A stretch of 37,396 nt of DNA from Halorubrum halophilum (GTDB taxonomy: Archaea > Halobacteriota > Halobacteria > Halobacteriales > Haloferacaceae). The translations under genes and the position numbers were made by a program. The first letter of the stretch is position 1. Each line of letters begins with the position of its first letter. Of the stretch, positions 1-37,396 are shown piece by piece. The DNA lies in contig NZ_BBJP01000033.1 in the NCBI RefSeq assembly GCF_000739595.1, forward strand, positions 1-37,396. The letters are read 5' to 3'. A model generated the notes under the pieces. It made no database searches. It worked only from the letters and a program-made list of their open reading frames with translations, and was not told the DNA's origin.

Positions 1-225
1 CACTCTACCTACCCCTCAAACCACTTCCCCAACTCCGTTGTCAATAAGCACGACCAGGGCGCGATCTGGGGCGGCCACCCGATCCTCGCACTGGACGTGT
101 GGGAACACTCCTACTACCACGACTACGGCCCGGCCCGCGGCGAGTTCGTCGACAACTTCTTCGAGGTCGTCGACTGGGACGAACCGTCGAGCCGCTACGA
201 GCAGGCCGTCGAGCTCTTCGAGTAA
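1..225 (+). CDS. sod: Superoxide dismutase (Fe/Mn type), C-terminal part
   Basis: The reading frame is open from the first base and ends with TAA at 223-225, so only the last 74 residues are in the window. They contain DVWEHSYYHDY, the metal-ligand signature of Fe/Mn superoxide dismutases (Asp and His of this motif bind the metal), preceded by the WGGHPILALD stretch. The enzyme converts superoxide to oxygen and hydrogen peroxide in the cytoplasm. The N-terminal half with the other two metal histidines lies upstream of the window. Which metal is used cannot be told from this part. It converges with the regulator gene at 360-1352. Confidence 0.93.
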   Translation, partial: HSTYPSNHFPNSVVNKHDQGAIWGGHPILALDVWEHSYYHDYGPARGEFVDNFFEVVDWDEPSSRYEQAVELFE

Positions 226-287
226 CGAACGTCATTCGATCGGCCCCGATTCGGCCGATCGGTCCTGAGGTATTCTACCCTGCCCGC

Positions 288-303
288 CGGGCCGTTCGGC
301 CCG
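288..303. terminator. GC hairpin between convergent genes
   Basis: CGGGCCGTTCGGCCCG is a perfect 16-base palindrome in the 134-base gap between sod (+) and the convergent regulator (-). It could form a hairpin at the end of either transcript. Archaeal termination mainly depends on U-runs and none is obvious here, so a terminator role is only suggested. Confidence 0.25.
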
Positions 304-359
304 CCCGACGGGCGCTTTCGTTCCGTGAGCGACCGGTCTATCGGCTCACGGCCGCCGAC

Positions 360-1352
360 TCACTCCACTAGCGTCGTCTCCACCACGTTCACCGACTCGT
401 CGACGAGCACCCGTAGCTCGTCGCCGCCGCAGGGGAGCGAGAGGCGAACCCGGAGGGGGCCCTCGGAGACGACCGTCGTCCGCTCGTCGCTCACGCACCA
501 GTCGAACGTCCAGAACGGCTCCGTGTTCAGGTCGACGCCGCGCTCGGAGAAGAACAGCAGCGTCTCGGCGTGGTCCAGCAGGGTCACGCCTACCGTCGAT
601 CGCAGTCGGTAGTTACACCGCCCGCAGACGTGTTCGACGGCGACGTCGAGGTCCTCCTCGTCGGGGTCGCGGACGAGCGTCGTCTCGACCGCGCCGGTGC
701 ACTCGGGGCAGACCCCGTCCGCGGCCAGACAGTAGTGGTGGCGGACGTAGTGGTGGAACGCCTGCAAGAGCTCGTCGGTCGTGCGGTCGTCGAGCCCGCC
801 GGAGGGGAACGGGTAGCTCACCTGAATCGTGCCGCAGTCGGCACAGCCCACGGTGAGCGTGTCGTCGACGTACCAGCCGTGGAGGTCGCCGTCGCAGTCG
901 TAACACGACCCGTCGACCGGGAAGAACCCGACCTGCGCCCGGTCGGTGAGGGTCCCGGTGAAGATGGCGCTGACGACCTTGCGACCGGGGTACCGGAACT
1001 CGTAGCCGTCGTCGCTCCGCTTGACGAAGTGGCCGGTGAGCTGCCGGAGGTGGTAGTTGAAGTTGGCGCTGTCGTCGATATCGACCCGCTCGAAGAGGTC
1101 GGTGAAGCTCACCGGCTCCTCGTCGGCGCCGAGTTCGAGGAGGGCGCGGAGGATGTCGACGCGCGTGTCGTTGCCGAGTGTGGCGAACACCTCCGCGGGG
1201 AGCACTCGAGACTCCGTGCGGAGGGCGGCCGTCAGGTCGCCGTCGGCGTCGACCTCCGCGGCCGCGTCGGCCTCCGCGGCCGGATCCGTTTCGGTCGCCG
1301 CGTCGGCCTCCGTGCCCGCGTCCGCGCCGGCGGTCCGATCGAACTGACTCAC
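360..1352 (-). CDS. ArsR-like winged-helix transcription regulator with zinc-ribbon-like C-terminal part
   Basis: 330 residues. A low-complexity Ala/Asp/Glu N-terminus (about residues 4-45) is followed by a winged helix at about 52-125 (LGNDTRVDILRALLE, then a recognition helix around NFNYHLRQLTG), as in haloarchaeal ArsR-type regulators. The rest has paired cysteines (CYDCDG, GCADCG, CPEC, CGRC) suited to zinc binding, and a C-terminal beta-rich part that may be a ligand domain. I chose the GTG at 1352 because TTTTATC lies about 27 bases upstream (1376-1383), as for a leaderless mRNA; a GTG at 1370 would add six residues. Targets are unknown. It is divergent from the Rieske gene, which it may regulate (inference from position only). 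Confidence 0.8.
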   Translation of the reverse strand: MSQFDRTAGADAGTEADAATETDPAAEADAAAEVDADGDLTAALRTESRVLPAEVFATLGNDTRVDILRALLELGADEEPVSFTDLFERVDIDDSANFNYHLRQLTGHFVKRSDDGYEFRYPGRKVVSAIFTGTLTDRAQVGFFPVDGSCYDCDGDLHGWYVDDTLTVGCADCGTIQVSYPFPSGGLDDRTTDELLQAFHHYVRHHYCLAADGVCPECTGAVETTLVRDPDEEDLDVAVEHVCGRCNYRLRSTVGVTLLDHAETLLFFSERGVDLNTEPFWTFDWCVSDERTTVVSEGPLRVRLSLPCGGDELRVLVDESVNVVETTLVE

Positions 1353-1473
1353 ACCGGATCCACGCGGCACGATCGGATAAAACCCATCGAACGGGACGAG
1401 TCTGCCGGACCGCCCCGATCGAGAGCCGAACCGGGCGGCAGGCTTTTCGACCGGACGCCCCTACGGCGATCCC

Positions 1474-1893
1474 ATGTCGGGCGCCACTGCGATCGTCTAC
1501 CGCTCCGAGGTTCCGGAGGGAGGTTCGTACCGCTTCACCGCCGAGGACGCCTTCGGGAACGAGACGGAGGTCATCCTCGTCCCGTGCGAGGAGGACCCCG
1601 GCGTTAGGGCGTGGGTTAACAACTGCACGCACGAGGACCAGCGCCTCGACGCGGGCCGCGGCGCGGCGATCCGCGACGGCGAGATCATCTGCCCGCGACA
1701 CGGGTCGATGTTCGACGCCTGCTCCGGCGAGTGCGACAACGGGGAGGCGTCGGGGACCACGCTCCCTGGAGTCGATATCGCGGTCGAGGACGACGCCGTT
1801 CTCCTCACCGACGAGCACTACGACTACCTGCACGACGGCGGCGTGAACGACGGCGACGACGGGCCGGGATCGACCTCGCATCTCTCGTTTTAA
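1474..1893 (+). CDS. Rieske [2Fe-2S] domain protein
   Basis: 139 residues, essentially a single Rieske domain. Cluster ligands are visible as CTH (C51, H53) and CPRHG (C73, H76), in the C-x-H...C-x2-H pattern. There is no membrane segment or oxygenase catalytic domain, so this is a small soluble ferredoxin-like electron carrier, similar to stand-alone Rieske proteins of dioxygenase systems. The partner is not visible in the window. The ATG at 1474 has a pyrimidine-rich CTTTTC about 27 bases upstream, consistent with a leaderless transcript. The stop lies one base from the stop of the convergent gene at 1895-2692. Confidence 0.9.
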   Translation: MSGATAIVYRSEVPEGGSYRFTAEDAFGNETEVILVPCEEDPGVRAWVNNCTHEDQRLDAGRGAAIRDGEIICPRHGSMFDACSGECDNGEASGTTLPGVDIAVEDDAVLLTDEHYDYLHDGGVNDGDDGPGSTSHLSF

Positions 1894-1894
1894 A

Positions 1895-2692
1895 CTACCG
1901 CGGCCGGCCACACGGCCGGACCACCGGCGCGTCGATCACCGACCCCGGCGCTGTGCCGCCGCGGTCGACGATCCACGCGATCGCCTCTGCGCCGAGCGCG
2001 ACCGGCCCGTCGAGGTCAGCGAGCCTGACCGCTGCCAGCGACGCCGCGAGAGGCGGGCCGTCGTACGCCCCGGGCTCAGTGCCGGCGTCGTCGGGATCGG
2101 TGCCCGGAACGACCGCCAACGCGTCGCGGAACGCCGGGTATTCTTCCCGGGCGAGTTCTCGCCGAGCGTCTCGGCGTCGGTTCCGCAGCCGATCCCGGAG
2201 TTCGAGGCGTCGCTCGCGGGCGTCGCGGGCGTCGGCGGCTCGCTCGCGGGCGCGCTGTAGCGCCTGCTCGGCGGCGATCCGATCGCTCTGTGCGGCCGAC
2301 AGCTCCGCGGCCGCCGACTCCAGGTCGCCGAGGGCGTCGTCGGTCTCCGCCTCGATCTCTCGCCGCGCTTGCACGCCCCCCCGGAGGGCCGCGACGCGCT
2401 CCTTCAGTCGCTCCTCCTCGCCGCTCGCGTTCGCGACTCGCCGACGAGCCGCGTCGAGGTCGATCGGCTCGACCTCGATCGCCATGATCGCGTCGCGAAT
2501 CTCGAGCAACTCGTCATCGACCGACGACGACAGCCCGCGCGTCCGAGCCGCCGCCGCGAGCTCGCGCCGGAGGCTCGCTCCCGTCGGCACGCGACCGATC
2601 ACGGCGGCCGGCTCGGGAGCGGCGTCGAACTCCTCATTCTTAGATACCTCGTCGACGGACTCCCGGTCTCGTCGTCCGTCCGCCCCGCTCAC
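1895..2692 (-). CDS. Haloarchaeal coiled-coil protein of unknown function
   Basis: 265 residues, starting with GTG. The middle (about residues 65-185) is rich in Ala, Glu, Arg and Asp with heptad-like spacing and is very likely a long coiled coil (stretches such as ARERAADARDARERRLELRD). The C-terminal 70 residues are less regular. No catalytic motif seen. Its start overlaps the stop of the upstream gene by four bases (GTGA), so the two are probably translationally coupled. It is last in the row TRAM protein - mcm - three small genes. It may be the family called DUF7856 (from memory, unverified). A role in replication is suggested only by position. Confidence 0.75.
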   Translation of the reverse strand: MSGADGRRDRESVDEVSKNEEFDAAPEPAAVIGRVPTGASLRRELAAAARTRGLSSSVDDELLEIRDAIMAIEVEPIDLDAARRRVANASGEEERLKERVAALRGGVQARREIEAETDDALGDLESAAAELSAAQSDRIAAEQALQRARERAADARDARERRLELRDRLRNRRRDARRELAREEYPAFRDALAVVPGTDPDDAGTEPGAYDGPPLAASLAAVRLADLDGPVALGAEAIAWIVDRGGTAPGSVIDAPVVRPCGRPR

Positions 2693-3027
2693 AGTTCGTG
2701 GCCCCGCATCGAGTCCGGATCCGGGTGGTCAGTTCCAGCGGCGAACGCGGCGTACGGCGTCGCCTTCGCGTCGCGGTTCGCGTACTCGTTCGCCGCCTCG
2801 CGGACCGGCTCGTCGAGCGCGACGAACTCGTTGAACGGCTTCGTGCGCTCGATCTGTACGTCCCCGCCGTGCGACTCGCGCAGCCGGAGCGCCAGGAACG
2901 CGGCGTACACCGTCTCGTCGAGCAACGCCGCCCGCCCGAACCGCCGTGCAACCGCCCCTTCGTGGCGGCGACACAGGTTTCGGAGGCCGGTGCGCGCAGC
3001 CGCCGAATACGTCACGACCAGCAGCAC
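2689..3027 (-). CDS. Small haloarchaeal conserved protein, mcm neighbourhood
   Basis: 112 residues, GTG start at 3027. The N-terminal half is helical and basic (TGLRNLCRRHEGAVARRFGR), the C-terminal half acidic. I see no membrane segment and no known catalytic motif. It lies 51 bases after the preceding small gene and overlaps the following coiled-coil gene by four bases, so the two probably act together. It may correspond to the haloarchaeal family DUF7855 (from memory). Function unknown; the basic N-terminus would suit nucleic-acid binding, but that is speculation. Confidence 0.75.
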   Translation of the reverse strand: MLLVVTYSAAARTGLRNLCRRHEGAVARRFGRAALLDETVYAAFLALRLRESHGGDVQIERTKPFNEFVALDEPVREAANEYANRDAKATPYAAFAAGTDHPDPDSMRGHEL

Positions 3028-3078
3028 GAACGCGCCTGATCGGCTCTCGAACTTATCTGTTCCGAACCGATACGCCGA

Positions 3079-3387
3079 TCACACTCGTTCCACGTCGAAC
3101 TCGGGTACTGAATCGGCTTTTGTACTTGTCATCTCATCCGAACTATCTCCGTCGGACAGCGCGAGTACGCGCTCCCGCGCCGCGGGCGCCGAGGGAGCGA
3201 CCACGATCGTCCCGTCGATCGGCTCCTCGCCGACCGCGCGGAACACGTCGTCGTCGCCGTCGAACTCGGTGGCGTACGTCCGGAGGACCGCCGCCACGCG
3301 CCGCTCGGTGTCGGCGAGGTCGGCGTCGCCGTTTTCGAACGCACGGAGCGCGTCCTCGACGTTCCGTATCGCGGAGATTCGGTCCAT
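3079..3387 (-). CDS. Small haloarchaeal conserved protein directly after mcm
   Basis: 102 residues. The ATG at 3387 abuts the mcm stop codon with no spacing (TAG then ATG), so it must be cotranscribed with mcm and its translation probably depends on ribosomes finishing mcm. The N-terminal 45 residues look like an amphipathic helical hairpin (RISAIRNVEDALRAFENGD); the middle contains a short beta-like segment (GTIVVAPSA). No recognised catalytic motif. It may be the family DUF7854 (from memory). Perfect abutment to the replicative helicase makes a replication-linked role plausible, unproven. Confidence 0.75.
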   Translation of the reverse strand: MDRISAIRNVEDALRAFENGDADLADTERRVAAVLRTYATEFDGDDDVFRAVGEEPIDGTIVVAPSAPAARERVLALSDGDSSDEMTSTKADSVPEFDVERV

Positions 3388-6300
3388 CTACGTCGTCCGG
3401 AGGTGGCCCTGCTTCGGCTCGTACACTTCGCCCTTCGTGCGGAGCTTCTCGATCTCCCCTTCGGCCTTCCCCGGGTCCATCCCGATCTCGCCGGCGCGGT
3501 CGAGCACCTCTTCGACGGGCGCTCCCTCTTGGTACTCCTCCTCGATGTCCGCGATGAGTCCCTTGATGTTCTTGATGCGGTCGCGCTGGCTCTTGGAGGT
3601 GCCCGTCTCGACCACGTCGGCGTCGAACTGACCCGTCTCCGGGTCGATGCCGATGTCCTTGAGACACGATTCGACGATGTCGGTGGCGCGGTCGGCGTCC
3701 TCGCGCTCGACGGTGTCCGAGAGCCGGAGCCGCGCGCTCGCCTCCGCGAGCCGCACCATCGCCTCCAGCTTCCGAGCGGTGACCGGAACCGGGGCGTCCT
3801 CGTCGGCGCCCTTCGAGCGCAGGTCGACGTAGAACTCCTCGATCAGCTCTTTCGCCTCCTCCGTCATCGTCGGGAAACAGGAACGTTTCGCGTGGGCGAT
3901 GTACTTCCGGAGCAGTTCGGCGTCGATCTCCGGGGCGACCTCCTGGGTCACCTCCGCGACCTGTTCCGGCGTGAACTCCGAACTCGCCAGCTCCTCGCGC
4001 TGCGTGTTGATCTCCCCGGCGTAGTTCGTCTTGATGATGTGTTTCGCCAGCCGGGAGTCGTGCTCCGGATCCGGGCTGTCCGTCACCGTGAAGATGAGAT
4101 CGAACCGCGAGATGAGCGCGGGTTCGAGGTCGATCTGCTCGCCGATCGGCTCGTACTGATCGAACCGGCCGTACTTGGGGTTCGCCGCGCCCAAGAGCGA
4201 GCACCGCGCCTTCAGTGTCGCGTTGATCCCCGCCTTCGAGACGGAGATCTTCTGCTGTTCGAGCCCCTCGTGCATCGCGGAGCGGTCAGAGGAGTTGTGG
4301 ACGACGAGCCCGTTCGCGACGAAGTTGTGCGTCTCCTCGACGGTCAGGTCGTACACCTTCGGCTGCCGTCCGTCCTCGATCCGCGCCAGTATCGACCGCA
4401 GTTCCGCCTTCACGGCGTCGACCTCTTCCGCGACGGCCTCGCGCAGATCCCCGAGCCGGTCCGTTTCGACGGCGCCGGACAGCCACCGCGACACGGTCGC
4501 CTGAGTCACGTCGAGTCCCGACGCCACGTCTGCCTGACTGACGCCGTAGTCGTCGAGCGCTGTCGACAGTTCGGCCCGCGTCTCGCCGACCGGACCCCGA
4601 TCGAGAAGCTCGCGAGCGCGCTTTTCGGCCGTCTCCGCCGGTCCCTCGATGACGTCTGCGAGACGCTGTCGGAGCACCTCGCCGCGGTGTTCGGTCGACT
4701 CCGGCGGAACGGTTTCGACCGACTCGACGCGGCGCCATTTCACGTCGCCGCGGACGAACTCGCGAAGGTCTCCGAGGTCGGTCTCCGTAACCTCGGTGAG
4801 GATCTCTCGGAGTCGCTCAGTTACCGTCCGGCGGACTTCGTCGCCTTCGCCCCAATCGCGGGAGATCTGCTGTTGGGACAACGCGGTTCCGTCCGCGAGT
4901 TCGGACTGCGAGACGTGGTATCGGTGTCGCAGTTCCGAGAGCGTCTCCCACATCGGTTCCTCGTCGATCCGAGTCCGGTCCTCAGCGGCCGTCTCCGCTC
5001 TGTCCTCGAACGCCGCGAGCACCCGGCGAGCGCGATGGAGCGAGGCGTTCGCAGCCCCGTTCTCGAAGTCGTGGTACGTGCCCGCGTCGAGTCCGCACTC
5101 GCTTTGGTGAAGCCGAAGTGACTCGCGATGTCGCGCGAGCACGTCGTCGACCTCCGGGATCACGTCGAGAATCGTCCGGTCGCCGTCGGCGGAATCCACT
5201 ACACGGTCGAGCGCCGCCGCCTTTCGCGCGGCCGTGAACCCGACGTGCCGCTGGAACGCCGCAAGCGAGTCGGCGTCGGTCACTGTGAGGTAGTACACGT
5301 CGCGGCCGCCGTCTCGTTCGCGGTGCTGGAGCTGGCTCGACACGCCGAACCCTAAGAGGAGAGTTCGCGTGCCTCGAAGCAGGTCCCGGCTCGCCGAGGC
5401 TATCCGAACGTTGCCAGCCGACTCGTCGACGTGCCCCTCGCTGTCGGCCAGCGCGCGGACGAACGCGGCCTTCGCCGCCCGGCTCCCCGTCGAAACCGCG
5501 GTCGGGAAGCACTTCTCGCCGTACCGCCCGAGGTTCATCCCCGCGTCGAGGACGGCGTCCGCGTGCTCCTTCCCTGTGACTTGAACCGTCTCGACGCCGC
5601 CGTCGCGCTTCTCGCTCGGCGGACGGGTCGGCTCCGCGTCGAACGCCTCGCGCGCCGCGCGCTCGAAGTCGGACAGCAGTTCGTCGCCGGTGTTCGTGAA
5701 CCGAACGCCGTAGACGCCCTCGTCGCGGTCGTAGTAGACATTCCCGTCGCCGGAGAGGTACCCGAGAACGCTCGCGGTCGCGGAGTCGACTCCCTCGTCG
5801 CCGACGGGGGCAGCGTCCGACCGACCTCCACCGTTCGCGACCGCCGCGCCGCCGTCAGCCGCCTTCGTCGGGATCTCTCGGGGCACGTACACCCAGTCGC
5901 CGTCGTCGAGCGCGGCCGCCTCGCGCTCGACGCGCTCCCCGTCGTCGAGGACGAAGAACGGGTGATCGGCCGTCGCACTCAGCGACTCTCCGGTCTCCAT
6001 CGTCACCCGGGTCAGCTCCGATGGCGCGTCGTACTCGTGGACCGCGGAGACGGGACGCTCGACTAGACGCCCGTCCTCGTCCATCGTCCAGACGTCGAGG
6101 TCGACATCGCGGATATGGCGGCCGTTCGAGAGCTCCTCTATCTCGCCGTCCGCGGCGGCCTCCCGCGCCAACTCGTCGATGCGCTCGACGCGCCCGTCCG
6201 CGAGCGAGACCAGCGTGTCGCCGGTGACGCAGTCCATCTTGTCCAGCTCGTCGACCGCGGCGATCCCCTTGTCGGCGAGGACGAGCGCGCCGGCCTCGAG

Positions 6301-8997
6301 CGACCACTGCTGGCCGTCGCCGAAGTCGTCGCGTACCGCCGCTGCGGTGTTGTGTGTCACGACTCCGTTTCCAAGGAAGTTGTGCGTGTCCGGAACCGTG
6401 AGATCGAACACCTCTTTCTCGCCGGTGTTCTCGGCGTCGACCACCTCGTCCCAGACGAGATCAGCACTGACAACTTCCTCAACCAGGGGGCCGACATCGC
6501 CGAGATTGAGATCGTCGATCATCGAGAGGGTCCGTTCACGACTCGGATCGTCGCCGCGGTTCAGATTCTGCCAGTATCTACCTGCGCCCCCATCGGTACG
6601 AGCGAGGGTGTTTCCGATAGGAAGGAGTTCGCCGCGCCGAGGCCCGTCGCGGACAATCCCGTCCAACGCGGTGGACTTAGTCGTCGAGCTGAATCCGACC
6701 CGGTCGGCGAACTCGTCGAGTTCCTTCCCGTATATCGCGAGATGCGTTTGGATCGACGTCGACTCGATCTCGTGGCCGTCGGCCCGTTCGTATGTCCCGC
6801 GCCAATCACGCTCGCGCGTCCGAGACCGGACGCCGTACGTTTCCAGCATCAGCTGGACCTGTTCGGCGAGTTCGCTACAGACGGTCGAAAACTGAACGCT
6901 GGATCCTCCGTTATCGCGCCCACACACGGAGCCGTCAGCATCGAACAGACCCCGTAGGAAGGCGTCGGCGTGTTCGGCGGTTGTGAGGTTCGGATCGAGG
7001 GTGATATCGTCTTTCGGCGACTCGACGCCGACGTTGCTGAAGAAACGGGCAACCGTCGCACTGTGAAGTCGAACACAGGGGACACGATCCTCCTGATACT
7101 CGATATCGACGGACTTGCCGAACTTCGTCTCGATGATGTCTGCGGCACGTTCCAGCAGCTCCTCGTCGGAGTTCGAGATGCGGACCTGTCCGCGATTTCC
7201 GCCTCGTCGGGAACCCATCACGTCACCGTCGCCGAAGACGAGGCCGATCAAGTACATCAGATCCGCGTCAAACTCATCGGGTATCGTAATTCCGCCGCCA
7301 TGGCGGAGCATCACACGATCGATGACGATGTCATCGAGATCCGCTCCGATCGCCGTGAGAACCGTATCTAATTTACTAAGTGGAATATGCCGGTTCGAGA
7401 GCGTGTCGTACACGAAGTCTTCCGAGAGGCCGAGTTCGGCTGCAGCATCGCGGAGCGTTCCGAACTCTTCGGCGAGTCCGGAGCGGAGGTACTCGACCGA
7501 TCCGTCGGTCGGCTTGATCTTCTCCTCCGTGAATTCGACGTACTCACGGACTGGTGGGGACGAGCGATCGATGTCGGTGTACTTCGGTACTCCGACGTGG
7601 TCGCCAGCGTCGACGTCCGAGATCGACTTCCACTCGATCCCGTTCTCACCGCAGACGAGGACGGGCGTGTTGACAGATGCTTCAAGATCCTTTCCGTGCG
7701 CGGTCTCGATCCGCCGACACGGCTTCTCCGGCATCCGCCAGACGTGGGAGCTCTCGGTGAGGTCGATCCTCCCAGACGCTCGATCGAAGGTGTAGAGATC
7801 GTGTTTCGCGTCAGCACTCGTCTCGGAATCGACCGGTTCCGGATGGTACTCTGTCGCGATCTCACGGATCGGAACGAACCCGTTCGAAGTGTGTATCTTC
7901 GTGTCTCCGGTGACACACAGACCCGCTGCAGATGACCCTTTACCGGACGTATAAACTGATCTAGGTGCAATATTCTCTACATAACTGATCATTTGACTTT
8001 TTCCAGTACCCGGATCCCCGATCAGGAGCATATGCAGGTCTCCCCGAATCCGCGATCCGTCGGGGAGGTGCTTCGTGACGCCGGAGAAGAGCTGGAGGAT
8101 CATCGCGAGCTTCTCCTCCTCGTAGCCGTAGATCGCGGGCGCGATGGAGTCGACCATCGCGTCGTAGATGTCGTCGCGGTTGGAGAGCTCGATGATCTCG
8201 CGTTTGTCCGCCTCGGTGATGTCCATGTCCTCGAACTCCTCGTCCTCGATGGCGATGGAGACGCCGTCCATGTACAGGTCGAAAATGGCGGACTTCTCGT
8301 TGCCCTGCTCGACCTGCTCGATGTGGAGGACTCCGACGCAGGTGACGTGGTCGCCGGGGCTCACCTTCCCGGTGATGTCGTCGACAATGTCGACGTCGAT
8401 ATTCTGGGGCGTCTCGCCGCCGCGGAGCCCCTCGGGTGACTCCTGGATGCGGAGCTTCTGGGAGTCGATGAACTCCGACTGGTCGAAGTTGACGCGGAAG
8501 GGGCCCTGTCGCTCGCAGCCCTGACACTCGTGGGGCTCCTGAAAGCCGCCGTCGCTCTGGGGGATGTACGTCATCGTGCCGCAGCGCTGGCACTCGAAGG
8601 CGGCCTCGGTCACCTTCGGGCGCACGTCGGTCGCCTTGCGGACGATGCCCTTGATCGAGACAAGCTTGCCGATGTGATCGTCGTGGACGCGGATTCCCCG
8701 GATGTCGATGCTCTCGGGGAGGTTCTCGATCCGGACGTGCGCGCGCCCGAGACTGACGTCCGCGGGGAGGTCGTAGAGCCGCAGCGCCTCCTCGGCGTAC
8801 TCGCGCATCTGCTCCGGCTTCGTACGGAAGTCCTCGGCGAGGTCACGGTCGAACTGGTAGAGGTCGTCGTACTCGACGTACAGCGAGCGCTGTTCGTTGG
8901 GGTATCGCTGCGCAAGCTGTCCGATCTCCTCACGGTAGTAGTTACGGTAGAACTGAATGAACCGCTCCGTGAGGTCCTGATTCCCGGCCTGAGCCAT
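3388..8997 (-). CDS. mcm: Replicative DNA helicase MCM with two inteins
   Basis: 1869 residues as translated; removing the two inteins leaves 700, the usual haloarchaeal MCM length. MCM is the hexameric ATP-driven 3'-5' helicase that unwinds DNA at replication forks. The N-terminal domain has a C4 zinc site (CQRC about 135-138, CQGC about 157-160). Walker A GDPGTGKS lies near 328-335, Walker B DELDKM just before residue 922, and the arginine-finger region SRFDLIF after intein 2. A winged-helix C-terminus ends in PKQGHLRTT. Intein 1 (residues 361-883) sits after GKGSSAAGL and intein 2 (923-1568) after DELDKMD, so active protein requires both to splice. TTCATAC about 28 bases before the ATG may be its promoter. 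The next gene abuts the stop codon. Confidence 0.97.
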   Translation of the reverse strand: MAQAGNQDLTERFIQFYRNYYREEIGQLAQRYPNEQRSLYVEYDDLYQFDRDLAEDFRTKPEQMREYAEEALRLYDLPADVSLGRAHVRIENLPESIDIRGIRVHDDHIGKLVSIKGIVRKATDVRPKVTEAAFECQRCGTMTYIPQSDGGFQEPHECQGCERQGPFRVNFDQSEFIDSQKLRIQESPEGLRGGETPQNIDVDIVDDITGKVSPGDHVTCVGVLHIEQVEQGNEKSAIFDLYMDGVSIAIEDEEFEDMDITEADKREIIELSNRDDIYDAMVDSIAPAIYGYEEEKLAMILQLFSGVTKHLPDGSRIRGDLHMLLIGDPGTGKSQMISYVENIAPRSVYTSGKGSSAAGLCVTGDTKIHTSNGFVPIREIATEYHPEPVDSETSADAKHDLYTFDRASGRIDLTESSHVWRMPEKPCRRIETAHGKDLEASVNTPVLVCGENGIEWKSISDVDAGDHVGVPKYTDIDRSSPPVREYVEFTEEKIKPTDGSVEYLRSGLAEEFGTLRDAAAELGLSEDFVYDTLSNRHIPLSKLDTVLTAIGADLDDIVIDRVMLRHGGGITIPDEFDADLMYLIGLVFGDGDVMGSRRGGNRGQVRISNSDEELLERAADIIETKFGKSVDIEYQEDRVPCVRLHSATVARFFSNVGVESPKDDITLDPNLTTAEHADAFLRGLFDADGSVCGRDNGGSSVQFSTVCSELAEQVQLMLETYGVRSRTRERDWRGTYERADGHEIESTSIQTHLAIYGKELDEFADRVGFSSTTKSTALDGIVRDGPRRGELLPIGNTLARTDGGAGRYWQNLNRGDDPSRERTLSMIDDLNLGDVGPLVEEVVSADLVWDEVVDAENTGEKEVFDLTVPDTHNFLGNGVVTHNTAAAVRDDFGDGQQWSLEAGALVLADKGIAAVDELDKMDCVTGDTLVSLADGRVERIDELAREAAADGEIEELSNGRHIRDVDLDVWTMDEDGRLVERPVSAVHEYDAPSELTRVTMETGESLSATADHPFFVLDDGERVEREAAALDDGDWVYVPREIPTKAADGGAAVANGGGRSDAAPVGDEGVDSATASVLGYLSGDGNVYYDRDEGVYGVRFTNTGDELLSDFERAAREAFDAEPTRPPSEKRDGGVETVQVTGKEHADAVLDAGMNLGRYGEKCFPTAVSTGSRAAKAAFVRALADSEGHVDESAGNVRIASASRDLLRGTRTLLLGFGVSSQLQHRERDGGRDVYYLTVTDADSLAAFQRHVGFTAARKAAALDRVVDSADGDRTILDVIPEVDDVLARHRESLRLHQSECGLDAGTYHDFENGAANASLHRARRVLAAFEDRAETAAEDRTRIDEEPMWETLSELRHRYHVSQSELADGTALSQQQISRDWGEGDEVRRTVTERLREILTEVTETDLGDLREFVRGDVKWRRVESVETVPPESTEHRGEVLRQRLADVIEGPAETAEKRARELLDRGPVGETRAELSTALDDYGVSQADVASGLDVTQATVSRWLSGAVETDRLGDLREAVAEEVDAVKAELRSILARIEDGRQPKVYDLTVEETHNFVANGLVVHNSSDRSAMHEGLEQQKISVSKAGINATLKARCSLLGAANPKYGRFDQYEPIGEQIDLEPALISRFDLIFTVTDSPDPEHDSRLAKHIIKTNYAGEINTQREELASSEFTPEQVAEVTQEVAPEIDAELLRKYIAHAKRSCFPTMTEEAKELIEEFYVDLRSKGADEDAPVPVTARKLEAMVRLAEASARLRLSDTVEREDADRATDIVESCLKDIGIDPETGQFDADVVETGTSKSQRDRIKNIKGLIADIEEEYQEGAPVEEVLDRAGEIGMDPGKAEGEIEKLRTKGEVYEPKQGHLRTT
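4294..6231 (-). other. Intein 2 of MCM (646 residues) with helix-turn-helix modules
   Basis: In-frame insertion, precursor residues 923-1568, between DELDKMD and SSDRSAMHE. It starts CVTGDTLVSL and ends NFVANGLVVHN; the +1 extein residue is Ser. The endonuclease motifs are VLGYLSGDGNVY (about 1076-1087) and VRALADSEGHVD (about 1178-1189); the second has Glu in place of the usual Asp, a substitution that can be tolerated. After the endonuclease come about 300 extra residues with two XRE-like helix-turn-helices: VSQSELADGTALSQQQISRD (about 1360-1385) and VSQADVASGLDVTQATVSRW (about 1483-1503). This makes it large for an intein. Confidence 0.94.
6349..7917 (-). other. Intein 1 of MCM (523 residues)
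   Basis: In-frame insertion, precursor residues 361-883. It starts with Cys (CVTGDTKIHT, block A) and ends NFLGNGVVTHN, with the terminal His-Asn needed for cyclisation; the next extein residue is Thr. A DOD homing endonuclease is present: LIGLVFGDGDVMG (about 584-596) and LRGLFDADGSVCG (about 680-692) both keep their acidic catalytic residue, so it may be active. Between splicing block and endonuclease there is a helix-turn-helix-like stretch (AAAELGLSEDFVYDTLSNRH, about 510-535). The insertion point is within the conserved GKGSSAAGLT loop after Walker A, a known class of MCM intein site. Confidence 0.95.
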
Positions 8998-9078
8998 TAC
9001 GAAACCACTTCGTCGCCACCACGTATGAACCTCATGCTCGGAGCGGAGGTGATCGACTTCGGGCGACTCGGTGCCGCG

Positions 9079-9441
9079 TCAGGCCTTCCCCACGTACGTC
9101 GCGTCCGCGGACGTGCGTCCCTCGTTAAACGAGAGGACCTTCGCGCGGATCACGTCGCCTTTCCCCACGTCGCCGGGGATGTCCTCGGTGAAGAGGACGA
9201 ACCCCTCGACCTTGCCGACGGCGACTTCCTCGCCCGAGTGGTGGTCGGTGAGCTCGGTGACGCCGAACTCGTACGTCTCTCCGAGAGCGACCGGCGGGTC
9301 GCGCTCCTGGGCGGCGTCGTGGGCGCGCTTCGACTCACGCGCGTCCGACGAGGGGGCGCGCAGGCGACGGACGACGACCAGCAGGACGAGCAGGACGATC
9401 ACGGCGGCGGCACCGATGACGACCGGCGACGACGGTAACAT
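9079..9441 (-). CDS. Membrane-anchored TRAM-domain protein
   Basis: 120 residues from the ATG at 9441. One N-terminal membrane helix (about 7-26, VVIGAAAVIVLLVLLVVVRR) is followed by a short polar linker and a TRAM domain (about 55-118: YEFGVTELTDHHSGEEVAVG, then GDVIRAKVLSFNEGRTSADA). TRAM is a small beta-barrel that binds RNA, found alone in archaea as an RNA chaperone-like protein; here it is tethered to the membrane with the barrel probably in the cytoplasm. GTTTACG lies 27 bases upstream of this ATG, supporting this start over a GTG at 9465. The gene precedes mcm by 81 bases on the same strand. Confidence 0.87.
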   Translation of the reverse strand: MLPSSPVVIGAAAVIVLLVLLVVVRRLRAPSSDARESKRAHDAAQERDPPVALGETYEFGVTELTDHHSGEEVAVGKVEGFVLFTEDIPGDVGKGDVIRAKVLSFNEGRTSADATYVGKA

Positions 9442-9640
9442 ACCGGGCGGTCGACCCGCGGTCACGTAAACGTCCGGGGTTGGCGGCGCGGTTCGGGGCC
9501 ACCGGCGCCGTTCCGGGCCGCCCGCACCGACTGCGAGCGCGCCGGCCGCATGAGAAACGCCTTTGCTCTCGAAGCCCCCGGTTCGACGTGATGCGAACGT
9601 CTCTCGGTCGCCGTCGAGTCACCCACGGGCGTGGTCCGCC

Positions 9641-11983
9641 GTGAAGGTCGCGGACGCGGTGCCGGAGTTCGCCGACGCCTTCGGGTTCGAGGAGTTCAAC
9701 CGGATGCAACGCGAGGCGCTCCCGGGGATCATGGAGACTGACCACAACGTGGTCGCGTCGGCGCCGACGGCCTCCGGGAAGACGGCGCTGGCCGAGCTCG
9801 CGATCTGTAAGACCCTCTCGGAGGGCGGCACCGCCCTCTTCGTCGCGCCGCTCCGCGCGCTCACCAACGAGAAGGAGAGCGAGTGGGAGCGGTTCGAGGA
9901 GCTCGGCTACTCTGTGTACGTTGTCTCCGGCGAGCGCGACCTGAACCCCCGCCGCGCCGAGCGCGCGGACGTGCTCGTGACGACCCCCGAGAAGGCCGAC
10001 AGCGCGACGCGCAAGCACGACTCCGGGCGCTACTCCTTCATCACCGACGTGGACTGCGTCGTCATCGACGAGGTCCACCTCCTTGACTCGGAGAAGCGCG
10101 GCGCGGTGCTCGAAGTCACCGTCTCGCGGCTCCGCCGCCTGCAGGACCCCCGCGTCGTCGCGCTCTCGGCGACGATGCCGAACATCGCGGACGTCGCCGA
10201 GTGGCTCGACGCGCCCGCGGAGACGACCTACGCGTTCGGCGAGGAGTACCGCCCCGTCGATCTGGAAACGGGCGTGAAGACGTACTCGCACGGCTCGAAC
10301 GCCTTCGCCGACAAGTACCGGCGGCTCTACCGCGCGCTCGACCTGGCCGAGCCCCACGTGCGCGAGGACGGGCAGGCGCTCGTGTTCGTCTCCTCGCGGC
10401 AGGACACGGTGCAGGCCGCGAAGAAGGCGCGCGACGAGATCACCGACCGCGACATTCCAATCGACTCGCGAGACGACTACGACTTCCACAACGAGGCGAA
10501 GGAGCTCACCAACGACACCCTCCGCCAGTCGGTCACCGACGGCGTCGGCTTCCACCACGCGGGGCTCGGGAAGGAGGACCGCGACCGCGTCGAGGAGTGG
10601 TTCAAGCAGGGGAAGATCAAGTTCCTCTTCTCGACCTCCACGCTCGCGTGGGGAGTGAACCTCCCGGCGCGGTGCGTCGTCATCCGCGACACGAAGTACC
10701 ACGACCCGCTGGAGGGCGAGACCGACATCTCGCCGCTCGACGTGCTCCAGATGCTCGGGCGCGCGGGCCGCCCCGGCTACGACGACGTGGGGTACGGCTG
10801 GGTGGTCTGCGACCGCGCGGACGCCGACAAGTACCGCGAACTGCTGAAGGAGGGCAAGGAGATCGAGTCCCGGCTCGCCGCAGAACTCGAGTCCCACCTC
10901 AACGCCGAGATCGCGATGGGGACGATCCGCGGGCTCGAAGACGTGATGGAGTGGCTGGAGACCACCTTCTACTACGTCCGCGCCGAGTCGAAGCCGGACG
11001 AGTACGAGTTCGCCACCCTCCGCGACCGCGTCCGCGACACCCTCAAATCGCTCGTCGACGACGGGTTCGTCGCTGCCGACGACGACCTCGCGATCGAGCC
11101 GACCGGGCTCGGGCGGCTCGCTTCGAAGTACTACCTCCGTTTAGACACGGCCCGCCGTTTCCGGCGGCTCGCCGACCGGGAGACGCTGACGGTCGACTCG
11201 GTGTTAGAGACTGTCGCGTCGGCCGGCGAGTTCGACTCGGTCTCGGCGCGCTCGGCCGAGTCGGACGCGATCGACCGGATCCTCGACGGCCGCGACACCG
11301 ACCTGGAGGACGGCCACCGGAAGGTGTTCGCCATCCTGCTCGCCGGGATGACCGACTCGATCCCCTCGGACCTGCGCTCGGACGCGTGGGTGATCCGACA
11401 GAACGCGCTCCGCCTGCTCGCCGCGCTCTCGGAGTTCCTCGACCGGTTCGCCGGCCCCCGCGCCGCCAACCTCGCGTGCCGGGTCGAGGCGCGCGTCGAG
11501 CATGGCGTCTCCCGCGAGGCTGTCGCGCTCACCGCGATCGACGGGGTCGGTTCCGGCCGCGCCGAGCGGCTCGCGGACGCCGGACTCACCTCCCCCGCCG
11601 CCGTCGTCGACGCCGGCGCGAGCGAACTCGAAAACGCCGGCATGAGCGGCTCCGTCGCCGAGCGCATCGTCGACGCCGCGCGGGACTGTCCCCGGATCGA
11701 CGTGGATTGGGGCGACTTCCCCGACGCGATCGCGGTCGGCGAGAACGAGATGTGCGAGGTCGCTGTGACCGCCGTCTCCGGGAGCGCCCGCGCGGGAATC
11801 CGGGTCACCGTCAACGACGTGGAGATGACCACGACGACGACGTACCTCGACGGGGAGACGACGGTCCCGGTCGGTGTGTTCGGGCCGCCGGACGCCGACG
11901 AGCTGGAGTTCGTCGTCGAGGTCGTCTTCCCGGACCTCCCGCTGATGCCGGTCCGGGCCACGCGGACGGTTCGGGTGGAGTAG
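9641..11983 (+). CDS. Ski2/Hel308-like superfamily 2 helicase
   Basis: 780 residues from the GTG at 9641. Motifs: Walker A APTASGKT (41-48), DEVH (143-146), SAT (about 176-178), then VGFHHAGL and MLGRAGRPGYD of RecA domain 2. A winged-helix and ratchet-like region follows, then helix-hairpin-helix motifs (LTAIDGVGSGRAERLADAG and a second copy). This is the layout of Hel308/Ski2 helicases acting on branched DNA or stalled forks. The last 90 or so residues (after CPRIDVDWGDFPD) look like an Ig-like beta domain, which ordinary Hel308 lacks but Brr2/Sec63-type helicases have. A TTG at 9563 would add 26 residues of low-quality sequence, so I prefer the GTG; no TATA box is obvious at -27. Confidence 0.88.
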   Translation: MKVADAVPEFADAFGFEEFNRMQREALPGIMETDHNVVASAPTASGKTALAELAICKTLSEGGTALFVAPLRALTNEKESEWERFEELGYSVYVVSGERDLNPRRAERADVLVTTPEKADSATRKHDSGRYSFITDVDCVVIDEVHLLDSEKRGAVLEVTVSRLRRLQDPRVVALSATMPNIADVAEWLDAPAETTYAFGEEYRPVDLETGVKTYSHGSNAFADKYRRLYRALDLAEPHVREDGQALVFVSSRQDTVQAAKKARDEITDRDIPIDSRDDYDFHNEAKELTNDTLRQSVTDGVGFHHAGLGKEDRDRVEEWFKQGKIKFLFSTSTLAWGVNLPARCVVIRDTKYHDPLEGETDISPLDVLQMLGRAGRPGYDDVGYGWVVCDRADADKYRELLKEGKEIESRLAAELESHLNAEIAMGTIRGLEDVMEWLETTFYYVRAESKPDEYEFATLRDRVRDTLKSLVDDGFVAADDDLAIEPTGLGRLASKYYLRLDTARRFRRLADRETLTVDSVLETVASAGEFDSVSARSAESDAIDRILDGRDTDLEDGHRKVFAILLAGMTDSIPSDLRSDAWVIRQNALRLLAALSEFLDRFAGPRAANLACRVEARVEHGVSREAVALTAIDGVGSGRAERLADAGLTSPAAVVDAGASELENAGMSGSVAERIVDAARDCPRIDVDWGDFPDAIAVGENEMCEVAVTAVSGSARAGIRVTVNDVEMTTTTTYLDGETTVPVGVFGPPDADELEFVVEVVFPDLPLMPVRATRTVRVE

Positions 11984-12097
11984 AGGCGTCGGCTTCGTTG
12001 AACTCCGGCGGATGATACCTCTTGGCCCGGCCGCGCTCGACACGAAACACGCAACTCCGCCGGAGTGGTTCCGCCTCCCGACGACCGGGATCGATCG

Positions 12098-12391
12098 TCA
12101 GAACGAGACCGTAGAGTCGTCCTCTCCGGCTTCGAACGACGTGCTGCCTCGGTCGTCGTAGTATTTGCGTCCGATGAACGTCTCGTCGAGGTTGCCGACG
12201 ATCGCGGCGTAAAGCGCGTCCGAAGTCGGGTAACTCTCTTCGCCGACCGAGTCCAAGATCTCCTGAACGGTCACCGAGCCCCCGGACGGGGACGTTACTT
12301 CGACGGCACCGATCTGTTCGACGACCGCTGTGTGTGTCGCTGGGAAGTCGAGCGACTGATCGGCGATCTGCTTCGTATCTGTGTATTCCAT
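12098..12391 (-). CDS. Small haloarchaeal protein, DUF5789-like
   Basis: 97 residues from the ATG at 12391. Acidic, single domain, with a segment VEVTSPSGGSVTVQEILDSV and helical stretch YPTSDALYAAIVGNL, resembling the haloarchaea-specific family I know as DUF5789 (from memory, unverified). These are often found near stress or DNA-related genes and have no assigned function. An upstream in-frame start at 12454 would add 21 residues of arginine-rich sequence that does not look coding. The gene converges with the helicase; inverted repeats ACTCCGGCGG and CCGCCGGAGT lie between them at about 12002-12066. Confidence 0.75.
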   Translation of the reverse strand: MEYTDTKQIADQSLDFPATHTAVVEQIGAVEVTSPSGGSVTVQEILDSVGEESYPTSDALYAAIVGNLDETFIGRKYYDDRGSTSFEAGEDDSTVSF

Positions 12392-12603
12392 ATCAAGTAA
12401 CTGTGAACCGACGTTTCGGTTTCCGCGTTCCTCTAGGCGACGAACACGAATCAACCCCGTCAGTTTTCACGTAAGACTGAATTTTGATTAAGTGAGTTAC
12501 ACACTTGCGACAGCCTCGCCAGACACGGTTTCCGACACCCGCTTCCATTCCGGATAAACCCTCGCTCCGACCGCTTAACACCGATACCGCGGCCACCCGT
12601 CGT

Positions 12604-13356
12604 ATGCCCGAACGACTCCGCGTGTTCGCAGGCGACTGCCGAGTGACCGAACGCGGCGACCGCTCCCGTATCCACCGCGGGCGCGTCGTCGTCCTGATCA
12701 AGCCCGACGACACCACGCTCGTCCACGACGCCGACGGCTACCAGCCGGTCGCGTGGCTCACCCGTCCCGACTCGGTCGTCGTCGAGGGCGACGGCGACGG
12801 GTTCTCGATCACCGCCCGCGACGGCACCCGCCGGCTCCGGATCGTCGCCGAGGAGGCGACCGCGAGCCGCGCGCTGCCGGTCACCGAGGCCGGCCTCCCG
12901 GTCGGCACCTGCCCGGAGGACGGCGGGGTGCTTGTGCGCTCGCGCGGCGACGTGGCCTGTCTCGATTGCGAGGAGCGGTGGGGGCTCCCCGCGGGCGCGA
13001 GCGTCACCGACGGGGTCTGCGAGGACTGCGGACTCCCGAAGATCCGAGTCGAGCGTGGCGAGCCGTTCCACCTCTGTCTCGACCCCGCGTGCGACCCGAT
13101 GGAGGCGGCCGTCAGCGACCGGTTCGACCGCGTCTGGGAGTGCCCGGAGTGTGACGGCGACCTCACCGTCGAGTTCGCGCCGGGGCGCGTCTACCTCGCC
13201 TGCGAGAACCGTCCGGACTGTGAGACCACCTTCTCCATCCCCTCCGGCGTCGTCGTCGACGAGTGCGACTGCGGGCTCCCGGTGTTCGAGACGGCCGCCG
13301 GCCACGGCTGTCTGGACGGGAGCTGTGAGTACGAGGGGCACACGGAGAGCGAGTAG
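12604..13356 (+). CDS. NucS-like N-terminal domain fused to C4 zinc ribbons
   Basis: 250 residues. The first about 90 residues (RLRVFAGDCRVTERG, RGRVVVLIKPDDTTLVHDAD, GYQPVAWLT) match the DNA-binding beta domain of archaeal NucS (DUF91). The expected RecB-like nuclease core is absent; instead there are paired-cysteine ribbons: CPEDGG...CLDC, CEDC...CLDPAC, CPEC...CENRPDC and CDC...CLDGSC, like the C4 ribbons at the end of topoisomerase I. It is therefore likely a DNA-binding protein without nuclease activity, or a partner for one. The ATG at 12604 has CTTAAC about 28 bases upstream. An upstream in-frame extension to 12505 is not convincing. Confidence 0.82.
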   Translation: MPERLRVFAGDCRVTERGDRSRIHRGRVVVLIKPDDTTLVHDADGYQPVAWLTRPDSVVVEGDGDGFSITARDGTRRLRIVAEEATASRALPVTEAGLPVGTCPEDGGVLVRSRGDVACLDCEERWGLPAGASVTDGVCEDCGLPKIRVERGEPFHLCLDPACDPMEAAVSDRFDRVWECPECDGDLTVEFAPGRVYLACENRPDCETTFSIPSGVVVDECDCGLPVFETAAGHGCLDGSCEYEGHTESE

Positions 13357-13402
13357 CGATCGCGAGGGGAAGCGACGGGAAAACCGACCGAACCGAAGCA
13401 GC

Positions 13403-14389
13403 CTACTCCGCGAGCTGCTCGCGGCCCGGCGCGATCAGCCGGTCGAGGTATTCCGCGAGCGCGCCCTTCGCGTCGGCGGGGTGGAGCTCGCTGGACTCCA
13501 GGTCGGCCTCTAGCGCGTCGTACGTCTCGTACTCGAGATCGCCGCCGTACTCCTCGGGTCGCTCGACGACAACGGCGTCGAACCGCGGGAACACGTGGTA
13601 CTCGAACACCTGCAGGACGGGGTTCTCCCGCGCCTCGCCGTCGTCGGTCGGCTCGGGGTCGGCCGTCGGCGGGCAGTACGCGTCGTTCACCTTGGACTCG
13701 ATGTCGTCGCGGGAGTCCTCCATCGAGATGGTGACGCCTTCGCTTGAGGACATCTTCCCGCGGCCGGTACCCAGATCGGCGATGAGCGGGGTGTGGAGGC
13801 TCGTCGGCGGCTCGCGGTCGATACTCGGGAGCACGTCGCGCGCGAGCATGTGGACCTTGCGCTGCTCCATCCCGCCGACCGCCAGGTCGACGCCGAGGTA
13901 CGGGATGTCGAGCGCCTGCATCAGGGGGTACACCGCCTGTGACACCTTCACCGAGTCGCCGGAGGTGATCTCGGCCATCGCGCGCTCGGCCCGCGCGAGC
14001 GTCGTCTCCAGTTCCAGCGAGTGGAGGTCAAGGGTGTAGTCGTCGTCGAGCTGGAAGTCGGAGCCGAGCACGAACTGGGTGTTCGACTCGTCGAGCCCGT
14101 ACGCGATGAACTGGTCGCGCATGCGCTCGGCGGTGTGGCGGATGTCCTCGAACGACCCCTTGTCGTTGAGGTAGGCGTGCACGTCGGCCAGCAGGACCGT
14201 CACCTCGAACCCGGCCTCCTGGAGGTCGATCAGCTTGTTCGCGGTGAGCATGTGCCCGATGTGGAGGACCCCCGAGGGCTCGTAGCCGACGTACGCCCGC
14301 TTCCCGTCGGGGTCGTCGGCCAGCGCCTCGATCTCCTCCTCGGTGACCACCTCGGCCGCGTTCCGGGTGATCCGCTCGTAAGCGTCCAT
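13403..14389 (-). CDS. tyrS: Tyrosyl-tRNA synthetase
   Basis: 328 residues, a compact archaeal class I synthetase that charges tRNA-Tyr. The HIGH signature is HIGH (43-46, in SGVLHIGHML) and the KMSKS loop is KMSSS (212-216). The tyrosine-site pattern QAVYPLMQALD and GGMEQRKVHMLARD are as in archaeal/eukaryal TyrRS rather than bacterial. I chose the ATG at 14389 because CATATGA is centred about 27 bases upstream; an in-frame ATG at 14416 would add nine residues and lies inside that box. It is downstream of the DUF460 gene by 98 bases on the same strand. TrpRS has related motifs, but the length and tyrosine-site sequence favour TyrRS. Confidence 0.95.
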   Translation of the reverse strand: MDAYERITRNAAEVVTEEEIEALADDPDGKRAYVGYEPSGVLHIGHMLTANKLIDLQEAGFEVTVLLADVHAYLNDKGSFEDIRHTAERMRDQFIAYGLDESNTQFVLGSDFQLDDDYTLDLHSLELETTLARAERAMAEITSGDSVKVSQAVYPLMQALDIPYLGVDLAVGGMEQRKVHMLARDVLPSIDREPPTSLHTPLIADLGTGRGKMSSSEGVTISMEDSRDDIESKVNDAYCPPTADPEPTDDGEARENPVLQVFEYHVFPRFDAVVVERPEEYGGDLEYETYDALEADLESSELHPADAKGALAEYLDRLIAPGREQLAE

Positions 14390-14487
14390 ACGAACGACTG
14401 TGCGGTTGTCGGTCATATGACTTCTGGATGCGTGCGGACGCGTGGCGAACAGGTGGCGAGAGAGCGCGCCTGCCGAGCGATCCGGAC

Positions 14488-16545
14488 CTACTCCTCGGTC
14501 TCCGGCAGCGTCCGTCCCGCCCGATGCTCCGAGATGATCCGGTCGAGGTGCTCCTGCTTCTCGTCTTTCCGCCGCCGTTCGGCCCGACGCTCCCAGTCGT
14601 CGAGGGCCGCGGCCACGGCCTCCTCGCTCGCGACCGCCAGCTCGTCGACCTCGCGGACCGGGACCGCGTCGGCCGGGACGACGGGCACGTCGTGGTCGAA
14701 CAGCACCTGATCGGCCACGTCGGAGAGGTTCCCGTCGCGGATCACGGCGCGCGGATCGGTCTCCGCCAGCCGCTCGGCGGTCCGGCGGCCCGCGCCGGAG
14801 GCGTCCCGGAGGTAGACCACGTCGCCGGCGACGAGGCCGTACTCCTCGTCGGCGGCCTCGATCGCGTCGAGCGTGAACTGCTCGACGATCTTCACGCTGG
14901 CGAGTCCCTGGTCCGCGGCCACGTCGTCGAAGTTCGAGTGGTCGAGCCGCCACAGCTCCTTCAGCGTCTCCACCTTCTTCTCCAGCTCCGCGACCCGTTC
15001 TTGGGCCTCGTCGCGCTCGCGCTCCAGCCGGTCCGTCTCGCGTTCGAGCCGCGAGACGGCGCGCCGGCTGCGCGCCTCGATCCGCTCCTCGCGTTTCGCC
15101 TCCTCCAGTTCGCCCTCTAGCTCCGAAATCTTCTCGTCGCGCTCGGCGAGGTCCCCTTCGAGCGACTCCGCGTGCGACTCCAGCCGGTCGACGCGCTCGC
15201 GGAGCCGCCGGATCGTCTCCTCCTCCTCGGTGCGCTCGGGCTCGGTGGGGTCCGCCTCGTCGGCGTCTCCGTCGCCGCTCCCGCCGCCACCCCCGTTCCC
15301 GTCGTCCTCGCTCAGCTCAGCGATGACGGACTCCACGGTGGCGCCGCCGGCGACGACGCCCGCGATCACCGCCTCGCGGTCGAGCCGGGGCGGGGTCTTC
15401 GCCGCGATGCGCTCGAACTGGTCCTCGTGGTCGTCGTAGGCGTACAGCGCGGCCGCCAGCGCGTCGCGCTCGTGGTCGTTCTGGTAGTTGGTCTCGCGCG
15501 TCCGGTGGAGTTTCTCGTCGACGGGGAGGTCGGTCGTGGGGCGCCATCCGGCGGCGTCGAACGAGCGCCGGAACTTCTCGACGGTCTCCGGCATCGGCTC
15601 CACGTCGGCGGCGACGATGATCGGCCGGCCCTGCTCGATGATCCACTCGGTCACGTCGGCGGTGTCGGCGGTCCGCGAGGAGTAGAGCGCGTGGACGGTG
15701 CCGTCGAGCCCGACGACGGCCGCCGCGGTCGTCGTCCCCGGATCGATCCCGACGATCACCCGGTCGCGCCGCTGCACGAGCGGCTCGTACTCGATTCCGT
15801 CGCGGCGCTCGCGCTCGACCTCAACGCGCACGTCGCCGGCCCGCGAGTTCGACACGGGGATGTCCTCGGGGCGCGCCTCGACCGTGAACGTCGCGTTCGC
15901 GTAGCCGCCGTACTTCTCGGTCACGTCGCGCTCGAAGTCGAGGTTCGCCTCCTTCAGCTTCGACTGGACCTGTCGCGTCCGCTTCCGGACGTTCCCGTGT
16001 ATGCGCCGGGTGTAGCGGTCCTGACTCCATCCGCCCTTTCCGGTCGAGCGCCCGCGGGACACCTTCACTCGCGTCTCGTCGGTGAAGGCGGTCACCTCGT
16101 GGCCGACGTTGGCGGCCGCGAGCCGGGCCGACGCCTCCGCCTCCTTCATCGGCTCCTTGCCGTACGGGATCCCGTGGCGAGAGGCGACCCGCGAGAGCGG
16201 CTCCGGGCGCTCCGCGCCGGTCACCTGCACCAGTCGGGTGCCGTCGGGGAGCGACCGGAGGAAGCCGACGAGTTCGTTCTTGTCCGCCGCCAGCTCGTAG
16301 GCGTTGTCGGTGGCGACATAGAGGGGTTCACGGTCGTCGATCAGCCGGCAGAGCTTCCGGAACGACACCACGTCGCGGGTTACCCGCGCCATCGGGCCGT
16401 CCGCGTCCGGCGCGTCCGGGTCGTCCTCGTCGACGGGGTCCAAGATCACGAGGGCGTAGGAGGGGTCGTCGCCGCGAACGTCGCCGCTGTGCACGTCGAC
16501 GCCGAACACCGGCCGGTCGCGGGCGCGGATGGTCCGGGTTGTCAC
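14488..16545 (-). CDS. DUF460 protein with RuvC/YqgF-like nuclease fold and coiled coil
   Basis: 685 residues from the GTG at 16545. An N-terminal RNase-H-fold-like part starts VFGVDVHSGD, followed by a conserved middle region. The second core has IVGIDPGTTTAAAVV (GIDPG at 266-270) and NDHERDALAAAL (D361), in the arrangement of RuvC/YqgF catalytic Asp residues; COG2433 is described as a possible nuclease of this fold. An acidic Gly/Glu linker leads to a long coiled coil (about 455-545), then a C-terminal globular region. No activity is established. TATATA at 16570-16576 is about 28 bases before the GTG, which argues against a start at 16581. Confidence 0.88.
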   Translation of the reverse strand: MTTRTIRARDRPVFGVDVHSGDVRGDDPSYALVILDPVDEDDPDAPDADGPMARVTRDVVSFRKLCRLIDDREPLYVATDNAYELAADKNELVGFLRSLPDGTRLVQVTGAERPEPLSRVASRHGIPYGKEPMKEAEASARLAAANVGHEVTAFTDETRVKVSRGRSTGKGGWSQDRYTRRIHGNVRKRTRQVQSKLKEANLDFERDVTEKYGGYANATFTVEARPEDIPVSNSRAGDVRVEVERERRDGIEYEPLVQRRDRVIVGIDPGTTTAAAVVGLDGTVHALYSSRTADTADVTEWIIEQGRPIIVAADVEPMPETVEKFRRSFDAAGWRPTTDLPVDEKLHRTRETNYQNDHERDALAAALYAYDDHEDQFERIAAKTPPRLDREAVIAGVVAGGATVESVIAELSEDDGNGGGGGSGDGDADEADPTEPERTEEEETIRRLRERVDRLESHAESLEGDLAERDEKISELEGELEEAKREERIEARSRRAVSRLERETDRLERERDEAQERVAELEKKVETLKELWRLDHSNFDDVAADQGLASVKIVEQFTLDAIEAADEEYGLVAGDVVYLRDASGAGRRTAERLAETDPRAVIRDGNLSDVADQVLFDHDVPVVPADAVPVREVDELAVASEEAVAAALDDWERRAERRRKDEKQEHLDRIISEHRAGRTLPETEE

Positions 16546-16646
16546 GTATTCACGTAGGCCGCTGGCGCGTATATACCCCACGCCGGGGGTGACGGTTTCG
16601 ACACGGGATTCGACTCGGTAGCTCCGTGGGGATCCGACTTTTGACC

Positions 16647-16985
16647 GATTGCGAGAGTGGGTGTTGCAGATCGATGGCGACGAGACGGTATTTAAAAAGA
16701 CGTGAGCGACGGCGACGAACGGTTATAAATGAACGAGGCGGTGGCGCGCCCCGGTGAGCGGCCCTTCGGGCCGCGAACCGCCGGTGAGAGGGAGTCAGTC
16801 GCCCGGAGCAACGCGGAGGGCGACTGACGAGGCTGGGGAGGCGTGAGGCTGTGCGGTTGCGGTGCGGCTGGGGCTTTGGAGGTCTTCACCGTGCTGTCTG
16901 AGACTTATAAACAGCCGATAGCAACGCCACTCGATCGCTTATAAACAACCGTTTCACAAATTCGTTATACCTACTCCCACCATCG
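16647..16985 (+). repeat. Structured intergenic repeat, copy A (short form)
   Basis: Fills most of the 502-base gap between the DUF460 gene and panB. Left end GAGAGTGGGTGTTGCAG, then TTATAAAT (16723-16730) and, 27 bases on, hairpin P1 at 16752-16780 (loop CTTCG; internal GA/GA). Hairpin P2 pairs GTCAGTCGCCC (16794-16804) with GGGCGACTGAC (16818-16828). Conserved block GAGGCTGGGGAGG follows. The third hairpin is missing: its 5' half is deleted but the 3' block GGCTGGGGCTTTGG remains, ending TCACCG at 16887-16892. Two more TTATAAAC boxes and the right end CCTACTCCCACCATCG follow. Left part matches copy D closely, right part matches copy C. Confidence 0.85.
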
Positions 16986-17047
16986 CTCGCGGAGATATCC
17001 GTACTGACCGCGCCCGGGACAGAGCGCGTCTCCTTCGACAACCCCGG

Positions 17048-17854
17048 TCAGTACAAGTCGTCGAGCGCTGACTCGACGTGCGAGTGTTCCTCGGCGGGGA
17101 ACTCGCCGTCCGTCACCGCCTCCTTGTACGCCTCGACCGCGTCGAGCATCTCGCCGCGCACGTCGCCGAACTGCCGGGAGAACGGGGGCGACCACTCGCC
17201 GAGCCCCACCGCGTCGTTGATCACGAGCACCTGTCCGTCGCAGTCCGGGCCGGCGCCGATACCGATCGTCGGGATCTCCAGCGCCTCCGTCACCGCCCCC
17301 GCGAGGTTCGCCGGGACGTGCTCCAACACGAGCGCGAACGCGCCGGCCTCGGCGTGCGCCCCCGCGAGGTCGATTATCTCCTCGGCGGCGTCCTGATCGG
17401 TCCCCTGCCGGGTGTAGCCGCCGAGCCGGTTGACGTGCTGGGGCGTCAGGCCGAGGTGCGCCATCACCGGAATCCCGATGTCGGTCATCCGCTGCGTCAT
17501 TTCGACGGTGTGGGGGCCGCTCTCGATCTTCACCGCGTCGGCGTTCGCCTCCTTCAGGAGCCGGCCGGCGTTGCGTACCGACTCCGCCTCGTCGACGCCG
17601 AAGGAGAGGAAGGGCATGTCGGCGACGACGAGCGCGTCCTCGGTCGCGCGGGCGACCGCCGCGGTCCGACTCTCGACCTCCGCCATCGTCACGGGGAGCG
17701 TCGAGTCGTAGCCGAGGGCAGCGTTGCCCATGCTGTCGCCGACGAGGATCACGTCGATCCCGGCCTCGTCGAGGATCGCCGCCGTCGGAGCGTCGTAGGC
17801 GGTCAGCATCGTGATCGGCTCGTCTCCCTCCCGGAGTCCCCGCGCCGTGGTCAT
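17048..17854 (-). CDS. panB: 3-methyl-2-oxobutanoate hydroxymethyltransferase
   Basis: 268 residues, full length for PanB, which transfers a hydroxymethyl group from a folate one-carbon donor to 2-oxoisovalerate to make ketopantoate in CoA biosynthesis. Family signatures are LTAYDAPTAAILDEAGID, ILVGDSMGNAALGYDSTLPV, AVKIESG, VMAHLGLTPQ and PTIGIGAGPDCDGQVLV; these include the metal-binding Asp and Glu positions. The ATG at 17854 has CTTTAAC about 27 bases upstream, fitting a leaderless mRNA; longer in-frame starts upstream have poor sequence. The gene stands alone and its 3' end faces repeat copy A. Confidence 0.96.
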   Translation of the reverse strand: MTTARGLREGDEPITMLTAYDAPTAAILDEAGIDVILVGDSMGNAALGYDSTLPVTMAEVESRTAAVARATEDALVVADMPFLSFGVDEAESVRNAGRLLKEANADAVKIESGPHTVEMTQRMTDIGIPVMAHLGLTPQHVNRLGGYTRQGTDQDAAEEIIDLAGAHAEAGAFALVLEHVPANLAGAVTEALEIPTIGIGAGPDCDGQVLVINDAVGLGEWSPPFSRQFGDVRGEMLDAVEAYKEAVTDGEFPAEEHSHVESALDDLY

Positions 17855-17992
17855 ACCTCGGACACGGCCGGGCGCCGGGTTAAAGTCGCCGGAATCCGGA
17901 GAATCGGGACCGCTCGGACCGCCCCCGCAGATCCCTCGTCCGCGCTCGCGCGGACCGCCACCGATTTGCACGTCCGCCACGGATAACCCGTC

Positions 17993-18334
17993 GTGCAACC
18001 CGTCGAGCGCGCCGAGTACGAGGGGATCGACTACGGCTGGGTGATGCAGACGACGTTCGTCGTCACCATCCTCGTGGGGGCGCCCGTCGTCGCCGCCCTC
18101 TCCGCGTTCGTCACCCTCGACTCGTGGGGGGCCCGCGCGGCCTTCGCCGTCCGAGTCGGCGCCCCGATCTGGTTCGTCACCGCCGTCGCCGTCGCGGTCT
18201 ACGCGCGGCGCACCGACGCGGGGGACGGCGGGATGGTAGAAGCGGGCGACGACGGCCCCGACGGCGACGATACCGACGACTCTGAAGGCGCTGAAAAGCC
18301 CGACGAGGGCGACTTCAACGACAGAAACGCCTGA
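17993..18334 (+). CDS. Small membrane protein, DUF5822-like
   Basis: 113 residues from GTG at 17993. Two membrane helices are visible (about 18-40, MQTTFVVTILVGAPVVAALS, and about 50-70, VRVGAPIWFVTAVAVAVY), followed by a very acidic, disordered tail of about 40 residues. The N-terminal pattern VERAEYEGIDYGWVMQ matches a haloarchaeal family I know as DUF5822 (from memory). Function unknown. It is divergent from panB (138 bases) and converges with the HAD gene 18 bases away. Confidence 0.8.
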   Translation: MQPVERAEYEGIDYGWVMQTTFVVTILVGAPVVAALSAFVTLDSWGARAAFAVRVGAPIWFVTAVAVAVYARRTDAGDGGMVEAGDDGPDGDDTDDSEGAEKPDEGDFNDRNA

Positions 18335-18352
18335 ATCGCTACTTGACCGAAG

Positions 18353-19018
18353 TTACCGCTCGATCAGGTCCGCCGCCCACGCGAACGAGACGCCCGCGCG
18401 CTCCGCCGCCACGGCGTCGCGGCGCGAGTCGCCGACGAACAGCGCGCGCGACGGCTCGCCGCCGAGCCGCTCGACCGCCGCGAGCACCGACTCCGGCTCC
18501 GGCTTGTGCGTGTCGACCGTGTCGCGCCCGACGATCGCGTCCGGATCGAGCGCGTCGCCGAGCCCGTGGGTCTCCACCGCGACCCGGCAGGCCTCCTCGC
18601 AGTTGAGCGAGCAGACGCCCGCGGGGGGGCCGCGGCGACCGCCCTCGCCTCCCTCGACGGCCTCGATCAGTCGTCCTCCAAGCGGGAGCAGCGTCGACTC
18701 GCGCGCGCCGGCCCGCTCGTGAGCCGCGATGGCCTCCTCGACCGAGTCCCGGATCCCGTACTCCCCGGCGGCTCCGAGCAGGCCCCACAGGTCGTCGGTC
18801 GGGGGTATCACCGCGTGCTCGGTGTACACGTCGAGGACCGACTCCGCGACCGCGCCCCAGTCGACCGCGAGCTCGACGAGGGTGCCGTCCAGATCGTAGA
18901 CGACGGCGTCGTACGCGGCGAGGTCGATCGGCCTCTCGACGCTCGAAACGGTGCCGGCGGCGCTTTTGGGGGCGTCCCCGTCCGTCTCGACCGCGAGGTC
19001 GGCATCGTCGCCCGTCAT
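18353..19018 (-). CDS. HAD-superfamily hydrolase
   Basis: 221 residues. After a 30-residue acidic N-terminus comes motif I YDLDGTLVE (nucleophile D42, acid/base D44), a helical cap with an inserted Gly/Arg-rich loop, motif II around GVCSLN, the motif III lysine in THKPEPE and motif IV GDSRRDAVAA. This is the arrangement of phosphoglycolate-phosphatase-like HAD enzymes; the substrate cannot be told. The ATG overlaps the stop codon of the acyl-CoA dehydrogenase by four bases, so the two are cotranscribed, although no metabolic link between them is obvious. Confidence 0.9.
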   Translation of the reverse strand: MTGDDADLAVETDGDAPKSAAGTVSSVERPIDLAAYDAVVYDLDGTLVELAVDWGAVAESVLDVYTEHAVIPPTDDLWGLLGAAGEYGIRDSVEEAIAAHERAGARESTLLPLGGRLIEAVEGGEGGRRGPPAGVCSLNCEEACRVAVETHGLGDALDPDAIVGRDTVDTHKPEPESVLAAVERLGGEPSRALFVGDSRRDAVAAERAGVSFAWAADLIER

Positions 19019-20175
19019 TGGCCCAACACCCCCCGGGCGATGACCGTCTTCTGGATCTCCGTCGTCCCCTCGTAGATCTCCGTGATCTTCGCGTCGCGGT
19101 AGAACCGCTCCACGTCGAACTCGGTCGTGTAGCCGTAGCCGCCGTGGATCTGGACGGCCTCGTTGGTCACCGACATCGCGGTCTCGCTGGCGCGGTACTT
19201 CGCCTTCGAGGCCGCGACGCGGTTGTCCTCGCCCGCCTCCGCCTGCCGGCACGCCTCGCGAACGAGTAGGCGGGCAGCCGAGATGTCGGTCGCCATCTCC
19301 GCGAACTTGTGGCGGATCGTCTGGATGTCGTCGATCGGCCCGCCGAACTGCTCGCGCTCGGCGGCGTACGCCTTCGCCTCGTCGAAGGCTGCCTGCGCCA
19401 GCCCGACCGCCTGCGATGCGATCCCGATCCGGCCGCCGGTGAGCGTCCGGAAGGCGGCCGAGAGCCCCTTCCCCTCCTCGGTGAGCCGTTTTTCGGCCGG
19501 AATCCGGCAGTCGTCGAAGGAGATGCCGGTCGTGTCCGAGGCGCGGAGCCCGAGCTTCTCCTCCTTCCTGCCGACCTCGAACCCCGCGGCGTCGGCCGGG
19601 ACGAGGAACTGGGTGATCGACCGTTCGTCGTCGCCGTCGGTTTTCGCGAAGACGATCGCCACGCCGCCCCGCTTCCCGTTCGTGATCCACTGCTTCTCGC
19701 CGTTGAGGACGTACTCGTCGGTCTCCGGGTCGTACTCGGCGGTCGTCGACATCTCCGCCGGGTTCGACCCCGCGTGGGGCTCGGAGAGACAGAACATCCC
19801 GACGGGCCGCCCCTCGGAAGCCATCTCCGGGAGCCAGCGCTCTTGTTGGTCCTCGGTGCCGAACTCCGCGATACAGGAGGTCGCGAGGCAGTGGACGGAG
19901 AGCGCGGTCGCGACCGCGAGGTGGCCGTACGCGAGTTCCTCGTTGACGATCGCGTAGGTCGTCTCGTCGGCCCCGAAGCCGCCGTACTCCTCGGGGACCG
20001 TCAGCCCGGTCAGGCCGAGTTCGGCGAGCCCGTCCCACACCTTCTCCGGGAACGACTCGGCCTCGTCGGCCTCGCCGGCCCCGGGCCGGACCTCCTCGGC
20101 CGCGAACTCGCGGACGAGGTCGCGGATCGCCTCCTGTTCGTCGGTGAGCGACGAGCCGACGCGTGCGCCAGTCAT
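19015..20175 (-). CDS. Acyl-CoA dehydrogenase
   Basis: 386 residues, the normal family length. It oxidises acyl-CoA to enoyl-CoA with FAD and passes electrons to an electron-transfer flavoprotein. Signatures: CLSEPHAGSNPA (FAD/acyl contact), WITNGKRG, GGRIGIASQAVGLAQAAFD, REQFGGPIDDIQTIRHK, HGGYGYTTEFDVERFYRDAK and the catalytic-base region IYEGTTEIQ (Glu near 369), typical of short/medium-chain members. CTTTTTCAG is about 27 bases before the ATG at 20175. Chain-length preference cannot be told from sequence alone. First gene of a two-gene unit with the HAD hydrolase. Confidence 0.95.
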   Translation of the reverse strand: MTGARVGSSLTDEQEAIRDLVREFAAEEVRPGAGEADEAESFPEKVWDGLAELGLTGLTVPEEYGGFGADETTYAIVNEELAYGHLAVATALSVHCLATSCIAEFGTEDQQERWLPEMASEGRPVGMFCLSEPHAGSNPAEMSTTAEYDPETDEYVLNGEKQWITNGKRGGVAIVFAKTDGDDERSITQFLVPADAAGFEVGRKEEKLGLRASDTTGISFDDCRIPAEKRLTEEGKGLSAAFRTLTGGRIGIASQAVGLAQAAFDEAKAYAAEREQFGGPIDDIQTIRHKFAEMATDISAARLLVREACRQAEAGEDNRVAASKAKYRASETAMSVTNEAVQIHGGYGYTTEFDVERFYRDAKITEIYEGTTEIQKTVIARGVLGQ

Positions 20176-20263
20176 ACCGTCCGGTTCGATCTCACACTGA
20201 AAAAGGTGCGCGATCGGGGGTGGGGGTCCGGCGCCCCATCTCCGCTCCTCGCCGCATTCCCCG

Positions 20264-21262
20264 CTACTCCCACAGCGGGTACAGCTCGTCTCGGGGCGCC
20301 TCGTCGATCCGGTCGCCGTCGAGGAGAACGCGCCCGCCGCCCTCGCCGCCATCGCCCCTGCCGTCCGCCGCCCGCACCTCCCCGATCTCACCGACCGCGA
20401 TCCCCGCCGCCGCCAGCGCGTCGGTCGCCTTGTCGACGCGCTCCGGGGGAGCCGCCGCCAACAGCGCGCCGGAACCGAACGTCGCCAGCGGGTCGACGCC
20501 GAGCGCGGCACAGCACGCCTCCGTTTCGGGTCGAACCGGGACCCTGTCGCGCTCCACGGACAGGACGGCCCCGCTCGCGCTCGCGGTCTCGACGAGGGCG
20601 GTCAGCAGGCCACCCTCGGTGGGGTCGTGCATGGCGCTCACGGCGTCGCGAGCGGCGGCCGCATCGGGGACGACGCTCACCTCGTCGAGGAACCCGGCGG
20701 CCGCGTCGAGCGTCGCCTCCGGAACCCCCGCCTCGGCGCACTCCTCGCGGAAGTCGGTCGCGAGGATCGCGGTCGCCTCGATGCCGGCGCCCTTCGTGAG
20801 CAGGAGCCGGTCGCCCGGCTCGGCCCCGCCGCTCGACACGAACCGGTCCGTGGTGCCGAGCGCGGTCATCGAGCAGAGCGGGCGCTCCAGCGACGGCAGC
20901 ACCTCGGTGTGGCCGCCGACGATCGCGACGCCCAGATCGCGGGCGGTCTCGTCGACCTGTTCCGTGACGGTCCGTCGGCGGGCCGGGTCGTCGTCGGGGA
21001 GGAAGAGCGTGTGCGTGAGCCACCGCGGGTCCGCGCCGCTCGCGGCCACGTCGTTGCAGGCGACGTGGACCGCCAGCTCCCCGACCGCGTCCGCCGCCAG
21101 CGACAGCGGGTCGGCGGCGACGACGAGGGTCGACTCCGCGCCCGCCAGGTCGATCGCGGCGGCGTCCTCGCCGTAGGCGGGGCCCACGTCGACCGCGGCG
21201 TCGTCGGCGCCGGTCGCCGCGAGCACCTCCGCGAGCGCCTCGGGGCCGAGCTTCCCGGTCAT
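20264..21262 (-). CDS. AIR-synthase/HypE-family ATP-binding protein
   Basis: 332 residues. N-terminal AIR-synthase domain with DVGPAYGEDAAAID and the substrate/ATP-loop pattern VHVACNDVAASGADPRWLTH, then IVGGHTEV; C-terminal domain with GDRLLLTKGAGIEATAIL and MHDPTEGGLLTAL. This is the ThiL/PurM/HypE/SelD superfamily, closest in layout to HypE-like stand-alone archaeal members. No hydrogenase genes or HypE C-terminal cysteine are seen, so it is not a maturation HypE; the substrate is unknown. Its ATG overlaps the stop of the AlaX-type gene by four bases, so the pair is coupled. The overlap suggests a shared, tRNA-related or cofactor role (inference). Confidence 0.88.
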   Translation of the reverse strand: MTGKLGPEALAEVLAATGADDAAVDVGPAYGEDAAAIDLAGAESTLVVAADPLSLAADAVGELAVHVACNDVAASGADPRWLTHTLFLPDDDPARRRTVTEQVDETARDLGVAIVGGHTEVLPSLERPLCSMTALGTTDRFVSSGGAEPGDRLLLTKGAGIEATAILATDFREECAEAGVPEATLDAAAGFLDEVSVVPDAAAARDAVSAMHDPTEGGLLTALVETASASGAVLSVERDRVPVRPETEACCAALGVDPLATFGSGALLAAAPPERVDKATDALAAAGIAVGEIGEVRAADGRGDGGEGGGRVLLDGDRIDEAPRDELYPLWE

Positions 21263-22560
21263 CGGTCGCGGAGCCACGCGACGACGGCCTCCGGGTCGGC
21301 GTCGAGCCCGCCGCCCTGCGCGAACGTCGGGCCGCCGCCGCCCCCGCCGCCGAACTCATCGGTGACGGCGGCCACGATCGCGCCCGCGTCGGGGGCGTTG
21401 TCGCCGCCGACCGCCCCGTCCGCGACCGCGGCGACTACGAACGGCGCGTCCCCCGTCCCGACCGCCGCGATCGCGTCGGGGGCGCCAGGCGAGACCTCCT
21501 CGCCGAGGACGCGCTGGGCCGGCTCGCGCAGGTCGTTCGGGCCCGCGTCGTCGACCGTCCCGACCGCCCACGTCGCGCCGTCGGCGTCGGCCTCGGTCGT
21601 CGGGAGCTCCCGCAGACGTGCGGCGAGCAGGTCGGCCGTGGCGGCCTGCAGGTCGGCTTCGAGCCGGTCGGTGCGATCGCGGAGCCGGTCGACCGCGTTC
21701 GGGAGGTCGCCGACTCGTGCGTCGAGGGCCGTGGCGGCGTCGAGCGCGGCGGCGTGGACCGCGGCGTCGTGGTCGATCGCGGTCGGCCCCACCGCGAACT
21801 CCACGCGGGTGACGCCCTCGCCGGGGTTCGACCGGTCGAGCACGGAGATCGGGCCGAGCTCGCTCGTGTTCCGGACGTGGGTTCCGCCGCAGGCGGCTAC
21901 GTCCCAGGTCGGCGGGTCCTCGCCGCTGTGTTCGCCGTCGCGCTCCCCGTTGCCTTCTCCGCCGCGCTCGCCGATCGTCACCACGCGGACCGCCTCGCTC
22001 CCGCTCATCGCGCCCTCCTCCGTTTTGGTGTTGAACGCGATCCCGTCGAGCGCGCGGGCCTCGTCCTCGGGGAGCGTCTCCCACGACACCGGCAGCGAGT
22101 CCCAGACGGCGCGGTTGGCGAGCCGCTCCAGTTCGACGAGGTCCGTGTCGTCGAGGGGCTCCGCGGTCGTCAGATCGACTCTCACCTTCGTCTCGGAGAT
22201 GTCGAAGCCGGCGTAGCCGAGGTCCTCGCAGGTCCGACGCGCCGCGCCGTAGAGCACGTGCGAGGCGGTGTGCGCGCGGGTGCAGTAGGTTCGGAACGCG
22301 TCGTCGACGATCGCCGAGACGGTCTCGCCGGCGTCGGGGAGCGTCTCGGCGTTTTCGTCGAGCAGGTGGACCACGTCGCCGTCGCGCTCGGTCACGTCCG
22401 CCACGAGGACCCCGTCGATCGTCCCGCGGTCCGCCGGTTGGCCGCCCGATTCGGCGTAGAAGTACGTCTCGTCGAGGACGACCTCCCGGCCGTCGACCGA
22501 TTCGACCGTCGCCTCGAACTCCCGAACGTCGGGTTCCGCCGGCGCGCGTGACGCAGTCAT
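21259..22560 (-). CDS. AlaX-type alanyl-tRNA editing protein with DHHA1 domain
   Basis: 433 residues. The N-terminal part resembles the AlaRS editing region (ETYFYAESGGQPADRG, then the zinc ligands HTASH, H97/H101, and CGGTH, C224/H228). The C-terminal part is a DHHA1-like domain ending in a glycine-rich GGGGGGGPTFAQGGG. Long AlaX proteins hydrolyse Ser or Gly mischarged on tRNA-Ala. No aminoacylation domain is present. CTATTTATCC lies at 22583-22592, about 27 bases before the ATG, a strong TATA box for a leaderless mRNA. The following AIR-synthase-like gene overlaps by four bases. Confidence 0.93.
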   Translation of the reverse strand: MTASRAPAEPDVREFEATVESVDGREVVLDETYFYAESGGQPADRGTIDGVLVADVTERDGDVVHLLDENAETLPDAGETVSAIVDDAFRTYCTRAHTASHVLYGAARRTCEDLGYAGFDISETKVRVDLTTAEPLDDTDLVELERLANRAVWDSLPVSWETLPEDEARALDGIAFNTKTEEGAMSGSEAVRVVTIGERGGEGNGERDGEHSGEDPPTWDVAACGGTHVRNTSELGPISVLDRSNPGEGVTRVEFAVGPTAIDHDAAVHAAALDAATALDARVGDLPNAVDRLRDRTDRLEADLQAATADLLAARLRELPTTEADADGATWAVGTVDDAGPNDLREPAQRVLGEEVSPGAPDAIAAVGTGDAPFVVAAVADGAVGGDNAPDAGAIVAAVTDEFGGGGGGGPTFAQGGGLDADPEAVVAWLRDR

Positions 22561-22610
22561 TAGCGATGCGTGGTGGCGGTCGGATAAATAGGTGGGCGCC
22601 TCGTCGATCG

Positions 22611-22950
22611 CTTATAAAGACTGTGTGGTGGCGTGCGCCGGTGAGCGCCGCAACGCGGCGCGAACCGCCCGCACGAGGGAGTCGGTGGTCCGGAGCGAAG
22701 CGGAGGACCACCGACGAGGCTGGGGAGGCGTGAGGTGCGGTTGCTGTGCGGGGCGGGGTGGGACTCAAAGGGGCAGCCGGCGAGGCGGGCGCAGGCGACA
22801 CAAGCACCGCAAGGAGCGAACGGAGTGAGCGACTGAGGAGCGCGGCGAGCGTGCGCCCGCCTCGCCGGCTGGGGCTTTGCAGGTGTTCACCGCCGATCTG
22901 CCGTCAACCGTTTATAAGCGAGCGGCTGGAGCCATCACACTCACAATCGA
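22611..22950 (+). repeat. Structured intergenic repeat, copy B (long form)
   Basis: Occupies most of the 435-base gap between alaX-type and dodecin genes. CTTATAAAG (22611-22619) is 27 bases before hairpin P1 at 22639-22667 (loop AAC, internal GA/GA). P2 pairs GTCGGTGGTCC (22681-22691) with GGACCACCGAC (22705-22715). P3 pairs CAGCCGGCGAGGCGGGCGC (22774-22792) with its exact 19-base complement at 22853-22871, flanked by CAAAG/CTTTG (22766-22770, 22875-22879) with a GGG/GGG internal loop. The P3 loop holds GGAGCGAACGGAGTGAGCG. The block ends TCACCG near 22893; then TTTATAAGCGAGCGGCTGG. No terminal inverted repeat was found. Confidence 0.87.
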
Positions 22951-22995
22951 CACTTAAAAACGCGAAATCACCGCTCGTCGAGCCGCGAACCGACC

Positions 22996-23193
22996 TCAGC
23001 CCTCGAGCTCGAACGCGACCTCGACCTCCGCCTGATACTCTCGATCGGTTCCCTTGAGTTCGACGCCGAACTCCTCGACCTCCGCCCAGTAGACGTTCTC
23101 CAGCGTGTCCTCGGCGCGGTCGATCGCGTTGTCGGCGGCGTCGTCGAAGCTCTCCTCGCTCGTCCCGATCAGCGTGACTTTCTTGAACACCAT
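22996..23193 (-). CDS. Dodecin (flavin-storage protein)
   Basis: 65 residues, typical dodecin length. Dodecins form hollow 12-subunit shells that bind riboflavin or other flavins and protect the cell from flavin photochemistry; the haloarchaeal members are well known. The pattern [20 protein letters not shown], the Trp of [12 protein letters not shown] that stacks on the flavin, and the C-terminal strand [11 protein letters not shown] match. TTTTATATC is about 27 bases upstream of the ATG at 23193, so the mRNA is probably leaderless. Confidence 0.96.
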
Positions 23194-23271
23194 GTCACGC
23201 GCTAGTTGGGCGCACAGCGATATAAAAGGGGACGATGGGAACGGGGACCGCCGTCGGAGATGAGGCCCCTG

Positions 23272-23610
23272 TCAGGGGCTGCCGGGGGCGCCTTCCATCA
23301 CCGCGAAGTCCTCGCCGTCGGCGTCGATGCCGATCACCGCCCAGTCGTACGGGGGCTTCGCCGAGACGAGTCGGTCTCGCAGGTCGCCCGCCCGATTGCG
23401 CCACGTGACGAAACAGCGGAGCCGCGGTGTATCGCCGCCGTCCGCCAGATACGGGTCGAGATCGTCGCTCTCCATGCACAACACGGTCACGAGCACGCGC
23501 CGCCATTTCCGCTCCGCGACGAACTCCTGTCCGCCCTCGGAGACGGTGTACCCGAGTTCGCGAAAAACGTCTCTGGCCTCCGTCGTCGGTGGGATGCTCG
23601 CAGTGGCCAT
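23272..23610 (-). CDS. Small haloarchaeal conserved protein (DUF7116-like)
   Basis: 112 residues, one alpha/beta domain: helix (TTEARDVFRELGYTVSEGG), strands (WRRVLVTVLCM), then an aromatic segment LRCFVTWRNRAGDLRDRL and PPYDWAVIGIDADGEDFAVM. No catalytic motif is obvious. It resembles a haloarchaea-specific family I recall as DUF7116 (unverified). Its own TATA box AGTTTATC lies about 27 bases before the ATG at 23610, so it is transcribed independently of its neighbours. Confidence 0.8.
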   Translation of the reverse strand: MATASIPPTTEARDVFRELGYTVSEGGQEFVAERKWRRVLVTVLCMESDDLDPYLADGGDTPRLRCFVTWRNRAGDLRDRLVSAKPPYDWAVIGIDADGEDFAVMEGAPGSP

Positions 23611-23667
23611 CTACCTCGACGTTGGCCGGCTTCCGTGATAAACTTTCTCACGATTTCGCGGCGGCAG

Positions 23668-23913
23668 TTATTCGTGCGCCGCGTCCCACTCGTCCGGCTT
23701 CCGGAGGTTGCCGCACTCCGTACACTGGATCCGTCCCATCGTGTCCATCGCGGTGTCGAACGAGTCGCAGTTGCCGCACTGGAACCCCCACTTCGAGGAC
23801 CCGTCGGCGTCGGCGAACACGACGTAGAAGGGACCGTCGGCGCCCCGCTCGACCTGCGTCCGGTCGGTGTACACCTGCTCGCCGTCAGCCGTCGTCGACG
23901 CGTCGAGACTCAT
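23668..23913 (-). CDS. Small CxxC zinc protein (DUF5816-like)
   Basis: 81 residues. Two cysteine pairs, CGNCDSFDT and CTECG, frame a short zinc ribbon; the N-terminal part has FYVVFADADGSSKWGFQCG. It matches the haloarchaeal small zinc protein family I recall as DUF5816 (unverified). Function unknown; such small zinc proteins in haloarchaea are often regulators or adaptors. TTTTAAAC lies about 27 bases before the ATG at 23913 (fitting a leaderless mRNA), so a longer start is unlikely. Confidence 0.82.
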   Translation of the reverse strand: MSLDASTTADGEQVYTDRTQVERGADGPFYVVFADADGSSKWGFQCGNCDSFDTAMDTMGRIQCTECGNLRKPDEWDAAHE

Positions 23914-24001
23914 ACGCGTCCGTATCGGCCGGAACCGTTTAAAAGGATGACTCGATCGCGGGGACCGCAGCCGATCTGCCACGGACCGCCAACAGTTCAG
24001 G

Positions 24002-24367
24002 CTACGTCCGGAACGACTCGCCGCAGCCGCACTCGGAGACGACGTTCGGATTCTCGACCTCGAAGCCGGCCGCCTGCAGGCCATGCTCGTAGTCGAGTTT
24101 GCTCCCGCCGATGTAGTTCCGGCTCGCCGGGTCGACGAACACCCGCAGCCCGTGGTGCTCGACGACGAGGTCGTCGTCTTCCGGCTCCGTGTCGAACCGC
24201 ATTCCGTACGAGAGGCCCGCGCAGCCGCCCTGCTGGACGAACAGCCGAAGCCCGGCCTCTTCCGTGTCGAGGCCCTCACCCTCGAGGAGCGAGAGCGCCT
24301 CCGTCGCGGCGTCTGCGGTCACCTCGATCGCCGGGTCGCTTCCCGTGTCGACCGTTTCGGTGCTCAT
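24002..24367 (-). CDS. A-type iron-sulfur carrier (IscA/HesB family)
   Basis: 121 residues. The three conserved cysteines of A-type carriers are present: C49 (QQGGCAGLSYG) and C113/C115 (SECGCGESF). These proteins bind and hand on Fe-S clusters during assembly; partners here could include the Rieske protein, but no Suf genes are in the window. GTTTTTAG is about 27 bases before the ATG at 24367. A separate transcript from the zinc protein 88 bases downstream. Confidence 0.95.
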   Translation of the reverse strand: MSTETVDTGSDPAIEVTADAATEALSLLEGEGLDTEEAGLRLFVQQGGCAGLSYGMRFDTEPEDDDLVVEHHGLRVFVDPASRNYIGGSKLDYEHGLQAAGFEVENPNVVSECGCGESFRT

Positions 24368-24454
24368 ACGAACACGTTCCGTCCGAAACCTAAAAACCCT
24401 GCCGGCGCCGGCGGGAGGATCGAGGTGGATCGCGCCGATCGCCGCTGGCTCCCG

Positions 24455-24492
24455 CCGACCGCCGTTCGCCGGCGCCGGCGAACGGCGGTCGG
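24455..24492. repeat. 38-bp perfect palindrome
   Basis: A 38-base perfect palindrome (left half begins CCGACCGCCGTTCG, centre GCCGGCGCCGGC) in the 176-base gap between the MATE gene's 3' end and the Fe-S carrier's promoter. It can form a 19-bp cruciform or a stable RNA hairpin. It lies 52-89 bases past the MATE stop codon, so it may act as a transcription end or mRNA stability structure. Not related in sequence to the intergenic repeat family. A protein site cannot be excluded. Confidence 0.7.
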
Positions 24493-24543
24493 GAACCGTG
24501 GTTCGACCGTCCGATTCGGCGGTGACAGGAAGACCGGCAGCGC

Positions 24544-26001
24544 TCAGTCATCCGTCGACTCCCCGGTCGCCACCGGCTCGTCGAGTTCGTCCGCGACCCC
24601 CCGGTCGGTGAGGTCGCCGCGGCGCCACGTCCCCCGGCGGTACCACGCGTACGCGACCACCGCGCCGACGACGTTCGAGAGCGCGAACGACAGCCAGATG
24701 CCGGCCTCGCCGATCCGACCGGCGGCCACCCACGCGATCGGGAACCGGACGACCCCGAGCATCAGCACCGAGATGGCCGCGGCGGTGAGCGTCTTCCCCG
24801 CGCCGCGGAAGCTCCCGGTGTACGCGCGCATGATCCCGATGAAGCCGAACGTCAGCGCGACGATCCGGAGGAACTGCGAGCCGACGGCGACCACCCGACC
24901 GGCGTCGGCCTGATCGGCGCCGACGAACACGGAGACGATCGGCTCGGGGACGAGGAAGACGACGACGCCGGCGACCGAGAGGACGGCGAACAGCATCTTT
25001 GCCGCCAGATTCGCGGCGCGCTCGGCACGGTCGGGCTTTCCCGATCCGACGTTCTGTCCGGTCATCGTCTCGACGCCGCGCGCGACCGCGATCGCGGGCA
25101 GGAAGATCACGGAGAACACCCGCGTGCCGATCCCGTAGGCGGCCACGACCGGGTCGGGGAACAGTGCGACGATGAAAAGCAGGAGGTTCATCGAGACCGC
25201 CCGCCCGGTCCCCTCGATCGAGGCCGGCAGGCCGATGCGGAGGAGCCGGCCCAGGTAGCTCGCGTCGGGCGTCATATCTCGGAGGTTGATCTGCACTCCG
25301 CGCACCCCGCGGAACATGACCGCGAGCCCGACGATCAGCGCCAGCGCCCGGGAGAACACGGTCGCGATCGCCGCGCCCTCGATCCCGAGGGCGGGGAACG
25401 GCCCCCACCCGAAGATGAGGAACGGATCGAGCGCGATGTTGAGCACGACGGAGCCGAACATCACGAGCATCGGGGTGATCGTGTCGCCGTACCCGCGCAT
25501 GAGCGCGATGAACACCGCGAAGCCGAACATGGCCACGAGCCCCAGCGAGATGACCTCCATGTAGCTCGACGCGAGGGGCAACACGTCCGCCGACGCGCCC
25601 ATCAGGTCCAGGAACTCGCCAACGAAGAGGTAGCCGACGCCGCCCAGCAACACAGAGGCGATCGCCGCGAACGTCACCGTCTGCGAGGCGGCGTACTCGG
25701 CCTCTCGCGGCTCGCCCGCGCCGGTGTACTGAGCGACGAGGACGCTCCCGGCGACGGAGATCCCCATCCCGAGCGAGATGAGCAGGAACACGAGCGGGAA
25801 CGCGAAGCTGATCGCCGCGAGCGCGTCCGTGCTGTACTGCCCCAGCCAGAACGTGTCCGCGAGGTTGTACGCCGTCTGGAAGAGGTTCGTGACGACGATC
25901 GGCATCGAGAGGAAGAAGAGCGGCTTCGCGATCCCGCCAGACGTGAGATCGAACTCCTCGGGCCCCTTGAACAGGGAGTCGATGCGGTCGAGGACCCCCA
26001 T
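24544..26001 (-). CDS. MATE-family multidrug/Na+ efflux transporter
   Basis: 485 residues, about 12 membrane helices in two similar halves, as in MATE (NorM/DinF-like) antiporters that export cationic drugs in exchange for H+ or Na+. The N-terminal half has IAKPLFFLSMPIVVTNLFQT and FWLGQYSTDALAAISFAFPL, the family's repeated Pro/Asn pattern. The ATG at 26001 overlaps the stop of a short upstream frame by one base (TGATG). The gene faces a TetR regulator across a 300-base gap with a palindromic operator, so it is probably repressed until its substrate is present. Confidence 0.95.
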   Translation of the reverse strand: MGVLDRIDSLFKGPEEFDLTSGGIAKPLFFLSMPIVVTNLFQTAYNLADTFWLGQYSTDALAAISFAFPLVFLLISLGMGISVAGSVLVAQYTGAGEPREAEYAASQTVTFAAIASVLLGGVGYLFVGEFLDLMGASADVLPLASSYMEVISLGLVAMFGFAVFIALMRGYGDTITPMLVMFGSVVLNIALDPFLIFGWGPFPALGIEGAAIATVFSRALALIVGLAVMFRGVRGVQINLRDMTPDASYLGRLLRIGLPASIEGTGRAVSMNLLLFIVALFPDPVVAAYGIGTRVFSVIFLPAIAVARGVETMTGQNVGSGKPDRAERAANLAAKMLFAVLSVAGVVVFLVPEPIVSVFVGADQADAGRVVAVGSQFLRIVALTFGFIGIMRAYTGSFRGAGKTLTAAAISVLMLGVVRFPIAWVAAGRIGEAGIWLSFALSNVVGAVVAYAWYRRGTWRRGDLTDRGVADELDEPVATGESTDD

Positions 26002-26120
26002 CAGCGGGACCCCTCCGCGAGCCGCCGTGAGCCGACGGTCGGGACGCGACGGCCCGCCGCCCCCCGCTCGCGATCGGTCCGAGACGCCGCCGTCGGGGTC
26101 AGCGTGGATCCGTGATTCAT
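26001..26120 (-). CDS. Possible 39-residue upstream frame coupled to the MATE gene
   Basis: ATG at 26120 opens a 39-codon frame that stops with TGA at 26003-26001, sharing its A with the MATE start (TGATG). The peptide begins MNHGSTLTPTAASRTDRE and is Arg/Ser rich, with no known domain. The palindromic operator is centred about 28 bases upstream of its ATG, where a TATA box for a leaderless transcript would sit. It may be only a 5' leader; its product, if any, has no assigned role. Low confidence. Confidence 0.35.
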   Translation of the reverse strand: MNHGSTLTPTAASRTDRERGAAGRRVPTVGSRRLAEGSR

Positions 26121-26141
26121 CGTGATCGGTACTGTACTTAC

Positions 26142-26155
26142 TGACTAGTTAGTCA
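26142..26155. promoter_or_regulatory. TetR-type operator between MATE and regulator genes
   Basis: TGACTAGTTAGTCA is a 14-base site with perfect 6-base arms (TGACTA and TAGTCA) around a GT centre, in the 301-base gap (26002-26302) between the divergent MATE and TetR genes. Its centre is about 28 bases from the ATG of the short frame at 26120, so a bound repressor would cover the likely promoter of the MATE transcript. The rest of the gap shows a weak TATA-like GTTATTC near 26270-26276 for the regulator and nothing else recognisable. Confidence 0.6.
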
Positions 26156-26302
26156 AAAGCGTTCGGAAGCCGGTATCTGACTCGATACGCCGCGCTCCAT
26201 GGTACTATCCGTCGTGTTCCGGTAACCTCGCGGTAAGATCTCTCGGCAACTCGGCGGTATCGGCCGTAATCGTTATTCGATCGTGGCCGGAACCGTCGTG
26301 AC

Positions 26303-26905
26303 ATGGCCGAACCATCGGGGCGGACCTTCTCGGAGACGGACGAGGAGATCATGCGGGCGACCTACCGCGCGCTCCGCGAGCACGGGTACGCCGACCTCAC
26401 GATCAAGCGTATCGCGGCGGAGTACGGCAAGTCGACCGCCGCTGTGCACTACCACTACGACACGAAGGAGGAGCTGCTGGCGGCGTTCCTCGACTACATC
26501 CTGAACCGGTTCGTCGCCGCCATCCGCGAGGTCGAGACCACCGACCCCGAGCAGCGCCTGACGGTTCTGCTCGACAAGCTGCTCGTCGCGCCGCAGGAGA
26601 ACCCGGACCTCTCCGTCGCCTTACTGGAGATGCGGAGTCAGGCCCCTTACAACGAGGCGTTCGCCGAGCGGTTCCGGCAGAACGACGAGTACGTTCGCTA
26701 CCTCGTCAAGGCGGTCATCAATCACGGTATCGACGAGGGCGCCTTCGCGGACGTCGACGCCGACCGCGTCACGCGCTCGCTGATGACGATCGTCGACGGC
26801 GCCCGCACCCGGTCGGTGGTGTTCGACGACGTGGGCGAGTACGAGCGCGCGCGGGTGACCGCGGAAGAGTACGTCGACGCGACGCTCCGAGACACAGACG
26901 ATTAG
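26303..26905 (+). CDS. TetR-family repressor
   Basis: 200 residues. A TetR helix-turn-helix is at about 15-60 (EEIMRATYRALREHGYADLT, IKRIAAEYGKSTAAVHYHYD, TKEELLAAFLDYI), followed by an all-helical ligand-binding domain. It is divergent from the MATE exporter and the gap holds a palindrome suited to such a dimer, so it is most likely the repressor of the exporter; the inducing ligand is unknown. ATG at 26303; GTTATTC is about 27-30 bases upstream. Its stop overlaps the end of the frame after hisD on the other strand (26902-27048). Confidence 0.92.
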   Translation: MAEPSGRTFSETDEEIMRATYRALREHGYADLTIKRIAAEYGKSTAAVHYHYDTKEELLAAFLDYILNRFVAAIREVETTDPEQRLTVLLDKLLVAPQENPDLSVALLEMRSQAPYNEAFAERFRQNDEYVRYLVKAVINHGIDEGAFADVDADRVTRSLMTIVDGARTRSVVFDDVGEYERARVTAEEYVDATLRDTDD

Positions 26906-27048
26906 CGCTCCGACCGCTCGACCTCGGCATTCTCGACCTCGGCGTCCTCGCTCCCGTCGCCTCCGAGGCCGGCCTCCCCGCCGCCCGGCAGATCGGCCGT
27001 ACACCAGTGACAGAAGTCGAGCTTCTGATCGAGCGGTACGAGCCCCGG
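26902..27048 (-). other. Open 48-codon extension in frame after hisD stop
   Basis: The hisD stop TAG (27051-27049) is followed directly, in the same frame, by 48 sense codons ending TAA at 26904-26902. The translated stretch starts PGLVPLDQKLDFCHWCTADL and ends in an acidic Gly/Glu tail. It has haloarchaeal codon use and a CHWC pair, so it looks coding, but no ATG, GTG or TTG is in frame before it. It could be a readthrough extension of HisD, the remnant of a gene, or a chance result of high GC. I cannot decide which. Confidence 0.35.
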
Positions 27049-28326
27049 CTACTCGAACCGCTTCCGGACGCTCTCGGCGTGCGCCTCCAACCCCTCCGCC
27101 TCCGCGAGCGTCGTGATCGTGTCGGAGAGCCCGTCGAGCGCGTCGCGGTCGAGCCGCTGGACCGTCGTCGATCGCAGGAAGGTGTCGACGGAGAGCCCGC
27201 CGTACCGTTTCGCGCCGCCGTTCGTCGGCAGCACGTGGTTCGTCCCGGTCGCGTAGTCGCCGGCGGCCACGGGGGAGTACGGCCCGAGGAAGACGGAGCC
27301 CGCGTTGGTGATCCGATCCAAGAGGGCCTCGTCGTCGGCGGCGACGATCGAGAGGTGCTCGGCCGCGTACTCCTCGGCGAACAGCACCGCCTCGGGCATC
27401 GACCGGGCGTGAAGGACCCCGGAGGCGTCGTTGTCGAGCGCGGCCCGGATCGTCTCCTCACGCTCGCGCTCGGCCGCCTGCTCGTCAACCGCCTCCGCGA
27501 CCGCCTCGGCGAGGGCGGCGTCGCTCGTGACCGCCACGACGGAGGCGTTCGGGTCGTGTTCGGCCTGCGCGACGAGGTCGGCCGCGACGAGGTCGGGGTC
27601 GGCGGTCTCGTCGGCGAGGACGAGCACCTCGCTCGGGCCGGCGAGGAAGTCGATCTCCACGTCGCCCTGCACGACCGCCTTCGCGGCGGTGACCCACTTG
27701 TTACCCGGACCGACCACCTTCTCGGCGTTCGTGACCGTCTCCGTGCCGTACGCGAGCGCGGCGATCGCCTGCGCGCCGCCGACCTGGTACACCGCGTCGG
27801 CGCCGGCCTCGTGGATCGCCGCGAGCGTGACGGGGTTCAGCTCCTCGGCGGGCGGGGTCGCGACCGAGACGTGGTCGACGCCCGCCACCGTCGCGGGGAT
27901 CACGCCCATCAGCGCGCTGGAGGGGTACGCCGCCGCGCCGCCGGGCACGTACACTCCCGCGCGGTCGAGCGGGCGGAACCGGCGCCCCAGCTCGCGGTCG
28001 CCGAACTCCTCGCGCCAGTCTTCGGGGCGCTGTCGCTCGTGGAACTCGCGAATGTTCGCGGCCGCCTCGCGGACCGCGTCGAGGACCGGGTCGTTCGCGT
28101 CGTCGAGCTCGGCGTGCGCGCGCTCCGCGTCGTCCGTCACGTCGATGTTGCCGACGGCCACCCCGTCGAACTCCTCGGAGAACTCCCGCAGCGCAACGTC
28201 CCCCTCCACGCGTACTCGCTCGACGATTTCGCTCACGTCGTCGCGGACCGCGTCGACGCCCGCGTCGCGCTCGAAGAAGGCGCGGCGCTCTGCCGGCGAG
28301 AGGTCGGCGACGGTTCGTACGTCCAT
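27049..28326 (-). CDS. hisD: Histidinol dehydrogenase
   Basis: 425 residues, normal length for HisD, which oxidises histidinol to histidine in two NAD+-dependent steps, the last reactions of histidine synthesis. Seen: VGPGNKWVTAAKAVVQGDVE (NAD site), GPSEVLVLADETADPDLVAADLLAQ-like region with QAEHDPNASV (Q and H zinc ligands), and HVLPTNGGAKRYGGLSVDTF with a further zinc ligand. No other his genes are nearby. CTTTTGACC is about 27 bases before the ATG at 28326. The stop is followed by an open extension in the same frame. Confidence 0.96.
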   Translation of the reverse strand: MDVRTVADLSPAERRAFFERDAGVDAVRDDVSEIVERVRVEGDVALREFSEEFDGVAVGNIDVTDDAERAHAELDDANDPVLDAVREAAANIREFHERQRPEDWREEFGDRELGRRFRPLDRAGVYVPGGAAAYPSSALMGVIPATVAGVDHVSVATPPAEELNPVTLAAIHEAGADAVYQVGGAQAIAALAYGTETVTNAEKVVGPGNKWVTAAKAVVQGDVEIDFLAGPSEVLVLADETADPDLVAADLVAQAEHDPNASVVAVTSDAALAEAVAEAVDEQAAEREREETIRAALDNDASGVLHARSMPEAVLFAEEYAAEHLSIVAADDEALLDRITNAGSVFLGPYSPVAAGDYATGTNHVLPTNGGAKRYGGLSVDTFLRSTTVQRLDRDALDGLSDTITTLAEAEGLEAHAESVRKRFE

Positions 28327-28401
28327 ACGCGCTCTCGGAGCCGCGGTCAAAAGGGCGTTCCGACTCTCGCTCCGGCGGACGACTCCGATCATCTCGGAGA
28401 C

Positions 28402-28955
28402 GAGGTTTAAACAGCGATGAGCGACAGCGATGATCGCTTCTAACAAACAGCGCGGTGGCGCGCCCCGGTGAGCGGCCCGAAGGGGCGCTCACCGACGGTG
28501 CGAGGGACGCGGTGAGCGCTCGGAGAGCGCGAACCGCGAGGCTGGGGAGGTGTGAGGTGCGGTGCGGTTGCGGGCGGGTGGGACTCAAAGGGGCAGTTGC
28601 CGGCGGCTTCGCCGCCGGCTGCCAGAGGCGCAAAGCGCCTTGCTGCCGCGAGGGCGCCGCAGGTGACGTAAGGACCGCAAGGAGCGAGCGACGCGAGCGA
28701 CCGAGGACCGCAGCGAGCGTGCGGCGCCCTCGCGGCTGGGGCTTTGGCGATGTTCACCGCGGAGGCAACGGCTTATAAGCGAGCGGCTGGGGCTTTGGCG
28801 ATGTTCACCGCGGAGGCAACGGCTTATAAGCGAGCGGCTGGGGCTTTGGCGATGTTCACCCCGCCGTCGACGACGTATAAACACTCGATAGCACCACCAC
28901 TCGATCACGTATAAACGACTACTCTCCCGTATCGACATACCTACTCCCGCTATCG
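28402..28955 (+). repeat. Structured intergenic repeat, copy C (longest)
   Basis: Occupies most of the 774-base gap between hisD and the methyltransferase. A weak TATA (TTCTAACAA) is 27 bases before hairpin P1 at 28466-28494, whose arms GGTGAGCG and CGCTCACC pair fully. P2 is at 28508-28538 (CGCGGT/ACCGCG, internal GA/GA, GCGCTC/GAGCGC). P3 pairs CCGCGAGGGCGCCGC (28646-28660) with its exact complement (28721-28735), flanked by CAAAG (28586-28590) and CTTTG (28742-28746). Two further hairpins at about 28599-28640 are inserted inside. Then follow the 51-base tandem units, ATAAAC boxes, and the end ACCTACTCCCGCTATCG (28939-28955). The remaining 145 bases to 29100 hold no gene, only the promoter described at 29101. 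Confidence 0.88.
28732..28860 (+). repeat. 51-bp tandem repeat, 2.5 units
   Basis: Units start at 28732, 28783 and 28834 with GCGGCTGGGGCTTTGGCGAT; the third ends after 27 bases at GTTCACC. Each full unit also holds GCTTATAAGCGA. Copy B carries one such unit followed by a degenerate start of a second. Identical units imply recent duplication. Confidence 0.95.
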
Positions 28956-29100
28956 ATCAAGCGGCGGTTTTCCGCGACCCGCTATTTCGGACGAGAACCA
29001 CCTACAGAAGAGGATTTCAGCGGATCCGAAGGAGAATACATCCGTTCTTTAAACGGACGCCGTCCGACGGCGTTTTACCTCTTTGCTCCAGTCACTACAC

Positions 29101-29721
29101 GTGAAACCTGATTCCGTCCGAGACACGTGGACGAACCGGACGGGCGAATACTCGCCGGCGTACTACGCGCATTACGGTCCCAACGACACGAGTGCGGTGA
29201 TTCGCGACATTCTCAGTAGCCGCCTTCCGCGTGACGCGGCCGTCCTCGAACTCGGGTGCGGTTCCGGCCGTCACCTCAAACACCTCGCCGACGGCGGCTT
29301 CGAGAACCTCTCCGGCGTCGACATCAACGCCGAGGCGTTCGACACGATGCGGGAGAGCTATCCCGCGCTCGCGGCCGACGGGACGTTTTACTGCGAGCCG
29401 ATAGAGGAGATCGTCGAGGACTTCGACGACGGGCAGTTCGATGCGGTCTACTCCGTCGAGACGCTCCAGCACCTCCATCCCGACGTCGAGTGGGTCTTCG
29501 AGGAGGTGGCTCGGATCACCGACGACACCCTCGTTACGGCGGAGATCGAGGGACCGATACGCGAATCGTCGTCGCCCGACCGAGACGTGAACTACGTCGA
29601 CAACGACACCCCCCTGTACTACCGAGACTGGGGGAGCGTCTTCACCTCGCTGGGCCTCGTCGAGGTCGACGTCGCCCGTGGCGACAGAGACACCACGCGG
29701 ACCTTTCGCGCGTCCGACTAA
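29101..29721 (+). CDS. SAM-dependent methyltransferase (class I)
   Basis: 206 residues. Class I fold with motif I VLELGCGSGRHLKHLA, acidic FENLSGVDIN after beta2, and SVETLQHLHPDVEWVFEEV, in the position of motifs III/IV. Small-molecule or protein target cannot be told. The GTG at 29101 is preferred: TTTTAC lies about 26 bases upstream, and the TTG six codons earlier has none. A perfect 17-base inverted repeat (ACGCCGTCcGACGGCGT, 29057-29073) sits just before that box and may be a regulator site. Transcribed away from repeat copy C. Confidence 0.9.
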   Translation: MKPDSVRDTWTNRTGEYSPAYYAHYGPNDTSAVIRDILSSRLPRDAAVLELGCGSGRHLKHLADGGFENLSGVDINAEAFDTMRESYPALAADGTFYCEPIEEIVEDFDDGQFDAVYSVETLQHLHPDVEWVFEEVARITDDTLVTAEIEGPIRESSSPDRDVNYVDNDTPLYYRDWGSVFTSLGLVEVDVARGDRDTTRTFRASD

Positions 29722-29743
29722 CTGCCGGCCTCGACAGGACCGA

Positions 29744-29953
29744 TCACTCCAACGGCCGGATTCCGGTCACGTCCAGCGTCGCGAGCGCGACCAGCCAGAC
29801 CAACAGCGCGGCGGCGGCGAAGAGGACCGGCGCGGAGAGCGCCACGGCGACCTCGTAGGGCGCGACGAGCCGCGTCGTGCCGCGGACGACGAACGACAGG
29901 AAGACGAGCCCGAACGCCGCAAGCGCGAGGCCGACGAACCGGGACCTGTTCAC
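29744..29953 (-). CDS. Small two-helix membrane protein
   Basis: 69 residues, GTG at 29953. Two membrane helices (about 7-24, VGLALAAFGLVFLSFVV, and about 38-60, ALSAPVLFAAAALLVWLVAL) with short loops. It lies 15 bases after crtB on the same strand with an SD-like GAGGCGAGG before the start, so it is probably translated from the same mRNA. Resembles a haloarchaeal family I recall as DUF7536 (unverified). Function unknown; a membrane role near phytoene synthase is possible by position. Confidence 0.75.
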   Translation of the reverse strand: MNRSRFVGLALAAFGLVFLSFVVRGTTRLVAPYEVAVALSAPVLFAAAALLVWLVALATLDVTGIRPLE

Positions 29954-29968
29954 GGCCCTCGCCTCGTT

Positions 29969-30934
29969 TCAGTCGGACCGGACGATACCCGGTCCGTGCG
30001 ACCCGTGTTCGCGGTGCTCGCGGCCGGTGTCGAAGCCGCCGCACATCTCGTCGAACACCGCTTCGGGGTCCTTGTTCCACTGCCACTTCCAGCGGGTCCG
30101 GACGAGCAACGAGATCTTGCGAGTGAACGACAGCTCCGGCGTCGTCGACACCGTGTCGTACCCCAGATTTCGGATCAGCCGGTGGTGGTCCGCGTACAGC
30201 ACCGCCGCGAGCAACACCGCCAGCTGGCAGTCCTCGGGGAGGTACTTGATCCCGGCGACGCCCTCCTCGTAGAGCCGCTCGGTCCGGTCGAGCTCCTCGC
30301 GGATCGCGGCCGCCACGTCGTCGTCGAACTCCAGATTCTGGATCTGCACCTCGCTCACGCCGTGTCGTCGAAGCGTCTCCAGCGGGAGGTACACCCGGTC
30401 ACGCTCGACCACGTCCTCGCGCACGTCCCGGATGAAGTTCGTCATCTGGAACGCCTCGCCGAGTTTCGTCGCGTGGGGGAGCGCCTTCGCCTCGGCCTCC
30501 TCGTCGAGGTCCATGATCGCCGTCATCATCCGGCCGACGGCGGCCGCGGAGCCGTTCATGTACGTCTCCAGCTCCTCGTAGGTCTCGTACCGGTCGATGT
30601 CGATGTCGCTCGCCATCGCATCGACGAAGGCGTGCACGTCCTCGTCCGGGATGCCGCGCTCGTCGCACACCGCGGCGAACGCCTCCAACACCGGGTCGTC
30701 GGTCTCCGTCTCGCCCAGCGCGGCCCGGCGAAGCCGGTCGAGTTCCGCCCGCTGTTCGTCCGGGGGCGCGGTCTCCTCGGCGTCGACGACCTCGTCCGCG
30801 ATCCGGAAGAAGCCGTACAGCACGTAGGTCGGGTGGCGGATTCGCTCCGGGAGCAGCCGGGTCGCGACGTGGAACGTCTTCCCGGTCCGGCGCTGGATCC
30901 GCTTCCCCTGGGCAACCTGCGTTTTCTCTACCAT
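29969..30934 (-). CDS. crtB: Phytoene synthase (squalene/phytoene synthase family)
   Basis: 321 residues. It joins two geranylgeranyl diphosphates into phytoene, the first carotenoid step; in haloarchaea this leads to bacterioruberin and retinal. Aspartate-rich motifs are RIADEVVDAEE and TNFIRDVREDVVERDRVYLP, with YGFFRIADE and Mg2+-binding Asp patterns of the family. No other carotenoid genes are near. The upstream gap (30935-31096) has a Shine-Dalgarno-like GAGGT before the ATG and a TATATT-like TATGTTATGA further up, so this gene probably has a short leader unlike most here. Squalene synthase is the alternative, but phytoene synthase is more likely in halophiles. Confidence 0.92.
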   Translation of the reverse strand: MVEKTQVAQGKRIQRRTGKTFHVATRLLPERIRHPTYVLYGFFRIADEVVDAEETAPPDEQRAELDRLRRAALGETETDDPVLEAFAAVCDERGIPDEDVHAFVDAMASDIDIDRYETYEELETYMNGSAAAVGRMMTAIMDLDEEAEAKALPHATKLGEAFQMTNFIRDVREDVVERDRVYLPLETLRRHGVSEVQIQNLEFDDDVAAAIREELDRTERLYEEGVAGIKYLPEDCQLAVLLAAVLYADHHRLIRNLGYDTVSTTPELSFTRKISLLVRTRWKWQWNKDPEAVFDEMCGGFDTGREHREHGSHGPGIVRSD

Positions 30935-31096
30935 GCTGACCTCTGACAGTCGGCAAGGAGGATCGAGAGCGGGTCGCCGATCATAACATACGGGTCGGAC
31001 CGCAAGAACATAACAGTTCGCACAGCACAGTTCGGTACCCGGTGGGCGGGCTCGCCGATCGCCGGCGGCCGGCCCCGCGGGTCGCGATCGCCGGCG

Positions 31097-31240
31097 TCAG
31101 TAGAAGGTGTCAGCGCAGTCGTAGACGACCCCGTGCTGCGGACAGACGTACTTGCAGTGGCGGTGGTACATCGGGGTCTCGCAGCGGGGGCAGGGCCGGC
31201 CGCCGGGGTCGGTCGCCGCCGCCTCCTCGGCGTCGCTCAT
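31097..31240 (-). CDS. 47-residue haloarchaeal zinc-finger protein
   Basis: A 47-residue protein, too short for many gene finders. It has CPRC (C17, C20) and HCKYVCPQHG (C29, C33), a treble-cleft-like small CPxCG zinc-finger pattern, with the peptide MSDAEEAAATDPGGRP before it. Haloarchaea have many such mini zinc proteins, some affecting motility, biofilm or stress; this one's role is unknown. GGTTATGCC is about 27 bases before the ATG at 31240, supporting a leaderless mRNA. Confidence 0.85.
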   Translation of the reverse strand: MSDAEEAAATDPGGRPCPRCETPMYHRHCKYVCPQHGVVYDCADTFY

Positions 31241-31297
31241 ATCTCCCCGAACGGGTGCCGCCGGCATAACCGCTGTCCTCGATGAACGATGCAGTAA

Positions 31298-31867
31298 TCA
31301 GGCGTCGGCCAGCGAGTCGTACACCGACTCCGCGACCGACGCCTGACCGAACGGGAGCGTCAACACGCCGCCCCACTCCGCGTCGGTCAGCGCGGAGACC
31401 GTCGCCTCGTCCAGTTCGACCCGCCGGACCTCGGTCCCGTCAAGCGTCATCGACACCACGAACCCCGCCGGGTCCTCGGTCGCCCCGGCGTCCGCCAGCC
31501 CCGACTGCAGGGCGTCGATCCCGGCGTCGGCGAGCGAGACGTACACGAGGTGTTCGTCGCCCTCGGCGATCACGCCCTGAACGCGGTCCAGGTCGCCCGC
31601 GCCGAAGAGCCGTCGGTGGTCGTCGCCGTCGCGGAGCAGCCGCGCCTCGAACGGAGCGTCGGGATCGGCCGTGACGGACCCCGACTCGCCGTTCTCGTCG
31701 TCGCCAGCGCCGTCTGTCGCCCCTCCGCCGAACGGGCCCCCGCCGGAACCGGTCCCGTCGCCGACCGCGTCGCCGTCCGTCACCGAGGCGGCGCCGGCGA
31801 AGCCGACGGCGCCGACCGCGAGCGCCGCCCCGGCCCCGCCGAGCATGCCGCGTCGAGAGAGTTCCAT
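31298..31867 (-). CDS. Twin-arginine signal protein with SecD-P1-like domain
   Basis: 189 residues. The N-terminus MELSRRGMLGGAGAALAVGA has the twin-arginine motif and a hydrophobic stretch, as in haloarchaeal Tat or Tat-lipoprotein signals; no lipobox Cys is seen, so it is probably soluble or anchored. A low-complexity Gly/Asp spacer is followed by a domain of about 115 residues (FEARLLRDGDDHRRLFGAGD, VYVSLADAGIDALQSGLADA) that resembles the P1 head of SecD (weak, by eye). TTTTTACC is about 27 bases before the ATG. Role unknown. Confidence 0.75.
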   Translation of the reverse strand: MELSRRGMLGGAGAALAVGAVGFAGAASVTDGDAVGDGTGSGGGPFGGGATDGAGDDENGESGSVTADPDAPFEARLLRDGDDHRRLFGAGDLDRVQGVIAEGDEHLVYVSLADAGIDALQSGLADAGATEDPAGFVVSMTLDGTEVRRVELDEATVSALTDAEWGGVLTLPFGQASVAESVYDSLADA

Positions 31868-31967
31868 ACGCGACGGTCCCCGTCGGCGGTAAAAAGGGTT
31901 ACACGCCGATTCACGCGGCTGATAACGGGGGTCGGGAAGACGGGTGAGTAGTTAATTGTGGATCAGT

Positions 31968-32321
31968 GGTGAGGACCTCCAAAGCCCCAGCCGCGCTCGG
32001 CTCCCACAGCTCGCTGCGGTCCTCGGTCGCTCGCGTCGCTCGCTCCCTGTGGTCCTTACGTCGCTGGGGTTCGCCGAGCGCGGCTGCCCCTTTGAGTCCC
32101 ACCCGCCCGCAACCGCACCGCACCTCACACCTCCCCAGCCTCGTCGGCGCGGCGCTTATAAGCGCCGCGCCGACTCCCTCGCGCCGTCGGTGAGCGCCCC
32201 TTCGGGCCGCTCACCGGGCGCGCCACCGCCGTGTTCATTTATAAGAGGTCGTCGCCATCACTCATGTCTTTTTAAATACGCTCTTGCCATCATCGATCTG
32301 CAACACCTACTCCCGCTATCG
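31968..32321 (-). repeat. Structured intergenic repeat, copy D (inverted)
   Basis: Fills most of the 550-base gap between the Tat protein and the nicotinamidase, in reverse orientation to A-C. The left end carries ACCTACTCCCGCTATCG (32305-32321) as the + strand sequence, then TTTATAAG (32237-32245) 27 bases before P1 (32188-32216, same sequence as copy C). P2 is a perfect 32-base palindrome at 32143-32174 with TTATAA at its centre. P3 pairs GCCGAGCGCGGCTG (32073-32086) with 31988-32001, and the block ends GGTGAG at 31968-31973. No recognisable gene is inside it. The rest of the gap shows nothing else. Confidence 0.87.
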
Positions 32322-32417
32322 AGCGCCCCTCTGTCCGTCTTGGTCGCACTCGGTTCCGAACGCATCGCCTACTGAGGAGTTCACCAGCGCGGATCTCCCG
32401 TCGTCACACCTCTCGTC

Positions 32418-32996
32418 TCACGCGTCTTCGAACGCGACCGACTCGCGGGTCGCCGTCTCGCCGAACAGCCAGTCGGCGTGGTCGACCGCGTACTCGCGGT
32501 GCTCCTCGGTGATGTACCCGAGCGCGTCCTCGACGACCACGGGTCGGTAGTCGCGGAGCCCGGCGCTGCCGGCGGTGTGGAGCACGCAGACGTTCGCGAG
32601 CGTCCCGCAGATCAGGAGGTCGTCGATGCCGTGCGCGTCGAGGTACCCTTCTAGGTCCGTCCGGTAGAACGCGTCGTACGTGTGCTTCTCCACGACGTGG
32701 TCCTCCTCGCGCACGTCGAGGTCATCGACGAGCTCGGCGTCCCACGACCCCTCGACGACGTGTTCGCCCCACCGATCGAACTCGTCGTAGTAGTGGGTGT
32801 CGTCGAACTGGTCGGGTGGGTGGACGTCCCGGGTGTAGACGACGCTCGCGCCGGCGTCGCGGGCGCGGTCGACGAGGGCCGTCACCGGCTCGACGGCCGC
32901 CTCGCTCGGCGCGGCGTAGAGGCTCCCGTCGGGGTGACAGAAGCCGTTCTGCATGTCGACGACGATCACCGCGGTCTCGGTCGGGTCGTACGGCAT
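32418..32996 (-). CDS. Nicotinamidase-like cysteine hydrolase
   Basis: 192 residues, isochorismatase-like fold. The catalytic triad D14 (VVDMQNGFC), K104 (VEKHTYDAF) and C137 (TLANVCV) is complete, and DVHPPDQFDDTHY (D57, H59, H68) matches the metal site of nicotinamidase PncA. It would hydrolyse nicotinamide to nicotinate in NAD salvage. The nicotinate phosphoribosyltransferase that would use the product lies 2 kb away on the other strand. GTTTTTGAG is about 27 bases before the ATG at 32996. General cysteine hydrolase remains an alternative. Confidence 0.85.
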   Translation of the reverse strand: MPYDPTETAVIVVDMQNGFCHPDGSLYAAPSEAAVEPVTALVDRARDAGASVVYTRDVHPPDQFDDTHYYDEFDRWGEHVVEGSWDAELVDDLDVREEDHVVEKHTYDAFYRTDLEGYLDAHGIDDLLICGTLANVCVLHTAGSAGLRDYRPVVVEDALGYITEEHREYAVDHADWLFGETATRESVAFEDA

Positions 32997-33121
32997 GGGC
33001 AGAAATTGTGCGTCGGGGCTCAAAAACACCCGGCGCCGCTCGCATTCCGCGCCGGCCGGTTCGGCCCGGCGGCCGCCACCGCACCGACAAACTACTTATC
33101 GGGCCGGCCGTAATCGAACCT

Positions 33122-34930
33122 ATGCGACGGGTTCTCACCCTCACGTTCGCCGCTACCGTGATAGCCCTCCTCTCGATCGGTGCCGGCGGGGCCGTCGCCG
33201 CGGGACCGACGGCTGCGGGACCTGCGGCTGCGGGACCGGCGGCCGCAATCGCGGGAGACGCTCCGGCCAGCGCGACCGCCGACGAGTGCGACGCCGGCGA
33301 GGGGACCGACCTCGTCGGCTGCTGGAACGGGACCCACTACGAGGAGGAACTCGCCTTCAACCAGACGGACGGGCTGACCGAGTCGGAGCTGGAGGAGCTG
33401 ACCCACCTGACGATGGCCCGCGTCGAGCACGTCCGCGAGCGCCCCTTCCGCGAGGACGTGCCGGTCGAGACCGTCACGCGCTCCGAGTTCGTGAACGACT
33501 CCGCGAGCGCTGGCGCGGGGGGCTCCACCGCCGAGTACCAGCGCTGGAACGACCAGGTGTGGAAGGCGCTGTTCGTCGTCGGCGAGGACGAGAACGCGTC
33601 CGACGCGATCGACGGGGTCTACGGCGGCGCTGTCTCCGGGTTCTACTCGCCGGCGGAAGACCGGATCGTCCTCGTCGTCCCGGAGGGCGAGGACCCGCAG
33701 ATCGACCCGTCGACGCTGGCACACGAGCTGGTCCACGGGATGCAGGACCAGTACCACGACCTCACGCGGCCCCGGTACGTCGGTACCACGCAGGACGCCG
33801 ACCTCGCGGTCGACGGGATCGTCGAGGGCGAGGCGGTCCACGTCGAGGAGCGGTACAACGCGCGCTGTGCCGCCAACTGGAGCTGTCTCGCCCCGCCCGA
33901 CTCCGGCGGTGGCGGCGGATCGGCGTCCGACTACAACTTCGGCATCCTCCAGACCGTGCTCCAGCCGTACGCCGACGGCGCGTTCTACGTCGAGGCGCTC
34001 GTCGACGAGGGCGGGTGGAGCGCCGTCAACGAGACCATGAACGCGCCGCCGAACGCGACCTCGGAGGTGATCCACCGCGAGCCCGACTACGAGACGAGCG
34101 AGGTGACGTTCGAGGACACGGCGACCGGCGGGTGGGAGACGTATCCGGATCAGGGAGTCAACGGCTCGGACACCGCCGGAGAGGCGTCGATGTTCGTGAT
34201 GTTCTGGTACCAGAGCTACGAGTACCGCCACGCGGTGTTAGACCCGGACGCGACGGTCCGGGAGAACATTCAGATCCACACGCAGCCCGACGAGCAGCTC
34301 CAGACCCGCGTGAACTACAACTACGCCCACGAGTCGACCGACGGCTGGGCGGGGGACGAGCTGTATCCCTACCGGAACGACGGGAACGGCACCGCGGACG
34401 GGAACGGCACCGCGAACGCGACCGACGGCGAGAACGGCTACGTCTGGGTGACCGAGTGGCAGACGACCGCGGACGCGACCGAGTTCCGCGAGACGTACCT
34501 GCGCATGCTGACCGCTCACGGCGGCGACGAGTACGCCGACGGCGAGGTGTACGATATCGCCGACGGGGACTTCCGCGGGGCCTACGGTGTCGAGCGGAAC
34601 GGGACGACGGTGACGATCGCGCACGGCCCCGAGCCCGCCGACGTGCTCGATCTCCGCCCCGACTCCGACTTCGACCTTCCCTCGACCGACGGCGAAGACG
34701 GCGCAGACGGGAGCGACGGGGACGACGGGGCCGATGACGACGACGCGGACGGCACCGACGACGGGAACGACTCCGACGGAAACGACACCGGCCCCGACGG
34801 CGACGACGCCGACGGCTCCGCCGGCCCCGACGCCGCCACCGACGACGGCGTGCCCGGGTTCGGCCTCTCGGCCGCGCTCGTCGGCCTCGTCGCAGCGGCG
34901 GCCCTCTTCGCGCGTCGCGTGCGGCCCTGA
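33122..34930 (+). CDS. Hvo_1808-family secreted surface protein with HExxH motif and PGF-CTERM
   Basis: 602 residues. Sec signal peptide (MRRVLTLTFAATVIALLSIG), then a conserved domain with HELVHGMQDQYHD (H201, E202, H205) and DGIVEGEAVHVE (Glu near 235-237), a possible gluzincin-type metallopeptidase site. Several N-glycosylation sites (e.g. NGT, NGS). A very acidic Asp/Gly linker (about 490-570) leads to the PGF-CTERM anchor GVPGFGLSAALVGLVAAAAL with following Arg residues, cleaved and anchored by an archaeosortase. The protein is therefore on the cell surface. TACTTATC lies about 27 bases upstream of ATG 33122. Peptidase activity is an inference. Confidence 0.92.
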   Translation: MRRVLTLTFAATVIALLSIGAGGAVAAGPTAAGPAAAGPAAAIAGDAPASATADECDAGEGTDLVGCWNGTHYEEELAFNQTDGLTESELEELTHLTMARVEHVRERPFREDVPVETVTRSEFVNDSASAGAGGSTAEYQRWNDQVWKALFVVGEDENASDAIDGVYGGAVSGFYSPAEDRIVLVVPEGEDPQIDPSTLAHELVHGMQDQYHDLTRPRYVGTTQDADLAVDGIVEGEAVHVEERYNARCAANWSCLAPPDSGGGGGSASDYNFGILQTVLQPYADGAFYVEALVDEGGWSAVNETMNAPPNATSEVIHREPDYETSEVTFEDTATGGWETYPDQGVNGSDTAGEASMFVMFWYQSYEYRHAVLDPDATVRENIQIHTQPDEQLQTRVNYNYAHESTDGWAGDELYPYRNDGNGTADGNGTANATDGENGYVWVTEWQTTADATEFRETYLRMLTAHGGDEYADGEVYDIADGDFRGAYGVERNGTTVTIAHGPEPADVLDLRPDSDFDLPSTDGEDGADGSDGDDGADDDDADGTDDGNDSDGNDTGPDGDDADGSAGPDAATDDGVPGFGLSAALVGLVAAAALFARRVRP

Positions 34931-35014
34931 CCGTCGGGGTCGGGAGGGATCGGTCGAAGCCGGTGCCCGCCCGACTCAGGTGGCTTTTCCTCCCTCGCGG
35001 CCGAACCGTCGGAC

Positions 35015-36184
35015 ATGACCGAGTTCGACATCGTCGACGCGGCCGCGATCCGCGAGGGCCGAGCGACCGACGCCTACTTCGAGCGGACCGAGACCGCCTT
35101 GGAGCACGCGGGGCGGAACCCCCGCGTCGTCGCCGAGGTGACCGCCGACCAGTTCCCCGACGGCGACTTCGAGCTGTTCGCCGGGCTGAAGGACGCGGTC
35201 GCCCTCTTGGAGGACCGCGCGGTCGACGTCGACGCGATCCCCGAGGGGCGCCTGTTCGACGGCGGCCCAGTGATGCGGATCGTGGGGCCGTACCTCGCGT
35301 TCGCCCGGCTGGAGACCTCCCTCTTAGGCTTCCTCTCGCACGCCTCCGGGATGGCGACCGCCGCGCTCGACTGCCGGGTCGCGGCGCCGGACTCGCAGGT
35401 GCTCTCCTTCGGCGCGCGCCACGTCCACCCGTCGATGACGGCGGCGGTCGAGCGTTCCGCGCTGGTGGGCGGGTTCGACGGGTTCTCGCACGTCGCCGCC
35501 GGCGACCTGCTCGGCCGGGAGGCGTCGGGGACGATGCCACACGCCCTCTCGATCTGCTTCGGTCGGGGGGAGCAGGAGGCGGCGTGGCGCGCCTTCGACG
35601 AGGCCGTCGACGAGTCGGTCCCGCGGATCGCCCTCTGTGACACCTACTCCGACGAGGTCGACGAGGTGCTGCGCGCGGTCGAGACGCTCGGCGACCGGCT
35701 CGACGGCGTCCGGCTCGACACCACCGGCTCGCGTCGCGGCGACTTCCGGCACATCATCCGGGAGGTGCAGTGGGAGCTGGACGCTCGCGGCCACGAGGAC
35801 GTGGACGTGTACGTCTCCGGCGGGCTTGGTCCCGACGACCTCCGGGCGCTCCGCGACGTGGTCGACGGCTTCGGCGTGGGCGGCTACGTCTCGAACGCGG
35901 ATCCGGTCGACTTCGCGCTCGACATCGTCGAAGTCGACGGGGAGCCGGCCGCCAAGCGCGGGAAGCTCTCCGGCGCGAAGGACGTGTACCGCACCGCGGA
36001 CGGCGCCCACGCGGTCGGGCTGGCGGACCGCTCGGGTCCCGAGGGCGCCGAGTCGCTCATGGAGCCGGTGATCCGCGACGGCGAAGTCGTCGACGACGGC
36101 GCGTTCGACCTCGACGTGGCGGCGGAGCGCGCGCTCGCGGACGCTGAGGCGACGGGGTACGGGACGGATCGGTCGACAGAATAG
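35015..36184 (+). CDS. Nicotinate phosphoribosyltransferase
   Basis: 389 residues. It converts nicotinate and PRPP to nicotinate mononucleotide in NAD salvage. Seen: ATDAYFERTETALEHAG at the N-terminus, VLSFGARHVHPSMTAAVERS, and the phosphoribosyl-binding region RLDTTGSRRGDFRHIIRE, with DVYVSGGLGPDDL typical of the type II barrel. Fits with the nicotinamidase-like gene at 32418. TGGCTTTTCC is about 27 bases before the ATG at 35015. Quinolinate phosphoribosyltransferase is a related alternative but is shorter and lacks these signatures. Confidence 0.93.
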   Translation: MTEFDIVDAAAIREGRATDAYFERTETALEHAGRNPRVVAEVTADQFPDGDFELFAGLKDAVALLEDRAVDVDAIPEGRLFDGGPVMRIVGPYLAFARLETSLLGFLSHASGMATAALDCRVAAPDSQVLSFGARHVHPSMTAAVERSALVGGFDGFSHVAAGDLLGREASGTMPHALSICFGRGEQEAAWRAFDEAVDESVPRIALCDTYSDEVDEVLRAVETLGDRLDGVRLDTTGSRRGDFRHIIREVQWELDARGHEDVDVYVSGGLGPDDLRALRDVVDGFGVGGYVSNADPVDFALDIVEVDGEPAAKRGKLSGAKDVYRTADGAHAVGLADRSGPEGAESLMEPVIRDGEVVDDGAFDLDVAAERALADAEATGYGTDRSTE

Positions 36185-36211
36185 GGTCGGCGGACGGGTC
36201 GATTGCGGCCG

Positions 36212-36814
36212 CTACAGCTCTTCGACCGCGCCGCCGTCGGCGCGCTCTCGGAACACCTGCCCCTCGATGAGCGTCACCATCGTCTCCTCGTCCTCCCACG
36301 CGTTCGGCGCGAGCTTGGCCTTCCGGCAGGCGCGCGAGAGGAACTCGGCGCCGGACCAGCCGTTCTCGACGGGGACCGTCGGGTAGAGCCAGCCGTGCGA
36401 GTTGCCGCCGTCGACGGCGACGCCGTGGGTGCCGATCTTCAGGTCGCTAAGGGGATCGTTTGTGAGCACCGTGTTCGAGACGACGAACACGGAGACGGTG
36501 ATGTTGTCGAGCTCCTTCGGCTCGACCTCGGAGCCGCAGGAGTCGTCGGAGGCGGCCTTGATGGCGGCCTCGACGATGGCGTGGCCGAGCTGGTCGGAGG
36601 TCTCCCACGCGCCGGCGCAGCCGCGGAGCCGGCCGCGACCTCGCGTGGATTCCAGCCGGACGAACGCCCCAGTTCGGGCGTAGAACGCCTCGCGCATGCT
36701 TCCGGGTTGTTCGCGTTGCCCGTGTCGAACGAACGACTCGACCGCCTCCCGCGCGAGTTCGACCGCTCGTGCACCGTCGTCGTACGACAGCTGAACGGTC
36801 TGAGCCTCGGACAT
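36212..36814 (-). CDS. AMMECR1-domain protein
   Basis: 200 residues, one AMMECR1 domain. The conserved signature GRLRGCAGAWE (LRGCAG at 63-68) is present, followed by AIKAASDDSCGSEVEPKEL and GWLYPTVPVENGWSGAEFLS. The family is found across life; in archaea its role is unproven, with a proposed link to methylation or redox steps. TTCAAG about 27 bases upstream of the ATG at 36814 is a weak promoter match. It converges with the NaPRTase gene and is divergent from rnpB. Confidence 0.9.
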   Translation of the reverse strand: MSEAQTVQLSYDDGARAVELAREAVESFVRHGQREQPGSMREAFYARTGAFVRLESTRGRGRLRGCAGAWETSDQLGHAIVEAAIKAASDDSCGSEVEPKELDNITVSVFVVSNTVLTNDPLSDLKIGTHGVAVDGGNSHGWLYPTVPVENGWSGAEFLSRACRKAKLAPNAWEDEETMVTLIEGQVFRERADGGAVEEL

Positions 36815-36973
36815 GATAGTCCCTTACGTTGCTGACGACTTGAACGCTTCCCTTGGGAACCCGGCCGCTCGTCCCCGCCTGTCGGGGGGATCGGGACGAC
36901 CGGCGATCGGGTCCGCGCGCCGATCCGAGTCGACGACCGAACCCCTTATTCACGGGCGTCGGCTAGACGCGAT

Positions 36974-37310
36974 CGGACAGAGGGAGCCCGACTCCCGTGC
37001 CTCTGGCATGAGGAAAGTCCCCCCACCGGCCGGACAGGCGACCGGGCACACGCCCGGAGTCGGAGACGGCTGGCTCTGGAACAGCAACGACACCCCCCAC
37101 CCCGACCCGTGATTCGCGCGAACCGACCCGCAAGGGAAGGGAGCTAACCCGATGAGGGCGCGTGGCTTTGCCACGTTACAGACGGGTGGGAACGGATGGA
37201 ACGGCGAATCCTCGCCGGTGCAAGTCCGCGCCACAAGGTAGTCCGGCCACGGCGCGGACGCTCAGCCGAATGTCGGGACGAACCGAAGGGGGCTTACTCC
37301 CCTCAGTCCG
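36974..37310 (+). ncRNA. rnpB: RNase P RNA
   Basis: The catalytic RNA of RNase P, which trims the 5' leader of tRNA precursors. Diagnostic CR-I sequence GAGGAAAGTCC is at 37010-37020, and near the 3' end comes AACCGAAGGGGGCTTACTCC, the conserved pairing partner. The outer helix P1 is visible as CGGACAGAGGG (36974-36984) with CCCTCAGTCCG (37300-37310). Other family landmarks are GGTGCAAGTCCGCGCC and ACAAGGTAGTCCGGCC. CCTTATT at 36944-36950 is 27 bases upstream of the proposed 5' end. Type A archaeal form; ends are predicted to within a few bases. Confidence 0.93.
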
Positions 37311-37342
37311 CTTCTACTCGTTAGCGAGCGGTGTTTCGGTCG

Positions 37343-37396
37343 ATCATTTATAAGTGAGTATTCGTGGATCGACGGTGAACTCCTTCAAAGCCCCAG
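37343..37396 (-). repeat. Structured intergenic repeat, copy E (cut by window end)
   Basis: Only the terminal part, inverted like copy D, is in the window: TTTATAAG, then GGTGAAC near 37375-37381 and TTCAAAGCCCCAG to 37396, which is the reverse of CTGGGGCTTTGAA... GTTCACCG. It begins about 33 bases after the proposed RNase P RNA end. The rest of the element should lie beyond 37396. Confidence 0.75.

Follow-up and report, generated by a model that had tools for sequence, protein, structure and literature searches.

Mobile intergenic hairpin repeats across haloarchaea share a covarying core that may fold as RNA

In most of the haloarchaea sampled an intergenic repeat recurs dozens to nearly two hundred times per genome, with hairpin stems that differ in sequence and keep their pairing. 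The best overall explanation, to which we assign a probability of about 0.55 on sequence evidence, is that these repeats are haloarchaea-wide mobile intergenic elements in which the plus strand of the main hairpin, P3, is selected to fold, likely as RNA. The further proposal that they constitute an undescribed class of large structured RNA across the Haloarchaea, occupying from tens of loci to nearly two hundred in each genome, built of Watson-Crick steps and tandem G.A pairs and swapping domains with pairing preserved, is advanced more tentatively, at somewhat less than even odds. If right, one of the commonest non-coding features of haloarchaeal genomes, present in 60 of the 77 genera sampled, has been overlooked, and mobile repeats that keep an elaborate fold over class-level divergence bear on the open question whether repeats of the REP kind are selfish DNA or RNAs with a function. 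Because each genome holds many natural compensatory variants of one fold, its structure, partner and function are directly testable, also in haloarchaea with existing genetics if the repeat is present there.

The window, the whole stretch of 37,396 nucleotides analysed here, is contig 71 of a 3.68-Mb Halorubrum genome (G000) and contains four copies of the repeat, A, B and D on the plus strand and C on the minus strand. Read in the sense direction, the 5' half comprises an optional terminal repeat with TATA-like boxes, GCGGTGGCG, the hairpin H1, GAGGGA, the hairpin P2 and GAGGCTGGGGAGG, and the 3' half comprises a GCGGT-rich linker, GGGACTCAAAGGGGC, P3, GGGGCTTTGG and a 3' unit of 51-57 bp that is often in tandem. 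The parts of the four copies are located as follows.

About 16647-16988, plus strand: copy A, overall
16647-16673, plus strand: copy A, left terminal inverted repeat
16738-16793, plus strand: copy A, H1 domain
16794-16828, plus strand: copy A, P2 hairpin GTCAGTCGCCC..GGGCGACTGAC
16829-16879, plus strand: copy A, GAGGCTGGGGAGG, a short linker, then GGCTGGGGCTTTGG
16969-16988, plus strand: copy A, right terminal inverted repeat
22625-22883, plus strand: copy B, overall
22625-22680, plus strand: copy B, H1 domain
22681-22715, plus strand: copy B, P2 hairpin GTCGGTGGTCC..GGACCACCGAC
22716-22728, plus strand: copy B, fixed block GAGGCTGGGGAGG
22760-22883, plus strand: copy B, complete P3 module (covariance model R1, 124.1 bits)
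28404-28958, plus strand: copy D, overall, the stretch flagged by the first-pass annotation
28452-28507, plus strand: copy D, H1 domain, GCGGTGGCG..GAGGGA, its inner hairpin the CGGTGAGCGGCCC/GGGGCGCTCACCG variant
28508-28537, plus strand: copy D, P2 hairpin CGCGGTGAGCGCTCGGAGAGCGCGAACCGC, with tandem GA/GA within the stem
28538-28550, plus strand: copy D, fixed block GAGGCTGGGGAGG
28580-28594, plus strand: copy D, fixed block GGGACTCAAAGGGGC, the 5' strand of the P3 basal helix (CAAAG)
28597-28644, plus strand: copy D, nested insertion of a double-hairpin module at the foot of P3
28645-28736, plus strand: copy D, P3 rod hairpin with arms 28645-28661 and 28720-28736
28734-28884, plus strand: copy D, fixed block GGCTGGGGCTTTGG and three tandem 51-bp 3' units, each ending at a TATAA box
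28939-28958, plus strand: copy D, right terminal inverted repeat ACCTACTCCCGCTATCGATC
31976-32316, minus strand: copy C, overall
32294-32316, minus strand: copy C, left terminal inverted repeat
32175-32229, minus strand: copy C, H1 domain
32143-32174, minus strand: copy C, P2, a 32-base perfect palindrome GTCGGCGCGGCGCTTATAAGCGCCGCGCCGAC
32130-32142, minus strand: copy C, fixed block GAGGCTGGGGAGG
31976-32100, minus strand: copy C, complete P3 module (R1, 110.7 bits)

Copy A is truncated and is without the GGGACTCAAAGGGGC block and the 5' arm of P3. The inner helix of P3 in copy D consists of 2-bp Watson-Crick steps with tandem G.A pairs between them, and R1, a covariance model built on P3 as the main hairpin of the family, matches it at 28625-28750 with 98.9 bits. 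The blocks that the first-pass annotation had described as common to the copies, GAGGCTGGGGAGG, GACTCAAAGGGGCAG and GGCTGGGGCTTTGG, all lie where expected. Its reading that the P2 stems differ is borne out by GTCAGTCGCCC/GGGCGACTGAC in A and GTCGGTGGTCC/GGACCACCGAC in B, although the stems are not unrelated and fall into four or five types. The 32-base P2 palindrome that it placed in D belongs to the minus-strand copy, its letters C and D being swapped relative to ours, and the copy at 28402 instead has CGCGGTGAGCGC..GCGCGAACCGC. The arms of P3 are indeed perfect: in this copy (D) the pairing runs over 17 bp, in B over at least 16 bp and in C, on the minus strand, over 13 bp; the first-pass annotation had given 19, 15 and 14 bases for its copies B, C and D.

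Copies are dispersed in the genome, a point of comparison with integron attC sites, which belong to clustered cassettes beside an integron integrase. The 13-mer GACTCAAAGGGGC occurs, with up to 2 mismatches, at 185 places in the Halorubrum genome against 61 for a reversed control, and a first survey found the family in 34 of 34 Halorubrum genomes. The 20-base block GGGACTCAAAGGGGCAGYCG has 110 matching stretches in the GTDB genome collection, and among the 80 matches listed all are Halorubrum records, including the metagenome-assembled 'uncultured archaeon A07HR67'. In keeping with the first-pass annotation, which recognised no named family, none was found. Rfam release 15, searched at gathering thresholds over the window, matched only an RNase P RNA elsewhere and none of the element copies; that archaeal RNase P RNA gene lies at 36976-37308 on the plus strand (RF00373, 178.5 bits). 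A permissive Rfam search of one copy returned two chance-level matches only, and a literature search that included the conserved 11-12-mers as text, with most subscription journals outside it, found no description.

The case for selection on pairing is carried by two alignments, A1, of 91 P3 modules from the host and other Halorubrum genomes, and A2, of 63 P3 modules from 12 non-Halorubrum genomes, in both of which covariation exceeds shuffled and slid controls, as the first-pass annotation had expected of compensating change. The counts are made without phylogenetic correction and the slid-partner controls preserve relatedness: A1 has 22 of its 27 pairs changed on both sides, 90.3% paired cells against 74.6% when shuffled, 359 doubly changed cells against 109 +/- 11, and a covariation score of 0.410 against 0.155 for shuffled and at most 0.07 for slid partners. 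The corresponding values for A2 are 20 of 27 pairs, 97.8% against 75.2%, 328 against 78 +/- 8, and 0.536 against 0.140. Most informative is the inner helix of P3, where varying pairs are embedded in invariant sequence. The A1 column pair 49-95 is CG in 69 modules and GC in 22 without exception, 56-89 is GC in 46, AU in 33 and GU in 11, and 64-84 is CG in 51, GC in 24 and UA in 11. This helix forms a rod in which tandem G.A/A.G pairs alternate with steps of two base pairs, and it has one A.A (or A.C) mismatch whose flanking pairs covary.

Invariant tandem G.A pairs likewise punctuate the helices of the element at large. H1 follows a rule of a 3-bp outer stem, GA/GA, a 5-7-bp inner stem and a loop of 3-4 nt, which 115 of 164 heads obey against 25 expected from chimeras of two copies, and differences within each of the four or five P2 stem types are compensated. 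The basal helix of P3 is CAAAG/CTTTG in Halorubrum and GAAAG/CTTTC or GGAAG/CTTCC in other genera; these are therefore compensated variants. The first claim of compensating change at every pair needs correction in that part of the difference between copies comes from whole-hairpin exchange and nested double-hairpin insertion, in addition to point-by-point compensation. Palindromic insertion alone, named in the first-pass annotation as the explanation that would undo its own, fails for the inner helix, in which single pairs switch between C-G, G-C and U-A in invariant sequence, and is partly correct for H1, for P2 and for the double hairpins that have been inserted, all of which change places as whole modules. 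Since sequence varies freely and pairing is kept, the folded single-strand shape is what evolution protects; the structural claim holds, and its extent had been underestimated.

The pairing also distinguishes the two strands. A duplex cruciform tolerates G.T and A.C alike, so the excess of G.T in H1 and P3 indicates that the plus strand folds as a single strand. In Halorubrum the ratio of G.T to A.C is 20 to 3 in the unique set of H1 and 32 to 8 in unique P3 arms (17 to 6 minus the most wobble-rich position), and P3 arms in other genera give 15 to 3. Over all pairs of A2 it is 31 to 5 and in the inner helices of A1 26 to 5; over all assigned A1 pairs it is only 59 to 43, which we attribute, after the fact, to the misalignment, at columns 31-35, of a second P3 type, which has tandem G.A there and supplies most of the A.C. 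P2 has no G.T excess (3 to 5). An unfiltered hairpin scan, in which chance hairpins were dominant, gave 11 to 10, and anchored tests took its place. In unpaired conserved columns G-to-A change is at least as frequent as C-to-T, so mutation bias would push opposite to the G.T excess. The MFE of the plus strand is -156.7 kcal/mol against -135.8 kcal/mol for the minus strand, and the plus-strand MFE fold recovers the GA-punctuated helix. These observations fit either RNA or single-stranded DNA as the folded plus strand, with RNA favoured because of the elaborate non-canonical architecture and because some carriers are free of Y1 transposase. Counting against RNA are the roughly 2% of P3 copies in which the inner segment is inverted, a DNA-level event. 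Three copies with the inner segment inverted between the arms are L055:12469-12593 (-), L066:6207-6328 (+) and L172:4917-5038 (+); in those of L055 and L066 the model matches both strands. On the same side of the balance, TATA boxes lie at variable distances near Halorubrum copies, and none was seen upstream of the copies sampled in other genera; the lack of an orientation preference in the tandem gaps of G000 and the outward P3 pairs of G058, described below, also weigh against RNA.

In the mechanism that we propose, the core of the element is P3, a rod of about 120 nt that runs from GGGACUNRAAGGGGC through a variable stem and the GA-punctuated inner helix to GGGGCUUYN. Selection would act on single-strand folding of the plus strand, both in P3 and in H1 upstream of it, most probably as a transcribed RNA that may have a cellular role, and stem sequence would be free because the stems serve as spacers. 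What a trans-acting haloarchaeal protein would recognise, we infer, is probably the G-rich internal loop at the base of P3 together with the fixed single-stranded blocks, the A.A mismatch and the tandem G.A pairs. The elements themselves act as non-autonomous mobile repeats, as is shown by their presence or absence and either orientation at orthologous sites and by the terminal inverted repeats of some Halorubrum copies, and their hairpins would be exchanged by recombination between fixed blocks; replacement of whole modules is observed in orthologs, and gene conversion would be the presumptive route.

Searching other haloarchaea with a covariance model, the check that the first-pass annotation had suggested, gave R1 matches in 163 of 243 haloarchaeal genomes and 60 of 77 genera (E <= 1e-4), and 12 non-Halorubrum genomes have 5 to 79 matches each at E <= 1e-6. 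Outside Halorubrum P3 takes the form GGGACTGAAAGGGGC...GGGGCTTTC or GGGACTGGAAGGGGC...GGGGCTTCC. Full H1-P2-P3 elements are present in G149, G224, G175, G036, G041 and G115, and the sampled copies of G228, G232, G194, G225 and G147 consist of P3 without the GGCTGGGGAGG block. A blastn search of annotated plasmids with a Halobaculum-like copy matched 11 haloarchaeal records, from Halobaculum, Halorussus, Haloarcula, Natrinema, Halorientalis, Haloplanus, Halobacterium and one further haloarchaeon; nine of the matches lie over no feature, one under a hypothetical protein and one in an unannotated record, and the two examined both fall between annotated genes. No RNA or repeat is annotated over the matching stretches of the public records checked. 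A Halorubrum copy or block had no match in phage, plasmid and viral collections, and neither phage records nor viral contigs yielded a P3.

Comparison of orthologous loci indicates that hairpins are exchanged as modules and that elements come and go. At the hisD site, which holds copy D, an element is also present in G004, G012 and G007 and is absent at other Halorubrum loci with readable flanks, in some of which gene order differs; hisD is 94% identical between G000 and G004, and their elements differ in H1, in P2 and in the inserts of P3. At a second locus, site A, the flanks are common to G070 and G007 and P2 is nearly identical, but P3 is replaced by the other type and H1 has received a double hairpin of about 50 nt; the complete element that G068 carries there lies in the opposite orientation, and G031 lacks an element. 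The type of double-hairpin module carried by copy D is itself present or absent between G070 and G007 at this site. About one third of the copies read locally bear the inverted repeats GATCGATAGCGGGAGTRGGT / ACCCACTCCCGCTATCGATC, and most copies, as well as those of all other genera examined, are without them. Sequence similarity runs on past these repeats, so that they are only putative ends of the element, and no clear target duplication was seen. The left-end motif has 66 genomic occurrences, and those read locally nearly all adjoin a core or form its right end. In the distant genome G058, P3 pairs face outward in 13 of 13 cases (L463-L476) and inward in none, and most enclose one H1-P2 unit; outward pairs occur in further genera as well (L381, L389, L390, L393, L401). 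In the closest such pairs a spacer of only 31-34 bp, containing ACCCG...CGGGT, separates the two P3s.

Several known repeat systems share part of this description. REP hairpins are 20-40 nt long, carry a GTAG motif and are accompanied by a Y1 RAYT. Like the REP, BIME and REPIN sequences of bacteria, the repeat numbers over 100 intergenic hairpins in a genome, pairs up in inverted orientation across short spacers, builds mosaic composites and disperses although it has no genes of its own; unlike them, P3 is about 120 nt long, has a conserved covarying inner helix, a kind of internal fold with which REPINs are not described, and can occur without Y1. The Y1 transposase is evidently not a requirement, as PF01797 was not found in the carriers G015, G018, G149, G058, G086 and G041. 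The family recalls MITEs in the terminal inverted repeats that some Halorubrum copies bear and in the existence of a 126-bp form without a core. It differs from them in that most copies have no terminal repeats and in that, in the 23% of the genome read, no autonomous partner was seen and no occurrence of these repeats spanned a transposase. The core-less form, at L044:18975-19100 (+), has both terminal inverted repeats and perhaps arose by deletion between two TTATAA-flanked direct repeats. HEARO, a large multicopy structured RNA of bacteria, is similarly structured, covarying, multicopy and able to spread within genomes; unlike HEARO, the present repeat has no associated protein gene that we found and no Rfam match.

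The strongest alternative, which we regard as rather unlikely, is that the family is mobile DNA of the REPIN or PATE kind, in which P3 is the single-stranded DNA hairpin end acted on in trans by a transposase and the fold is selected for transposition, with no RNA function. Presence, absence and changed orientation at orthologous sites fit this alternative, as do the outward P3 pairs at the ends of composites in G058, which resemble transposon ends, and the strand asymmetry, G.T wobble being stable in folded single-stranded DNA too. Copy number and nested insertions are also like those of the PATEs of Haloquadratum walsbyi, whose palindromes match the ends of IS605 transposons, and their SMR-A insertions (PMC3119063). 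Compared by description rather than by sequence, both families are haloarchaeal, non-coding, high in copy number, palindromic, heterogeneous, interrupted by smaller repeats and inserted in a species- or strain-specific manner, here with filled and empty orthologous sites; P3 differs in having a covarying internal fold, with which PATEs are not reported (PMC3119063), and in its absence from tnpB loci and the failure to find Y1 in the six carriers. Those six genomes, the absence of TnpB from G058 and the 0 of 30 tnpB loci with P3 argue against the transposition account, and so does the elaborate inner helix, kept across genera in many copies beyond the apparent needs of an end hairpin. The intergenic repeats of halovirus HF2 are haloarchaeal as well, but these are viral, promoter-bearing and 29-58 bp long (PMC8707807), and P3 was not found in phage or viral collections.

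Placement of the copies bears on a second alternative. With genes called by our own codon-usage script and an overlap cut-off of >60 nt, 0 of 60 copies overlap a predicted gene in 834 kb (23%) of G000, in stretches picked because they contain copies. Convergent gaps are enriched for copies (28 of 58 gaps, OR 4.2, p 8e-7), and a Halobaculum salinum copy occupies the gap between two convergent genes. Bacterial REP sequences have been proposed to act as cis barriers or as stabilisers of 3' ends, and the placement could reflect a comparable 3'-region element, a cis transcription barrier or mRNA 3'-end stabiliser between convergent genes. We consider this improbable. Neutral insertion that spares promoters gives the same convergent enrichment, and copies in the tandem gaps of G000 show no orientation preference, with 10 sense and 10 antisense. 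The 30 copies of G058 avoid genes likewise, and their convergent bias is weak (OR 2.2, p 0.09), though 9 of 12 in tandem gaps are sense.

Less probable still is a purely mutational origin, in which template switching would maintain the complementarity of the arms without selection. Replacement of whole stems between orthologs, the short loops in many sequences and the inverted inner segments are in its favour. Perfect hairpins of at least 9 bp, on the other hand, have a density of 1.83/kb in intergenic DNA associated with the element; elsewhere in the genome they are about 20 times rarer in intergenic DNA, at 0.08/kb, and reach 0.07/kb in coding DNA. This places the hairpins far beyond chance and rules out a genome-wide palindrome habit. 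Copying of arms would erase the tandem G.A and A.A mismatches, which persist amid varying stems, and would not account for the skew of G.T to A.C in H1 and P3. The idea that the repeats are guide-RNA scaffolds of an IS605-type TnpB, or relics of transposons of that type, can be set aside: IS605 elements are numerous in haloarchaea and leave non-coding remnants (PMC3119063), but R1 has no match in 30 tnpB loci (93 kb), and G058, with 79 P3 copies, gave no match to PF07282.

Some minor forms of the element were also seen. Downstream of the hisD start in G011 (L080), a lone left end with two TATA-like boxes stands where G000 has the full element, and an apparent tandem duplication of the start of P3 beside an N in L081 is probably an assembly artefact. 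Double-hairpin modules like that of copy D consist of two hairpins and a short fixed linker (e.g. TGCCAG) and are found in either orientation at several insertion points, inside H1, P2, the linker or P3 of other copies; they are possibly small mobile repeats in their own right.

Follow-up and report, generated by a model that had tools for sequence, protein, structure and literature searches.

Invertible DNA segments (invertons) lie between inverted repeats and are found both ways round. Target duplications of 8 bp are usual for IS6 elements. The terminal repeat of the bacterial IS6/IS26 elements has the consensus GGTTCTGTTGCAAA, and the archaeal IS6 elements form a separate group, according to the accessible part of PMC6807381. 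As far as the accessible part of PMC3119063 describes them, PATE elements have neither inverted terminal repeats nor target duplications, carry palindromes near their termini, and are tied to IS605-type elements; SMR elements are set apart by inverted ends unrelated to known transposons and by the absence of a target duplication.

The window described here, a stretch of 37,396 bp from Halorubrum halophilum, is contig 71 of a source genome of 3.68 Mb in 103 contigs and contains copies A to D of a hairpin-rich repeat (Table 1). It is probable, at roughly two chances in three, that the 17-bp inverted repeat ACCTACTCCCGCTATCG bounds an inner cassette within a composite, non-autonomous transposon (a MITE) of about 590 bp, which is mobilized via IS6-type ends and whose cassette is invertible. 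The composite structure is preferred because the 17-mer is not terminal, the arms outside it (Y and X) are distinct, 16-bp ends are present, members of the family have 8-bp duplications, and the ends match those of IS6/IS26. Such a unit would run from GGCTCTGTTGAAATCC and about 55 bp of arm Y through a 17-mer, a cassette of about 445 bp that holds the genus-wide hairpin repeat, and an inverted 17-mer, to about 55 bp of arm X and GGATTTCAACAGAGCC. An IS6-type DDE transposase supplied in trans and acting on the 16-bp ends would move the whole unit, and recombination between the two inverted 17-mers would turn the cassette round. A member of the family may have captured one copy of an older hairpin repeat before spreading through part of the genus.

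Table 1. Element features in the window, by copy. L and R denote the sides of the cassette; X and Y denote the outer arms.
Feature	Position	Strand	Basis or remark
Copy A, left 17-mer	16646..16662	+	3 mismatches; related 17-mer on −
Copy A, right 17-mer	16969..16985	−	2 mismatches; related 17-mer on +
Copy A, decayed outer arm X, R side	16986..17050	−	X z 5.1, Y z −0.5; flank class RX
Copy B, core repeat, without 17-mers	22610..22935	+	
Copy C, hairpin-rich core repeat	28453..28748	+	
Copy C, tandem units, three of 51 bp	28732..28884	+	repeat family D7
Copy C, inner inverted repeat, 17 bp, R side of cassette	28939..28955	−	exact ACCTACTCCCGCTATCG on +; motif search, flank classes
Copy C, outer arm Y	28956..29027	−	55/73 identical to Y arm; z 14.8 for Y and 3.5 for X
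Copy C, 16-bp outer end	29012..29027	−	3 mismatches
Copy D, other boundary; R arm, R 17-mer and arm Y lost	31930..31944	.	homology with element-free relatives stops at 31925-31944
Copy D, hairpin-rich core repeat	31966..32235	−	401-bp query; best matches 74-91% identity genome-wide
Copy D, inner inverted repeat, 17 bp, L side of cassette	32305..32321	−	exact ACCTACTCCCGCTATCG on +; motif search, flank classes
Copy D, outer arm X	32322..32391	−	48/70 identical to X arm; z versus shuffles 11.7 for X and 2.3 for Y
Copy D, decayed 16-bp outer end, GGCTCTGTTGAAATCC type	32376..32391	−	4 mismatches; 71 bp outside 17-mer

An earlier note on this DNA had reported the same 17 bases on copies C and D, in opposite relation to their elements, and related sequence at both ends of copy A. 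These observations are borne out. The two perfect matches begin at 28939 and 32305, and because the core lies on the plus strand in C and on the minus strand in D, the 17 bases stand at opposite ends of the two copies. With up to three mismatches the 17-mer occurs at four places in the window; 100 shuffles averaged 0.12 such places and never gave more than 2. The source genome contains 61 17-mers with up to two mismatches (27 on the plus strand and 34 on the minus strand), against 0 and 1 matches for a control with the reversed pattern. The 83 core copies sampled from this genome comprise 24 with the 17-mer on both sides, 14 with it on one side, and 45 with it on neither. Where both 17-mers are present the span is near-constant, about 441-457 bp in most copies, in a list that, like those of duplications at the 17-mer and of outer ends, enters many elements twice, once per strand. 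In copy C, two of the 3' tandem units are identical, with TATA-like boxes at the end, and the number of units varies among other copies. The contig terminates within another partial copy (37350-37396), so it is probable that the repeats broke the assembly; an archaeal RNase P RNA gene lies at 36976-37308.

A classical MITE with the 17-mer as its true terminal inverted repeat, the reading proposed in the earlier note, would be expected to show such paired and evenly spaced 17-mers. The sequence farther out makes this very improbable. Similarity continues for about 72 bp beyond the 17-mer on each side, and many copies run outward into one of the two conserved arms, which end in GGCTCTGTTGAAATCC 69-74 bp away. 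In the window the 17-mer of copy C continues into Y, and that of copy D and the right one of copy A continue into X. The terminal repeat is thus GGCTCTGTTGAAATCC, and the 17-mer, although a real inverted repeat, is subterminal. No clear sign of a target duplication emerged beside the 17-mer: a single word length of the nine tried exceeded every one of 100 permutations, in rows double-counted over both strands. The 16-mer, on the other hand, is shared with elements that are perfectly duplicated over 8 bp. The idea of a terminal 17-mer is rejected on these outer arms. On the lost or decayed sides of copies A, C, and D the arm z values lie below 3. At the outer end of copy D homology with relatives restarts at 32389-32395, and an orthologue of this copy (L121) retains arm Y and the R-side 17-mer.

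GGCTCTGTTGAAATCC occurs with at most one mismatch at 42 places in the source genome, against none for the control. Among 16 inverted pairs of the 16-mer, taken from loci L314-L343, nine have 8-bp flanks that match at all eight positions and one (L334) matches at seven; the random chance of a match of at least 7/8 is 0.0009. L334, also listed as L104, bears the core, is 683 bp long, and is the sole core-bearing copy with a target duplication. The 16-mer is found at both ends of this element and of L016, L008, L018, and L039, with varying decay; core-bearing copies are mostly decayed. The view that a complete element has inverted ends and resembles a MITE is upheld, and duplications are seen in the 16-mer family rather than at the 17-mer. 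Arms Y and X also border unrelated cargo. Eight elements of the source genome (L319, L322, L324, L326, L327, L328, L331, and L335) have GGCTCTGTTGAAATCC ends and perfect 8-bp duplications without a transposase, and several such elements carry passenger genes: helix-turn-helix-like and DUF6498-like (both below cut-off), DUF5518, TrmB-like with DUF7437, and lipoprotein-like. Among 72,556 plasmid records, arm Y is present in 85 and arm X in 35, the named organisms being haloarchaea, and five records match the copy D element weakly; viral contigs gave 0 matches and phages none. The first 13 bases of GGCTCTGTTGAAATCC matched only unrelated mouse work in the open-licence full-text literature.

Compared by eye, the first 14 bases of GGCTCTGTTGAAATCC match 11 of 14 in the IS6/IS26 consensus, and the 16-bp ends retain its GG start, G7, and G10; the consensus, as given in the available portion of its source, is bacterial. 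The search that the earlier note had suggested, for a transposase flanked by the same ends, covered three hits to PF13610 (IS6) and four to PF12762 (IS1595) in the source genome and found none, since the surroundings of these genes lack the ends. These genes are rejected as the autonomous partner on that ground. Three annotated IS6 genes of the Halorubrum plasmid pHrrPV6 have other ends, not GGCTCTGTTGAAATCC. On the plasmid of Halorubrum sp. PV6, IS6-family transposases at L352 and L353 have the different end GGCGATGTTAAGTTAAG, and one of the copies has a 16-mer end on either side of it. The window itself had been said to lack a transposase, and none is among the ORFs listed for 28900-33020. 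Two absences had been named as telling against a mobile element, that of a transposase with the same ends and that of copy-number differences. Only half of this holds, since no matching transposase was found but copy numbers differ greatly between species.

Empty sites, which the earlier note had proposed to look for in close strains, are present for three of the copies. At the copy D site 24 of 29 relatives are empty, with 88-212 bp between the anchors versus 569 bp here, in a comparison of the best 30 loci of 52 genomes (the 29 relatives and the source genome). The others comprise a full copy (G036), a core-deleted copy with both 17-mers (G027), a rearranged site (G023), and two sites with an unrelated insertion. 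The copy A site, visible in the stretch of a single relative (G020), measures 26 bp there versus 456 bp here. The copy C site is empty in seven of 10 relatives and holds a copy in two, with G027 in neither class. At the copy B site, G016 has only the 3' unit left and G023 a core-deleted remnant. The element is mobile in evolutionary time, given the absence of D and A from their orthologous sites. An ORF with a methyltransferase domain (29083-29721) lies directly beyond copy C, within its gap, and is absent together with C at the empty sites.

The two ends of the cassette differ, the L side reading TTGCAGATC...TATTTAAA and the R side TTTATAAGTGATCGAGTGG. Outer flanks were classified against reference arms from cargo-bearing relatives, with a cut at the 99th percentile of 300 random stretches. 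The 74 flanks fall into 11 LY, 10 LX, eight RY, and eight RX, with 37 unclassified; outside the source genome 25 flanks gave four RY, four LX, three RX, and one LY, with 13 unclassified. Both ends could be classified in nine elements, of which eight are self-consistent (five LY/RX and three LX/RY) and one, L011, is self-contradictory. The cassette therefore lies both ways between arms Y and X. In the window copy A has one orientation and copies C and D the opposite, and the point at which orientation switches is the position of the 17-mer. Orientation labels are intermixed on a small and mostly unsupported tree of 13 of the 28 labeled cassettes, which requires five changes (shuffled mean 4.2), at least two of them forced by starred branches. 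Copy D, at which a same-locus inversion was looked for, has one orientation in all three genomes that hold it. The simplest reading of the mixed orientations, we infer, is inversion between the two inverted 17-mers.

Cassettes lying both ways would also be produced if the cassette were an independent small mobile element, resembling the SMRs, that inserts either way at one preferred spot in Y/X MITEs. The general lack of a duplication beside the 17-mers would agree with this, as would the preference of SMR-A elements for insertion into other mobile elements reported in the accessible part of PMC3119063. Against it, an exact-match and insensitive pattern for the rejoined empty site, CTTCTTGAT-(0-8)-CGCYGCTGT, had no match in any of 52 genomes. 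Moreover, the classifiable cassette copies lie within the Y/X arms, and SMRs, by the same partial source, are only about 80-110 bp long. We regard independent insertion as unlikely, and inversion of a cassette enclosed in a composite MITE as the better account.

The hairpin-rich repeat itself extends well beyond the 17-mer. Its core motif GACGAGGCTGGGGAGGNGTGAGG, with up to two mismatches, is present in all 52 genomes of the genus at 8-192 places each, with a control of 0 in all. Of 170 genomes from the family, 61 contain a second core motif; outside the genus many matches (72) are found only in G113. Named loci with the core motif belong to Halorubrum species, Halobellus captivus, and a few MAGs. 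By comparison, 23 of these 52 genomes contain the 17-mer with an arm, and since more than half of the sampled core copies also lack the 17-mer (45/83), the repeat looks older and wider than its 17-mer version. Core copies are intergenic in 78 of 81 cases and overlap a predicted coding sequence in three; 34 of the 71 with both neighbors called lie between convergent genes, by counts from a rough gene finder and with no genome baseline. Double-hairpin inserts of about 50 bp are nested in core stems and loops of L055, L060, L080, and others, and the same sequences recur at different places. No description of the hairpin-rich repeat was found in the open-licence full-text literature on haloarchaeal repeats, MITEs, and insertion elements.

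The RNA fold of copy D has z −6.4 on the minus strand and −6.8 on the other, versus shuffles; a strong fold on both strands is what palindromes give. In the long stem P3 the paired cells amount to 93.7% in 76 source-genome copies and 93.1% in a second set of 102, as compared with shuffled means of 74% and 79%, and all four Watson-Crick types occur at one position in the source-genome copies. Within P3, G.T outnumbers A.C (24 to 9 and 39 to 8), a bias that would be left by an RNA of the G-rich strand and not by a DNA cruciform; the tallies are of related sequences and do not represent independent events. In stems P1 and P2 both kinds of intermediate are nearly absent, under a count rule that trims helix ends and with an alternative P2 count in which one hairpin type is out of register. 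In Rfam only RNase P reached the gathering score in the window, and copy D had nothing near it.

Alternatively, the inverted 17-mers might serve a structured RNA gene as promoter or regulator sites and be unrelated to mobility, recombination having spread the copies. The covariation of P3, with G.U favored over A.C on one strand, and the TATA-like boxes seen by consensus in both cassette arms would suit such sites. Presence and absence among relatives and the shared transposon ends nevertheless require a mechanism of mobility anyway, and we give this explanation very little credence. A combined view, offered tentatively as a possibility, is that the cassette carries a member of a new genus-wide family of structured non-coding RNA genes, captured by an IS6-type MITE between inverting 17-mers, which would make it an archaeal RNA cassette that is mobile and switches orientation.

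The idea of a MITE is thus partly supported, with the 17-bp terminal repeat to be replaced by the edge of an inner cassette within a MITE with IS6-type ends. The two-way cassette and the genus-wide hairpin repeat aboard distinguish this element from an ordinary MITE. Capture in a MITE whose ends are common across haloarchaea and also enclose passenger genes would be one route to mobility for a hairpin repeat. The mixed orientations predict inversion of the cassette, and this prediction is simply testable.

Like MITEs with IS6/IS26-type ends, the element is short, is without a transposase, and has inverted 16-bp ends (GG, G7, G10), and members of its family show 8-bp duplications. It differs from them in the long, conserved, asymmetric arms, in the inner two-way cassette, and in that no autonomous partner was found here. 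The PATE elements that the earlier note had offered as a comparison are likewise numerous, non-coding, palindrome-rich haloarchaeal repeats, but the inverted ends and the family's 8-bp duplications are at odds with their definition as published in the portion of the source available, and identity with PATE is rejected on that definition. By the SMR features given in that portion, the 17-mer cassette would fit and the whole element does not. The cassette resembles the SMRs of Haloquadratum walsbyi in the inverted repeats at its edge, the lack of a clear target duplication, and its position within other mobile elements (PMC3119063, in part); it differs from these far shorter elements in its length and in that its edges coincide with fixed outer arms. 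With invertons it shares a position between inverted repeats and the occurrence of both orientations between fixed flanks, and it differs from them in that no recombinase was identified here and copy D has the same orientation wherever it is held.
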